This document shows positions 1 through 64,000 of a stretch of 64,000 nt of DNA, one piece after another. A program made the translations under genes and the position numbers. The DNA lies in contig VJWN01000006.1 of assembly GCA_007644065.1 (NCBI GenBank), positions 1,116,001 to 1,180,000 on the forward strand. The letters are read 5' to 3'. The notes beneath the pieces are model-generated. The model saw only the letters and a program-made list of their open reading frames with translations. It was not told the DNA's origin and searched no databases. Position 1 is the stretch's first letter. Every line of letters starts with the position of its first letter. This DNA comes from Margaritispora aquatica. Its lineage: Eukaryota; Ascomycota; Leotiomycetes; Helotiales; Discinellaceae.

Positions 1-3000
1 CGTCTGCTTGTTCCTGCTCTCAGTATCACTAGGTCTAATACGAGTGTCGTGAACGAGATATACGACATGCTGAGGTTTTATCCAGTTGCAACTAGATACG
101 CCATCTACGCTGAATGGTTTGAAGGATCAATCTCTCGCTTGCCTGCAATGAAGATTGCATTTGCACGTGCCAAGTTTGATACAGAGAAGACAATGAAACG
201 AATCAGCAAGACCAACCTTACATCTATGGCCCGAGTTCTTGCAAAAACTGCATACTCTTGTCCAGGCATCGTATTCAGAATTGCTTTGAGCCAAATCGAG
301 GCCTATTCGAACCTTACTGACGTTGTCGTGGAGTGTGCGAAGTACTTCACTGATCTTGGCTACGATGTACTTGTGTGGTCACTTCTGAGCTCTCTTGGAG
401 GCAAAGACAGAAACAGGAACAATGCCGAGTTCGCTTTATTACCAAGCAGATGGCTGCTGGCACTCTCGAGATTCTCTGGGAAAGTCTTCAAACGCTACAG
501 TATCATGAACCTGTCGCCCATCATTCAGTATGTCGGTGATCAGTTGTATCGTGGGAACTCCACGGATCTGGTCATCCTCAAGGAGCTTATTGCTCAGATG
601 TCCGGCATCGTTCCTGACACGGATTACAATGATGCCCAACTGGCTGCAATGACAGGTGGTGACGCACTCCGCAAGCAAACCCTTATCAACCTGCAAGACA
701 AACGTTATGAGTCAATCAAAACTTCAAAGAGACTTATGAAGGGCTTGACTGAAACAAGGCTTGCTGGTGAACTCCTTATTGGCATTGCACAACATAGGCA
801 GGCGGCAATTTACAAGATTCCTGACACGGACGCGCACATTAAGATGTTAGCCACAATGATCGACGACACTCAATCTATCCTGTTTCAATATCTCGACCTC
901 CTTCGAAGTAATCTCTCACCCGATGAGTTTGAGAGGCAAGTTCCAAGCATCCCAGAACTACTAGAAGACTTTGGACTTGAGCCTGCTCTTGCCTTTTTGA
1001 TTGGCCGCGTTGGACTTGCGTATCGCAGATCAATACTCTCCTTCCCTTCACATAATGGAACAGTAAAGAGTCTGCCAGCTCCTGTCGAATCAGCTGCAGA
1101 GATTGATTCTGAAGGTGATGTTGGTATGGACATCAAAGATGTCTCACTTGATGGCGATATTGCACAGCTGACCCCTACTTTGAATGGCGACCCTATGTCG
1201 AATGGAGATGTGGCGATGGTCGATAACAAAGAAGCGAGTCCATCGGATGCGGCGCAATTAGAGCGGACTCCAACTCCATCCTCAGATCCGTATCACGAAA
1301 TAATGGAGCCTATCATTGCATCAGTACAAAGGGTACTTCCAGACGGAACTTTCAAAAATCTTAGCCCCGAGTTCTATTCCTTCTTTTGGGGATGCGCTTT
1401 GGGCGATCTGGCAGTTCCAAGTGCAAGCTACGATGCAGAAATTACCAGATTAGCTGCTAAGGAGAAGGAGAAGCCGAAGATCGAACGTGGCGATTCGACG
1501 AGAGTTGTTGCTGCTGCACGAAAAGAACAGGAAGAGACTAGGAAAGCTGACGCTGAAACTCGAGAAGGCATTCTGAAAGAATTCCGGAAGGCTGTTACCG
1601 GTTTTGGACAGAAGAAGGGACGTCTACTCAAAAACAAGGCGTCATGGTTTGACAAGTCGGTCAAGGCAGATGATATGAGTCTTGCTCTTTTGGAGAGATG
1701 CCTCATCCCACGACTCTTACTTTCTCCAAGTGACGCAGATTACTCTTTCAGAATGATCAGATTCCTGCATGACAATGGTGTCCCACAATTCCGAACCTTA
1801 TCATTATATGGAAGCCTATTTCGAGCCAACCGCTTGCGGTCTATCATTTTCACTTGCACAATTCGTGAAGCTGAATGTCTCGGGAGATTTCTCAGACACG
1901 CCTTCACCGATTTAGCTCGATGGCACGCGGACAAGACTCTGTACGAGAAGGAGGCATGGGGTAAGAGTCTTCCAGGATTTGCAAAAGCCTTGGATGAGGA
2001 AGGAAAGCCTAAAGGATTTGTCGCTCATGATGGCAACAAAGGTTTCAAGAGCATTTTGTTTCATTGGCACAAAAACTTGAACTCTGCTCTACGTGACTGC
2101 TTTGAAGGAACTGAATGGATGCATATCCGTAATGCTATCACAGTATTGAAATCCGTGGTGGAGGTGTTCCCTGCGGTTGACTTCATGGGCAATAGCTTCA
2201 TAAAGCAACTCCAAGTTCTTACGGACAGAGAAAGCTCAGAGAAGCATGGACGAGAGGATCTTGTACTGACAGGAAATACTGTCCTCGTGCAGTTGAAGAA
2301 ACGCTCACCAAAGTGGGTGATGGTTCAGGCGTTTGGTCATATTTTGGTAAGTCTAGGATGTCATGGATTTTTAAACACCCAACTAATACATCTTTAGGTC
2401 GATTCAAATTCAGCCAGTCCTAGTCTTGCAAGTAGTAGACTTGCATCTGCTGCTAATTCCAAATCATCTCTGAAGCCTACTGCGCAGGAGTTCACACCCC
2501 AATCAGGATCGAGGTCAGTTTCTCTAATCTAGGATTTGGTTTCCGTTTCTAATTTCTGTAGTGTTGCCGGAGGATCGGTTTCAAAATTAACCACACTGGA
2601 AGTTGAGGATGGCGAGGTCGATGATGCAAAGCTGGCAACCCCAACCACAAGTACTGCTAGTAAATCTATTCCTATCAGAAACGAGACCCCGGAAACAAAG
2701 GCACCACCAGCTGCTGCGACAGCTCTGGAATCAAAGAAGTCCGAGGTCCTCGATCGACGCGAGCAGATCAAAAAGGAAAACGCAGCGAAGGCAGCAGCAT
2801 TACCTGTTCCGATGAACTCACGTCCAGAAGCTTCGAGGGCTTCAATCCTGGATCGAAACAGTCCAAGTCTTCCCAGCCGACCAGATGCACCGTTCCCATC
2901 TCGAGACTTGATCGATCGCCACCAGACGCCTCGTAATGCAGACCGTCGTGACATGAGGGATAACCGAATGCCCGATCCAAGAAGTCTCGAGCGAATTGGA

Positions 3001-5049
3001 TCTAGACCAGGTGATCGAGGTCGCGATTTCACTGGCAGTGAACGACGAGGACCGGATCAACCCCCCAGAGATTTTGGAAGACCAGGCGATCGAAACTCTA
3101 CTAATGATCGTGAGAGACTTCGATCTGACTTCCATCCAAGGTGGACTGGTGAGCCAACTCGTGATGGTCTCGATAGGCCAGTGATTGATCCCCGAGGAGT
3201 CGATAGTGGCCGTCTTTCTCGAGATATCCCTCCACCAAGAATCTCCAGTGGGCCAATTGTTAACAGCGACAGATTACCACAGGTGAATTCTGAAAGACAA
3301 GAACTCATTAATCCTGCGAGAGCTGCCCTTATTATTGGGGATCAGGAAAATGCTCGCTCCGAATCTCCTCGACGAGGCAGAGATGAGATTCGTGATCGTG
3401 GTGCACCAAGAGCACCTTCTCCGCGAAGAGGAGAGAAAGAACACATTGATTCTAGAAGGGATGATCGTCGTTCTGGACCACTAGATGCATATAACTCTCC
3501 TCGTGGCCGAGCTGATGAGCTGCAACCTCCTCCAGCAGGGCCTCGTGGAGACCGACCCTCTGACAGAGACCGTAACTCAGGACTTGACAGATCCTCATTC
3601 CAGTCATCACAAGCTGGCTCTAGAGCGATAGATATGGATCATGGAAGATTGAATTCTGGTTCTAGAATGCAGCCAGATCCTAATTTTGGCCGTTTGAACC
3701 CTACTCCAGCTCCACCCGAAATACCTTCAGGTCCCCGCGACAGGAATTCTCGAGGTAACCGTCCAGCCAACCCCTCTTTGCCTCCACCACCACGCCGAGA
3801 TGCTGGACTCGATATTCCGCGCCCTCCTACTCCAGACAAGCAGCCACCAACTGGCCCCTCGGGACGCAACCCAAGACGCAATGCTTCGAGCCAATTTGAT
3901 CAAACCACGAGCTCCTCAGGCAATCAAGCTGCAGTACCGCCGCCTTCAGCCATTCATCCTGATCGATTGGCGCAGCTTGGTTCCTCCGCGCCTTCAACAC
4001 CACAACCACAGCTACCTATCCCGCAGACGTCAGCTACGCCTCCAATTCACCCCGATCGAATGAAGGCCTTTGGTGCTAATCCCGTGCAACAATCGCCACC
4101 TCCGGCGTATATGAACAACAATCGAGTAAGACAGCAGCCGCCTTCTCTGACGACCAATGGCCCACCAGCAGGTCCCAAGGGAAATCAACCTAGTCCAGTG
4201 ACACCATCTGGGAACAACTTCATGGCTCCCACAGGTCCTGCTTCTGCATCGGACCGTGCTAAACGCGGTGGTGCAGCAAGGCAGCTTACTGGCATCAATT
4301 CTATGCTTCAACAAGCAGGTCAGGTATCTACGCCTGATCGCAATCCAACCACACGAGGGCGTGGAAGAATGACAGCTGGAATTGGGCCTGAAACCCCAAT
4401 ATCTGGACCACCTACACCAATTATTCCTCCTCCGCCACCAGGATATGCGCCAGGAAGACTCGATATGGTATCAATGAATCCCGAACGAGCTGACCTCATC
4501 ACTGGTGGTACCCCTAACTCTGACGATAAGGATCGAGATCGAAATGGACGACGAGGACATTCTGGACGCCATGGTAGTCGGAGAAACTCAAGAAGCCCAG
4601 GCCGAGAAAGAGATTCTAAGCATGGGATGCCAGAGGATCGAGCTCAGAGAAGTGAGTATCGAGAACGTGGGGAACGAAGGACCGGAGAATCCGAGAGGGA
4701 ACGCCATAGAGGTGCAACTCCCCCCAAGGATATCATGGCTGGAAGAGATTTGGGAATTAATAGAGAAAATGGTCGGGAGCGAGAGCATAGGGAGAGGGAT
4801 AGCACACGTCGGGATGGACGAGAGCGAGACCCAGTACGTGACCCCAATGAGTCTGGCTGGAATGCAGAGCGTGGTGAACGTGCTTCTGAGAGAGGAGGTC
4901 GAAGTCGAGATGCGAGAGGAGAAGCTAGAGGTGAAGACCGTCGCGACAGTCGTGGGAACAGAGAAGATGGCGGAAGCGGGAGGAAGAGACGAAGCGAGGA
5001 GGGGACTTTGGATTCCCGTGGGCACGAAAAGAGACCACGGAGAGGATGA
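1..5049 (+). CDS. THO2: THO complex subunit 2 (Tho2/THOC2), 3' part; start lies upstream of the window
   Basis: Largest subunit of the nuclear THO/TREX complex, which couples transcription elongation to mRNP assembly and export. Exons 1..2346 (open from base 1), 2398..2513 and 2562..5049 splice in phase, giving 1649 residues of the C-terminal part. The start is off the window, because frame 1 is open from the first base with typical Tho2 sequence just before the first internal candidate start (LLVPALSITR, then VVNEIYDMLRFYP). The first ~780 residues are helical Tho2 core. The last ~830 are low-complexity and rich in Arg/Asp/Ser/Pro, with many RD, RE and RS dipeptides (about 4500-5040), as in the basic RNA-binding tail of Tho2/THOC2. 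Introns are 51 bp (2347-2397) and 48 bp (2514-2561). Identity of the core is confident. The tail is assigned by continuity of frame and splicing. Confidence 0.9.
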
Positions 5050-6401
5050 ATTTAATTGAAAAGAGGAATGAAAGTGGCAGCTGGCTAGATTTGTAAGATG
5101 TTGGAGACAAAGGAACGTTACCATATTTGCGTAGCGATGCATTGGGTGGCGTTAGCGTGCAGACGTTTTGCAGCATTAAATGGTGAGCTTTTGCTACATT
5201 ATGGTTTGAGATGGGCTCTCTTTGCGGGTCTTTTATTTGTACAGTACTAGATCGGATCACATAGCATTCCTGTTGTCAAATGGAAGTGCCAATAATGGAG
5301 GTCTACTCGCCACTCGAGTACATATCGCATATCCTGAGTCGTGATACTTATTGTTGAATTTCTTCTTCGCCATACCAGAAGTTTCTGGCTTAGACTTTAC
5401 GTGAAGCACTGCGTATAGGCGTTGCTCTGCTTCGTTCAGTTTCCTTCATGCAAATTTTGTTTATCTCTGCTCTGAAAAGAAGTCTTCTTCCTTGTTTTCC
5501 CCCTCACCTTTCAAAGGAAAGCAAGTTGTCTATGTACAAAAAAAGGCAGATAGCTAGAGAAAGCTAACCTTTCACCAGACAGATGTTCGCTCATCCCAAG
5601 AGCCAAGATCGCGTTTCGAACTCGTATTAGTGATAGATATATATGCTTTATGGCCAGCTTGACTATTCCTACAGTTCAAAACTTTTCGCGGCCTTCACTC
5701 CACTTCACCACCATATCTTAAGTATATGCTCTCGTTTCGCCGACCTCGGGCTTTGTTTGGCACAACCAACTATTTCACGTCGGAAATTCAGAGTTTCGGA
5801 AAGATGTTTCCATACTTTACTGCACATGTAGTGTCTGTGATGTGGGGCTTGAGGAAAGTGGGATTTCAGATGCCTTGTGGATTGTGGATTGAGGATGGAT
5901 TGTGAACCGTAGATTATGGATAGTGGATAGGGTATAGTGGATTCGTCTGGTTCCCGGCATTCCCTCGCCACGAGGCGGAGCTCGTGTCAGGGACGAGGGT
6001 CGAAACAGATGGTGGCATATCGTAGGATGAGGGCTCCGCTGTGAATCCTTGGCAAATTTGGAAGGTCGGGTAATGGATTGTGGGTCGCTTAGAGCGAGAG
6101 GGATGTCGGAAAGTGGATTTAGGATTTGGGATTTGGAGAGTGGGGATTTTGTGGGTGGGAATGCGAAATTCGAGTTGTGAATGAAAGGAAAGATGTGCAG
6201 GTCAGTTTGTGCAGTTCGTTCTGTGTTCTATGAGATGCTAGTTATGATGTTGTGTATGCAGAAATAAGCTAGCGCTGGTCTTCTGGTCTCACTTGCAAGA
6301 AGGTTGCGATAGGCACATGGGATTTCATTCAATCACACTAGGCCAATTACTATGTACAAGTTTCCACCAACATCTTGGCATAAATCACACTTGCTTACCA
6401 C
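5050..6401. other. Intergenic, 3' ends of THO2 and tyrosinase (convergent)
   Basis: No coding signal on either strand. Between about 5870 and 5945, and again 6065-6160, there is G/T-rich quasi-repetitive sequence built from variants of GGATTGTGGATTG and GGATTTGGGATTT. It looks like slippage-derived simple sequence. Confidence 0.5.
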
Positions 6402-7681
6402 CTACAAGTAGATGTAGCAAAGCGGTCCAGCCATCGTCGACATCATGTCCGCGATGGTCACGTCCGCGGCATTGACTCCGACAGAGAGGGTGTCATTCAG
6501 TCTACCGTCACGGGAAGCTGGGCTGTTGTTGAGAGTGATGGTACCAGCAATGGCGTTCTGGCGGTTCTTGATGTCCTGGTTTTGCCAGATCCACCAAGTG
6601 CGATCGATCTGTCCATGGTGCAGGAAGAAGGCTGGGTCTCCTGGGGAGGTGAAGATATCTCCACCTGGGTCACCGCCGATGGTGAAGTGACCGGCGGTGT
6701 GCACGCCGTAGAAACCGGTCGCAAAGTCGCCTTGCATGGTGGTTTGGAAGTCGGCGATGTTGGTGTTTTCGGTAATCAGATCGGTTGAGTTCTGATCGGT
6801 TGACCAGCGGGATGACACCCAGACGGAGACGTCGCGCTTGAGGCAGCGAGGGTTGTAGTCTGCGCCTGTGCCAGAGCCGATGACCTTGACCTCGGCTTCG
6901 GCAAGAGTTGGCGACACTGGGCCGAGGTTGACGCTCATGCTAAAGAGGTGTTAGTTTTGAAGAAGACGGGTGACGATGAGGAGGCTCACTTCTTGAATGG
7001 GCCAGAAGAGACACATCCACCGCCTGCTGCGGCTGGGATGCAGTTCAGGCCGGTTGGGAGGGCGTTGGTGCAGTTGTGCTCCTCGTACACACCATTGCCG
7101 CTCATGGAGTAATCAGAGCCATCGAACACGCTGGAGTGGACTGGATCGAAAGCAGTCTTGCCCCAGTTCCAGTAGGGGTGGTAGCCAGTGTAACCACACT
7201 CGTTGCGGAGGGCTTGCTCATACGTGTACATGAAAAATCTGTGCCACGAGAGGAAGTTGGTGGTTCCGTGGATGGTCAGTGTTTGGCTGATGTGCGTCCA
7301 CACGAAATCATCGTATCTGGACTTTGCGCCTGGGACTTCGGTCTGGTTGGTCTTTGCGGGAAGGCGCATCAGGCAGAGGACGGCATCGGTGTACTCTTTT
7401 CTCTCTGACTTGGCCAAGGTCGACCTACTCGCTTGTTAGTTTTTGCACTTTTGAGTACCAGATCCAGTGGAGTGGACTCACCATTCTCTCCTGACATGAG
7501 CATTGGCAAGGGTGCAAGTGCCCAACTTGCCAGTGAAGGCAGATGTGATCTGGTTGATGGCGAGGTTTATCAGTCCCTTAGCGGCGAGGAGATCAGTGCC
7601 AGTTGTGGAGGCGGGAGTGAAGGCAGAGACGGAGGCGGCGACCATTAAAGGTGCCCACAAGGCTTGTGCATTGAAAAGCAT
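6402..7681 (-). CDS. Secreted tyrosinase (type-3 copper monooxygenase)
   Basis: Oxidises mono- and diphenols to quinones (melanin or phenolic chemistry). Exons 7681..7482, 7424..6990 and 6939..6402 join in phase (introns 57 and 50 bp) into 390 aa. Residues 1-21 form a signal peptide (MLFNAQALWAPLMVAASVSA). The CuA site shows H111, H119 and H128 in the pattern HISQTLTIHGTTNFLSWHRF. The CuB site shows H292 and H296 (HTAGH) and H319/H320 in FFLHHGQIDRTWW. The junctions recreate family motifs (REW|S before the LAKSER helix, and GPFKN|MSVNLGP). The chain stops soon after the catalytic domain, so this is a short secreted form without the long C-terminal lid domain of classical fungal tyrosinases. 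No melanin-pathway neighbours are visible. Confidence 0.9.
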
Positions 7682-10318
7682 GTTTGAATTGTTGACAGCT
7701 AGTGTTTGGCTGGCGTGGTTGTCAACTTGAAACGAACGAGGAAGTCTTGAGATGTGCGTCTGCTCCTGAAGAATCTGCTCTCACGGGCACACAGGCCGAG
7801 TATTTGAAGGCTTGAATGCCCATGTCTACCACGAGATGAGTGGGGACTTGATAGAAAGTTTATCACCGTTAATATTGCCGTGCAATGCAATGCATGTATT
7901 TTCAGTGCCAAATAGGTACGATTACTTTAGACATGCATTGTCGGTCAATACTCAATAGTTACTGTGGATGATAAATCCCTTTGTCAAGCCAATAGTTCAA
8001 GACGGGAATGGCTTAACGCCACTTCGGTAGACCGGAGACTCCCCAAGGAAGAAGACAGTGGGATTGGAAGGTGATAAGAATGTTCCAAAGCCTCATGGGT
8101 TCTCCCAGGGGCACATCTGCAATGAGGAGGATTCACCAGCGTTGACCAATGGATCGTGGTGGGGATCTCATGGAACACTAGGATGAGAATCCGGTAACAT
8201 CTGTGGATTGGTTGAATTGCAAAACCCTAGTTGATGCCGGCAGGTGAAATAGAGGGGCTTTGTCGTGGATAGTGGGGTGGAATCATCTGATATTGCATGA
8301 GGCGAAGAGATTAAATCGAGTTCTTTCACTAATATCGTGATGAGTACACAAATGGAACACGTACGAGTATGAATGAGGCTTTCGTCCGGAGATTCAAAGA
8401 TTCTTTGGGAAACATGTCAATATTTCAATAATCGAGTGGGGATTTTAGAGACGAAAATAGTCAGTGAATGTTGTTGAGGGACTTTGATAGAAGAAAGTTC
8501 ATTTGAGTTCGCTTGACCGCCTCTCGACTTGGAGCGAGTCGAGAAACTTTGAATAGATCTGTGATGTTAGGTCACAGTAAAGTTTGAGCCTGAGTAGTTG
8601 CAGGGATCAAAATTGGAGAGGAAATCTTTTGAGAGACATGTGCTATTCACAACAAACCACTGAAATTTGCGGGTACAGCGCGATATCTCTGTGTTCTCTT
8701 AGAATCAAGTTTGACTTACAATGCGGAACACGTTGTCGAACAACTTGAGCCCCTTTTTTTCTTGGTCCTTCACATTTCTTGACTTTGCGACAAGGGATTC
8801 AGATCTCGCTTCTGCTCAGTTCCGGTTCAACCGTTGAACCCGGCCATTCTTCCTGTGCATCGGCGACAAGGTTCAGGTTCTGCAACTCGTGCATCCAGAA
8901 CCCAGCAATCCACCTTCAATTTACGACTTCTCCACAACAACAATAATCCAGATTTCCAAACACATCGGCCGAGGACGCAAAGTTCACTTCTTTTGCTCTA
9001 GGTCGACTCTCTCAGTTAATGAATGGCAGCTGCAGCCATTGTTCAAAGAGACTTCATGTTCACAGAAAATTCTATATCAAGTTTTCGGTTAAATTTCCAT
9101 GACCACAGGAGTTGAGCACTTGAAGTTGATTTGAAGTTCGTCCAATTTTCTGTCATGAGCTTGTTTGTATTCAAGATTTAGTGTGCACGGGAGACGCCAT
9201 TGCCGTTTCTAATATCCACTAGGTTCAGCATCCCGCTGTCACAAGAAAGACTAAACATCATGCGTTTCTCAATATAGGGGTCTCAGTAGCGTTCAATGAG
9301 CTCTTATTGGTGGTGTCTGGATCACAATCGTTCTACATCTAAAAAATTGGTGCTAGAAATAGGAAGCCAATCCCAATGATCTCTGCGCAGCATCGAGGTC
9401 TCTCTAATCGTGGTGAGAATTTATATCATTCACTTAACTACAATCAAGGACAAGCGAGCAAAGCAAAGCCGATAACCTAGTCACCGTTTAGGTTAGTAAC
9501 TGGGACCAACGCCACGATCAGATTTCTCTTCTAGCCGAGCAATTTGGGGGTGGTTCCTGTCTGAGACGCATCTGATGACCAACAGGGGATATTGGATGGG
9601 AAACAGGGTCAAGATGAGGGATGTTACCGAGTGCGAATCCTCGATCCGTCAAAAAATCCACAACGTGACAGAACGATAGGGAATACCTTCCGTTTTGCAA
9701 CTTTGATGCGGGATGTAAGCTTTTCATGATCCCATCTCGGGTGTCGCCCCGTGCGATTGAGACTTGTCCAAGATCCTAATACGAGTTCTTTCTAAGTAAA
9801 AACGGTAAAGGTGAAGAAGTCAAGTGCCGAATCTTGAAATATCTCATTTTGAGAGGCACGAAAGAGGCAACTATACCGTTGAACTGGCAATTGCAACCTG
9901 CCAGTTTCGGAGGCCGCCGTACGAACTTCTGTATCGAATCAAATGCCACACGCCTCTGGAACCCGATCAGTCGCATCGAAGATCCAGGGACGGCAACGTC
10001 TATCCACTTATTTCGGAAGTTGACATGGAATTCTTAGCACGTAAACACCCACCAGACCGTTGCACATGCAAGGTACGAGGTTATACATAAACGAGGTATA
10101 TGGCAGGGATATTGCTCTATCCGACGAAGCGAAGAAGGTTTCGTTGAAAGTTCCCCCACTCCATATCGAGTTACGAATCCCCATCTCGACTTTAACCTCA
10201 CTCATGTCTGTTCGCGCCCGCTCGCGACCTTTGCAACTGCGCCTCTGCTGATGAGGAATTTCAACATCGAAATATTTCACAGTATGAACCTTTAATTGCA
10301 GAAACACTGCAGAACACC
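7682..10318. other. 2.6-kb divergent promoter region, no gene seen
   Basis: Lies between the starts of the tyrosinase and the PTH11-like receptor. ORFs are under 130 codons and have no recognisable protein character. A perfect 8-bp inverted repeat, TCTCGACT/AGTCGAGA with a 7-nt loop, sits at 8522-8544. Confidence 0.5.
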
Positions 10319-11948
10319 ATGCCCTCCATTTACGAAATGATGGGCGCGAGAGATGCGACTGCTCCGCTGGATATGTCAACAAATGCCCCATCGATTCTGG
10401 CTATCAATGGAGCGTTATGTGGATTCACGGTCTTGGTCGTTTTGCTTAGGATATATGTACGGACAGTAATGCTCAAGGTGATGGGAACTGATGACTACTT
10501 AATGACTGCAGCTACGGTAAGCTTTCAAATTTTCTTAATTCTTACATTCAGGTTGCTCGGAAAAACATGCATTTGGTTGGTTGTCAAAGATCATTTATTC
10601 GTGGGCGATTAAATTCAACCTAAGGCACCATCTCACCAGTGTTCATTTCAGCGTCTCTCTATGATGACTATGTTAGATGGTGAAGACAACTTACTGACAG
10701 AATTCTAGATATGTGGTGTTGGTGTCTTCATATGCTACATTGCTCGAACCAACCATGGTGCCGGAATGTACACAGCATCCATATCAGCTGAGGCAATGGT
10801 GAAGATCCTGCACTGGCAGTATTTTCACTCTATCATCGTCACAGTTGGAATCTCCCTGATTAAGCTGTCGATCGCGGTGTTTCTGCTTCGACTGGTACCA
10901 GGCAAAGGATACAGGTACTTTTTGTATGGCATGATTGGTGAGTCTCTAGGCCAAAGATGTTTGTGCAATATGCTGATATTAGCCCAGCTTTCTTGGTCGC
11001 TTTCACCTTCTCAAGTGCCGGAGTAAGTTTTTCTTCAAAGATTAGGCTACCTGGACTGATGTTTCTAGACGATCATTGGCTCTTGTGTTCCTATTAGAGC
11101 GAGCTGGGATCCTGCTAGCGAACCCAACGCGAAGTGTTTTGATAATGCTACTTTCACGGCCATTGTAAGTCAAGATCTTTGTTTTGAACACTGCGCGGCA
11201 ATCAGCTAATAATGAACAGGGCATGTTCAACAGCGGTAAGCAAAGACAAGAACACTGATCAAATTCCAAACTTATATTTGTCTAGTTGTGAACATCTTGA
11301 CCGACGTCCTTTTTGCAAGTCTTCCAGTCCCAATGGTCTGGACTCTACAGGTCAACATGCGTACCAAAATCTCGCTCCTAGCAGTTTTGAGCTTAGGATA
11401 CTTGTAAGCGAATCCTCCAGTCAAAGACCGCTCAACTGACAAAGCATCCTAGTGCCTGCGCAGCCTCGATCGTCAAGACAGTCTACCAAGCACACGTCTT
11501 CAGCGATCCCAACAGCCTCCGCAATGACTCATACTTCGTCTGGAACAGTATCGAGCTATACGTCGGAATTCTCGCTTCCTCTTTGCCCTCTTTACGGCCT
11601 CTCTTTCGGCGCTTCCTCGACACGACAAGGGACATACGCACACGAGTCACAGGCTCGTCGGGCCACATGGGTACCAGGCACAGGTACTACGTGCAATCTG
11701 AGGGGACGCGACTGAAGAGCATGCATAATACACATGGCGAGCAGAGCGGGAAGTACGATGTGAGGATCACAACAACGAATATGGGAGGCAGGCTCAGCGA
11801 TGATGATTATGAGAGTACGACGAAGAGCCGTGCGAACGATTCTGCGGAGGAGATTCTGCCCATCCAAGGTGGTGGGGGATTGATGTCTCCGCATGCGGTA
11901 CATTATCCCGCGGGGATCATGAAGACGACGGACGTTACTGTATCTTGA
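10319..11948 (+). CDS. PTH11-like integral membrane receptor (fungal rhodopsin-fold domain)
   Basis: Seven-helix plasma-membrane protein of the large Pezizomycotina family that includes Magnaporthe Pth11, which senses surface or host cues. Seven exons keep phase: 10319..10516, 10709..10937, 10988..11022, 11069..11164, 11220..11235, 11286..11403, 11453..11948, giving 395 aa. Family features include an outward-facing N terminus, a first helix followed by RIYVRT, the GTDDYLM motif before helix 2, NHGAG after helix 2, SIIVTVGISLIKLSIAVFLL, the loop cysteine region with W-D-P, and LPVPMVWTLQ before NMRTKISLL. The last ~110 residues form a hydrophilic cytoplasmic tail. No CFEM domain precedes the membrane part. 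The first intron is 192 bp, unusually long here, and exon 5 is only 16 nt. Ligand unknown. Confidence 0.85.
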
Positions 11949-12846
11949 TGTGGTCTTGATGTTTGGTTGGTCTTGTACTTGCGTATTGCGTGTATGTATG
12001 ATTTGGAAATCTTAGGTAGGGAGGTTATTTGATGTTTTATGATACCAATCGAGTCTGTACTGTTGTAATACACGTATGATATCCTTCATGTGAAAGGCGA
12101 ATGTTTGTACTTCGAAGTACAAAGTCAAGCGGAATGCATAGGTTTATTTGCAATTAGCGAGTCGTCGTGGAGTCTCAGGGCCAAGATGAATTAAAAGAAA
12201 GTTAAGTAGTAGAAACATTCACTTCGATTCACAAAAGTTTCATTTGCTTTTCCTATAGCAGCTTGTTCAAGAGTTCAGGTCAGTTCAAAACTCGCTTAGC
12301 CAAGCACTTCTAGTCAAGTGGTAATAAATCGGGTTGCATTTTCATCGCAAGACCACGATTATACCTGTTGGAGGATTCAATTACCAGATTGGAGAGAGGA
12401 GTAAGGAGAGTGCGTCTGACATGATGAAAATATACAGATATCTCGACCGTGTGCTTCGGTCGGATGGGTCTCGGTACGCCTGAACCCCTATGCTTAGCGA
12501 ACGTAACATTTGTAGTGAGATCAAACCTTCTGCCTACAGGACAATCTTTCTTTGCTGAACATTGATTTATGGTAAAGATATTTGAGGGGGATACGATGAA
12601 GTACGAGGATATTCGCGCGATAAAGTTGTGACCTTTCAGTTTGCGAAGAGTCCTCTAAAATTTGAAAGGTGGGGTTGAGTGCGGGGGATTACTGGACTAT
12701 ACTTAACGCCGAGGGAATCTGACTATCGATCTTTCTCAATTCCACAACTGTCTTGTTATCACTATCTACCAATCCATCGTGATAGAACCATAAGCTGTCC
12801 TCATCTCCCACTCAATCATCTTCTCGTCCCAAAACCACAAGTTACA
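11949..12846. other. Intergenic, nothing recognised
   Basis: AT-rich spacer and promoter of the downstream esterase. An in-frame upstream extension exists from 12679, but its sequence is not protein-like, so the esterase start at 12847 is preferred. Confidence 0.5.
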
Positions 12847-14015
12847 ATGGCGACCTCCTCCCAAAAAGCTCCAATCCTCAGCCTCCCCCTGCTCAACACC
12901 ATCCCGCCGGAACTCGCCTCCCGCTTCGAGTCCACTTACATCGACTACTACAACAAGTACTCTTTAGGTCGACTCGCCACACACCAAGTTCCCATTGAAG
13001 CGTACCGACTCGATCCGCTCAAATACACGACTTCCTACGGGCGACAGCTGATTGATCGAGGCAACCTCACAATCACTGACCTGAAATGCCCAGTTGAGGG
13101 AGGTGAGGTCACAGTGCGGTTCTTTGAACCGGATCCGGCGGTCTGGGGAAATAAGGAAGAGGGGAAGAGACCGGTCTATATCAATTTCCATGGTGGTGGG
13201 TGGGTGTTTGGGGGACTGCCGACGGATTTCGATTTTTGCAAGAGGTTGGCGCATGAGGTTGGTGTGGTGGCTATTGATGTTGACTATCGACTGGCGCCGG
13301 AGTATAAATTTCCTATTCCAGTCAATGACTGCTGGGCTGCTTTCAACTGGGTATGTAGCTTCTCCTCGTTGTCTCAAGTCTCATATCTCGAATCTCAAAC
13401 TCTAGATCTTAAGAACAAATTCAAAGGCACAGCTAACACCACCAGATCCGAGACGACCAAGCCATACCATTCAACCTAGATCTCGCCCGCATCGCCGTAG
13501 GCGGCTGCTCAGCAGGCGGACAGCTCGCTGCCGTGATAGCGCTCATGTGTCGGGACGCTGCAATCCCACTCACCTTCCAACTCCTTGGCGTCCCGGTCTG
13601 CGACCTCTCTATCTTCACTCCCACAGGAAAGTTGCGTCCCGATCAGCCCTACGACTCGTATCGGGAGCTGGAGTTCACGCAACCTCTCCCGCTCGAGCGA
13701 ATGGCGTATTTCTATTGCCATTTCTTGGGAAACCCGGTACCGGAAGGCGTGAGTGAGGATTGGATAGTCAGTCCGATGAAAGCGCAAAGTTTAAAGGGTG
13801 TTGCGAGCGCGTTGGTCATCACGGCTGAGATGGATGTGCTGAGGGATGAGGGCGAGGCGTATGCGAAGAGATTGGGAGACGAGGGTGTGCAGGTTGAGCT
13901 GGTGAGGATTAAGGGCGCACCGCATACGGTTATGCAGATGGATGCTATTTTGGAGGGAGGGAAGGAGTTCAATCGTGTGGTTATTAAGGCGTTGAAAGAG
14001 GCTTTGAGAGGGTAA
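12847..14015 (+). CDS. Alpha/beta-hydrolase, hormone-sensitive-lipase (HSL) family esterase
   Basis: Predicted cytosolic carboxylester hydrolase. Exons 12847..13350 and 13446..14015 (95-bp intron, phase 0) give 357 aa. The oxyanion motif HGGGW is at residues 115-119, and DYRLAPE follows ~30 residues later, both diagnostic of the HSL family (alpha/beta-hydrolase fold 3). The nucleophile is S190 in G-C-S-A-G-G. The acid is probably D298 in TAEMDVLRDEG, a typical HSL context. The base is H328 in GAPH. There is no signal peptide. The start is the ATG directly upstream of the conserved N terminus. The substrate cannot be deduced, and neighbours do not suggest a cluster. Confidence 0.9.
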
Positions 14016-14507
14016 ATTTGAATTTCGATTAGATGTTGCGAGGTGACTGTAGATGCTATTGGGGTCAAGTATGCGAATTTTATGCACAAGAGCTGGATTA
14101 CTTTCTATGATCAAGTATTGATTCGGGGTTACTACCAGCTGCTCTAAGCTTGCTACGGAATTTTTATAGAAACGATCGAATCGATTTAACCACTAATGTT
14201 CAGGACTCCGCTCGTCATTCAAATAAATACTAGGGAGTTTTTGAAATGAAACAGGACTGAGTGAATTTGAGATCGTGATGTATACGTTCAAAGCCTGAAA
14301 TTCTCACCATAGATGGGTTTGACTGAATGTCATCTATCTAGTACTATGTCCTGTCAAACTTGAAAAGTAAGGCAGTTACCGATATCCAACGAGCTAATGA
14401 CTCATCACTTACTGAACCTCCATCCCACTATTGAGTGATTCCCATCATCTCTTTATATTCTTTTTATCAACCACAGCCAAGCAAGAGTAAGAATCCGAAC
14501 TCTAACA
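14016..14507. other. Intergenic, nothing recognised
   Basis: 491 bp between two same-strand genes. AT-rich, with no conserved element seen. Confidence 0.5.
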
Positions 14508-15335
14508 ATGGCCACCGTGGCAGTGAATGGCTCTACAGCCCCAATCATCACACTGGTGCCTTGGGATGCAGACTCAGAAGAGCATATCGAGCGCATGATA
14601 CTGCAACGAAAGGCATGTGGTTGGAAACATGAATATGTGAGAGACTGGGTTAAGATGCAGAAAGATGGAAATATATCGCTGTTTTGGATCGTAAGTATCT
14701 ATTCTAAACATGGCTAAATGAAGACATCGAATTACATCACATGATTGAGCTCATATTATCTTACCAGAGTTACTCATCTTACCTTACTCACCATATTTCA
14801 GGTAATCGACGACAAAGACAAAATAACTCAACACTGTGCCACCTACCCCAACGAAGCGACTCCCCTCTTCAACACAGCAACAAAACTAAACTCCTCGCCT
14901 ATCACCCCCAGCGCCGCACCATTTATACCAATCGGGCACATCTCACTCGACTCCTCGCACCCCGAGTATGCCAGCATGGGCAACAAATCCCAGGGCGTGT
15001 ACTCCATCAACCGCTTCTACATCTCACGCGCACTGCAATCGCACGGTCTCGGTCGTGCAACAATGGACACGCTTGAGTTGATGGCTATACAGCCACCGAT
15101 TTCAGCGAGGACATTGGCGCTCTTTACAGTCGCGAAGGAGTTTGAGGGGAGGGATGAGAAGTTGAAAGCCCAGGGACGGAAGAGGCCTGCGATTGAGCTC
15201 GAGGATTGGTATGTTAGGAGAGGATTTGTGGTTTTTGATAAAGTGGAAGCAGCGTGGGAAGAGGAGGATTTGGTCGGTGGGAAATGGCCGAGTACAGCTG
15301 TTTTTATGAGAAAGGTGTTGGATGGTGGTAAGTAA
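14508..15335 (+). CDS. GNAT-family N-acetyltransferase domain protein
   Basis: Exons 14508..14690 and 14802..15335 (111-bp intron, phase 0) give 238 aa. The N-terminal part carries KACGWKHEYVRDWVKMQKDG. The core strand-turn region reads IPIGHISLDSSHP, and the acetyl-CoA pyrophosphate loop region reads YISRALQSHGLGRATMDTLE (Q/R-x-x-G-x-G/A variant: SHGLGRA). The last part contains DWYVRRGFVVFDK, a common C-terminal GNAT motif (Y-x-x-x-G-F). Many fungal paralogues of this type exist and their substrates are unknown. Confident on the superfamily, not on the role. Confidence 0.75.
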
Positions 15336-18334
15336 GTTAGATCTATGCTACTATACGGGAGATAAATGTATATTTTAAAATAATAAGAAGATCACCTTAA
15401 CTGTTGAAATAAACGAAAAATTGTGTGGAAGATGGAGACATCTTCTCTCACTAAAGCGAAATTTCAGATAGAAAATTGACTTTGCGAACGCACCAGAGCA
15501 ATGGCTATCAACGAACGAGAATTGTAACAGTCCTAAGAACTCAATCACTTGATGGGTTCAGAGAATCTAAAAGGCATGCCGCCAACACGAAGCGAGGCAT
15601 GACCAAAAGGCCAAAGCCAAGAGAGAGCGCAAAAAGACCCCAACCGAGTAGACCAAGACATTTATCACTAGAAAGCGCGATCCGATCTCGACTTATCTCA
15701 CCCATCCACGCAGAGATCCAAAAACAGAGCCTCTTCCGAATGCTCCAAGCCCAACTCACATGGCATTAATGCATCTCATCTCATCTCATCTCAAGTCCCA
15801 GCCTGCGGCCAGTTCACCAGATTAACGAAACGAAACGAGATTAAGTGAGCGAGAAACCTCCGATGCGAAGTGCAACAAACAATCCTTTCTGCACCTTTTC
15901 ACACCCAAAAGGCCAGTATCTCCTCGCATCTTTCATGCGTTCTACGTCAATCATGCGCTATCTGCGTAGTTTCATCTCGGGGGGAATCAGCCACGCATGC
16001 TGTGGCTTGAGTGAGATCAATGCGCAGGGGTGTTTGGTTTGGTTTGGGCTCGGTTTGGTGTGTAGAAGTTTGGAAACGAGACTCCACGATTCCATGGACA
16101 GTTATTTGATGTTACCAGAGTTCGAGATGCGAAGTGCAACAAGAATGTGGTGTATAACGGCCTAGGAGGCGAGGGCGAGAGTTTGTTGGTGGAATTTTCT
16201 GGGAGCGAAGGGAGACTGGAATGCGGGGAGAGCAAGACTGGAGAAGCGGGAAAGGAGGCTGTAGAGTAGTGTTTGAGGTTGAGACTCGAGAGAGGCTCGG
16301 TGGTGGAATGGGAGGAAGAGCTGCTTTCGGACGAACTTGCGAGAGCAGGTGGGCGGCGAATGTTTGGTTTGGTTTGATCTCCGACGATTCAAAACAATCT
16401 AATCGGAACGACAGACGAGATGACATGGAGAAATATCGCCTTTTTCGGGTGAACTCCTGGTTGGGAGTCACATGTTCAAGTGCTCGAATCCTCGCTGGTA
16501 GGTTTGGATGAGAAAGGCCGGCGATTTGGTATGTGGTGATGGTAGTTGATGGATTGAGAGTTAAAAGTTTGGTAAACCACGGAAGATAGTTATTTATATT
16601 TCTCATCATAGCGTTTTCTTGGGGGTGAGCTCTGAGAGGTGGACGGAAATAGGTAGCTTCGCTTGAGTCAGGTGACTATTAGGTTTGGGCTGGTTCAACG
16701 ATGTGTATAAAGCCACTCTATTTGCCTTCGTTCTTATGTCCAAGCAGGATTAGTTTGAAAGGATCTCGGACTTTGTTGTTCTAGTACCGCAGGCTTGAGT
16801 CAGATTGTAATTGTTTCGGAAAAGGGACTGCAGGCTTGCTCTCTTTAAATTTTGGAATAAAAACGTTATATTTGATCGCATTCATTGAGTAAGGTTTCTA
16901 TTGCCAGATTATTGAGTATTTACTGTCACAAGATTTTCTTATTGTCAATCATAGATATTCTTGCAAGTTGAACAATAATTAAGTTGTATAGTATTCTTCC
17001 TGCCCAGTTGAGGGGTTTTGATATGCCGATCACGAGGTATTTGAGGAAACCTATCCTCAATTACGAAACAAGGCACTTAAATGAACATCTGTTAAATAAA
17101 GTTCAACTGTGAGAGTGAAACAAGCATACTTCATTATATCACACACGTTAGCCTCACCTTACTCTAAGTCGGATATACACTTAGTCCATAGGGATTAGAA
17201 GAAGAAAGCTTCACTTCCCTTCCTCTACACCAAATAATCTATTACCTACCGGATGGTGTGACAGCTGAAATTCGAAGTCTGAGGATGGTCGATCGTAAGA
17301 GTGCTGTCAAGTATCACTTGTAACTTCGCTGTCAAGGGACGCGATGCAATACAGCTGCGGAGATACATGTCCAATATAGAATGTCGAGCCATGGAATCTA
17401 CATCGCTGGAGTGATGAATCTATTGGGAGAACCTCAGAATACTAGCAGCCATGCTCGAATCTCCCTTTCAAACGACAACAAACCAATGTCCCGATTCTCA
17501 CGATTGTTAGAGAGGTGTAGAGCGAGAGGAGAGTTGGAAGACTGAGGTACTCATTATATACCTCAAGCTGGTCTGCATGGCTGTTGAGGATGAACTGATC
17601 CATGTTGTTCACTTAATCACTCACTAATTCACACTTGGTAGCATAGTCGTTTTGCTGCAAAAATGCTTTGATATTTCATTCATTGGATGGTTCGTTCATC
17701 TGCTCGCTCATTCATTTTCCGTGTCAACGTATTGTACATATATACACTTCATGCTTCAAGCTCCATGCACCAAGCAGCACTCTTTTCCTTTTCTACTTCT
17801 CTCTGTCCCTCTATCTCTCATGGAGATGAAAACTCAAAACGTATAGGGACATCTGTCCATCGAACCTCAACATCATCATGAACATGAATATCAACACCAA
17901 GAAATGCAATTCCTCTCTCTCTATATGCCACAAGCCACACCTTAGCAACCCCTCTATGTGGCTATGCTCTACCCACACATTCGTGGAAAAACAAGCGGAG
18001 GCTATTTCTCCGGCTCTTCGGCCCGATTTCCCCCATCTCACTCCAAGAACTCCAACCATCGTCAGAAACGGCGACACGATGGCCCGTTTGGGCAGAAATG
18101 AGGCATACAATGCAATGTGATGCGCTGCGATGCGGCGAGGCTCGTAAATTTCTAGTGGGATTTGTTGTGCAGCGCGTCGGAAGTGGATGGTGTCCAAACA
18201 GGCAGACAAACACGTAGCGAAAATCGCTCATCCACCTTCTCGTGTTACTCTCTTATTTTTGTCGTGATGCAAATCGGTGTGTAAGCAGGTAAGATACAAG
18301 TAAGTAAGTTCGTGAATTCCTTCGTACAATGCAT
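15336..18334. other. 3.0-kb intergenic region with weak, unsupported ORFs
   Basis: No convincing gene. (ATCTC)n microsatellite at about 15772-15796. Two words recur about 260-330 bp apart: ATGCGAAGTGCAACAA at about 15862 and 16128, and GTTTGGTTTGGTTTG at about 16028 and 16362. This suggests an old local duplication. A minus-strand ORF at 16112-16609 and another at 17811-18209 lack recognisable domains. Confidence 0.45.
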
Positions 18335-20533
18335 CTAGCCACCGAGATACGCACACCTGCGCATCTCGGCTTCGCGGATGATCTCGGCACTCAGACTCAG
18401 CGAGGGCGCGAGATGAGCATACCGCTCGATCTCCATGACGACGTCATTGATAATGACGTCGACGGTGTCGAGGTGCGGGACGAGTGTGCTGAGGATGCTG
18501 GAGAGCGAGGGCGACATGGTGGCGCCCATCACGAGGAGGGTTTGCGACACGATAGAGAGGGCGCCTTGCCAGAGGTAGGGCATGTGGCCTGCGTGATGAG
18601 CGGTGATGTGCTCGAGTTGGCGAATTGAAGCCTCGAGACACTTGCGGCAATTCTCACGCACAGATGGATCCATAGCCGCTTGCTCGTTATCAAGCACAGC
18701 GAGGATGTAAGGTCTGAAAATGATAGTCCTGCATGCGAAATACCGCAAGCGAAGAACAGTCTGCACGGGATCGGGAAGCATGTTGCGACTATACGGAAAC
18801 TGCAGCGCGATAGGTAGGCTCTCATACCATTGCGAGAGCTGGAAATCCAGCTCTGCAACCACAGGCTCGAGACTCTGTGTTGATGCCATCGAATCCTTGG
18901 AGTAGATGAGCTGGCTGACTCGGTTGAGGAGACGGCGAAGGGCGATCTCGGCGAGGAAATACCAGAGATCGTCGCGACCTACGCTCTCCTCGTCTTCGGG
19001 CTCAAATCCGCCGGGAAGACCAACCATTTCCTCGTACTGCACGATGCCTGAGTGAGGAAGGTCCATCTCGGCGAGAAGATCGCTCTCGAAGAGAAGTGCA
19101 TTCCAGTAGACGCGCTCGCTGAGCTCTCTTTGCCCAGCTGGGACACGGCCTGGGGCGCTGAGAAGGAGCTGCAGTTTGGTGCTCGTGCTGCTTAGTAAGG
19201 TCCAAGCCTCGAGTGGGCGGACGAGGTAGAAAAGGTAAGCTGAGGCGAGAACGGTGCATTGGGCTGAGAGAACGGAATTTCTTGTCATCAAGCCTGGGAG
19301 CAATGCCCATGCTGCGGCGAAATACGGGAGTCCTGGTGGGTCCTCGTTTGCTCCAACTCTAGAGATGCTGCCGCTGCAACTGGCTTGGCCGAGTGCCAGG
19401 ACCAAGAGCACGATGCAGCTTTCTGGGCCATCGCGGAAACCGTTGGAGAGTGCGATGCGGTAGTGACTGTTCCAGTTGAAAGGGTTGACACATGCATACC
19501 ACACGTTGACTTTAGCGAAGAATGCCTCGATGTAAGCCGAGGTGTTGGATAAATCCAGGCAAGGCGTCTTGGAAAGTGTGAGTGGCTCTCTAGCCATTTC
19601 TAATTGTAATAGAATTTGAGGATCGTAAGGTCGTGATACCAAATCGCGAATGAGTGGCCATTGTAAAAGGTGTAAGGCGGCATTGGTGTGGATTTTGGGC
19701 ATTGTTGAGATATTGGTTGGTGTTGTCCATGTGCCAAGTCCTGTGGCGGCAAACGAGGGAACCATAGGAAGGAAATTCGCTGTTGCCTGCATCATGACCT
19801 CCTCACTAATCGATGTTCCCCCACCATGGATTGAAGGTGATCCCGTTGACAGAGCCAGGCTGGAAGCCGCTCCCATCATGTTCGATTGAAGTAGTACCTC
19901 AATTCGAGTAAGGTGCTCGAGAATGAGCTTGTCGCCAGCATCAAGCTTGATACCAGGCTCACGGTAGATACACTCAGCTCCAAGCTCAGTGCAGAGCTTA
20001 CATTTGGGCTTGGTACCATCACATCTAGACTTTCGAGACCGACAGATCTCGCACTGAGAATTATGTTAGCATGCCTACAGCCTGCACAATGATATACTTA
20101 CTGCTATCGTTGCTCGCCGCCGTGGATAATCGATGCCAGCATCGGTGCTCCGTCTTTTTAGTGGGTTGATACCATCATCGCTAGTTTGGCGAGTACTCTG
20201 AAGGCCATTGGTCATAGACTCTCTATCACCTGAGGATTGAGACAGATTGCGAGCCTTCTGAGCTGAACCTAGGATGCCTTCCCTGGAGAAATTTGCAATG
20301 CGTCGAGCATTGGGTGACTTCAGAGGGTTTGGGGAAGTCAAGGAACCATTTGCATTTCCATTTCCATTGGTAACTCCATTACCATTCGTGACGAGCTGAA
20401 GACCTCTTGGTGATGGGACATCAACTGTGAATTTCTCTCTCGAGATGGAAAAGTTTCGTCCAGAATTCGAGGATGGTGATGCCTCTGGTGAGCTGGACAT
20501 GTTGTCTCGGGTCGAGTCCAGAAGTGGGCTCAT
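18335..20533 (-). CDS. Zn(II)2Cys6 transcription factor with fungal-specific TF domain
   Basis: Nuclear DNA-binding regulator. Exons 20533..20102 and 20053..18335 (48-bp intron) give 716 aa. Residues 1-144 are disordered (Ser/Asn-rich, with an NGNGVTNGNGNANG tract). The zinc cluster uses Cys145, 148, 155, 162, 165 and 172 in the spacing CX2CX6CX6CX2CX6C, preceded by the basic stretch PRRRATIA and split from it by the intron. A short helical linker, then the fungal-specific TF (middle homology) domain follows from about residue 260 (AYIEAFFAKVNVWYACVNPF, then CIVLLVLALGQASC). The intron placed right before the first cysteine restores the canonical ATIACEICRSRKSRC join. Target genes cannot be read from context. 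Confidence 0.92.
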
Positions 20534-23259
20534 CGTTGCTTAGACACGGGATAGAAGGGATCCAGCGTCCAAAAGTCTGATGTCATAGAATATATCTGAC
20601 TTGATTTTGTGTGACTCTTGAAAAAAGAACGACGACAGAACACAGAACACAGAAAACGAAGGCCAGACTCTCTGCTTCATACGTTCTCAATATCTATTTT
20701 GAACGGAGATTGATTACATGCCGTGTGCACTCGGCTGACATGGGTGGGTCGTTACTGCAGGGCTATCTCAGATACCTAACGGGGTAAACGATTGGTAGAT
20801 CAGACGATGTGCTCTTGACTGGGTACACGAAGAGGAAGTCGTTTTTTGTTGGAAAGGGAAAGGTAAGGTCCCTGTGACGCCCATCTAAGCCCAGGACATG
20901 CAGGTTCACGCTTCTCAAGAATCTGGGGTTCGGGACGTAGTGACCGAGAAGGGTGCGAAGCTGCAAGAAGGGGTGAGTAGCGAATAAGCTCAGAAGCTGA
21001 TATATTACCCACGAGGCCAACAGAAGCCAGGTGATGTTGCCTCCAAAATGAAGCCGTTTTCTTTTCTTGCTTGCTTGCAAAGGTGCAATGTATGTATGTA
21101 GGTTGGTGGGGTGGGAAGATACTTCCAGGTACATTGATATAAATGAAAAGCTCAAAGGTGGGGAGTGAGAGGACGCCGAGGGAGGGGCAGTTTCGAGATC
21201 TCGACCAACAGCTGCCATTGCCATGTGCAATATGGACGGGATCGCTTGACTTGGGGGGGCTGGCTGGCTCGCCTCCCGCAGCCACATGTCCGCAAGAGGC
21301 AAGCGAGGAGGTATGCCTTGCAGGAACCTATCTAATCGTCGACGTCCCTACATGTAGCCTCCTTTTTGCCCCTCTCAGTCATATTCCAATAAGTTTGACA
21401 TGACGCTGGGCTGGGTTCACGGGCTGAGGCTTTTCCTGGGGTAAGTGGGGGAAGCTGGAGAAGGAATGGGAGGGAAGGATTCGAACCTTAAGCTCATCTT
21501 GAGCAATTTGCCAACGGAGTGGCCCTCTCCGTGCCCGTGATGGAGATTTGCTTTTGTCTGGTTTGACGTGGAGTGGTGGAGAGGTGGAGTTGTGGTGGCA
21601 TGGTAATGGCATTGTAAGGCACAGTGATGGAGTGATGGAGATTCCCTCATGGAAAGGGAACATTCAGTGGAGACGTCAATCGGTCCAACAAGGTAAGTTG
21701 ATAGGCTGAAAAGAGCGCTTTACCTATATAAGAAGACGAGGTGCAGCATCAGCCTCAAGCGAGGATCCAGGAACTTCATGACGAGCCTAACAGACGAGGG
21801 AAGCGAGCTGAGTACTCGATGATCGATTAAATGATTGATTTGTTGGAATCATGGCAGGTTCAAAGAGTTGTAATGGGCTTGGGATCATATTGTTCCGAGG
21901 GAAATTTAGCTCTTGGATACCATTCATCGGTGAGTTGTTTGTCCCAATGTGGTGTTAACCGAGCATCAAAGCAACATCTAGTGTCGGAATGCACAGTGAC
22001 CAAATTATGGAACACTTTCATATGTGAATGAGAGATGTATTGGTGGATTGAATAGTTTTGTTTCACGCTGGAAAAGAAGATTGATGGATCAGCTGGATCA
22101 AATTTGTCTTAATATTATATTGCTTTCAGTAAATAGTCCCGTTCGGAAAGTTAGAATCACGTGTCTAAAGGTTCGATCCCAGTCCACCTCATTCTTAGGT
22201 GCCTGTCTGAAATTGGTTTCCCAAGCATACCTAGCTATACAAAGAAAGCTATTGAAATCATAAACTGAGCTACCATGGTATGCCTAAGCCATTTCTTACG
22301 ACAATCACGATTCTGACTGACCAACAACTCTAAGATGAGCAGTGTCACCAAACCTGAGAACACCATGATCCCCAACTGAATAGGCGCCGTCGGGTGGCTT
22401 TTTTGAGAAGCACATGCATAGACAATTCAACTCAACCACCATAGCCGCCTTGTACTTATGTATCCTCTCACGCCTTTGTCTTGGGAGAACGAACGAGGCG
22501 CTCAGATCCATGGCCTCATGGGACACTCACACAATTTAGATCACGTGTGGGATGATTTTCGGCAAGGGTGCTCCCGCTCCGCTTGTGTTCGGGCAAAAGG
22601 TTATCGCGGCTCCACGATCTCCATCTTTCTCTTTCATCAATCTTTCGGGACTTACTCCCTTGTCTATACAACATCATTAAGCCATCAAATCTACTTTGCA
22701 TTCAGCCTGAATCCAAGATCGACATTACGAAGGTACCACCATTGCACCACAACCAATACCTGTCACCACAGATGCAAAGTACCTACATACCACACCACTA
22801 CCGAGAATCTCACCCCACCAATATCACTTCCATTTGCCAGTAGTGAGGGCGTGGTGGGGAAGAAGTCAAACTTTTCCTCCTGCAAGATACCCCTCATTTA
22901 CGAGTACGCATATTGAGTGTGCTGTGTTTTTTGTAACTTGTACTGTTGTACCTTTGTACTCACCTCTCGACTTGAATTTTACCAAATATATTGCAAGACG
23001 CATCTCATACGAATGACATCAATCTATTCTACAGGCGGTGAAGATGCCTGTGCTTAGGATCAATGGCCGACTCAATATCGCCCTACTCTCGGGCAGCCGG
23101 AGATCTGATCATTTCGACTATGATTGAGGCAAATGTAGGTGCATAGCTGTTATCCGGTGAGTATGAGTATGAGCATGGAGTCTAATTCTCAATTTTCTCT
23201 TAAAGGCATCGCCATCTGTTCCTCTTACTTCTCTCGCGGCTTCTCAAGTGTCTGTCATC
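20534..23259. other. 2.7-kb divergent promoter region (TF gene / carboxylesterase), no gene seen
   Basis: Several ORFs of 60-180 codons are present on both strands, but none has family character. A tRNA T-arm look-alike near 21478 was examined and rejected. Confidence 0.45.
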
Positions 23260-25611
23260 ATGGTATTCAAGATTTTCGTTGCCCTGTTCACTGTTTCTCA
23301 ACTGGTCTCTGCTGCAATTCCCTCTCCTAGTGATTTGGGTTCAGATCTGAGAATCTTAGTCAACAATGACCTGCAAGGTACGTGGCGCCACTACTGAATC
23401 GGCCACTACTGAATCGGCCACTACTGAATCGGCCACTGCATGTCGCTAACCAATCCTTTCAGGTCCAGGAAGCATCAATGCGAACTCCTCCATACTTTTG
23501 CTTTCAAGTCGGTCCCGGGACTCTGCTGCGGCAGGATGTGCAGCGCTTGGTGAACAGCTCTGGGCACCAGAGTTGAAGACTGCCAGTATACAATCAAGTC
23601 TGGACTATCTTGCATATGAGGGATGTGCGGATGATCAGCAGTACTGGATCGCTTCAAGTCAGTCAAAAAGTCGAGCCATTGATCTCAAGGGGAGGATCTC
23701 GAACGTGGATGCTCGAATCAGACTGCCAGTGATTTGCACCCAATCTGCACCATTCGCAAACTCTTCATCTCAGGATACAAGCGCCAAATGGCAGGTCTCG
23801 GTCAAGTCAAACAATGAGAATCTCACTGGGTACGATATGATCCTTTTTCTTGAATCTGATTTTCATCACTGAATGACTTTGGCCGTCATTCAAGCAATAT
23901 CATAATTTGCTTGTTTTTCGCATGAATATGCATGTTCAGATATATGAGTTTATCTGGGGTTATGCAACATAATAGTTGTACATTTGAAAATGCCTGAATG
24001 TGTCATGTCAATTTGAAATTGGAGCATGAACTCATTACTAATGTTTCTAATCACCATGCTAGGTTTCGAGATCGTCTAAGCTTTCGCTTTCTAGGCATTC
24101 GATATGCTCCTCAACCAAAGCGCTTCACGTACTCTACAGCCTACAAAGGAACTGGGAAGACTGTCCCAGCCACTACCTATGGCTCTCAGTGTCTTCAAGG
24201 TTCTGGTGGATCCGAAGATTGTCTTTTTCTGAACATCTGGACGCCATTTCTTCCCGCTCCTGGAGTCTCCTCCAAAGAGTTGAAGCCAGTGATGTTTTGG
24301 ATTCACGGCGGTGCTTTTCTGTCCGGCTCAGCCAACGATCCGACATTTGACGGTGCAAATATTGTCTCGAGGGGTGATGTCGTGATGGTTGCCATCAATT
24401 ATCGTGTCACCACTCTTGGATTTTTAGCAATGGACGATGGCATCACCAAAGGCAATTTTGGGCTTGCGGATCAAATTAACGCTCTTGAATGGGTCCAGAA
24501 GAACATCAAAGACTTCGGAGGAGATCCAAGCCGAGTCACGATCTTCGGACAATCCGCTGGAGCCGCATCAGTGAGAGCATTGATGGCCTCTCCCAAAACA
24601 CCCGGTAAATTCGTCGCAGCAATCCCACAATCCAACCTCGGTGGCGGCGGTTACGGGACCAGCTATTCCAAATGGAAGAGCATCTCGGAAGAGATGGCAC
24701 ATTCGACAAACTCAATACTGGCTGCAACAAATTGCACTTTAGCAGCATCACGAGTCGAGTGTCTCCGTGCAGTTGACGCTTCCTACCTCGCTGGTTTCTG
24801 GCCCCAAGCAATCGACCTCGTCGTCGATGGGACCTACCTCACCACATCGGAACTGATAGTTAATGGCACAGGAAACAAGCAACTATCTAATGTTCACCTG
24901 ATGCAAGGCCTCACGCGAGACGACGGCGCCGCCATCATCACACTTGTGCAAACGACTGACCTAAGCACCTCCCTCACCAACACAGGCTTCAATGCCACCG
25001 CTATCACGACTTCGCCTCTCTTCCCAGTACCACACACCGCGAACGCCACGCTAGACGTCTTCAACGTAACGTCACGCGTCGCAACCGACACCATATTCCG
25101 ATGCATTGATCAAGCAACCGCCTACGCGGCAGCTCAGCACAACACATTCGCCGGCTCCCAGTATTTCTACGAATTCAACCGTACCTACCAAACCGTTGGC
25201 TGGGACCCCAACAGTCCCGTCTGCGACGCACCCAAGACCGCAAGTCATCCTCACGGCGACCCGGAGGCCGAGTACTTCAAGTGCCATTCCGGGGAGCTGT
25301 ATTTTGTATTCGGGACTATTGTGTTCAATAGCTTACCATACCGAGATGAGAATGACGTCAAGTTCGCGCAGTTTACGCTCGATTCGTGGGCGAGCTTTGC
25401 GAGGAGCTGGGATCCGAATCCAGAGAAGGGATTTTTGAAAGCGAGGAGCTATAAGGAGACGGAGGGCGCGATTGAGAAGATGGGTGCTTGGAAACCGGTG
25501 GTGAAGGGTGGGTATACGATGAGGGAGTTGCAGTGGCCGAGTAAACAGATGGCATTTAGGGATGTGGAGCAGTGTGCTAGTTTGGGGTGGCCATTGAGTT
25601 ATTATGATTGA
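23260..25611 (+). CDS. Secreted type-B carboxylesterase / lipase (cholinesterase-like fold)
   Basis: Exons 23260..23377, 23463..23829 and 24063..25611 join in phase (introns 85 and 233 bp) into 677 aa. Residues 1-19 form a signal peptide (MVFKIFVALFTVSQLVSAA). About 105 residues (20-123) precede the hydrolase fold, which begins at FRDRLSFRFLGIRYA. Landmarks: SEDCLFLNIW (173-182), oxyanion HGGAF (204-208), nucleophile S287 in G-Q-S-A-G (most members have GESAG), and base H531 in CHSGELYFVFG. Several N-x-S/T sites fit secretion. Intron 1 carries a 15-bp tandem repeat. Intron 2 is long for this genome, but its borders give exact phase and a family-typical join (NLTG|FRDR). Substrate unknown. Confidence 0.88.
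23388..23437 (+). repeat. 15-bp tandem repeat inside intron 1 of the carboxylesterase
   Basis: Unit CCACTACTGAATCGG, three perfect copies plus a CCACT remnant (23388-23402, 23403-23417, 23418-23432, 23433-23437). It lies just inside the 5' splice site. Read through, the frame stays open until a TAA shortly before the acceptor. Confidence 0.9.
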
Positions 25612-26208
25612 TTGATGCAAAATAGTGAGATGGATCAGACCGCGAATTTGGTTTGAAACGCAAGCACTAGCAAGCAACGGAGTATCATGAGGAACTAAAA
25701 ATTTCAAGTTCTGGCTAGATAAAAAGGCAACAAAATGAACGATAATTCGGCCATAGAGAATGAATCCACAACCCATAAATTAGCACACTGCTCCACATCC
25801 CTAAATGCTACCGAGTCAACAAATCTGCCGACTGAACTCTACCAGGTTGCTGTGCTTCAGAAGGAGCTTATGTGACTCTTGGAATTGCAAGTCCGAATGA
25901 CAAACATAGCAAGCCTTACTTGAAAACACCCTGATAACAGACATCCATCAAGTTTACATATATGTGTGTGTTAATCAACTTCACAGACTGCCTCGAAATA
26001 CGCACATAACTTATCCTTATACAAGGACCATGCCCCATCAGATATCCATGACCTCACCGCACAACTTGGCAGCGACCGAAATTCGCGAATTGCAGGATTC
26101 TACATTTGCAATCCCACATAGACTCTCGCAGATATGACCAGTCATGGGAACAGGAAGAGAAAGTCCAAGTCGCCTGAGATAGCATAAGCACAGGCGATGG
26201 TTGCCTGC
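25612..26208. other. Intergenic, nothing recognised
   Basis: Convergent 3' flanks. No domain-bearing ORF. Confidence 0.5.
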
Positions 26209-26778
26209 TCAACGTGTAGATCCATGATGAAGAGAGATCTCGCTACAGACGCGTGGTGGGATTGTTGTGAACTCGATGAAAAGATGTTTGAAAGAGGGGT
26301 CAAGTAAACGTGTATGCGGTTCGATGTAAATCCAGTGGGCCGTGAGACTGCTTGGGCAGCGCGCAAACATAAAATAATACAAGCTCGCGTTCCCAATCGC
26401 ATCCAAACATCGCAGAAAGTCTCTCTGGATTAGAAATGGAAGGTATGCTGCATTTGCTGGCGGTTGGTGCTCTATGTGGTTCAGTGATGCGAGGTCGCGG
26501 TAAGGTTTGGGGCGCTGATCGAAAGGCAAATGGTCGTATGCGTGGCGCAATTGGTGTATAACTGCTCCAAGAGGAGGAAAAACGGATCTGGGCAGAGTCA
26601 CAGAGCTTTTGATTTCGTCTGTTTCGGGAAGAGTACTTCTTGAGCCTGCGCGCGTATCATCTTCGTCATCCGGTGTGCCAGACAGATGCTGTCCTTTCTC
26701 TCCTTGGTGATTGCCTTCCTGCGCCAAAGTACCATGTGTATCTCCTTCGTAATCTTCGCGAGTCCGCTTCTTTGCCAT
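26209..26778 (-). CDS. Hypothetical protein, 189 aa, unrecognised
   Basis: Starts at the ATG giving MAKKRTREDYEGD. The frame extends 51 codons further upstream (to 26931), but that part is less protein-like. The first ~60 residues are charged and disordered (Lys/Arg/Asp/Glu/Thr). The remainder looks globular, with PPLGAVIHQLRHAYDHLP, RDLASLNHIEHQPP and RDFLRCLDAIGNASLYYF. The C terminus (SEISLHHGSTR) may be cut by an unplaced 3' intron, since a second open frame overlaps it downstream (26142-26402). No family assigned; it could be a lineage-specific gene. Confidence 0.4.
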   Translation of the reverse strand: MAKKRTREDYEGDTHGTLAQEGNHQGEKGQHLSGTPDDEDDTRAGSRSTLPETDEIKSSVTLPRSVFPPLGAVIHQLRHAYDHLPFDQRPKPYRDLASLNHIEHQPPANAAYLPFLIQRDFLRCLDAIGNASLYYFMFARCPSSLTAHWIYIEPHTRLLDPSFKHLFIEFTTIPPRVCSEISLHHGSTR

Positions 26779-28603
26779 TGTTTTGGCAGATGGAAGGTTA
26801 TGATCGAGGGTAGATCGGCGATTCTTGTTTTGCAGTCGCGAGAAGTATGGGATGGAATAGAACGCAGGATAATTTCGCGGCGCGATAACCAGTTTGGCCA
26901 GCTCAAAGCGCAGCTTGAGGATTTTCTGCAAATTATAATGAGTGGTATGCGAAATATTACTTCTCGTGTTCGTGATGCGATGCGTGGTTTGAATAAATTT
27001 CGCGAATTTTCACTTGAAAGCCCGCGCTTTCAACCGCTTACAGCCTTGTACTCGACTTAATGAACTTCTGCACTCTGTGGAAGATTAAAAAAATTTCTTT
27101 CTTATGAAGTGCTCTAGCAAGTTCTGTTCTACCACTTGCATATGCTCAAGGTAGATTCTTCGTCTTGTTGCTCCTGGACTTCGCTTAATTTTGACTCTGC
27201 ACTGAGACCCAGTCCCATGAAAATCTGAAGCTGTCATGGATATCGAAGAGCCCATTATCCACTATGAGTAAGATCTGAGCGCAGACTTTTTTTTATCGTG
27301 GCAATCTCATGATAGCCTCGTTAGCCTTTGTAAGTGGAATATATACACCTCAAGTATCCTAGATTTTCTAAGGAGATAAACATATCCTAAATTTCAAAGG
27401 CAAGTTCAAAGATAACACAGCTTGTTCATTAAAATCACAAATAACCCACATATAAACCAGTCCGCAGGATATCTGTCCAGACTTCTGAATCTTTGAGCTC
27501 CAGGACAATGTCTATCACAAACCTCAGCGTGAACAATCAAAATGAATCAACGCTTGAAAAAGGTGTAGACGGTTAAGAAGAGTCAGCTGACACTTGGTAT
27601 AAATACCTGTAGTTAAGAGACCTCAATTAGCAGTGGTCGTAGGTCTTCAAAGTCCCCACCCGCTGTGCACAGAATCTCAAAGGGGAAAAGATGTAATTCT
27701 GTCCTAGGAATCTTTATCCAGACAGCCAGCTGTGGTGTAAAGACATTTGGTAACAGATCTCTAAGGAGCGAACAGTCTAAAAGCATTACATCCAAAGTAG
27801 AATAGATCAAAATGACATTGCCAGAGAAAGACAAGGTTTCTGCAAAATTGAGGACAAAATTCAACATCGGAATGACTCAACATGCCTCTCTATGAGGACC
27901 AATTCAAGTTGAAAGACACAGCATTACCACTGCCATACCTCTGTCTGCCACATTGTCTTGATTTCTACTAATTCGAGGATACGCTGGCATCAACATCGGG
28001 TTGACTCAGCCTGATGAGTGTCGGATCGATGGAGTTGCCTTCCTCTCTACTTTTACGTCTCATCTCCAAGCCATCCCAGTCTGCAGCATCAAACACAGTT
28101 CCAACAAGAGTAACATCGGGATCAAGTCTATTTATATTGAAAGCGCATGCTTTTGCAGATCAAGAGAATCATCTTATCCTCTGCTTATCGGCTTCATCTA
28201 ATTTCTAGCACAATTATTGAGCTGGCCTGCGGATTAGACTACAATTTGATTTCCAGATCAGTCTGCCAGGTCCACGCTTACAGTATGGATGTATTGAATC
28301 AAGCTCCACCAGAAGCAGCATCGGCAGACATGTCTTCTATCCCAGCAGTAAGTACGACAAATGATCGAAGGTTCAAGTTGCTGACACACAAAGCAGATCT
28401 AATCTGCGAGAGAGAAAGGGGACAAAGGACAAGGTTGCGACTGTGGTTGGGGAAAACCCAAATTTTGCGATACATAAATCCAAGCCAAGCGAAAATTATC
28501 GTATCCCATTACAACCACCATTACAACCACTTAAGTTTACATGGTGTAATGGGAAACCTCCCGGGTAGTTTTCCCGAGTTCAAAATTTGTTTCCAGCTTC
28601 ATC
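26779..28603. other. Intergenic, no gene supported
   Basis: AT-rich with scattered ORFs of 60-165 codons, none with recognisable composition. It precedes the RNA-like tandem array. Confidence 0.4.
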
Positions 28604-28795
28604 TATATACATTTCTTTCCACAAGCACAAAGGTTAAATAAGTCTTGCGAGCCATCATGGCACCCTGCGAAATAAGCATAATTGTGTGACGGCCTTGGTT
28701 GCTTGAAATGATATGATCTCGAAACCCCAAGTGGGAGAATTGCGTGATTCCCCAAGGCTATGTAACTGGACTTCCCAGTACCTTGTAAGACAAGG
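28604..28795 (+). ncRNA. Structured-RNA-like unit, tandem copy 1 (possible novel ncRNA or tRNA-derived element)
   Basis: TATATA at 28604-28609, then the conserved block from 28625 containing GGTTAAATAAGTC and GCGAAATAAGCATAAT. Predicted helices: GCCAT/ATGGC in the 5' domain; a 67-nt tRNA-sized domain 28692-28758 closed by GCCTTGG/CCAAGGC (7 perfect pairs) with TTGCTT directly after the 5' arm; inner CCC-AAGT-GGG; ACTGG (28765-28769)/CCAGT (28775-28779); terminal hairpin CCTTG-TAAGA-CAAGG (28781-28795). No ORF fits this conservation pattern. Strand is inferred from the promoter-like TATA and the 3'-terminal hairpin. Confidence 0.5.
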
Positions 28796-28812
28796 TAATT
28801 TCTTGATATTAT

Positions 28813-29006
28813 TATATAAATTTCATTCCACTAGTACAAAAGTTAAATAAGTCTTGATGTTCGTCATTATGGTACCCTGCGAAATAAGCATAATTGTACG
28901 CCGGCTCTGGTTGCTTGAAATGATATGATCTCGAAACTCCAAGTGGAAGAACTGCGTGATTCCCCAGAGCTATGTAACTCGCTTCCCAGTACCTTATTAG
29001 ATAGGG
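28813..29006 (+). ncRNA. Structured-RNA-like unit, tandem copy 2
   Basis: TATATAA begins at 28813, 21 nt before the conserved block at 28834, as in copies 1 and 3. The closing stem of the tRNA-sized domain is now GCTCTGG (28904-28910) with CCAGAGC (28964-28970), so the same positions are paired with different bases from copy 1. The inner hairpin is TCC-AAGT-GGA (copy 1: CCC/GGG). The terminal hairpin is CCTTAT (28992-28997) with ATAGGG (29001-29006), including one G-T pair. Unchanged words: GTTAAATAAGTC, GCGAAATAAGCATAAT, TTGCTTGAAATGATATGAT, GCGTGATTCCCC. Confidence 0.5.
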
Positions 29007-29029
29007 ATATATTTCATTTCTTATTATTG

Positions 29030-29222
29030 TATATAACTTTCTTTATAACAGTACAAAGGTTAAATAAGTCATGACGTTAGCCATACTGGCACCATGCGAA
29101 ATAAGCATAATAGTACGCCAAACTTGGTTGCTTGAAATGACATGATCTCGAAACCCTTAGTAGGAGAATTGCGTGATTCCCCAAGGCTATGTAGCTAGCT
29201 CCTAGCACCTTGTAAGACAAGG
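29030..29222 (+). ncRNA. Structured-RNA-like unit, tandem copy 3
   Basis: TATATAA begins at 29030, again exactly 21 nt before the block at 29051. The closing stem AACTTGG (29121-29127)/CCAAGGC (29181-29187) keeps the inner five pairs but has lost the outer two. The inner hairpin is CCT-TAGT-AGG. The next hairpin is GCTAG-CTC-CTAGC, where copy 1 has ACTGG/CCAGT. The terminal hairpin CCTTG-TAAGA-CAAGG is identical to copy 1. The loss of two outer closing pairs may mean this copy is decaying or uses shifted pairing. Confidence 0.45.
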
Positions 29223-29649
29223 ACCTATCCACTTTAACAAGTATTTCTTTTTACCTCCGCTTTATCTAAACAATAACGCCTCACACGTCTAACAAGCACA
29301 AACAACAGACGATATTCTTTCTCGAGTCATATGAAATGTTCATTGGTTCTACAAGTAAAAGCAAACGCAAGTTCTCGACCACTCGATCTCTCAACGTCTC
29401 ACCTTTAACCAACGTGATGGAAACCTTAGCGTGTTTTCTTTCAATCGTTGATTTTGCAAACACGGCTTTGTGTACTATCGATAGGATCATGATAGACTTT
29501 CATTCGCTTGTCATCAAATTCATCACATCTCTTGCGCCTCCTGTTCCATGTTCGGCTTCAGGCGACAACTGAATGGTAGACTCCAGCTGTGGTGCCAAAG
29601 AAGAACCATAGAACAGTTAGAAGGAGCCTTTAGATAAAGCCCATATCTA
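29223..29649. other. Spacer between RNA-like array and transposon relic
   Basis: No gene supported. Short ORFs on both strands at 29281-29572 have no recognisable domain. Confidence 0.45.
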
Positions 29650-31028
29650 CAGTACTAGTCAACTGCTATTAAACGAAGCGAAGAATACGAAAATTCCGAT
29701 TTTTTCGAAATATATACTTTTATTAATATTAAATTAACTAATAAGTTTAAAAATATAAAAATAGAATCATTTAAAAGCTCTGATTCGTCCGTATAATATA
29801 TATATAAAAAATATACTATAATACCGTAGACCCTCTAGTATTTTATATACTACCCGTCCGCCGCGATATAGGCCTCCATTCTACTATATATACTTTTATA
29901 TAAATTATCGAAAAGTAACTAATCTAGTGTATCTTACGTAGTCTATAAACAGCTCTCTAGCCTCGCTCTTGCGGCTTCTAACTCGCTTTTTTCGGCTATA
30001 ACGTTAGGAAATATCTCGTAGACCCGTATTTTAAGGTACTACTAGACGTACTTAATAGGATTAAGGTCTAGCAAGTACGTAGGCTAGTTTAGAAGGTAAG
30101 GAATACCCCTAAAACGAAACTATTCGCGGACCTTATACGTATAGTATATAGGTATATTGTCTTATATAAATACGTAACCGGGCTTTATTTTATCGAAAAC
30201 TAGTGCTACCTCTACGTCGAGAACTTCGAGGTACGAGTTAGCCGAATATCTATACTTTTTAGACTCGAAATTACGGTCTATAATATAAAGGTTATTTTTT
30301 CCGTAGTCCTAGAAGGATCCCTAGACTATAACCTTTATATTCTTATTTATACCGTATATTTAGACCTTATCCCGATTCTATTTCTATACTAGTGTTCGAA
30401 AGACCTATTCTTGTCGTTTTCCCTACCCCCGCTCTACTAAACACTCGTTACTCTATACGACTATACTCTAGTCCTTCTAGTTCTAGTGCCTATACGCGAG
30501 GTACTAGGTAAGCCTAGTAGCTACGTAAGCTTCTGTCAATAACGGATAGTGTTTTATACGCTAATTAGTAATACTGTACTTTTTAAGGATAGTCTTGACG
30601 GTAAAGGTCTAATATCGGAGTCTATATACTATAATAACCTATAGGTATATATTCTTTAGATTTAAACGAACGTATCGTAGGAGGATTCGTTTATCGCGAT
30701 TAGTATATAATTTTCCCCGCGGGGCTTTCGCTACTTTAAGGCCGTCGTAGTAAACTAATTATTAGTAAATAGTATATCGAACGGTCGCGGGGTATAAAAA
30801 TAGTTCCTTTACGATATTAGCTTGTTTAATACCCTCTTCGAACCTCCCTATTACTCTACTACGTTAATATAGAGTAAGATACTTTCTATTAATTTGATTC
30901 CTAGTTATAGAGCGTAAAGCTCTTCGTTAAGGTAGTATTTTTATAATATTAAAAAAGAATGATGGTGGCTAGGATTCGCGATTTTCGCGTTTATGTACTT
31001 TCGCTTAATTAGCAGTTGACGGTTACTG
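29650..31028 (-). mobile_element. Tc1/mariner-superfamily DNA transposon, inactivated by RIP
   Basis: Terminal inverted repeats begin CAGTACTAGTCAACTGCTAT at 29650 and, read inward from the other end, CAGTAACCGTCAACTGCTAA from 31028. Each side is flanked by TA (29648-29649 and 31029-31030), the Tc1/mariner target duplication. The interior is AT-rich with CA/TG largely replaced by TA. On the minus strand a degraded transposase is readable: a stop followed by DNIPIY (D codon at 30159-30161), then ~30 residues on DLNPI (30054-30068), in the context of the family's Q-D-N-A-P-I-H and W-P-x-Y-S-P-D-L-N-P-I motifs. The stops sit where Gln (CAA to TAA) and Trp (TGG to TAG, 30084-30086) are expected. 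Confidence 0.88.
29990..30540 (-). pseudogene. RIP-mutated DDE transposase remnant
   Basis: Recognisable catalytic-core fragment of the element above. Reading 5'-3' on the minus strand it runs D-N-I-P-I-Y, K-V-R-E, F-R-G-I-P-Y-L-L-N, D-L-N-P-I-K-Y-V, Y-L-K. The residue after NPI is Lys where Tc1-type enzymes have the third catalytic Glu, which fits a G-to-A change. Multiple in-frame stops show it is non-functional. Outer limits are approximate. Confidence 0.7.
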
Positions 31029-31275
31029 TAGCTTGGATGCTCTTGTTTTCACCCTAGAGCTTTGATTTCAGGTGCACACTGCCTTTCACAGGGTGGGCTT
31101 GGTGAAAGCTCTTGATAGTCTGATTTTTCATGCTTTAAAGTCTCGAGATACCTTCATGTTGGAGGGCTTTGGCGGCAGTGCAGTTAGAGTTGATGTTCTC
31201 ACCGTCGTGCGCACACGAAGCCAGATTGTATTGGCACCAGCTTGAGGCAATGCCATTTTCATTTGACGACAGAAT

Positions 31276-32299
31276 TTACAGCTCAACAACCTGAACCGGG
31301 TTGCCAACATCGGTCGTGGACTGATACACCACAGCAGCATTAACAAGCAGACCTCCATGGGCACCTGATGGCCCCACCATGAGTTTCTGCCAGAAAAAGC
31401 CTTTGATGCCAAACCAAACCACTTTCAAAGCATCAACCCAGGCGAGACTTGGCACAAGATCGGCGACCACACCATCCTTTTTCCTGCCCATCAAACGTTC
31501 ATAAGCCGCTTGACCTTCGTCCCAAAACACAGCTTCCCTCCCGTGTCCTGAATGGATGTGGCCGAAGACGTGGAGACGAGGCTTCACTCGCCAGACTTCT
31601 TCGAGTAGTCCAGCACATCCAATATTCAAATCCAGGTGGTATCTTGGAGGGGTGTGGGTTACGAGCACATCTGTGTCGAGTGGTATTCTGTTTTTCCATG
31701 GATCTAAATGGCGCTGATATTGAAATCTATATGTACATCAGCTTCAAGCCCAGCGAAAGAGAAGGGGAAGCCTACGCAAAGCTAGACCCACCACATTGAG
31801 GAATATCAGGAGAGCCATAGAAGTTAAGCTTCCGCCCTCCTTTAAACTTCAATGTGATGGCCTTGTTCTGGAGATAGTGGATACTTCCAAAATTCAACTT
31901 CTTATTCTTGTCCTCTGCGCTCCGCGACTTGATATCAAAAAAGCTGTCATGATTTCCAGCAATTACAACCTTCTCTCGGTGAGGCAGCGAATTCAGCCAG
32001 TCCAATTGAGCTTGAATCTCTTGCGCGGTGCCCTTATTTGCCAGATCTCCCGCATGTATCAACACGTCTCCATTCGGGACATCGAGGGTATTCGTGTGGG
32101 TGTCTGAAATGCAAACTACTCGTACTGCTGGCTTGTTTCGAGGAGGCTTGAATGGTGCGCCGCGAGCACCGAGGAGGACGGCATAGATGATCGCAATGAG
32201 CCATCGCAACGGCGAGTCCAGAAACAAATCTAGAGCCGTAGGGGGGTCCCACATGCTCTGCCGTCTTGACCATGGCCATTGTGCTGTGCTTCTAGCCAT
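31276..32299 (-). CDS. Calcineurin-like metallophosphoesterase with N-terminal membrane anchor
   Basis: Exons 32299..31776 and 31726..31276 (49-bp intron) give 324 aa. Metal-binding motifs appear in order: D66-T-H68 in CISDTHTN, G-D85 in IHAGDLAN, G-N-H-D at 115-118, then after the intron HTPP and finally GHIH in HVFGHIHSGHG. This is the five-motif calcineurin-like phosphoesterase signature and is closest in layout to the MPPED-type subgroup. One hydrophobic segment (about 30-46, PLRWLIAIIYAVLLGARG) predicts an N-terminal membrane anchor. The junction restores GGSSFA|FQYQRHLDPW. The gene ends ~250 bp from the RIP-mutated transposon but is itself intact. Substrate unknown. Confidence 0.88.
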
Positions 32300-32829
32300 A
32301 TTTGATGAATGTATCTATTAGGTTTGGGTGGTGCTCTGGAGGTGGTTGCACGTATGCAATTCGATGTTCGCGCCTCTCAGATGCAATCGCTTCTTCGCAG
32401 CAAGCCGGGCGAATGTTCTCAATGATCCATCAATGATTCTTAAGGGTGGAGAATTGATCGAAAAGATGATTACCTCAAGCCTTACAGTAAAGTTGAAGCT
32501 ATTCCCGGATGCACTGGCTGGAAGCTGAGCTGAGCAGCAAACGTGATCTTCAGCAGGGATCAAGCTTTCCCTCCACCCACTGGACCCCTCCCTGTAAACC
32601 CTGTCGAGCTGTCCTTTCGCACGTCATGGGCCAGAAGCTGGAAGCCCAAGCCCACCATTCCAGTCTATCGACGCTGGACCTTGGACAAAGCTGCATGTGT
32701 GTTGTTCCACAAGAGAATGTGGGAATCGTTCCAACTTGTGTTTGTTTTTCTTCTTCTCAACTATTCTGCAATTCTTCCTCAACTTCCCATTCTTGCACAT
32801 TCATACTGACCTGAGACCATACGGCTAGT
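32300..32829. other. Divergent promoter between metallophosphoesterase and anoctamin
   Basis: 530 bp containing short ORFs without domain character and no recognisable motif beyond AT-rich patches. It presumably carries both promoters. Confidence 0.5.
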
Positions 32830-35391
32830 ATGGCTTCAGTCAAATCTCTTTACGAGCCCGACAAGAACATTGGCAGCGCCTTACACACCAACTTCGAGTT
32901 TGTCCTCTTCTGCCCCTCCAAAAGCAATTATTGATACACCGCAGTGTTGACTACGTGATTGATTACCGCTTTGCAACCACGGGTAGCTCTTCTACATTCA
33001 TGGCATAGTGCAAAGCTGATTGAGGATAGGCAAAGAAGACGCAGAGGCCCAATTCGTCAAGCTCATCCAAGCTCTCAATGATGTTGGACTGGCTACGGAA
33101 GTACGCAATGGAGACAATTGTGCCGTTTTGATATTCGTCAAGGTGGCCTCAGACAGGCATTTGCGAGCAGAGGTATACCGGTCGAGGGTACAGGATTGGC
33201 TCTATGGCGTGCGCACAGTGGCTCCAGAGAAGGAAATGCAAGAAAACTTGAACCACGAACCAGTCACTGAGGCAGAGAGGCTGCGGCTCGCATATCTTTT
33301 GATCACAAAGCCTCAGAGTGAGGGAGGTGCTGGTATCACCCCTAAGGATGGAGAGTGGAAAGGAGTGGACTCGATATTTGCTTTGCACGACCATACATTC
33401 AACAAAATCTGGATTAAAGAATTGACCTCCAAGACATTTCTCAGTGCCAAAGACTTGTCGGACATCAAAGACAGATTTGGAGAGAAAATCGCTTTCTATT
33501 TCGCTTTCCTTCAATCATACTTTATGTTCCTGATTTTTCCAGCTGGATTCGGATTTTGTGCCTGGGTTCTTCTTGGCCAATTCTCTCCATTATATGCATT
33601 CGTGAATGCTTTGTGGACAATCCTGTTTGTTGAATATTGGAAGAAGCAAGAGACGGATCTGGCAGTGCAGTGGGGCGTTCGAGGGGTCTCTAAAATTCAG
33701 CAAAAGAGGCCTGCGTTCAAGCATGAGAGCATCGTCAAGGATCCGATCACTGGAGAGGATGTCAAGGTGTTCTCTCCGGTCAAGAGACTCGGAAGACAGC
33801 TTTTACAAGTTCCATTTGCTATTGCGGCTGCTTGTGTTCTAGGTGGCTTGATCGCTACTTGTTTTGCAATTGAAATCTTCATTTCCGAGGTTTATGATGG
33901 TCCATTCAAGAGTTATTTGGTGGGTTCATCTAGAATGGTATTGGGATTTGATTACTGATGAGATCAGACATTCTTACCAACTATCATTCTGACTACCGTG
34001 ATGCCAACACTCTCCGCGCTATTGACAGGATTTGCTGCAAGATTGACCGAGCTGGAGAATTATGAAACTCAAGATGGTGAGCAAATAGGCACATAATCTG
34101 CTCACAACTGCTAACTTAAATAGCATATGAGGCTGCAATGGTCTCAAAGATATTTGTCTTGAATTTCATTACCTCATATCTTCCTATTTTGCTCACAGCT
34201 TTCGTGTATGTTCCATTCGCCCAGATCATCGTGCCACACTTGGATGTCTTCCAATTAGCTGTAAAGCCATTCGCCGAAAACGAAAAGCAAATGACAGCAC
34301 CGAAAATTGGCTTCCAAATCAACCCCGACAGACTTAAGAAGCAAATCATTTACTTCACAGTCACTGCACAGATCGTCAACTTCGCCTTGGAAATTGTTGT
34401 CCCATTTGTGAAGCGAAAGGTCTTCCACAAGGTCAAAGAAGTCAAAGCTGAAAGAGCGGCAAAGCAAGGAGGTGGTGCTGTAAGCCCATCTGCTGATGAT
34501 CACCCAGAGGAGAAGTCCTTCTTGGTCAGAGTCAGAAATGAAGCCGAACTTAGCGCCTATGATGTTACGACCGATTTCAGAGAGATGATTGTCCAATTCG
34601 GTATGTGAAAGTACACGCAGTCGAGTTTATCTAACATCATATAGGCTATCTATCATTATTCTCCGTTATCTGGCCCTTGACAGGTGTTTCGTTCCTGATC
34701 AATAACTGGATCGAGCTCCGTGGTGACGCAGTGAAAATCGCACTCGAGACACAGCGCCCGGTTCCATGGAGAGCAGACTCAATCGGTCCGTGGTTGGATG
34801 CTCTCGGATTCTTGGCCTGGTTGGGTAGCTTAACATCGGCAGCTTTGGTGTATCTCTTCAGTGGGACTGGTCTTGGTCCAGAAGGCCATCCATGGAATAT
34901 TAAAGGCTGGGGTTTGCTACTTACCATGTTCTTTTCTGAGCATATCTACCTTGGTATCCAGCTTGGAATCAGGAAAGCTCTGAGCAAGATTGATAGTCCT
35001 GGATTACAAAAGGAGAGATCTGAGCGGTATATAGTGAGGAGGTAGGCTAGTAGTCTTCATAACATCATTACCTTGTGCTAATGTCAAAGCAGAAAGTTCA
35101 TCGAAGAGAGCTTGGGAAGAGAAGCCGCTGAGAAGGCAGATGCAGGCGGGATCACAGCTGGTGAGAAGATCAGCCGAAGCACGCTCGAAGAGGAAGCTCG
35201 CCAGACTACCTTGAAGGGACACGGAACTCCTGAGGAGAGGTTCTGGCAGCGTCAGCAGGGACAGGCTGAGACAATTGCGATTGGTAGGAAGTATATTCAA
35301 CAGGTATGTTATTTGTCAACTCTAGGTGTGAACACGTCTCTGATAATTTTAGGCTGCACCTAAGTCTAAGGAGTCGAAGAAGGAGTTGTGA
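32830..35391 (+). CDS. Anoctamin/TMEM16 family protein (fungal lipid scramblase; Ist2 relative)
   Basis: Eight exons (32830..32897, 32945..32982, 33030..33919, 33968..34076, 34124..34600, 34645..35041, 35093..35303, 35353..35391) keep phase through seven short introns (44-51 bp) and give 742 aa, close to the characterised afTMEM16 and nhTMEM16 scramblases. A cytosolic N domain (YEPDKNIGSALHTNF, then FVKLIQALNDVGLATEVRNG) precedes ~10 membrane helices. Calcium-site signatures are visible: NNWIELRGDA in the TM7 region and FFSEHIYLGIQ in the TM8 region. The C-terminal tail is charged, ends KSKESKKEL, and is much shorter than the PM-binding tail of yeast Ist2. Expected role: Ca2+-regulated phospholipid scrambling or ER-membrane contact. 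The first two exons are placed by phase and family similarity and are slightly less certain. Confidence 0.9.
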
Positions 35392-36204
35392 GGAGGTGAG
35401 ATTCGTGGTGATATCGAGCGTGCTTGATGAGGAAAGGGGCTCTGATTCGATGACTGGGAAATGATGTAGGAAAATGCATGGCTTGGCTGTTTGAAGAGCG
35501 TTGTTTTGTGATTTAGACTGGCGTTATCAACTTACAATTCATGAAATTCGAAAATGACACAAATCATCGGTGATTGAGTCTTCCGTGCTGCAATAAGTAG
35601 TAGAGTGAGTACATAGATAATCCATTGCATTGATCATTCATCCAACTATTCATTTTCATTGCTTATGAAATTTCTTGCAACCTACTTTGCTTTATAGTCA
35701 GATATTCTTGCTGTGCCTCTCATTCAAATAAGATTTGTATGTGATTCACAGTCCAGTACTGTGTATTTATACATGACTGTTACTGTCTAGTCCTACATTC
35801 AGATTCGCATTTTCATTCACAGCATCAGCTTTACTCTACACTTGCGATCAAGATGTGAATGTACCAAATGCTGAGCACAGCATGAAGTGAATTCTACGTT
35901 CAAGAACTTGCAGCAAAATCATCTTTAAAGCTCACAGTTCCTACTGCAACCTATCGCTACAAAACCCAATCCAATTACATCCCCTAAAGCCGGAAAAAGG
36001 TAAGGCTACGCTGTCAAACCTCTCAGTTTCAAGGCTTCAAGTCAAACACAGAACAGCTGTCATTTAGGTACGTGGCCAAACCTCATCAACCAAACAACTA
36101 GGCACTTTGAGCAAAGCTAACTAGGACATCTTGACCAGCTCAGCTAACACCTCCATCCTACCAAGCATAGCACAAACTGCTAAACAAAAAAATACACACA
36201 GAAG
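35392..36204. other. Intergenic, nothing recognised
   Basis: AT-rich 3' flank of the anoctamin and promoter of the small zinc-finger ORF. No conserved element seen. Confidence 0.45.
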
Positions 36205-36438
36205 ATGCACTCAACCTCAGTCTCAACCTCAACCTCAAGTCCAACCCCAAACTCAAACCCCAAAACAGGCAACCCCTCTATCCCGCTCGCTGACGGAGAA
36301 AAAGATTGGATTTGCTCCTACTGCTACAAACTGGGTAATTCGTACGTGAAGAATGAGTGTGAGCGTTGCGGTAAGGAGAGGGGTCCAGGTGGGGTTATTA
36401 GAAAGGAGATGGTTGGTGGTGCTCGTGGTGGGTGCTGA
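36205..36438 (+). CDS. Small protein (77 aa) with a RanBP2-type zinc-finger-like motif
   Basis: Single-exon ORF from ATG 36205. The first ~30 residues are Ser/Thr/Pro/Asn-rich (STSVSTSTSSPTPNSNP). Then W-I-C-S-Y-C, four residues, N, six residues, and C-E-R-C follow. This fits W-x-C-x2-C-x(3,4)-N-x6-C-x2-C, the RanBP2/Zn-ribbon pattern that binds RNA or ubiquitin. The C terminus is basic and Gly-rich, ending GARGGC. No longer reading frame competes. A 5'-UTR intron may exist, but none is obvious. Function unknown; it might be a lineage-specific RNA-binding peptide. Confidence 0.5.
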   Translation: MHSTSVSTSTSSPTPNSNPKTGNPSIPLADGEKDWICSYCYKLGNSYVKNECERCGKERGPGGVIRKEMVGGARGGC

Positions 36439-36689
36439 GTGGTGACCGTGTTGATGGAGGCGATGGAGGTGATTGAGGACTAAACCAAAGGGAGAATAAT
36501 GAGGGATGAGAGCTTGTGCGTTGGATTTTGAATTCATGGATCGGTAGGATGATGGAAGGTTGGACATGGGAGATACTGAGTGTGAAGCTGAAGCGTGCCT
36601 TGGGGGTTGGGATATAAATTCGTTGATCTTAACCTAGATACTCGAGGCGTGGGAAGGATGGAGCACAATTGAAACTGATCCCACGATAA

Positions 36690-38060
36690 TCTCAGCACTT
36701 GCTTGACGCTTGTGACTTAGAAAGATGCCCAGCACGTCTTGCCAAACAACTGTCAACACTACCTTGACATTGCTGAGAAAATAAATACTCTGCTTCGTGT
36801 ACTTGATGATATAACACAGCAAATCATGCCAAGTCTGCAGTGTCAGCACTTGCTCAATACTTCTGACAAGAAAGATGATCTTCTTTGCGTCTTTGAAACA
36901 CTGAACAGATACAGCGAAATCCGCCAAATGTGCAGAATCAACGCCGTGCGTAGACCCAATACCTTGATATTGCACATTTTGTCACACGTAACCACGATTC
37001 GATCTGCCGCATACATCCAAGATATAAATCAAGACACTGTCTTAGATTTGAACTCCTTCGGAGCTATCTCCGCTGGGGATTTTCCGTACTGTTCTGTCTT
37101 ATATGACTCCACTCTCTACCCCGGATCCGCAGCAGGATTTAGACGTTGCCAGAATGTAGTGAAGGCCCATTTATCGCGATGGTATGTCCACCTACGCTCG
37201 AAATTCGATGCCAAATGTTTTGATGTGCCACGAGCCTCCCCAGCAACTGTGCTCAGGATCGCATGGCTATGCTCGCCTTGTGTTTGATAACTGGACGTTG
37301 TAGTGGCACTGCCACATCTGCCACGAGAATCCCTTTGTATCTTGCCTGGTACGACGTTAGGCTCTTAATGACAAACTGGATTTCTTTGGCTCCTAAGAAG
37401 CCTTGTCTTGCATCGTGCCTTATGCGCACCACGAGATTCGTGTGTCCGGGATTGGACGTGTTTGTGTTGCTCTTCCGGTCGTGCCCAAGTACCGTGCAGC
37501 TGTGTGTGAGTTGACAAGCCTCCTGGAAACTTTGTTGAGGTAAGACCTTGCTGTGTACCATGCACGATCATAATGCCAATTATCGTGATTAGAGTGTTAA
37601 CTTTTGTTTAGAATGAAGGCGATGCATCGAGAAGATGGTCAGCGGAACCGACGAGATATCTTGGTTGAAGAGGGAAATCCCTATGTCCTCTGGCTATAAA
37701 GCTCATAGCTACTATCTGCCGTCTTCGTCCCAACTTTGAATGAACCGGAGGGACAAGTGCCTTGGCTTCAGGGACAGCTAGCAAGGATTGACGAAGAAAT
37801 CTTCAATACCTTAAAGTTAGTCCAGGTTCATGAATACGCCGCATACCGTACATCGTTAGTGTCTTGATCCCGAAACATCCACAGTTCCGCGCCATCTTTG
37901 AACCTCAACATCTAAATTAACCAGCTCGCAAAGCTCCAACAAGGCACTTCTTTACCATTGAGGATGCAAAAGGAGTTTAAATTGTTGCCTTTCTTCGAGG
38001 AGATACCGTATTAGGAGAACCTCCCAATATCTATACAAACTCTGCTCTCCAAATTGAGAT
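36690..38060 (+). pseudogene. Coding relics with ~90-bp internal repeats; unrecognised
   Basis: An open stretch at 36739-37287 (182 codons, no clear ATG) contains diverged repeats of about 90 bp. They begin near 36692 (CAGCACTTGCTTGACGCTTG), 36753 (CAACACTACCTTGACATTGC) and 36846 (CAGCACTTGCTCAATACTTC) and encode ~30-residue QH(L/Y)L-type segments. The first repeat is out of frame with the other two. Near 37730-37865 another protein-like stretch reads VPTLNEPEGQVPWLQGQLAR. Stops and frame changes separate these pieces and no continuous spliced model was found. It may be a decayed repeat-protein gene; no family recognised. Confidence 0.25.
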
Positions 38061-39083
38061 ACAGGATCCGAAGGAAGCTAACTAAAAATGACATCGTACA
38101 CCGCACCGCTTTTTTTTGCTAACCAGCGGCGACTTGCAGACGGTGTGGTCTCATCTAGAGCTTTTCAGGTCCCAGTCAATTGCTAGAGCAAAAGGTAGTG
38201 ACAGCTAGAATGCTCGATACTTCATGTTGTGGATAGACATGACCCTGGGCTCTCCACAATCTCCTCTTTCCCACACGGAGGAACAGGACTAGCAAACGAT
38301 CATGACGTTTAGAGAAATCAAATCCCACGAGGGGGAGAGCGAGAGCGAAAGAAAAGAAGAGGCCCAGAAGCTGGTATGTCACTCATCTTGAGCATTGATC
38401 ACTAGGAGGGTTTCGTCTTTCAATTAACCTTTCGAATCCGACGTCGTTCGCCAACTTCGCCCAAACTCAGAGGAGTGCAACTTAGCGGGACATAACTTTC
38501 CCAGAGATTGAAATAAGACTCTTCTCGCTCGTTTTACTGCATTGCCATTGCATTGGTCCCATTCTATCAACATTCATTGGTTTTTGTTCCTGTTCTCAAC
38601 TGGCTGAGAAAGACGACACGCCGAAAGACCGACGGCAAGTGACATTCCACACACCAAATTATTACCATCCTGATACAGAACGCAACAAGACCAGAAATAA
38701 ACTCCTCGCACTTCCGACAAGAATAATCCATAAGTCGTGAAGACATTACTCTCATTGATATCTCACGGCTCGCACCTGGGGAGATTGCTTACTCGTCCTG
38801 ACGTATTGCCCAATTGGCATCCTTGCTGCGAAACGCTGTCTCTTTTGGGAATTCAGGTTACGCCTCAATCCAACTGCTTTTACACTCGAAAGCTCCTACT
38901 TAAAGCTGAAGCTGGAAGCAAAACGATTACTTTGAAGTGCACCAGCGTTCCTTCCAATACTTCGTGGTGGCAGAATTTCACCATCAGCTTCCGGTCAAAC
39001 TCAATTTGAACTATATTTCTTCTCATCACCAACCTCCATCAACAAAACACCCGCCCATCCAATTGCTCTATTTCATTTTCGAT
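38061..39083. other. Intergenic, nothing recognised
   Basis: Promoter region of the sterol reductase. Small ORFs only. Confidence 0.45.
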
Positions 39084-40623
39084 ATGGAGGCAATTATCCT
39101 CCCTTCTTCTTCCCTACACAATAGCATCGACAGCCCCCATGTGTCACCCGAGAAATTGAACGGTTCCGCCAGACCTCGACTAGCTTCTTTCTCTAATACT
39201 CGTGATTCGAGCATCTCCTGGGGACGACATCATCATGGCTCATGGCTACATGCAATAGGATGTGGAAGCATCGTTTTCTGTTGTCCAACACTTGTGATCT
39301 TCCTTTGGATCTCACTTTCGTCGTTCAGCGGTTCGTTTTCTAGAGCCTATGAGACAATGACACAATTGGGCCCAATTGCATTCTTTTCGACTTACGCTCC
39401 ACGACCAGACGGAAAAGCGAGTCTAGGATATGGAGCTTGGCTGCTCTTCCAAGTTGCTCTTTATCAATTCCTACCAAGTAAGTTGAGCAGTGGTCAACTG
39501 ACTCCTGCGGGTAATCTTTTACAATACCGAACAAATGGACTACTCGCCTGGATTGTCACTCATGTCATTTTCGCGTTATGTGCGCTACACGGCATTGTAA
39601 ACCCAGCAATTATTGCCAATAACTGGCAGGGACTTCTAGTGGCAGCCAATGTATTTGGGTTTTTGTTGTCAGGATTGGCTTATGCAAAGGCTGTGCTGAG
39701 TCCAACGCACGCAGGTGATAGGAAGTTTAGTGGTTAGTTGTATTCTTAACTTTGTTTGGAGAGAAATTGTGAACTAAAACAAGCAGGATCAACAATGTAC
39801 GATTTCTACATGGGAGTCGAGCTCAATCCAAGATTCGGAAAATACTTCGACTTCAAGCTTTGGACTAATGGTAGACCAGGCATAATTGCATGGACACTCA
39901 TGTAAGAGTTCATCACATGATTTGTAGTTGTTAGCTAATGTCCCCAGCGACTTTTCCTTCATTGCATACCAGTATCACTTGCACGGGTACATTACCAAGT
40001 CAATTCTGTTGACATCATTACTCCACACCATTTATGTTGTGGATTTCTTTATCAACGAAGATTGGTATCTCAGGACAATTGACATTTGTCATGATCATTT
40101 CGGCTTCTACCTTGCTTGGGGATCCGTTGTCTGGCTGCCAGGCGTCTACACTCTTCAGACACAATACTTAGCTGTCAATCCTGTGATCTTGTCCAATTTC
40201 CAAGCTGGTTTCATCCTCTGCGCAGGCGTTGGTGGTTACGTTTTGTTTCGGTCTGTCAATCACCAAAAGGATCTAGTACGACGAACCAAGGGGGATTGTA
40301 TGCTTTGGGGCAAGCCCGCAAAGGTCGTCCGAGTCAAGTATCGCACGAAAGACGGACTCGAACACAACAGCATTTTGCTTTGCTCTGGCTGGTGGGGATA
40401 TGCGAGACATGTCAACTATTTTGGCGACCTCATTCTCTCATTCTCGATGTGTGCTACTTGTGGCTTCCAGAATCTATTGCCATGGACGTACGCCATTTTC
40501 ATGACCACACTCCTGATTCATCGATGCTGGAGAGACGAGGAACGCTGCTCATTGAAGTACGGCAAGGGATGGGAGCAATACTGCAAGCAGGTGAAATGGG
40601 TTATTGTTCCTGGAATTTATTGA
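39084..40623 (+). CDS. Sterol reductase, closest in motifs to delta-7 (7-dehydrocholesterol-type) reductase
   Basis: Polytopic ER enzyme of the ERG4/ERG24/DHCR7 family that reduces a sterol ring double bond with NADPH. Exons 39084..39732, 39787..39901 and 39948..40623 (introns 54 and 46 bp) give 479 aa, the length of DHCR7. Landmarks: [20 protein letters not shown] split by intron 1, [20 protein letters not shown], signature [19 protein letters not shown], and C-terminal [20 protein letters not shown] then YCKQV. The stretch [22 protein letters not shown] resembles DHCR7 (HLLPYFYIIYM...HRCLRDEHRC) more than ERG24 or ERG4. The N-terminal ~45 residues are soluble. The subfamily rests on motifs only; C-14 reductase is the alternative. 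Confidence 0.85.
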
Positions 40624-42160
40624 TTGCACTGTTTCCATAGACGGATAGAGTATAGTGATAGATTTTGTTTGGTGGGTTCGTGGAGGGTATTTTATTATGG
40701 TGAAGAAAGGCTTCGCTTGGACTGTGAGGCACTGGATGGTTTCTTTTCCTATGGTGATTGCTTATACTTAATTGGGTATATTAAACAAAAGGAAAAAAAC
40801 AAATCCCTATCTTATAGGGTGCTGAATAGCTACAGAACCAGGGGATCACTCAGCGATCTTTCAAGACGACCGACATCCTTTCTATTAAGCAACCTGAATT
40901 CGCCTCTCGTGAGGTACGACATTACGCTCATATTGCTCCCGTCAGGCTTACTTGATACAGCCGTGGACTTAAGAAATTAGGTTTGAAAATTGAATTGAAA
41001 TTGAAGTTGATGAAAATTGGAATTTGGCACTGGCCCTTCCCAACTGAGCCAACCAGGCCTAGCGGACTCAATTGAGGTGGTTCTGTCCGGCTTAAGCAAA
41101 TTTATAATCGAAGCGATAATCCTCCGACCGTGCTAGAAATTGAGTAATCTTTGGTTTGTTGACATGACAACAAAAGTTCTTCAATTTTTTCTTATCCTTC
41201 ATGACTTCAAGTTTCTGTCATATCAGAAATTTTCAGTGCGAGTTTTCTCTTCTGCAATCCAGTAGCAATACCGCGCGTTATTTCTGGTACTGAAGGAAAA
41301 TCTGCTGCCAAGTTGAAGTTTCCACCTGCGGCTTGCTTAATGGGACAGGCTATGGCATTCAACTAATTTCCAGTCAGTGTGTCTTCTTGTAAGTTCAAGT
41401 TTTCAACGAGACTTGCAGAATTAGGGAGAAATATTGATTCTCTCTTTTATTTGTTCAGAACAAATAGGTCTTCACAGGCCAAGGTGGGTATGTAAGACTA
41501 CCTCTGTCTTCCACACTTCTTGTCCCATGACATATAAGCCAGGCTGGAAGTATGTAATACCAATCAACTGCCTACCAGAACTTTGGCAGACCTCTCGATT
41601 AATGCATCGATCAAGAGTTTTGAACTGAGCATAAGACTTCAGACTACACCATCTGTAACCTTTTGGACTGCCTAGTTCATCTCGAAATCAACGAAGGTAG
41701 TAAGATAATAGCAGTCATTCTACATCTACTAGGAAGAATTGCAGCATGAGATCACTCGTGAATTAAAGCACAATAAGAGGTCTTGGAGCTACGACTTTCA
41801 AGCTCCAAGAATTCACTTTCCTAATCTGATTACAAACCATATCTTCAAGTATCGATAAACATAACTATCGGCGTAGGTATGCGTGTCACAGATACTTCGA
41901 AGCGCTGCTGCTCTACTAGATTTGACAGCTCTCAATCATTTTGCAATTCATGATTTTTGTTTCTGATTTCCATTGCAATTTTTTTTTTAATTCTGGCCTA
42001 GACTACGTCATGAAGTTTGTATATAAACTACAGCTCTCAATCATTTTCATGATTCATCAAGCTCTCATTCCGTTTATCTTAAAGAATCTTTAGCCTGTGT
42101 CGATATTTGTGCTTCAGTCATTCTTACTCAAGACATCTCCCTACTCTAGCACTTCTTGTC
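40624..42160. other. Intergenic; short direct repeat
   Basis: No gene supported. The word AGCTCTCAATCATTTT occurs twice about 100 bp apart (near 41929 and 42032), and an A/T homopolymer run lies near 41980. Otherwise featureless AT-rich sequence. Confidence 0.45.
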
Positions 42161-44052
42161 TTAACTCAACTTGACCACGTAGAGTTTGCCTTCGCGTTCA
42201 AATACAAAATTTACATGATCAGTGGAGTCTACCTCTAGCTTCGAAAGTTTTGTGTTATCCGAGTTGGTCGTAAGTGTAAGGGGTTCATCGCTATCTATAG
42301 TCTGGGGAGGAGCAAATTCTGGAAGAGTTTGAACGCGGTTGCTAGAATTAATCAGCAAACCTGGAAGGGGAGGATCTACCATCGGTTCAAGATGGATTGG
42401 AAGCCAGTATTTGCTGGAGTCATAAATTTGCTGACCCAATCCACGGCCAAAATTCTTCAAGGTCAACAAATCGTAGAAAGACTAAAGCAAGGTTAGTAAC
42501 CAAAATGACCATCAGTTGTGTGCTAATAACAATAGAAACTTACTATCTGGGACCCAGAGTGGGAGACAATGACATCTGTATGGATAGGCTCATAAACTAG
42601 AGCTGTAGCTTGTAGAATCTTGGTCATTATCTCGTTCGTGTCTTCTAACAGGAACTCGTTCGAGCCATTTGTTCCTCGTGCTTTCTTTCGGAGACGAACA
42701 ATCGCACCGTAGATATCCCAGAAAAATTTCTGCCTCTTCTTGTCTCCTAAAGCTCTCCGTCGCTGCAATACAAGCAGCTGTCATATTTTGTAACGTACTG
42801 ATCGGAGTGAATGGAATCGAGTGAGAGACCATATTCTTGATGCCCCTAACTCTGCGGCCTAGGCTCTTGATGCCGCTGTCATGCATCAATTGCAGGGCCG
42901 TTGATGCATTGCCTGTGAATGGTCAGCGATAGCTTGCGGTCTTGCTGGAATTCAATTGCTTACCTGGGACGCGACAGTCAAGCAGAGGTGTTGGCTCTGT
43001 GGCCCATTGACTGACGATGTTCGCATCCTTTAAGCTCTGGGGACAGTTCTTGGTCAACCAGTGATACTGGGCTGCACATAACACCAAATTCATGCCAACT
43101 ATAAGGAAAAACTGGCAATGTTCTGGCAAGTAGGTCTTATCTACTGCTGGATGTGTCTCAAAGACCTCCAAATCCTGAACTTGCTGTCCGCTTCTTCTAA
43201 GTGGAGGCTGTACTGATATTTTATCTCCTGTCTCTCGAACAATATTTGAATGTTGAGATCTTGATGGTCGTCCTGAACATGACTCGCTAATGATCTGTAG
43301 TCTTGTCAACACCACACTCGATACTTTGAAATGTGACAGAATAATCTTCTTCTACTTACAGGTCATACATCGGATGAGGCTTAACTTCTTGTCTGTGAGC
43401 CTAAGGAATGTGTAGTGGTCGATCCAAGCTGAGAGCTTTGCCTTGGCTGGGTGCCGAAGCCGAAGCCGTGAAGCGTATATCATTGGATGAATGCAGATTT
43501 CCGGCATTGCTCATCCGACCGGCCCATTGCCTGCTGGGATTGCCATCCCCACGGAATTGATGACGAGTTTGGGACTGTCCGATGATTCCACCGCCGCGAT
43601 GTTGCTCTGCGCGAGAACTATATCCAGGACTTGTACTGAACAAACCACGTGCTTGGAAAAAATGGTGGTGATTGAAAGGTTCAAGACCAGAGTTCCCAAA
43701 GGTTCCAAAGTTTCCATAACGATCCTGAGGAAAAGTAAAGCCGTGCGAGTGGTCTTCGAGGTTGCTTGGCTGGTGTTCAAGGCTCCTCGAGGAATTGGTG
43801 TTGATTCGTGTGGCTTGATAGTGGCTTCGCAGGTTAGCCGTGCTTCAATGAGTAAAGGACTTTTAGCTGCCATACCTGTCTTGATTTTGCTGCTCATATC
43901 CAATCTCTCCACCCAAGTCTCCTCCAAATCTGCCACCCACACTACGCACTCGCTTATTTGGCCCTTGTTTTGGATAATCTTCAGGCGTGGAAGGCTTTGC
44001 CTCCTCTACCAGAGCGGCTTTTCTCTTTTGTTTGTTTGTTGATCTTCCCCAT
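42161..44052 (-). pseudogene. Multi-exon hypothetical gene with an in-frame stop and possible frameshift
   Basis: Reconstructed exons: 44052..44010, 43963..43876, 43824..43360, 43286..42964, 42912..42544, 42481..42161. All junctions have GT..AG borders and consistent phase. The N-terminal part is basic and low-complexity (NKRVRSVGGRFGGDLGG, then His/Asn/Phe-rich). The C-terminal part looks globular (VFETHPAVDKTYLPEHCQFF; YDLLTLKNFGRGLGQQIYD). A TAG at 43401-43403 interrupts exon 3 although the frame continues to a good GTAAGT donor. In exon 5 the frame changes near 42725 (ESFRRQEE, then one base out, FFWDIYGAIV). That change could instead be a 52-bp intron from a GTACGT donor to a TTTAG acceptor. 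No family recognised. It is either a young pseudogene or two sequence errors. Confidence 0.45.
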
Positions 44053-46067
44053 ATCTGCAGTCTGTGTGCAGAACCGTAATTGAAAAATTACTTGGTTGAA
44101 CAATTGGGGAACTAAAAATGTTGGAAGGTTGTGGTTGGAGATCGCAAAAGTTCACAGCGAGACATGACCAAACCGCGAATTGAGTACGCTCCTTGAGGCC
44201 AAACTACCTGGATTCGACGAATGTCGGCCTTTTGCATCCGCTGGATCGTTTTCAAGCAGCCTTGCCCTGTCTACGATTCCTACTCACATCTCAAAGACAG
44301 ACTAGTATTTTGAAGCTGGGTATAGTTAAGCGAGCACATAAGCTGCAAATTTACCAAATAAAAACTGTTTCTGTTCATTACATTCATATGCCTCAAAGTT
44401 TCAAAGTGTTGATTAATCGAGTCACGTATTCCTTGCATGCAACTAAACTATCAGAGTAAGAATACGACACTATATTGCTAGATCTAATGTCAATATACCC
44501 CTCACAGTGGTGATAATTGTCTAAGTAATAAGGCTTGTGATGCAGACCTGGAAACCTTAACACTTTGAGCATATCAACCTGTGGGAACTCAAATCTACCT
44601 GGAAGTGTAATAAGTAAGCCGCGTCACATACCGATAGACTCCTCCTCCTCTAAGGCAGCCCACGAGTACCTAGTGCTCTAGAACCGTTTATTATTGATAT
44701 TGTAAAATATCAAGCTATGAAATCCACGAGATTCTAGATCTAGAATTTGGGTCAGGTTCTACGTCGCCATTGTTTATTCCATCCGCAAATATCAAATGTA
44801 CGTTACAGAAATAAACGCAGTGGAAAAAAAGTCGGATAGCATACAAAGAACTGTGAAAAATGTGGTTTGTGTCTATGTGGTCCTGTAATGTCAAAGATTT
44901 CAGATGCTATGTCAACAAAATATATTTTGCAAAAGCTACTAAACCAGTAGTACATAATTCCGCAAGAAGAACGACTTTCTAAAATAGAACTAAATTGCCC
45001 AATTGCAACACATAGGACCTCGTGCATTATTGACTATTGGACTCGAGATTACCTTACGTTCGTGGCTTTATGTATGTTCTTGAAGTGAAAAGGGGGTGAC
45101 CGAAAAGGGTCTAAAGTGTTTAGGTCTCTGGCTTTTTGATCTAGGAACTCATATCATCTAGATTTTAGATGTAAGTGATTGAAGTTTTGTTAAGAACAAT
45201 TTGAAGAGAGTTCAAGGGTATGGGAAATATTGCTTTGAGGGTGAGTCTTTGTGTTGAGAGCACTGAAGAGGAAGATGAAAAAAAAAAGAAATTGCATAAG
45301 CTTCCAGCATTACTGAAAGCTTTTTTGTGTTTTAGAAGTCATATTGCCAGATGTCGAGTTGATCTGCACTGGCATGAATGATTTCTTCCATATTAGTTTA
45401 TAGGATGGTTTTTAGGTCACAAAAAGACCACACAAGGCTGAAAGGAAATAGGATTGACTTTAGTGGATGCTAGATAGTGGGGGCGAGAGGGATGCACAAT
45501 TTTACATCTCTATCTCTGCTTGAGTTACTGTAGGCTCTTCAGATTGCTGGAATAAGTTATGTAGGAGTAGGAACGAGGGGAGATGGAACATGCTTGCTAA
45601 TTGAAAGGATGAGATCTCTGATGAAAAACATCAAAGACAATTTACGAAGCTGGTTTGATCCTCACACAGTAGTCATGAATGCCAAGAGAATTAAGCGAAT
45701 TTTAGCATTGAGCAAAAGGGGCGGGGTCATACTTACCTCGACATCCTCCTATCTGTCAGGATCTCGACGAGTCCATGAAGTTCCACGTTGAATTATTTCT
45801 GTGTTTACTCAATTTTGCCTTTGATTGAGACTGGCATTCTGTACACTAATTGATGAAAAGTTTGAAACTGCAATGTATGAATTAAGACGCATAGTGGCAA
45901 CGAGCATGTGTACAAAATAGAAACCTGACATGAAGAACTTGATCTATTTTAGAGAAAATAGTGAGCGACACGCAATATAGCTAGGGAAGGAAACAAGTCG
46001 TGATTATGACTTTCATCATCAGTCGAGATCCCATATTTATGACCTGGACAAGCAACCTTTTAGAAAA

Positions 46068-46083
46068 GGGGGGGGGGGGGGGG
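46068..46083 (+). repeat. 16-nt poly-G tract
   Basis: Uninterrupted G16, the longest homopolymer in the window, in an otherwise AT-rich spacer. Length may be unreliable. Confidence 0.9.
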
Positions 46084-46523
46084 CAAATTTGAAATGGTAT
46101 CTGAGTGTAACATGAACAATTCTTGGTGTTATTTTGAAGATCTTAACTGCCATGACATGTTATAGCAAGTGAACAGAACAGTAAGTCGTCAGAACTTAGT
46201 TCTCATCAGTTGCTCTAGATCTTCGCGCTTGCCGAACAAATTACTTCTCAACGAATTATTATACAGAGTACACTTGCAACGATAAGTAGAGTCAAGACCT
46301 CCATCACCGTTATCTCAAGCATTTTTCGATTATTTTATCAAAATCTACATTTGCACTTTACGAACCGAAAGCTATAGAGATGGAAATGACGTTGTCGTTG
46401 ATGCTTGGCATCGGAGATCCTTCGAAAGCAGTGCTCGATTCTTAGTCAGCAATTTCCAATGGTACAGTGCCACTCTTCCCCACAATCCCACCGCAACCCC
46501 AGCCACCCCCCCACACTGTTGAG

Positions 46524-46553
46524 AACAAGAACAAGAACAAGAACAAGAACAAG
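46524..46553 (+). repeat. (AACAAG)5 hexanucleotide repeat
   Basis: Five perfect copies. The frame reading Arg-Thr dipeptides through it is not a credible gene. Confidence 0.9.
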
Positions 46554-47061
46554 GAGGACAAACTCTCACCCTCCCCGCAAAATCAGAAGCTTTCTTTTTC
46601 AATAGTCTGTTGTTGATTGGTATTTCATGTGTGAAGTCAACGAAAACCAAATACCGAATTGCAATTGCATTTATTGATTCTTCCTATGTGCATTGTACCT
46701 TAATCTCTTTACTCAGAACTGGAGGGAGTCAGTCAACCTCAATATACTCAGCTATCCTGCTCCAGACTCAAATAACCAAAGTGTGCAGTGTCCATACGCG
46801 CCAAGAGCTAGATCTCTCGTCTTCCTTTTTGCCGAGGGGTAGATCTCAACACCGAGATACAACCGTCACCATTCCCATCCCCAAGTTTCCCAGCCGCCTC
46901 ATTCCCGAGACTATTTCCAATCCTAGTTGCTCTCGTGCTTGGGACAATTGCATCTAGACTTTTTTCCTGATTATATATATCTCTTTGCTAGCCGCTTTGT
47001 GTTCGTCTCCTTCTATTATTTATAACCTCGGCACAAGCACCAGCAGTATTACACTGCGACA

Positions 47062-48644
47062 ATGGCTTTGACAGGAGCAGAGATAGCCAAGCACAACTCG
47101 AGAGAGTCGTGCTGGGTGATCGTGCATGGAAAAGCTTATGATGTGACAGAGTTTCTACCTGGTATGCTATCGGTTTGGGAGACATTGGGTACTGCTAATG
47201 ATTTGCAGAGCATCCTGGTGGACCTAAGATCATTTTGAAGTATGCAGTAAGTGACGATTGAAACCAACAGCTTATAATTGCACTAATAGACAACCAGGGC
47301 AAAGATGCAACCGAAGAATACGAACCAATTCACCCCCCGGATACCTTGGACAAGTTCCTAGATAAGTCGAAACACTTGGGCGAAGTAGACATGAAGACAG
47401 TTAAGCAGGATGTCAAGATTGCATCACCAGACGAAGATGAAAGGCAGCAGAAGATTGCGAACATGCCAATCTTGGAAGAATGCTACAATCTGATGGACTT
47501 CGAGGCCGTGGCGAGAGGCGTCATGAAGAAGACCGCGTGGGCATACTACTCCAGCGGTGCGGATGATGAGATTACGATGCGAGAGAACCACTCCGCATTC
47601 CACAAGATATGGTTCCGACCACGGATTCTGGTGGATGTGGAGAAGATCGACTTCTCGACCACGATGCTAGGCACGAAGGTCGATATTCCATTCTACGTTA
47701 CTGCGACTGCATTAGGGAAACTGGGAAATCCGGAAGGAGAGGTTGTCCTGACCCGGTCGGCTAAGAAGCATAATGTGATTCAGATGATTCCGACTCTTGC
47801 TTCTTGCTCGTTCGACGAGATTATGGACGCTGCTGAGGCAGACCAAGTGCAATGGATGCAGCTTTATGTTAACAAGGATCGTGCAATTACCAAGAAGATT
47901 ATCCAGCACGCTGAGTCTCGAGGTTGCAAGGGTTTATTTATCACAGTTGATGCACCTCAACTTGGGCGGAGAGAGAAGGATATGCGATCAAAATTCACGG
48001 ATACTGGCTCCAATGTGCAAGCTGGAGATAAGACTGATACCTCTCAGGGAGCAGCTCGAGCGATTTCAAGTTTTATTGACCCATCTCTGAGCTGGAAGGA
48101 TATTCCGTGGTTTCTATCAATCACCAAGATGCCCATCCTTCTGAAGGGTGTCCAGAGAGTCGAAGACGTGATTAGAGCCATCGAAGTCGGTGTCCACGGT
48201 GTGGTGCTCTCAAACCACGGAGGCAGACAGCTCGACTTTGCGCGTTCTGGGATTGAGGTTCTGGCTGAAGTCATGCCTGTGCTCCGGGAGAGAGGATGGG
48301 AAAATAGAATCGAGATTTACATTGATGGTGGTGTGAGGAGAGCGACAGACATTATTAAAGCTCTGTGCTTAGGTGCAAAGGGTGTCGGTATTGGACGGCC
48401 GTTCCTCTATGCCATGTCTGCTTATGGACAGCCTGGTGTTGACCGTGCTATGCAGCTCTTAAAGGACGAGATGGAGATGAATATGAGACTGATCGGATGC
48501 TCGAGTATTGATCAGTTGAATCCGACTTTGGTCGATACGAGAGGACTGAGTATGCACACTGTTTCTGGACCATCAGACACTCTTGGTTTGTCTGTCTATG
48601 ACCCTCTGGTCAATCCAAAGGAGAAGACACGGGCAAAGCTGTAG
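47062..48644 (+). CDS. Flavocytochrome b2-like FMN-dependent 2-hydroxyacid dehydrogenase with cytochrome b5 domain
   Basis: Exons 47062..47161, 47209..47246 and 47298..48644 (introns 47 and 51 bp) give 494 aa. Residues 1-~75 form a cytochrome b5 domain: heme ligands H35 in FLPEHPGG and H58 in EPIHPPDT. The FMN alpha-hydroxyacid dehydrogenase barrel follows: [11 protein letters not shown] (~127-137), [21 protein letters not shown], and SNHGGRQLD with the catalytic base H353 and R356, then [16 protein letters not shown] and GIGRPFLYA. This is the architecture of yeast L-lactate dehydrogenase (cytochrome b2). No mitochondrial presequence is seen; the protein begins at the b5 domain, so a cytosolic location or an unseen upstream exon is possible. 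The likely substrate is L-lactate or a related 2-hydroxyacid. Confidence 0.9.
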
Positions 48645-49989
48645 GTGAGCCTCTGAAGGAGATGCCATTTATACCAGTGTTATCTGGAATGTATATAATA
48701 TAAATGTGTGACATTTCAGCTGCTGATATGCCGGCATTAAGCTCAAAACATTTGTCTGACATCTTCTGCAATTCTGGTTTCAAACAACACATGGATCTCA
48801 AACCTATAACTGATGACCCCTCCATTCTGGCCATTCTGGCCATTCTGGCATTATTCTGGAACTCCCTTACCTCATATGCACTCAGCTCATACAGTCAGAT
48901 ATTCGCAAGCCTGTGTCACCAGACCGATCACCAACCCCATCTCATCCCAATCGCATGCCGACAACCGTGTTTAGCCCTTTCTTCCTTCACCCATCCCCCC
49001 GCATGATTGGTGGTGGTGATCACTCCGATTTTGAGTTTGAGTCTTGGAGACAACCGATAGCCTCGCATGCCCATCAAGGATTTTGATTGAGCCGGGCCAT
49101 GCGCCAAAAGGCGCGTCATAAAAAATCCTTGGGGCTCGGGACAGGCTAATTATATATTCTATTCTCGACAATTAATAAAATCCCTATTATATTGTCTTTC
49201 TTCCCCGCTGACACGGTTCAGCAAGTGATCGTTCCTTGTTTCGGACTCGTAGATTAAATTACTCGTTGATGCGTTGCTGAGTTTTGGTGGTCTGTTCTTG
49301 TTCTGTTTTGTTTGCTTTGCTCTGGCTGTTTACTTTGCACCTCCACCTCCCACCTCTTTCGCTTTCTCAACACCACATTCGCAAAGTCTTGCTCGCAGTA
49401 ATCGCATTTCTTACCAGAAGGTTTCCGGAAGCAAAAGGAAAGACGACACGAAACAGGGAATTCCATCAGAACAGACGAACACCATCCTGCGTGTCTCGCA
49501 CAGCACAACAGTCGGTGAAGACCGAGGCTGAAACGCAAAAGCTCGACTGGAGACTGGGTCGGAAGCCTCGAGAAGCTGCAGCGTGCATGGGAGGAGGCGC
49601 GAGAACATGAGACACGGCGACGAATAGTTACCTGCAGTTGGTTGTCGAGACGAGAGAAACAGGCATACATACGAGCACTGGTAGCTAGCTGCAGTTATCT
49701 ACGGTAGATCCAGTATCGCATCTTGGTTTTCCTGTCCCGATCGGACGACGAAGTACCATACGGGATCGACCTGCTTTCGTGCACAGGTCTTGCCACTGCC
49801 GTGTGTGCGTGCGAGAGCACTGCTGAGAGCGCAAGCCACGGCTTTGATTCTCCTGTCGGTTGCGAGGATTGGAGGTTCTCGATCTGACTTATATTTGGGT
49901 GCGAGTCCACGAGGAGGATTCGGACGGCCTTGCATCGAAACCTGAAGCTTGAGCGACTATTCTCAAAGCCATCAGAGGAAAATTAGAAA
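48645..49989. other. Intergenic; 9-bp triplication
   Basis: CCATTCTGG occurs three times in tandem at 48822-48848. The rest is promoter and 5' leader of the Rab-family gene. No gene supported. Confidence 0.45.
48822..48848 (+). repeat. (CCATTCTGG)3 tandem repeat
   Basis: Three perfect adjacent 9-bp copies in the spacer downstream of the flavocytochrome gene. Confidence 0.9.
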
Positions 49990-51271
49990 ATGGCACAGTC
50001 TCTGGAAGCTAAGATCGTGGTGCTGGGTGCGCAAGGTGTGGGGAAGACCTCACTCGTGCATAGGTAAGTTCGTATTCTGGATTCTCCCTTCCGTTGCAGA
50101 TTCAGTGGTGCCGCTGCTGCCGATACTGAGAGGAACCGCTCCATATTAGCACATGGCTAACTCTTCGCAGATATGTCAAGAACCAATTCTCGCCCGCGAG
50201 CACGACTTCCACGGTTGGCGCAAGCTTCCTTACCAAACGAGTGGTGGATGACGAGAGCGATACGGTGGTACGGTTACAGATTTGGGATACGGCTGGACAG
50301 GAACGATTTCGGTATGTTCACAAGTAATTTTGCTTTATTGGTGCGAAGTCTATTTGCGCAAAGCTAAGACGAGCTACATGCATATGACACCTGCCATCTG
50401 AACTTTCCTACCTCCCCATAGCGCAAACTTGACAAACAGAGCTAACCACCTACCCACTTCTAGCTCCATCTCACGGCTCTACTATCGCGGCGCAAACGCC
50501 TGCATCCTCTGCTACTCCATAACCGACCTCTCCTCCTTCGTCGAAATGGGCGTCTGGCTCACCGAGCTGCGGCGCAACCTCCCACCCGACATCATCCTCC
50601 ACGTCGTTGGCACGAAATCCGACCTCGTCGCTAAGACGCCTGCATTGCGCGAAGTCCCCTTCGAGCGATGCATCGCCTACGTAGCCGAGAACCTCGCCCC
50701 CGGGATGTCGAGCACGCCGCCCGCAACCGCAACCCCAGGAGGCGTATTGGATGGCTCTGGCGCGGGGAGTTCGGGAAGCGTAGGGAACGGCATGTACTAC
50801 CGGGGATTCTTTCAGCAGGGTGGTGGGCATCGGAATAGTGGCGGCGGAGGCGTGGACCCCATGGACGGCGCGCGCAGCCCGAGCAGTAAGCGCAGCAGCG
50901 GCTTCTGGGGCCAGGAGATCGGATGGGATTGCTGCCACGAGGTCAGCGCTGAGAGCGGGGAGGGCGTCGAGGAGGTGTTTCGCGTCATCACGCGCAAGCT
51001 GGTCGAGCAGAATCGGAAGCTGCAGGAGCAGTTGCAATCGGCGGCGCAGACGCCTGGTGGTATGAACACGCCTGGTGCTGAGGGAATGGGAGGTGAGGGT
51101 GGCTATTTCGATGGTATCATGCGGCCAGGTGGAAGCTTTAGGGTGGGCAGGGATCGGAGGAGTTGGTTTGGGGTTCCCGTGGAGAGTTACCTTGAGAATG
51201 GTGGGGAGAATTCTGGGAATGGGGCGGTGGGACAGCAGGGGCAGGTGAAGACGTCGAGGAAATGCTGTTGA
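49990..51271 (+). CDS. Rab-family small GTPase with a ~70-residue insert, C-terminal CC
   Basis: Exons 49990..50063, 50171..50311 and 50464..51271 (introns 107 and 152 bp) give 340 aa, against ~200-220 for a usual Rab. G1 is GAQGVGKT (13-20). The effector region is STVGASF, like the TIGAAF of the Rab5/Rab21/Rab22 group. G3 is WDTAGQERF (63-71), followed by YYRGANACILCYSI. G4 is TKSD (122-125) and G5 is SAE (233-235). Between G4 and G5 a Gly/Ser/Pro-rich insert (about 153-222) is present. A Gln-rich linker and a long tail end KTSRKCC, the double-cysteine geranylgeranylation signal. Likely role is endosomal membrane traffic. Exact orthology among fungal endosomal Rabs is uncertain. Confidence 0.85.
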
Positions 51272-51903
51272 GATTCGTCACATTTGAGAGAGAGAGAGAG
51301 AGAGGCAGATGGGGGTCCTGCGTTTGATTGTTGATGGTGGCTAGAGGTTGGATACCCAGGAGTTTTGTGGGCTGTTGGATGTGTTTGAGTCTGTCTTTGT
51401 TTCTCCTTTTATATGGGACGTTCGTGGGTATTTTTTCTTGCCTACCCAGGTCCATGCATGGGTGGGATTGATCAGTCAGTCATCATGATATGAATGCGTG
51501 CATTTGGTAGAGGCGTTGCGAGTGAGCGTTTGCATAGGGACATATCCCACGGCGTTTTACGGCTGGTTGGATGGATGAGTGGACGGGTCATCAATGTGGA
51601 ATTTGGCACATGGATACATTATCATGATCTCTCGATAGCAACTCACGATAGAAATTGATCGAGTGGGATTTTTTGTCTTTACTTGCCTTCTTCTGCGATC
51701 CAGGGGAAATCTTGTTTGGTCTTGATGTTTATATGAATTCTAACCACTTCGCACATGTGTACAATTTGAAACCCTCGATGAACGACAAACGTGCTATGCT
51801 GCAATGGAGTGCATTAAAAAGTCTGGAGAAACGCCGTGCCTGTCCTGCCTGCTGTGGAAATCCCAAACGAATACTATATCCTGCATGCCCGATGAATCTC
51901 TAT
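51272..51903. other. Intergenic, 3' flanks of the Rab-family and Ykt6 genes (convergent)
   Basis: (GA)n run at 51286-51304 immediately after the Rab stop codon. No gene supported. Confidence 0.5.
51286..51304 (+). repeat. (GA)n dinucleotide repeat
   Basis: About nine GA units in the 3' flank directly after the Rab-family stop codon. Confidence 0.85.
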
Positions 51904-52785
51904 CTACATGACCACGCAACACGAGTTCTGCTTCTTCGCTTGTGCTGTTTCCTGTTAGTATGTCTCACCCTACTCCCCACCTTTCATTCCACATCCCGCC
52001 GCCTTTCAAGGAGAAAAAGAAAGAGGACTACTCACTATAAAACATCTTACTCTGCGCACTCAGCCCATCACTCTTCGCTACCAAATCGTCAATCTTCTCT
52101 CCTCGCTGCAACACGCTCTCAATCGTCTTATGCAGCACGATCTTCGTCTCATCCAGCTCCTTCTGGATCTTCATGATGCTGTCCGCCTGCTGTGGGTCTT
52201 GGTACTTGACGATGTACTCCTTCAGCTCCGGGAACGCGAGCGTGGGCGTGCTATTCGCCCATGATGACCGTGGGTGCTTGGCGAGGAACTCGTCGACGAC
52301 TTTCGAGAGAAGCTGGTGGGCTACGAGGGCGGGGTAGTCGTGGTCCGAGATGATGATGCCGGCGACGCCTTCGGTGCGGCCGTAGGCGTGGAAGGTGAGA
52401 TCTGTGTTGGAGCAGAGGTTAGATTGTGGTGAGAGGGCAGGGACAGGTTGGTAACGTACCTTGTTCCTCTACATCCTGCCTTTGGCCTGGTCGTGTGCGC
52501 TCTGCGACCGTCTTGCTGAACAGCGTCATGAACTCTCCATAACTACTTCACATTAGCCCTGCTTCTTGCTCCTCTTCTCCAACAAGTCCCAGCCCAATCC
52601 AGCTTATAATCGGAGCGAACGAACCTGTTCCTCGTGAATCGCGAATAAGCGCTCAGCTCCTTCTCAGCACAGAGCTCGTGTGAGGGCTTGTCGACATTCT
52701 TGATGATCTGCCATAGCGGTCAGCTCTGTCTTTCTGGTTTCGCTCTCGTCTGGTGCACACTCACGCCAATGTAGTGTATCTTCAT
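51904..52785 (-). CDS. YKT6: R-SNARE Ykt6
   Basis: Lipid-anchored v-SNARE acting in Golgi, vacuole and autophagosome fusion. Five exons: 52785..52765, 52707..52625, 52542..52460, 52401..52036, 51944..51904 (introns 57, 82, 58, 91 bp), 197 aa; yeast Ykt6 is 200. The first exon is only MKIHYIG. An N-terminal longin domain covers about 1-130 (SYGEFMTLFSKTVAERT; FHAYGRTEGVAGIIISDHDY). The SNARE motif follows (IQKELDETKIVLHKTIESVL, then QRGEKIDDLVAKS, with the zero-layer Arg). The C terminus QAKKQNSCCVVM has the paired cysteines for palmitoylation and farnesylation. The last intron has two nearby acceptors (AACAG and GAAACAG, 7 nt apart); only the second restores FYTQAKKQNSCC. Confidence 0.95.
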
Positions 52786-53715
52786 GATTGCGTTGCGGCG
52801 GTATGTTCAAGTGGTGTAGTGGGGAGGTGGAATGCGTGCGATCTGAGTTGGCGGATATGGTGGAGTGCTTTCTTTAGAGGATTGTCTGGAGGTGAAACTT
52901 GATAAAGTCGCTGCCTCGCACCGCCTTCGTCACAGGCCAACTGGTTGGGCGATTGGCCCGAAGTGGAAGCGGTGGTGCCGGGGTTGAAGTGGCTCAGTTT
53001 GAGTCACGAGGCGCGAGACGCGCTTAAGTCCGACGACGTGTCTTAGAGTGAGTGTATTGAGTGTGTTGAAGATATGTTTGGATGATTCCATATACATTCT
53101 TTCGGTACTTTGGTTCGTGTGCCTTGTCTTATATTATCCCCTTCACTTTCGGCCTCAATGCCACGTACGAAGTGCGTGTAGCTTAACCAAGCGAGAGCAT
53201 GCCTCAATGCCGTGCTTCATTCCTTCACATTCATGACAGTAGCTAGTGAGATTACATTTAACAGCCACTGGGAGCACAGCCCATACATGAATTACTCTGG
53301 GAGAGGATGGTCCAAGAGATACTACCATGGACCATACATCGCAATTTGTGCCATAACACAAGTGTTTGTCCCGTCAAGTTGATCATATGAAGGATAATCC
53401 AGGCAAAGAACTTCACTATCCTTACTTGTTTCTTATCCTATGCTTGCATTATCTATAACCGTTGCTATTTGCGTTTCAAGATGAGGATTCCTGAGATACT
53501 CTATGGTTGCTAGGGAAATCGTTCAATAGTTCACTTTCGACTTTTTTTCTCTCGAAATATTCACTTCTTCGCGTCAGCTCGCTGCATATAAATCCATTTG
53601 AACACCCCAGATCGCTCCACCATTTGGGCTTAGTTGGCTCAATTGATAGGCCTACATGTAGTAGTTTTTCCGACTTCGTTTTCTTCGCATTGTTTCATAT
53701 GTCCACCCCTCACTC
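52786..53715. other. Intergenic, promoter of YKT6; nothing else recognised
   Basis: GC-rich near the YKT6 start, then AT-rich, with short ORFs lacking domains. Confidence 0.45.
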
Positions 53716-53896
53716 TTATACGTGATGTAAGTCCTCACTGGAGGCAGTATAAGCATGATAGAGCACCCCAGTAATGGGGCGAATAGGGTTGCTTAGTAGA
53801 TAGGACCTCGGATACGATCCTTAACCAGAACACTGGGTGATCCCCTTATTCTGTAGCTGGTCAACTTGATCAGTACTCTGTAAGACAGAGTTTTTT
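53716..53896 (+). ncRNA. Structured-RNA-like unit, solitary diverged copy 4
   Basis: Shares with the 28.6-29.2 kb array the ordered words TAAGTC (53728), TAAGCAT-AT, TTGCTT, GA-CTCG-A-AC and GTGAT-CCC. It has almost completely different helix arms: closing stem AATAGGG (53782-53788)/CCTTATT (53844-53850) of a 69-nt domain; CTGGTCA (53857-53863)/TGATCAG (53867-53873); terminal CTCTG-TAAGA-CAGAG (53876-53890) followed at once by TTTTTT (53891-53896), like a Pol III terminator. Extra hairpins are CCTC-ACTG-GAGG and CCCC/GGGG in the 5' part. TTGCTTAGTAGA resembles a tRNA A box. No good B box is present. Confidence 0.45.
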
Positions 53897-55879
53897 AGTG
53901 TTCATATTTGTCTTTTGTTTTGCATTTTTGCTCTCTCATCTCCACCGGTCATTCATGGTCTATTGTGAAGTTAGCATGAATAGACAGGATGTCTAATTGG
54001 GTTGATAAAATCTACTGCCACATGGTTAGGTATATACGTGCCCACAAACTAATGACGACAGCGAACAGTGTTGGAATAACTGTTAAATAGGCCTACACGA
54101 CCATCTAAGCGGTAACAGAAACTCGTGTCAACTATCGGTTGCAGTTGATGAAATCAACAGAGACTTACGTAGTTCATAATGCCATGCTACACAAAAATAA
54201 AGACCGTTAGCAACAAGTATAAGATCAGGGAACTTCTTCATACCCACCCACCAGTTGAATTACGTAGGCATGTTTAGAATTTCCCTTGCCACTTGACAAG
54301 ATTGCCACATCATACCACCTCAAAGCCGTTCTTGTCCCTTCCACTCCTCACGCCACAAGTGGTTTTCGTTGCCTCACACTGAAATGGTTCAATATGTTGC
54401 TGCATACATGCATAGAAGGGTCCAACGTGGACCGATACTCATAGCAATTATGACTGTAACGCCATAGCGTCTGAAAGTGGAAGGACTAGCTTGATATTTT
54501 CAGCCTAACGACAATTTAAGTATAACACGCATCACCATTTACCAGCCCGAAGCTCCCAGCACAGCCATAAGTCACCACTTGTTCTAACTTTCTCTTTGCC
54601 GGCTGTGTAAATATTCCCGGCAAACATTTGGACTTCTGGCGATCCGCTCATATAATCAGTTTTGTTGATCCACTTCCAAAGATCAACAGTAAGGGAATAT
54701 CACATCATCGCCTCGATGTCATGCTCAGCCTTTATGATTTGTCTCCGCTCGGAAAATACATTGCTCAGCAAACATAAAGGAATCATCGTAATCATCCTTC
54801 ACCCAACAGCGTGAAAGCTTTTAGTCCCGGAGGGTTTGCCCAACCAGTTATCTTTGATATAGTTGTGTAAAATGCCATTGCCGAAGCAGAGAGAAGACAA
54901 TCATCAAGTACTTCCTTGATCCAGTCTTTGAGTTGACTCGCCTGAGCTGTCGATTACAAAGATCAATGTACCACCATCAAAGTGGCCGACGAGAACGTAG
55001 ATATATGATATATCCAATGAGACATGCACTTGTCCATCCATGTTGATAACCTGTTTGGCATACCTAACTGCGAGCACCGCAGCAGGGTCGATAACAAGCA
55101 ATTTGCTTCCGGGAAATTATTTAGGCTGAAGATGAAAAGCTCATTGTTGTGGAGCTCGAGCGCAAATTCGACAGTTGTTTCCCGCTCCTGAGAACGTGGT
55201 GATATTTCTATCTAAAACTGAGCAGCGGAGCATGGGTCCAGGCCAGACTTGACATCAGCTACTTTGACTCTTACGATAGGAACCAGTCAGTTGAGTCTCG
55301 TCAGATGAGAAACGAGGCAACGAGCTCAAGAAACGAGCTCCATCGAAAAGCCAAATCCACTTGCAGCGAATGTGTGTGCCCTGAGCAGACGTTGGCATAC
55401 CAATCTCTGCTTCACTGGCTGCAAAGATTATCATCAATCTTGATTTGAGGAGCTGCTAGATATCTGCATTTTGTTCATCCGAAGGATTTTATTGTGCAAA
55501 TATGAAGCACACCACCTCGTAAATTTCGCTTCATTGGCATCCGGCAGTGTCTTGTATAACTTGAAATGGATAAAGGGAGCAAACAGCTCAAGTCTTTGAG
55601 ATGATACATTTGTTTGGTTGCTCATTATTACTCCTCTATTGTGCAGAAGTATCTAGAATCATTGAGGATATTCCAGCTTTATGGTTTTCTGATGTTCCTA
55701 TAGCAGGCTTGCCTGTCATCGCCTCTTCTGCTCGAGATTCATGACTAGAGCAGCAACTTCATCGGCCTACAGCTTCTCAAGAAAAGCAGATCCAGTGATC
55801 CCTCTTGTCCAGAACAACAGTAGCTGCGCGAGTGGGAAAATCGCCTTTAATCTTGCCTGCGTAACCAGTGAACGCTGTA
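53897..55879. other. Intergenic; fragmentary minus-strand ORFs
   Basis: Minus-strand ORFs at 54904-55101, 55255-55437 and 55434-55625 have moderately protein-like composition. They are separated by stops and frame changes. They could be relics of one gene, but no family is recognised. Confidence 0.35.
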
Positions 55880-56342
55880 CAGTACTAGTTAACTACTAAT
55901 TATTTTTACCCTATTTTATACTAAAACTCAACGTTTTCTCTATAAAATCAAACCACTTATATAATATAAAATTAGAATTCTATATAGTATATTTTAATTA
56001 ATCGAAAAATAAAAAATCTTTTCTATAATTAATTTAATATAAAAAAGCTAAATCGTTATACCGTAAAGTAATAAAGTTAAAATATTAATTTTCCTTCGGA
56101 TTTTACGGGGAAAATCGTCTTTTTTTCTTTCCCTACCTTCCGGCCTTAATAACTATTATAACTTTTATTTAAAACTTGAAAATTAAAGACTAAAAGATTT
56201 ATTAAGATTAAATTAACTAATTAATTAAAGATCTAAAGTTTTAATCTACTTTTAAATAAAAATAAATAAGTTTTAAAAGGGTATATTTTGGCTATTTTTA
56301 GTATAAAATAAGCGACCGTTAATTAGCTGTTGACGGGTACTA
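55880..56342. mobile_element. 463-bp non-autonomous (MITE-like) relative of the 29650 transposon, RIP-affected
   Basis: The left end CAGTACTAGTTAACTACTAA at 55880 and the right end, read inward, TAGTACCCGTCAACAGCTAA from 56342, match the termini of the 1.38-kb Tc1/mariner element apart from C-to-T/G-to-A type changes. TA flanks both sides (55878-55879, 56343-56344). The interior is strongly AT-rich and non-coding. A subterminal inverted word ATTTTATACTAAAA (left) / TTTTAGTATAAAAT (right) is also present. Confidence 0.8.
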
Positions 56343-57556
56343 TATCCTCCTAAGGGTACGCGGCGTGTACTGCAGTAGGCTTTTAGTGATCAGAAATTTA
56401 CAGAGGGAGCAAACAAATGCGCTGACGCCAGTAGCTAAGCAAGTTTACCAGTTACGACCAGTACTTTTCTACTTGTTGGTTAAGTCTAGGTACTGGAATC
56501 ACAAATTATCCAGACGGCGGCGGTGGTATTATTACCATATCAGCATTTGGAATTACTTGAAAATATCTCGTATCTAGCAAGCCTTAATCCTCCATACTAT
56601 GAATAGAAGCTAGATTTCTCTCGCAGGAGAAAAGAAAAACAAACAACTGCCTTCCCACAACAATGCTATCACCCAGCGACACCAAACCCCGCCTAAAAAG
56701 CATGAGATCTCGAGCAAGCAGTACCTCTCACCCGGCCAAGCCACTTTAGCTTCATCTAAAACGGCCAAGTCATAAAGCCATGAAATTAAACATTTACAAC
56801 ACCTGAATGACTCCTCCTTCCTAGTAAACTAGACTTTGATTCCCGAAATAATAGGAAAGAAAGTAGAAGTGACAAAACATGACGGAGAAGACAGGATATA
56901 CAACTTGCTATATGAAAGCACACATGCTAGATGCGGCTTGAGCAAAGCACCAGGTTCAGATATGGAAAGAAGACTAAAGAGACTAGCACCGCAGGGACTA
57001 GCCTGATATTAGCAGTCTTAAACTTGATTCATATAATCAGGAAATGCACCGGTTTCGAAGACTAATCATGGAAACGAACAAACATATGACCAACGAAGAC
57101 TTTCAATAGGATAAACTCCGATACTGCAAGGCGTAATCTAATATCCAGCACCTAAGAACGTTCCCTGAGCTCCTACTTGAAAATTTCGATCCCCTCCATC
57201 ATGCAAAGTATGGATCATCAACACTTTCCAGATATGTATACAAAAGACTCAAACAACAACGATCTCGAGAATTCCAGTGAACAAGCCCCTAACCTGCAAC
57301 AAAAAAAAACATACCTGATGAGACGTCTAAATCGCTGGAGGTAGACAAAAAGGTGTCAGATCTGCAGTGGAATTCAAGCCCATCGTCGCAGAGCTGACTC
57401 TCTCTTTGCCTCGATACAATAGTGACAGAAAGTCTTTGAGACATGATTCTTGTCTACCAGGTTCGAAATTCCGAGAGATTAAAGCACCATACGAACGATG
57501 GCCTTCCCTACGAACCGCAGATCCGGCACTTGATCCTCCTGTCCGGCTCACATAGA
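56343..57556. other. Intergenic, nothing recognised
   Basis: AT-rich. Contains the 3' flank of the next minus-strand gene and no supported ORF. Confidence 0.45.
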
Positions 57557-59019
57557 TCAGCCTTCGTCAGGGAGTTCATCTAGCCACTTGCGTATGACCG
57601 AAGATGCTTCCGAGCTTGTTTCCCGAGCTAGCTCGGCTGTACGGACCGTCTTCTTAGGCTGCTCGCCCATACTGACAATGTCGTCGTCCCCAGTCAAGTC
57701 GATGACTTCGCCCTCCCACTTCCTCTTGCCCTTGCGAGAATTCTCAATCATAGAAATTGTTTGTGATTGTGATTGTGCCTCAGCCTCGATCCCCCCTTGC
57801 GTTGGACTAGCAGCACCGTTATCAAGCCCATCATGCAAGGCTGCTTCAGCCATGGTTCCTGAATCAGCTACATTACCAGTAGCTTTGGATAGATCTTCTT
57901 GTTGGAGTCTATTCATTGTAATAGGGAATTCATCATCGTCATCCATTGTGAAATCGATTACATCAGTCATCTTTCCGTAAAATGGCAACACCTGGATCCT
58001 GTCAAGGGGTGTTTCAACTAGTTGATATTCAAGTTAGCTTGGATTGTAGGCAATTCTGCGTGAAGAACAGAAACAAATCTATCAATATCCCAACACAGCA
58101 CCTACCCTCCACTGTGCGAGGGAGGTAGAGAGGAATGACAGACTTACGGATCTCCAAGGTCTTGTCCCAATCCCGGTTCCTAATACCCGCATGAATAAAT
58201 GATACCTTAGCATGCCTCTTCACATCTTGAATGGCCTCGAGTAGTATTATTGCATCTGCTGAGATAGCTTCTAGACCGCGCTCTCCGACAACGATTCGGT
58301 GAACTGCAGAATGACGAAGCCTTTTCAGTCCATCGAGATTCTTGATGAAGTCACTCCATGGCATACGCATGCTTCGGTTGAGACCTTGCTGGGCAGTTAC
58401 AACAGATATAAGCCCGCGTGCGAATAAGTTCAACTCGGTCAATTCAGGTGAATGCCAATTGTTCTTCGTGAGGACCTGTGGAGCCCAAGATTCGCAGAAA
58501 GCAAAAAGGGCATATTCAAGGAGTTCTTGTAAACTCGCCTTGATCTTATGCTCCACATTGTATGGAATAGTGACGTGAGGGCCTATACCATATTAGATAT
58601 ATTGTCGTCGACATTGATATGAACGCACCAGTGGCATGCTGCATAAAATATTGAGGCATCCTCGCAGGTATTTGAGATCGATCAAAGGATTTCGCAAGAT
58701 TTTGATTCAATGGTTGTGTCACGCTGGCGGCCAGCTGCTTAGCTTCCTTGGACAGCTGCAAAGCTATTCTTCTTGTAAGCCTTATTGCTCTCCAGTCTGA
58801 CTTTACTCCCTGCAGACCTGCTGGGGGCTCTGTCTGGAGGCTTTGCTCTGCAAAGTTCCGATATCTCTCTTTCCTCTTTTGCCTTTTCTCTCTTTTTCTT
58901 TGCTTTATGCTCTCGGGACTTGGTGGATGATCGCTGGGTGGAATTGTAATTGTAATGATTTCTGGAGGCGCTGAACGAAAATGGGACCTTTTCGCGATTG
59001 ATGCTATCACACGTGCCAT
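57557..59019 (-). CDS. Hypothetical protein, 428 aa, with two SUMO-interaction-like motifs
   Basis: Exons 59019..58629, 58582..58148 and 58017..57557 (introns 46 and 130 bp) are in phase. The N-terminal third is basic (KQRKREKRQKRKERYRNFAE). The middle is likely helical and globular (LQELLEYALFAFCESWAPQV; MPWSDFIKNLDGLKRLRHSA). The C-terminal third is acidic and disordered and carries V-I-D-F-T followed by MDDDDEF, and later V-I-D-L-T followed by GDDD. Both are hydrophobic cores next to acidic runs, the SUMO-interacting-motif pattern. A nuclear role is inferred. No domain family recognised. The start at MARVIASIAK is the first ATG in the body; an in-frame extension upstream is possible. Confidence 0.65.
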
Positions 59020-59350
59020 AATCGTCCAGTTTCGCGAAGGGAGGGACAAAGATTCGCCACGAACCACGACAATGTAATAATGGAATATCAAGTTCTGCTG
59101 TTCCGTGTTGTTGATTCTGTGTCTTGTTAGAAAGATGAAAAGAGTGGAGAGTAGGCCACTAACCTAGCGGACGGTTCTAAGATGATTCTGGAATAGGCAG
59201 TTACCAATATAGAAGCTGCACTCCCTGAAAGTGAATACAATGTCTGCCGTGAGTTGAATATTTTGTCGCCCTAGAACAATGCCCTTAACTCCATTGCTGG
59301 ACACGAACGATTAAACTGAAGACAACCCTTCCCAAAGCATCTATGTGTAT
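59020..59350. other. Short intergenic spacer
   Basis: 331 bp between two minus-strand genes. Nothing recognised. Confidence 0.5.
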
Positions 59351-60193
59351 CTACAATTTGTGACTGGATTGCGCCAAACCTGCTGGGATAACTTCCGCCA
59401 AAATTTGAGCAACATGCGGCCAAAGATTAATGGTAATGGCATGCTTCTCATTTTCAACCAAGCTTGACTCCATCTCCTTAATGCCATTTCCACGCTCCTT
59501 GAACATTTCCAATCGAGTCTTCCAGACCTGGAATATCTCACGTTGAACAAACATGTCTTCAGCACCATGCAGCATAAAGAACTTTGTCTTCTTGCTCCAC
59601 GATCCTGCTAATTTGTTCTCCTTCTGCATGCGATAGATAGATTTCATCGGTGTTATCGAGAAACCAGCGTGAGAGATCACTGCTCCTAGCTCAGAAGCCA
59701 GCTTGCGAGTAAGAAGAAAGAGTGCCACGATTCCGCCTCCTTGGCTGTATCCCATCAACACGATGCGGTGGGCTGGTGTTCCCGCTTCGACTTCAGACTG
59801 AATAAGCTCTTCAAAGTAATCCATCGACACATTCATCTCGTCTTCATTGCTTCCCCACTCTTCAGCTGTCTTAGTATCCAGATCATGCTCAAAAGTCTCA
59901 ATGTTTCCTTTGTCCGGTAATGGCTTTGGAATGTTGTACCAAGTATGGCCTTGGATAGCGGGATGAATACATGGCAAAGCTTCAGGAACAATGATTTTGA
60001 CGTGCCTAAGCGTTGGGTATCGATAGATATAATGAGCCATGGCTTTACGATTTGGTGGTTCGACATTAAAAGATGAAGCTCGGTCATTGTATCCGTGAAT
60101 AAAGATGAACGTTGCGGGTAAGGTTGGAGATGGACGTGGTGGTGGGAAGATCAAAGGTGGTTCCCTTGTGATTCGATTCACAGCATGGGCCAT
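59351..60193 (-). CDS. Acyl-protein thioesterase / phospholipase-carboxylesterase family hydrolase
   Basis: Single exon, 280 aa from MAHAVNRITR. An in-frame ATG 44 codons upstream (60325) would add a poorly conserved extension. Alpha/beta-hydrolase of the phospholipase/carboxylesterase (Abhydrolase_2) family: FIFIHGYNDRASSF near residue 31, nucleophile S150 in L-M-G-Y-S-Q-G-G-G, acid D213 in MLHGAEDMFV, and base H251 in ENEKHAITINLWPH. Eukaryotic relatives remove palmitate from proteins or act as lysophospholipases. This one is larger than canonical APT1 (~230 aa), with extra sequence before the nucleophile, so substrate assignment is open. Confidence 0.85.
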   Translation of the reverse strand: MAHAVNRITREPPLIFPPPRPSPTLPATFIFIHGYNDRASSFNVEPPNRKAMAHYIYRYPTLRHVKIIVPEALPCIHPAIQGHTWYNIPKPLPDKGNIETFEHDLDTKTAEEWGSNEDEMNVSMDYFEELIQSEVEAGTPAHRIVLMGYSQGGGIVALFLLTRKLASELGAVISHAGFSITPMKSIYRMQKENKLAGSWSKKTKFFMLHGAEDMFVQREIFQVWKTRLEMFKERGNGIKEMESSLVENEKHAITINLWPHVAQILAEVIPAGLAQSSHKL

Positions 60194-61156
60194 CGTCACA
60201 AGAGTTTTGGGGAGTACCTGAGGAAAAGAACAATGGCATTTAATACAAGTTAAGGTAAGATACGTAGGTGTTTTCGATATTGATATATCAATCTGGCTGG
60301 GACAGTAAGGTATTGAAGAGGACATGAATTGAGGTTAAAATAAGCCTCGGCATTTCCGCTGCCAGTGCCATGCAGCGCCAAGACACCCCGCTTATTCTCA
60401 AAATCAACGACAATTCAACTCTTCAGCCGAGATAGATATATGATGAAGGCTCGAAGGTTATTCAGTAGAATCAAGGATGTAAAATGAAAACTGGATCAAA
60501 GGCACGAAATCTATCAACCTACATATCACAGACTTGTGGCATTGATCATCTACATAAATGATGCTTTGTTCTGGGAATTCGACACACACCCGCCAAATGG
60601 GGTCGGTTCCTTTCCACAACACCTGGAATCTTCTGTATCCACCAGTCTACAGTGACGCTTGTACAGTGCTGGTTGAAGCACTGTGACTATCTCAAATGAA
60701 ATCAGTCCATTCATGCCCCTGTCCACATGTTCGTTCCGGCCAACTGACGCTCTAATCCAACAACAGGCAAGCCTTCTCAGATCTAGGACAATACCATTCT
60801 CGAATTCATAGCTGCTCTTGCAGTGGTATATTCCGGGTCGACAGCTCGATAGACTGTTTTATCGGCGAAAACTGACTCTTAACAGTACAAGAAACACACA
60901 TCATATCCTGCTCGCATGCATGTCACTAAGCAGGTCAACTAATTGATGCGATGACTGTGCTAGAACTTCTCAATTCCGCAGTAGCCCTTGGAGTCTGCAT
61001 CTTATTATTGCGTCGAAAGCCCAGGTGGTGATTTGAAGACGAAAATAGGATCAAACCCCTCGAAATTACTCATACATAAGAGTAAACAGTACATCATAGC
61101 ACAGAATTAGACTGTCTATTTAGTCTCGCTATCATGTACTCGAGTCTCTTGCCAGC
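60194..61156. other. Intergenic, nothing recognised
   Basis: Promoter of the hydrolase and 3' flank of the next minus-strand gene. No supported ORF. Confidence 0.5.
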
Positions 61157-63170
61157 TCAAGCCACAGGATTTGTTGAGGAATCTGCAGGCGATGATTTTG
61201 CTTCTGTAGACTTGTCGATGGCAGAGTCGGCGCTACTTGCTACAGACTTCGTAGCATCTTGAGGAGAACCAGCGGTGCTGCCAGAAGATTCTTTGTCAAT
61301 CGATGGAGCGTCTGGGAGAACAGGCACTGTGCTATCCACTTCTACAGTGGTTCGCGATGCTACTGGAGCATCCCGTCCGGCCACCCAATCTTTAATCAGC
61401 GGGATGTCTGGGACTTTTCGCTTGCTATCCTTTCCTATCTCAAGGAAGCGCTACAGAACGTCAGTGTTGACCGTTAAATGGTGGATTAAATAACATACCT
61501 TCATGGAACAGTCCTCATCGGTGATCAAGCTCTCGGTAGAATATGCAAGGGGTTCTTCATCATCTATATTTGCTCCTTCGAACGCTTCTTCGACAAATAT
61601 GCAATCCACCTCTGGGATCTGGCCAATTTCTTTAAGCTCAAGCATCCGGTCTTCCAGTTGGATCAGAGTGTTAAGGTAGCTCAGGGTCTTCTTTGCCAAT
61701 TCAACTTCACCAAGTGCCACTGCAAATGCGTATAAGTCGTTCGCCCCACTGCTGTGTACGCCCAGTGGCAAGCGAACTTGCCCGTGATTAAGCAGATTTC
61801 TCGAACCGGAGGCACGAACCATCAACTTTTTATGGACGTATTGATCTTCATGGCATCTTCAGGTACGTGAACTAAGTTCTGTGAGTATCTTTGTTGACGA
61901 TAGAAAGGCTTGAATCCTTATGACTAGAAGGCAAACTTACCTTGCGTCATACGCGAATGAAGATTACCAAAATCAACCTGAAAGGGGGCCTCGCAGCCGC
62001 ACTCTTCAACAAAGCCAGGCACGTAACGTGTCAGTGTCAGAAATATGAGCGTTCTGTACAGCTTAATCGTAACTACTAGAACTTTCTTCTCAAGCGGGCG
62101 AGGGAGATGACACACAGCCATTGTTTCAATGCTGCCATGTTTTCTAATATTCTCGAGCCGATCTCCATCACTTGAATCTTTAGCATTGTAAAATTCCCAA
62201 CATTTCCAACGAGGTTCTTTTTTTGGCTTTGGCTTGGTAAAATCGAAGAAGTTGGCGATTTTATCTCGAAACTATCACAAAATTGTAAGCACAGATCCAG
62301 ACTAGGCGCTGAGGTCAAACTTAATTTAAATGAGCACTCACTTTGTTTGCGGGAGCTGCCTGCTGCCTCTTCGCCTCAGGATATTCGTCCAGGTCTTTTA
62401 TCATATATTAGTAGGTGAATGAGCATGGTGCGAATACAGGGTTTGCGAAACTCACCGGCGTATGATTTCAATCTCTTCGAGGGTCTGCTTGCATGTGCGC
62501 TCTGGGAAACCTGTGCACTTCTCTCGAGTACTGCTCGGATAGCTTCTCTATCCCTTCGTACGACAGACCTCGTGTTCAACCATCCTTGCTTCCAAGTATC
62601 TTCAACGACCGTCACTACAAACTCCTTCTTGAACACCTTCCTGAAACCCGGCGGTCTAGCTTCATAAGCGTCTTCAACGATCTTCCTGAGGTGTGTAACA
62701 TTATAGTTAGCACCGTTGCCTTTCGTGTGCTTTCTCGATCCTGATGGCTTTGATATCTGATCAATGTTGATACTGTTGATGACCTCTGAATATTCAAGAA
62801 ATATTTCCAACCTGCAACGGTCGTATGAATTGTTGACATCTAGCCAAGTCTTTCGCTCCTCGTGGTGTGAGACTGCGCTGGGTGGCCTCCGGTTATCACT
62901 TGAGTTGCGCATCTTCGGAGGAGGGCTGGGCGTGTTGACTAGCTGTGATACTATGAAGAAGGATTCGAACTTGTGCAGATGAGGTGTCGCAGTTGACGAG
63001 GGCGCGAACGCTATTTCGCGTTGGTAGCTGGAGAAGATTACGCGATCATGTGGCTCGGGTTGCACTAAAAAAAAGGACAATAAGGCTGGCACAACGGGCT
63101 TGGTTGAGGGAGGATTTCCAGAAACAAAGTAGGAATAACCGAGTTCTGTGACTGCGTCGCCCTTGTCCAT
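61157..63170 (-). CDS. Hypothetical protein, 579 aa, unrecognised
   Basis: Five exons keep phase: 63170..62456, 62394..62342, 62271..61941, 61845..61499, 61450..61157 (introns 61, 70, 95, 48 bp). The N terminus (1-~110) is Pro/Ser-rich. The next part contains KTWLDVNNSYDRCRLEIFLE and HLRKIVEDAYEARPPGFRKV, then VFKKEFVVTVVEDTWKQGWL. A later region (HSSGANDLYAFAVALGEVEL; LSYLNTLIQLEDRMLELKE) is helical. The last ~80 residues are Ser/Asp/Ala-rich and disordered. An internal ATG (MRNSSDNRR) is an alternative start ~86 codons in. The acceptor of the fourth exon was chosen by phase. No family, signal peptide or membrane segment identified. Confidence 0.6.
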
Positions 63171-64000
63171 GTATTGAGGAATTGATTGGTCTGGACAAGT
63201 ATCAAACAGTCTAGATGTTCCAGTCCACTGAGGCAGCTTTGTTACATTTCCTCCCGATTGTGGTTTATAAAAGGCTGACTATCAAGGAGACCAAGATGAG
63301 CTAGCCTCGATGAATGTCTGCAATCTCAAAGCTTGAGGACCTTGAGAGCGTTCTCAAGCAGCAAACGATGACAGGGTCAAAAAGCCAAGTCTTACGAGAG
63401 ACTGCAACCTGGGCCAGAAAGTCAGGAAAGATCTAGGTCTAGCAAACTTTTGCGTATATCCTGTCTTGTAATTCTCAGACTCATTAGATATAAAAGGTTC
63501 ATAGAGCTTTCATTGTACTAGAGCTTTGTTATTACTTCTAACAAATGGGCTTCATCTGATTATTTCATATGGAATATACAATAAACCCGAAATCGCAACG
63601 GAAACAAGGTTTAATCTATGGGATTGAAAGATCTTCTAAAGAAGAACATTTATCTAAGGGCTCGTATGGTGTATCAAGTTTCAATCCATGCGTTTATTAT
63701 AACCTCCAAAAACAGTAAAGGACTTATCACTTCAGGTCTCTCCGTAGAAACTAGGGTGCCCCGAACTATCCTTCTATGCTTAGTAGATAGAAATAGAAGA
63801 GAAGCAAATACATGTCTATAGCTTAAGCATCTCTTCAAGCCTCCATGATTTTGACTTTTACCACAATCCTAAATCAAATAGATATCAATTTATACGGTCA
63901 AAATTATAAACCATAGCCTCGTAGCAAAAGATTAAGAATGTAGACATCAGCCCGTCCAAGGAATGGCTTGTCAAGTGATATGGTAATCTGATTCTAGGAG
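63171..64000. other. Window end, nothing recognised
   Basis: AT-rich sequence with one short ORF (63618-63821) lacking protein character. Confidence 0.45.

Follow-up and report, generated by a model that had tools for sequence, protein, structure and literature searches.

Three direct repeat copies, designated u1, u2 and u3, were found at positions 28604-29222 of the window, i.e., the 64,000-nucleotide stretch of the Margaritispora aquatica genome analysed here, both by reading the sequence and by a repeat search. The copies follow one another at spacings of 212 and 217, and the first unit of about 192 bp corresponds to 28604-28795. BLAST within the window matched u1 to u2 and u3 with E-values of 1.2e-51 and 4.3e-51, respectively, and GCGAAATAAGCATAA is the same in all three units. 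Two homologues, y and x, lie separately, about 12 and 25 kb off, y being on the opposite strand, and the five members found sit within 25.3 kb. The sequence-only reading had described a tandem array of three head-to-tail units of about 192 bp and had pointed to a fourth copy at 53716-53896. The three units were borne out by both approaches, and the fourth copy (x) is genuine, since it scores with a model trained without the x sequence. The term "tandem array" holds for u1-u3 and does not extend to x or to y, which stand alone; y had gone unmentioned. The members are as follows:

28632-28797, + strand: u1, first tandem RNA unit (conserved core 28690-28795; terminal hairpin 28781-28795)
28841-29008, + strand: u2, second tandem unit (core 28902-29006; terminal hairpin 28992-29006)
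29058-29224, + strand: u3, third tandem unit (core 29119-29222; terminal hairpin 29208-29222)
53720-53897, + strand: x, separate homologue (core 53780-53890; T6 at 53891-53896 directly after it; E 3.2e-5 with the u-trained model)
40793-40978, - strand: y, separate homologue (core 40901-40805; T7 from 40799 to 40793; BLAST match to x; E 1.6e-5 with the u-trained model)

The stretch of about 1.5 kb before u1 (27020-28540) contains no open frame of 150 aa except 28141-28641, for which no Pfam match was found. The y locus is arranged tail to tail with an ERG4/ERG24-like sterol reductase gene (38910-40623), and its T7 lies 170 nt from the end of that open frame (40623-40793). Positions 47262-51271 hold a gene for cytochrome b2 and, after it, one of the Ras family. 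Among 120 matches listed of 7179, the best named match of the cytochrome b2 protein was from Drepanopeziza (89% identity), followed by Hymenoscyphus and Diplocarpon; Drepanopeziza and Hymenoscyphus belong to the Leotiomycetes, Helotiales. A 685-aa protein of Chlorociboria (P0017) bears both FMN_dh and Ras domains, and the cytochrome b2/Ras pair may be either a fused gene model or a gene neighbourhood that has been conserved.

Homology, covariation and fold

A BLAST search of x (53700-53920) against the window retrieved y (minus strand, 40951-40828, E 1.4e-7), and at E 0.01 it did not join the u units to x or y. The covariance model R2, trained on the u1-u3 sequences only, was run over the window and recovered the three training units, followed by y (36.5 bits, E 1.6e-5) and x (35.1 bits, E 3.2e-5), with the reservation that x and y were already known when its structure was drawn and that the E-values are rough owing to a shortened calibration; no further match appeared in the window up to E 5. 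With the model R1, built from all five members and run over the window with filters off, the members scored at least 78.5 bits, and the next three matches (10.3, 9.9 and 9.7 bits) were taken as chance. The units u1, u2, u3, x and y are homologous.

When the five sequences were aligned to R2, standard pairs made up 98.0% of 102 cells and 12 of 21 pairs showed a change on both sides, in an alignment that was fitted to the structure and has close relatives (u1-u3) in three of its five rows, which makes it a strong but not a full phylogenetic test. Shuffled alignments were paired in 84.5% of cells with 6.6 ± 1.6 double-changed pairs, and none of 500 reached the observed values; sliding the partner columns by 1 to 3 lowered pairing to 39.0-50.5%. 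The count of further pair types was not above that of the shuffles (175 of 500). The claim of the sequence-only reading that these repeats are structured RNA with compensatory base changes is supported and extends to two more divergent homologues, x and y, recovered by R2.

By hand count, the closing stem P3 is paired in 38 of 40 cells and double-changed at six of eight positions; y needs one bulged base, and u3 is mismatched at two of the eight positions (A.C and A.G), which the sequence-only reading had not mentioned. The terminal hairpin H5 forms a perfect 6-bp helix in all five members, with an AAG triloop (once TAG) and three double-changed pairs out of six. The bulged hairpin H4 has one double-changed pair beside a conserved bulged A, and two of the three pairs in the u units' inner hairpin are double-changed. 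The stem letters quoted earlier were correct for the closing stem (GCCTTGG/CCAAGGC and GCTCTGG/CCAGAGC), for the inner hairpin (CCC/GGG, TCC/GGA and CCT/AGG) and for the terminal hairpin (CCTTG/CAAGG and CCTTAT/ATAGGG). An extra hairpin common to x and y (CCCC/GGGG vs CCTC/GAGG) was not seen in the u units, and the 5' hairpin of the latter, GCCA/TGGC, varies on one side only. When the 3' arms were swapped among the five members, 2 of 120 permutations reached the own-arm total in the case of P3, and 4 of 120 did so in that of H5, the lowest values possible given that some arms are identical.

Folding energies were close to those of shuffled sequences (MFE z-scores of -1.12 for u1, 1.45 for u2, -1.19 for u3, -1.52 for x and 0.10 for y), and the evidence for the fold therefore comes from covariation rather than from stability. 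Because paired letters have changed together, the fold has very probably been kept by selection, and we regard the existence of a structured RNA family with high confidence. A coding sequence was rejected, as stops occur in all three forward frames of all five members; on the antisense strand, u1, u2 and y have one stop-free frame each.

The elements GGTTGCTT and GTGAT are invariant across the five members. Among the 3201 ungapped window pairs that were scanned, a set from which the TAAGCA strand drops out because a gap splits it, H5 and GGTTGC/GTGATY were the only ones to pair in every member. TAAGCA (TGAGCG in y) pairs with TGCTTR at six of six positions in every member, via one-sided changes only. 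Tentatively, we propose a pseudoknot TAAGCA:TGCTTR, in which TGCTTR would have an alternative partner to the local GGTTGC/GTGATY helix. The suggestion that TTGCTT marks the start of an internal A box turned out to be poorly supported, with better A-box matches present in the upstream leaders; either GTGA or the TAAGCA further upstream would, as its pairing partner, explain the invariance of TTGCTT equally well.

Putative transcription signals

The search for promoter elements used TRGYNNARYNGG, which we take to be the A-box consensus. The TATAAA elements of x and y and the TATATA of u1 were read from the sequence. The candidate elements are listed below:

28542-28553, + strand: A-box-like element of u1, TGGTGTAATGGG, 0 mismatches to the consensus, 97 nt before TAAGTC
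53635-53646, + strand: A-box-like element of x, TGGCTCAATTGA, one mismatch, 93 nt before TAAGTC
41040-41051, - strand: A-box-like element of y, TGGCTCAGTTGG, 0 mismatches, 101 nt before TAAGCC
53587-53592, + strand: TATAAA of x, 48 nt upstream of the A box
41101-41106, - strand: TATAAA of y, 55 nt upstream of the A box
28604-28609, + strand: TATATA of u1, exactly 35 nt before TAAGTC
28813-28818, + strand: TATATA of u2, 35 nt before TAAGTC
29030-29035, + strand: TATATA of u3, 35 nt before TAAGTC
29248-29252, + strand: T5, candidate end of the u array, the sole run of at least five T in 28500-29400 on this strand

The two strands of the window together hold 12 perfect A-box matches, two of which are those of u1 and y. 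It should be noted that matches with one mismatch are common (139, i.e., 60 + 79), and extra one-mismatch boxes occur in x (at 53626) and in y (two more). B-box-like matches are poor. Those of u1 (at 28577) and y (at 41007) have three mismatches each, a level found at 785 + 803 places in the window, and x has no B box within three mismatches at the expected place. In the SRP RNA gene of the same genome, a TATA run lies 22-31 nt before the matched 5' end. The genome also contains two U6-like loci, L075 and L076 (81.8 and 75.2 bits).

At the 3' side, a T6 directly follows H5 in x, and in y a T7 begins six nt beyond H5; runs of at least six T number 19 on the + strand and 18 on the - strand of the 64 kb. 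No run of at least four T follows u1 or u2, and only the T5 follows u3. The leaders themselves contain a T5 in x and a T4 in u1, which could stop RNA polymerase III early. From the T-run ends, the A-box leaders and the TATA elements taken together, we infer that RNA polymerase III is the likeliest transcriber of the family, and it probably makes these RNAs.

For the u array, these elements allow two promoter models. One of them is that u1-u3 are made as a single polycistronic polymerase III transcript, started from one leader upstream of u1 and cut into three RNAs. The A-box leader upstream of u1 and the lack of any run of at least five T from this leader to 29248 are consistent with it, but the window has on average 0.98 T5 runs per kb, and at this density such a lack over about 0.7 kb is not significant. 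Moreover, the TATATA kept at exactly 35 nt in each unit suggests separate promoters, and we consider the polycistron the unlikelier, though tenable, arrangement.

Alternative identities and copy number

The view that no named RNA family covers these units was upheld by Rfam 15, which gave no match above the gathering cut-off over the window. At a relaxed E-value around the members, the best scores came from irrelevant families and were 17.2 bits against a cut-off of 39 for u, 16.9 against 35.6 for x and 16.2 against 55 for y. No described family was recognised in the literature searched, although one could still exist in print. The family is new as far as these searches reach. A tRNA was rejected, as ARAGORN (bacterial code setting) found no cloverleaf in the window.

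Among the other identities considered, the one that keeps most plausibility, while still improbable, is that the members are precursors of microRNA-like small RNAs, like the polymerase III-made milRNAs of Neurospora. In the account given of those loci, milR-1 to milR-4 depend on polymerase III and are closely followed by T runs; the TATA-like elements of milR-1 serve this polymerase, with no A or B box predicted (PMC3547838). Such likenesses in the signals are offset by the shared structure of the present family, which consists of conserved loops and short helices and includes no long hairpin or duplex.

A tRNA-derived SINE would combine an A-box head, an unrelated body and a T-rich tail, and would have spread by retroposition. 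The order of elements in x and y is of this kind: a tRNA-like A box (TTGGCTCARTTG) comes first, then a body and a terminal T run. Against this stands the copy number, for which the genome (42.36 Mb, 49 contigs) was searched. BLAST with u1 returned u1-u3, and the x and y queries each retrieved nothing but themselves; as these searches miss known members, they are weak evidence of absence. A first motif pattern derived from all five members found the five and six other matches (reversed-pattern control, 1), and a second found the five and one other (control, 3). Of two patterns based on x and y that tolerated three mismatches, pattern A recovered these two members and no other match (control, 0), and pattern B recovered them together with two others (control, 3). 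The nine other matches were scored with R1 and none was meaningful. A weak model match in L082 (9.9 bits) was taken as chance. No member was detected by R1 and R2 in 200 kb of flanking sequence (100 kb on each side), where weak matches of 11.2, 11.0, 12.7 and 11.0 bits were ascribed to chance. Covariance models cover the window and these flanks, and the genome-wide count rests on motifs, so that a member lacking both motifs could escape. In public collections, one IMG/VR and 29 GTDB stretches carried the motif pattern, and one of these 30 reached E 1 with R1 (17.2 bits, E 0.41), a match put down to chance.

Thus, just five clustered copies were found in 42.4 Mb by motif searches that detect all five members or, in other cases, x and y, with the proviso that strongly diverged copies could escape. 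Exact flanking repeats of at least 8 nt are absent at x and y, the flanks of the u array share one T-rich 8-nt match, ATTTCTTT, and copy-to-copy differences keep pairing. Five paralogues in 25.3 kb, three of them in tandem, point to local duplication rather than retroposition; a SINE on the move accounts for such clustering less well. A SINE origin therefore appears quite unlikely.

An unusual snoRNA family, of the box H/ACA or C/D type, is slightly less probable still. Clustered paralogous RNA genes of such size are common among snoRNAs, and every member has ACA or ATA at a distance of three nt from where the hairpin ends. However, this triplet lies within the covarying H5 helix and is not single-stranded, as regards H/ACA RNAs, and no C/D box pair was seen by eye. 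No Rfam snoRNA scored above the cut-off; under relaxed settings, one archaeal H/ACA family reached 16.9 of 35.6 bits near x. That the members are diverged copies of RNase MRP, SRP, U6 or RNase P RNA, which likewise are polymerase III-made or structured RNAs, is very improbable, as the MRP, SRP and U6 genes are located elsewhere in the genome and R1 has no match at those loci; the RNase P RNA search gave no match anywhere, controls included, and is uninformative.

Proposed nature of the family and comparison with known systems

Based on the above results, we lean towards the reading that the five members are one family of structured noncoding RNA genes of about 170 nt, most likely made by RNA polymerase III, whose products act as RNP RNAs. 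The RNP role, taken by itself, has roughly even chances. As the loci adjoin different genes on both strands, the family is not a cis element of one mRNA, and its role is most likely that of an RNP scaffold or guide.

We suggest the following pathway. RNA polymerase III would be recruited by an upstream TATA element and an A-box leader (x, y and u1) or by the unit's own TATATA (u1-u3), and transcription would end at the T run. The leader would then be removed, and the end of the RNA, presumably the H5 hairpin with a short U tail, may be bound by La. The elements GGTTGCTT and GTGATYCC inside P3, together with the conserved bulged A in H4, possibly serve as a protein-binding or target-pairing site. 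The members themselves would have arisen through local and tandem duplication.

On a more speculative level, the cluster of five genes could represent a new class of polymerase III-made RNP RNAs in Helotiales. Its core, closed by the invariant strands GGTTGCTT and GTGATYCC, may alternate between the local helix and a pseudoknot formed with TAAGCA further upstream; the RNA would have a protein partner of its own and serve the cell in a way that has no yeast counterpart. We rate this combination as rather doubtful. Structured RNA genes without an assigned function are seldom found from one fungal genome alone. The present family offers strong internal covariation, clear 3' ends for x and y and five paralogues at one locus and, if confirmed, would extend the set of fungal RNA families, probably along with an RNP not known before.

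In gene plan, the family is like the yeast RPR1-type polymerase III genes in having an A-box-like element in a leader before the conserved RNA and a T run at the end; it differs from them in a body without an Rfam match, a poor B box and five paralogues. SNR52 shares the RPR1-type plan. According to the description of yeast RNase P RNA, cleavage at the 5' end removes its promoter elements (PMC5095917). The Neurospora milRNA loci, as described, are similar in their TATA-like elements, their T-run ends and their occurrence in a filamentous fungus (PMC3547838), but our family has no long hairpin precursor and instead shows conserved loops and several covarying helices.

Two surveys of fungal RNA structure are also relevant. 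Li and Breaker (2017) presented 15 fungal RNA motifs as structured candidates, characterized as ribozymes, mRNA-linked motifs, an AU-rich hairpin and a C/D-like, mostly intronic RNA, and these descriptions set them apart from the family (PMC5640933). Gao, Jones and Rivas (2021) reported conserved intergenic structures 1-4 and H/ACA candidates, standalone and identified by covariation in Pezizomycotina, and our family resembles such standalone structured RNAs (PMC8216456). Structures 1, 3 and 4 are described there as single hairpins with an H box, unlike the family, and the main text makes no mention of tandem, pseudoknot, paralog or polymerase III (PMC8216456). Nothing in the descriptions given by the two surveys matches the family; at the level of sequence, identity with one of the intergenic structures, structure 2 above all, is conceivable.
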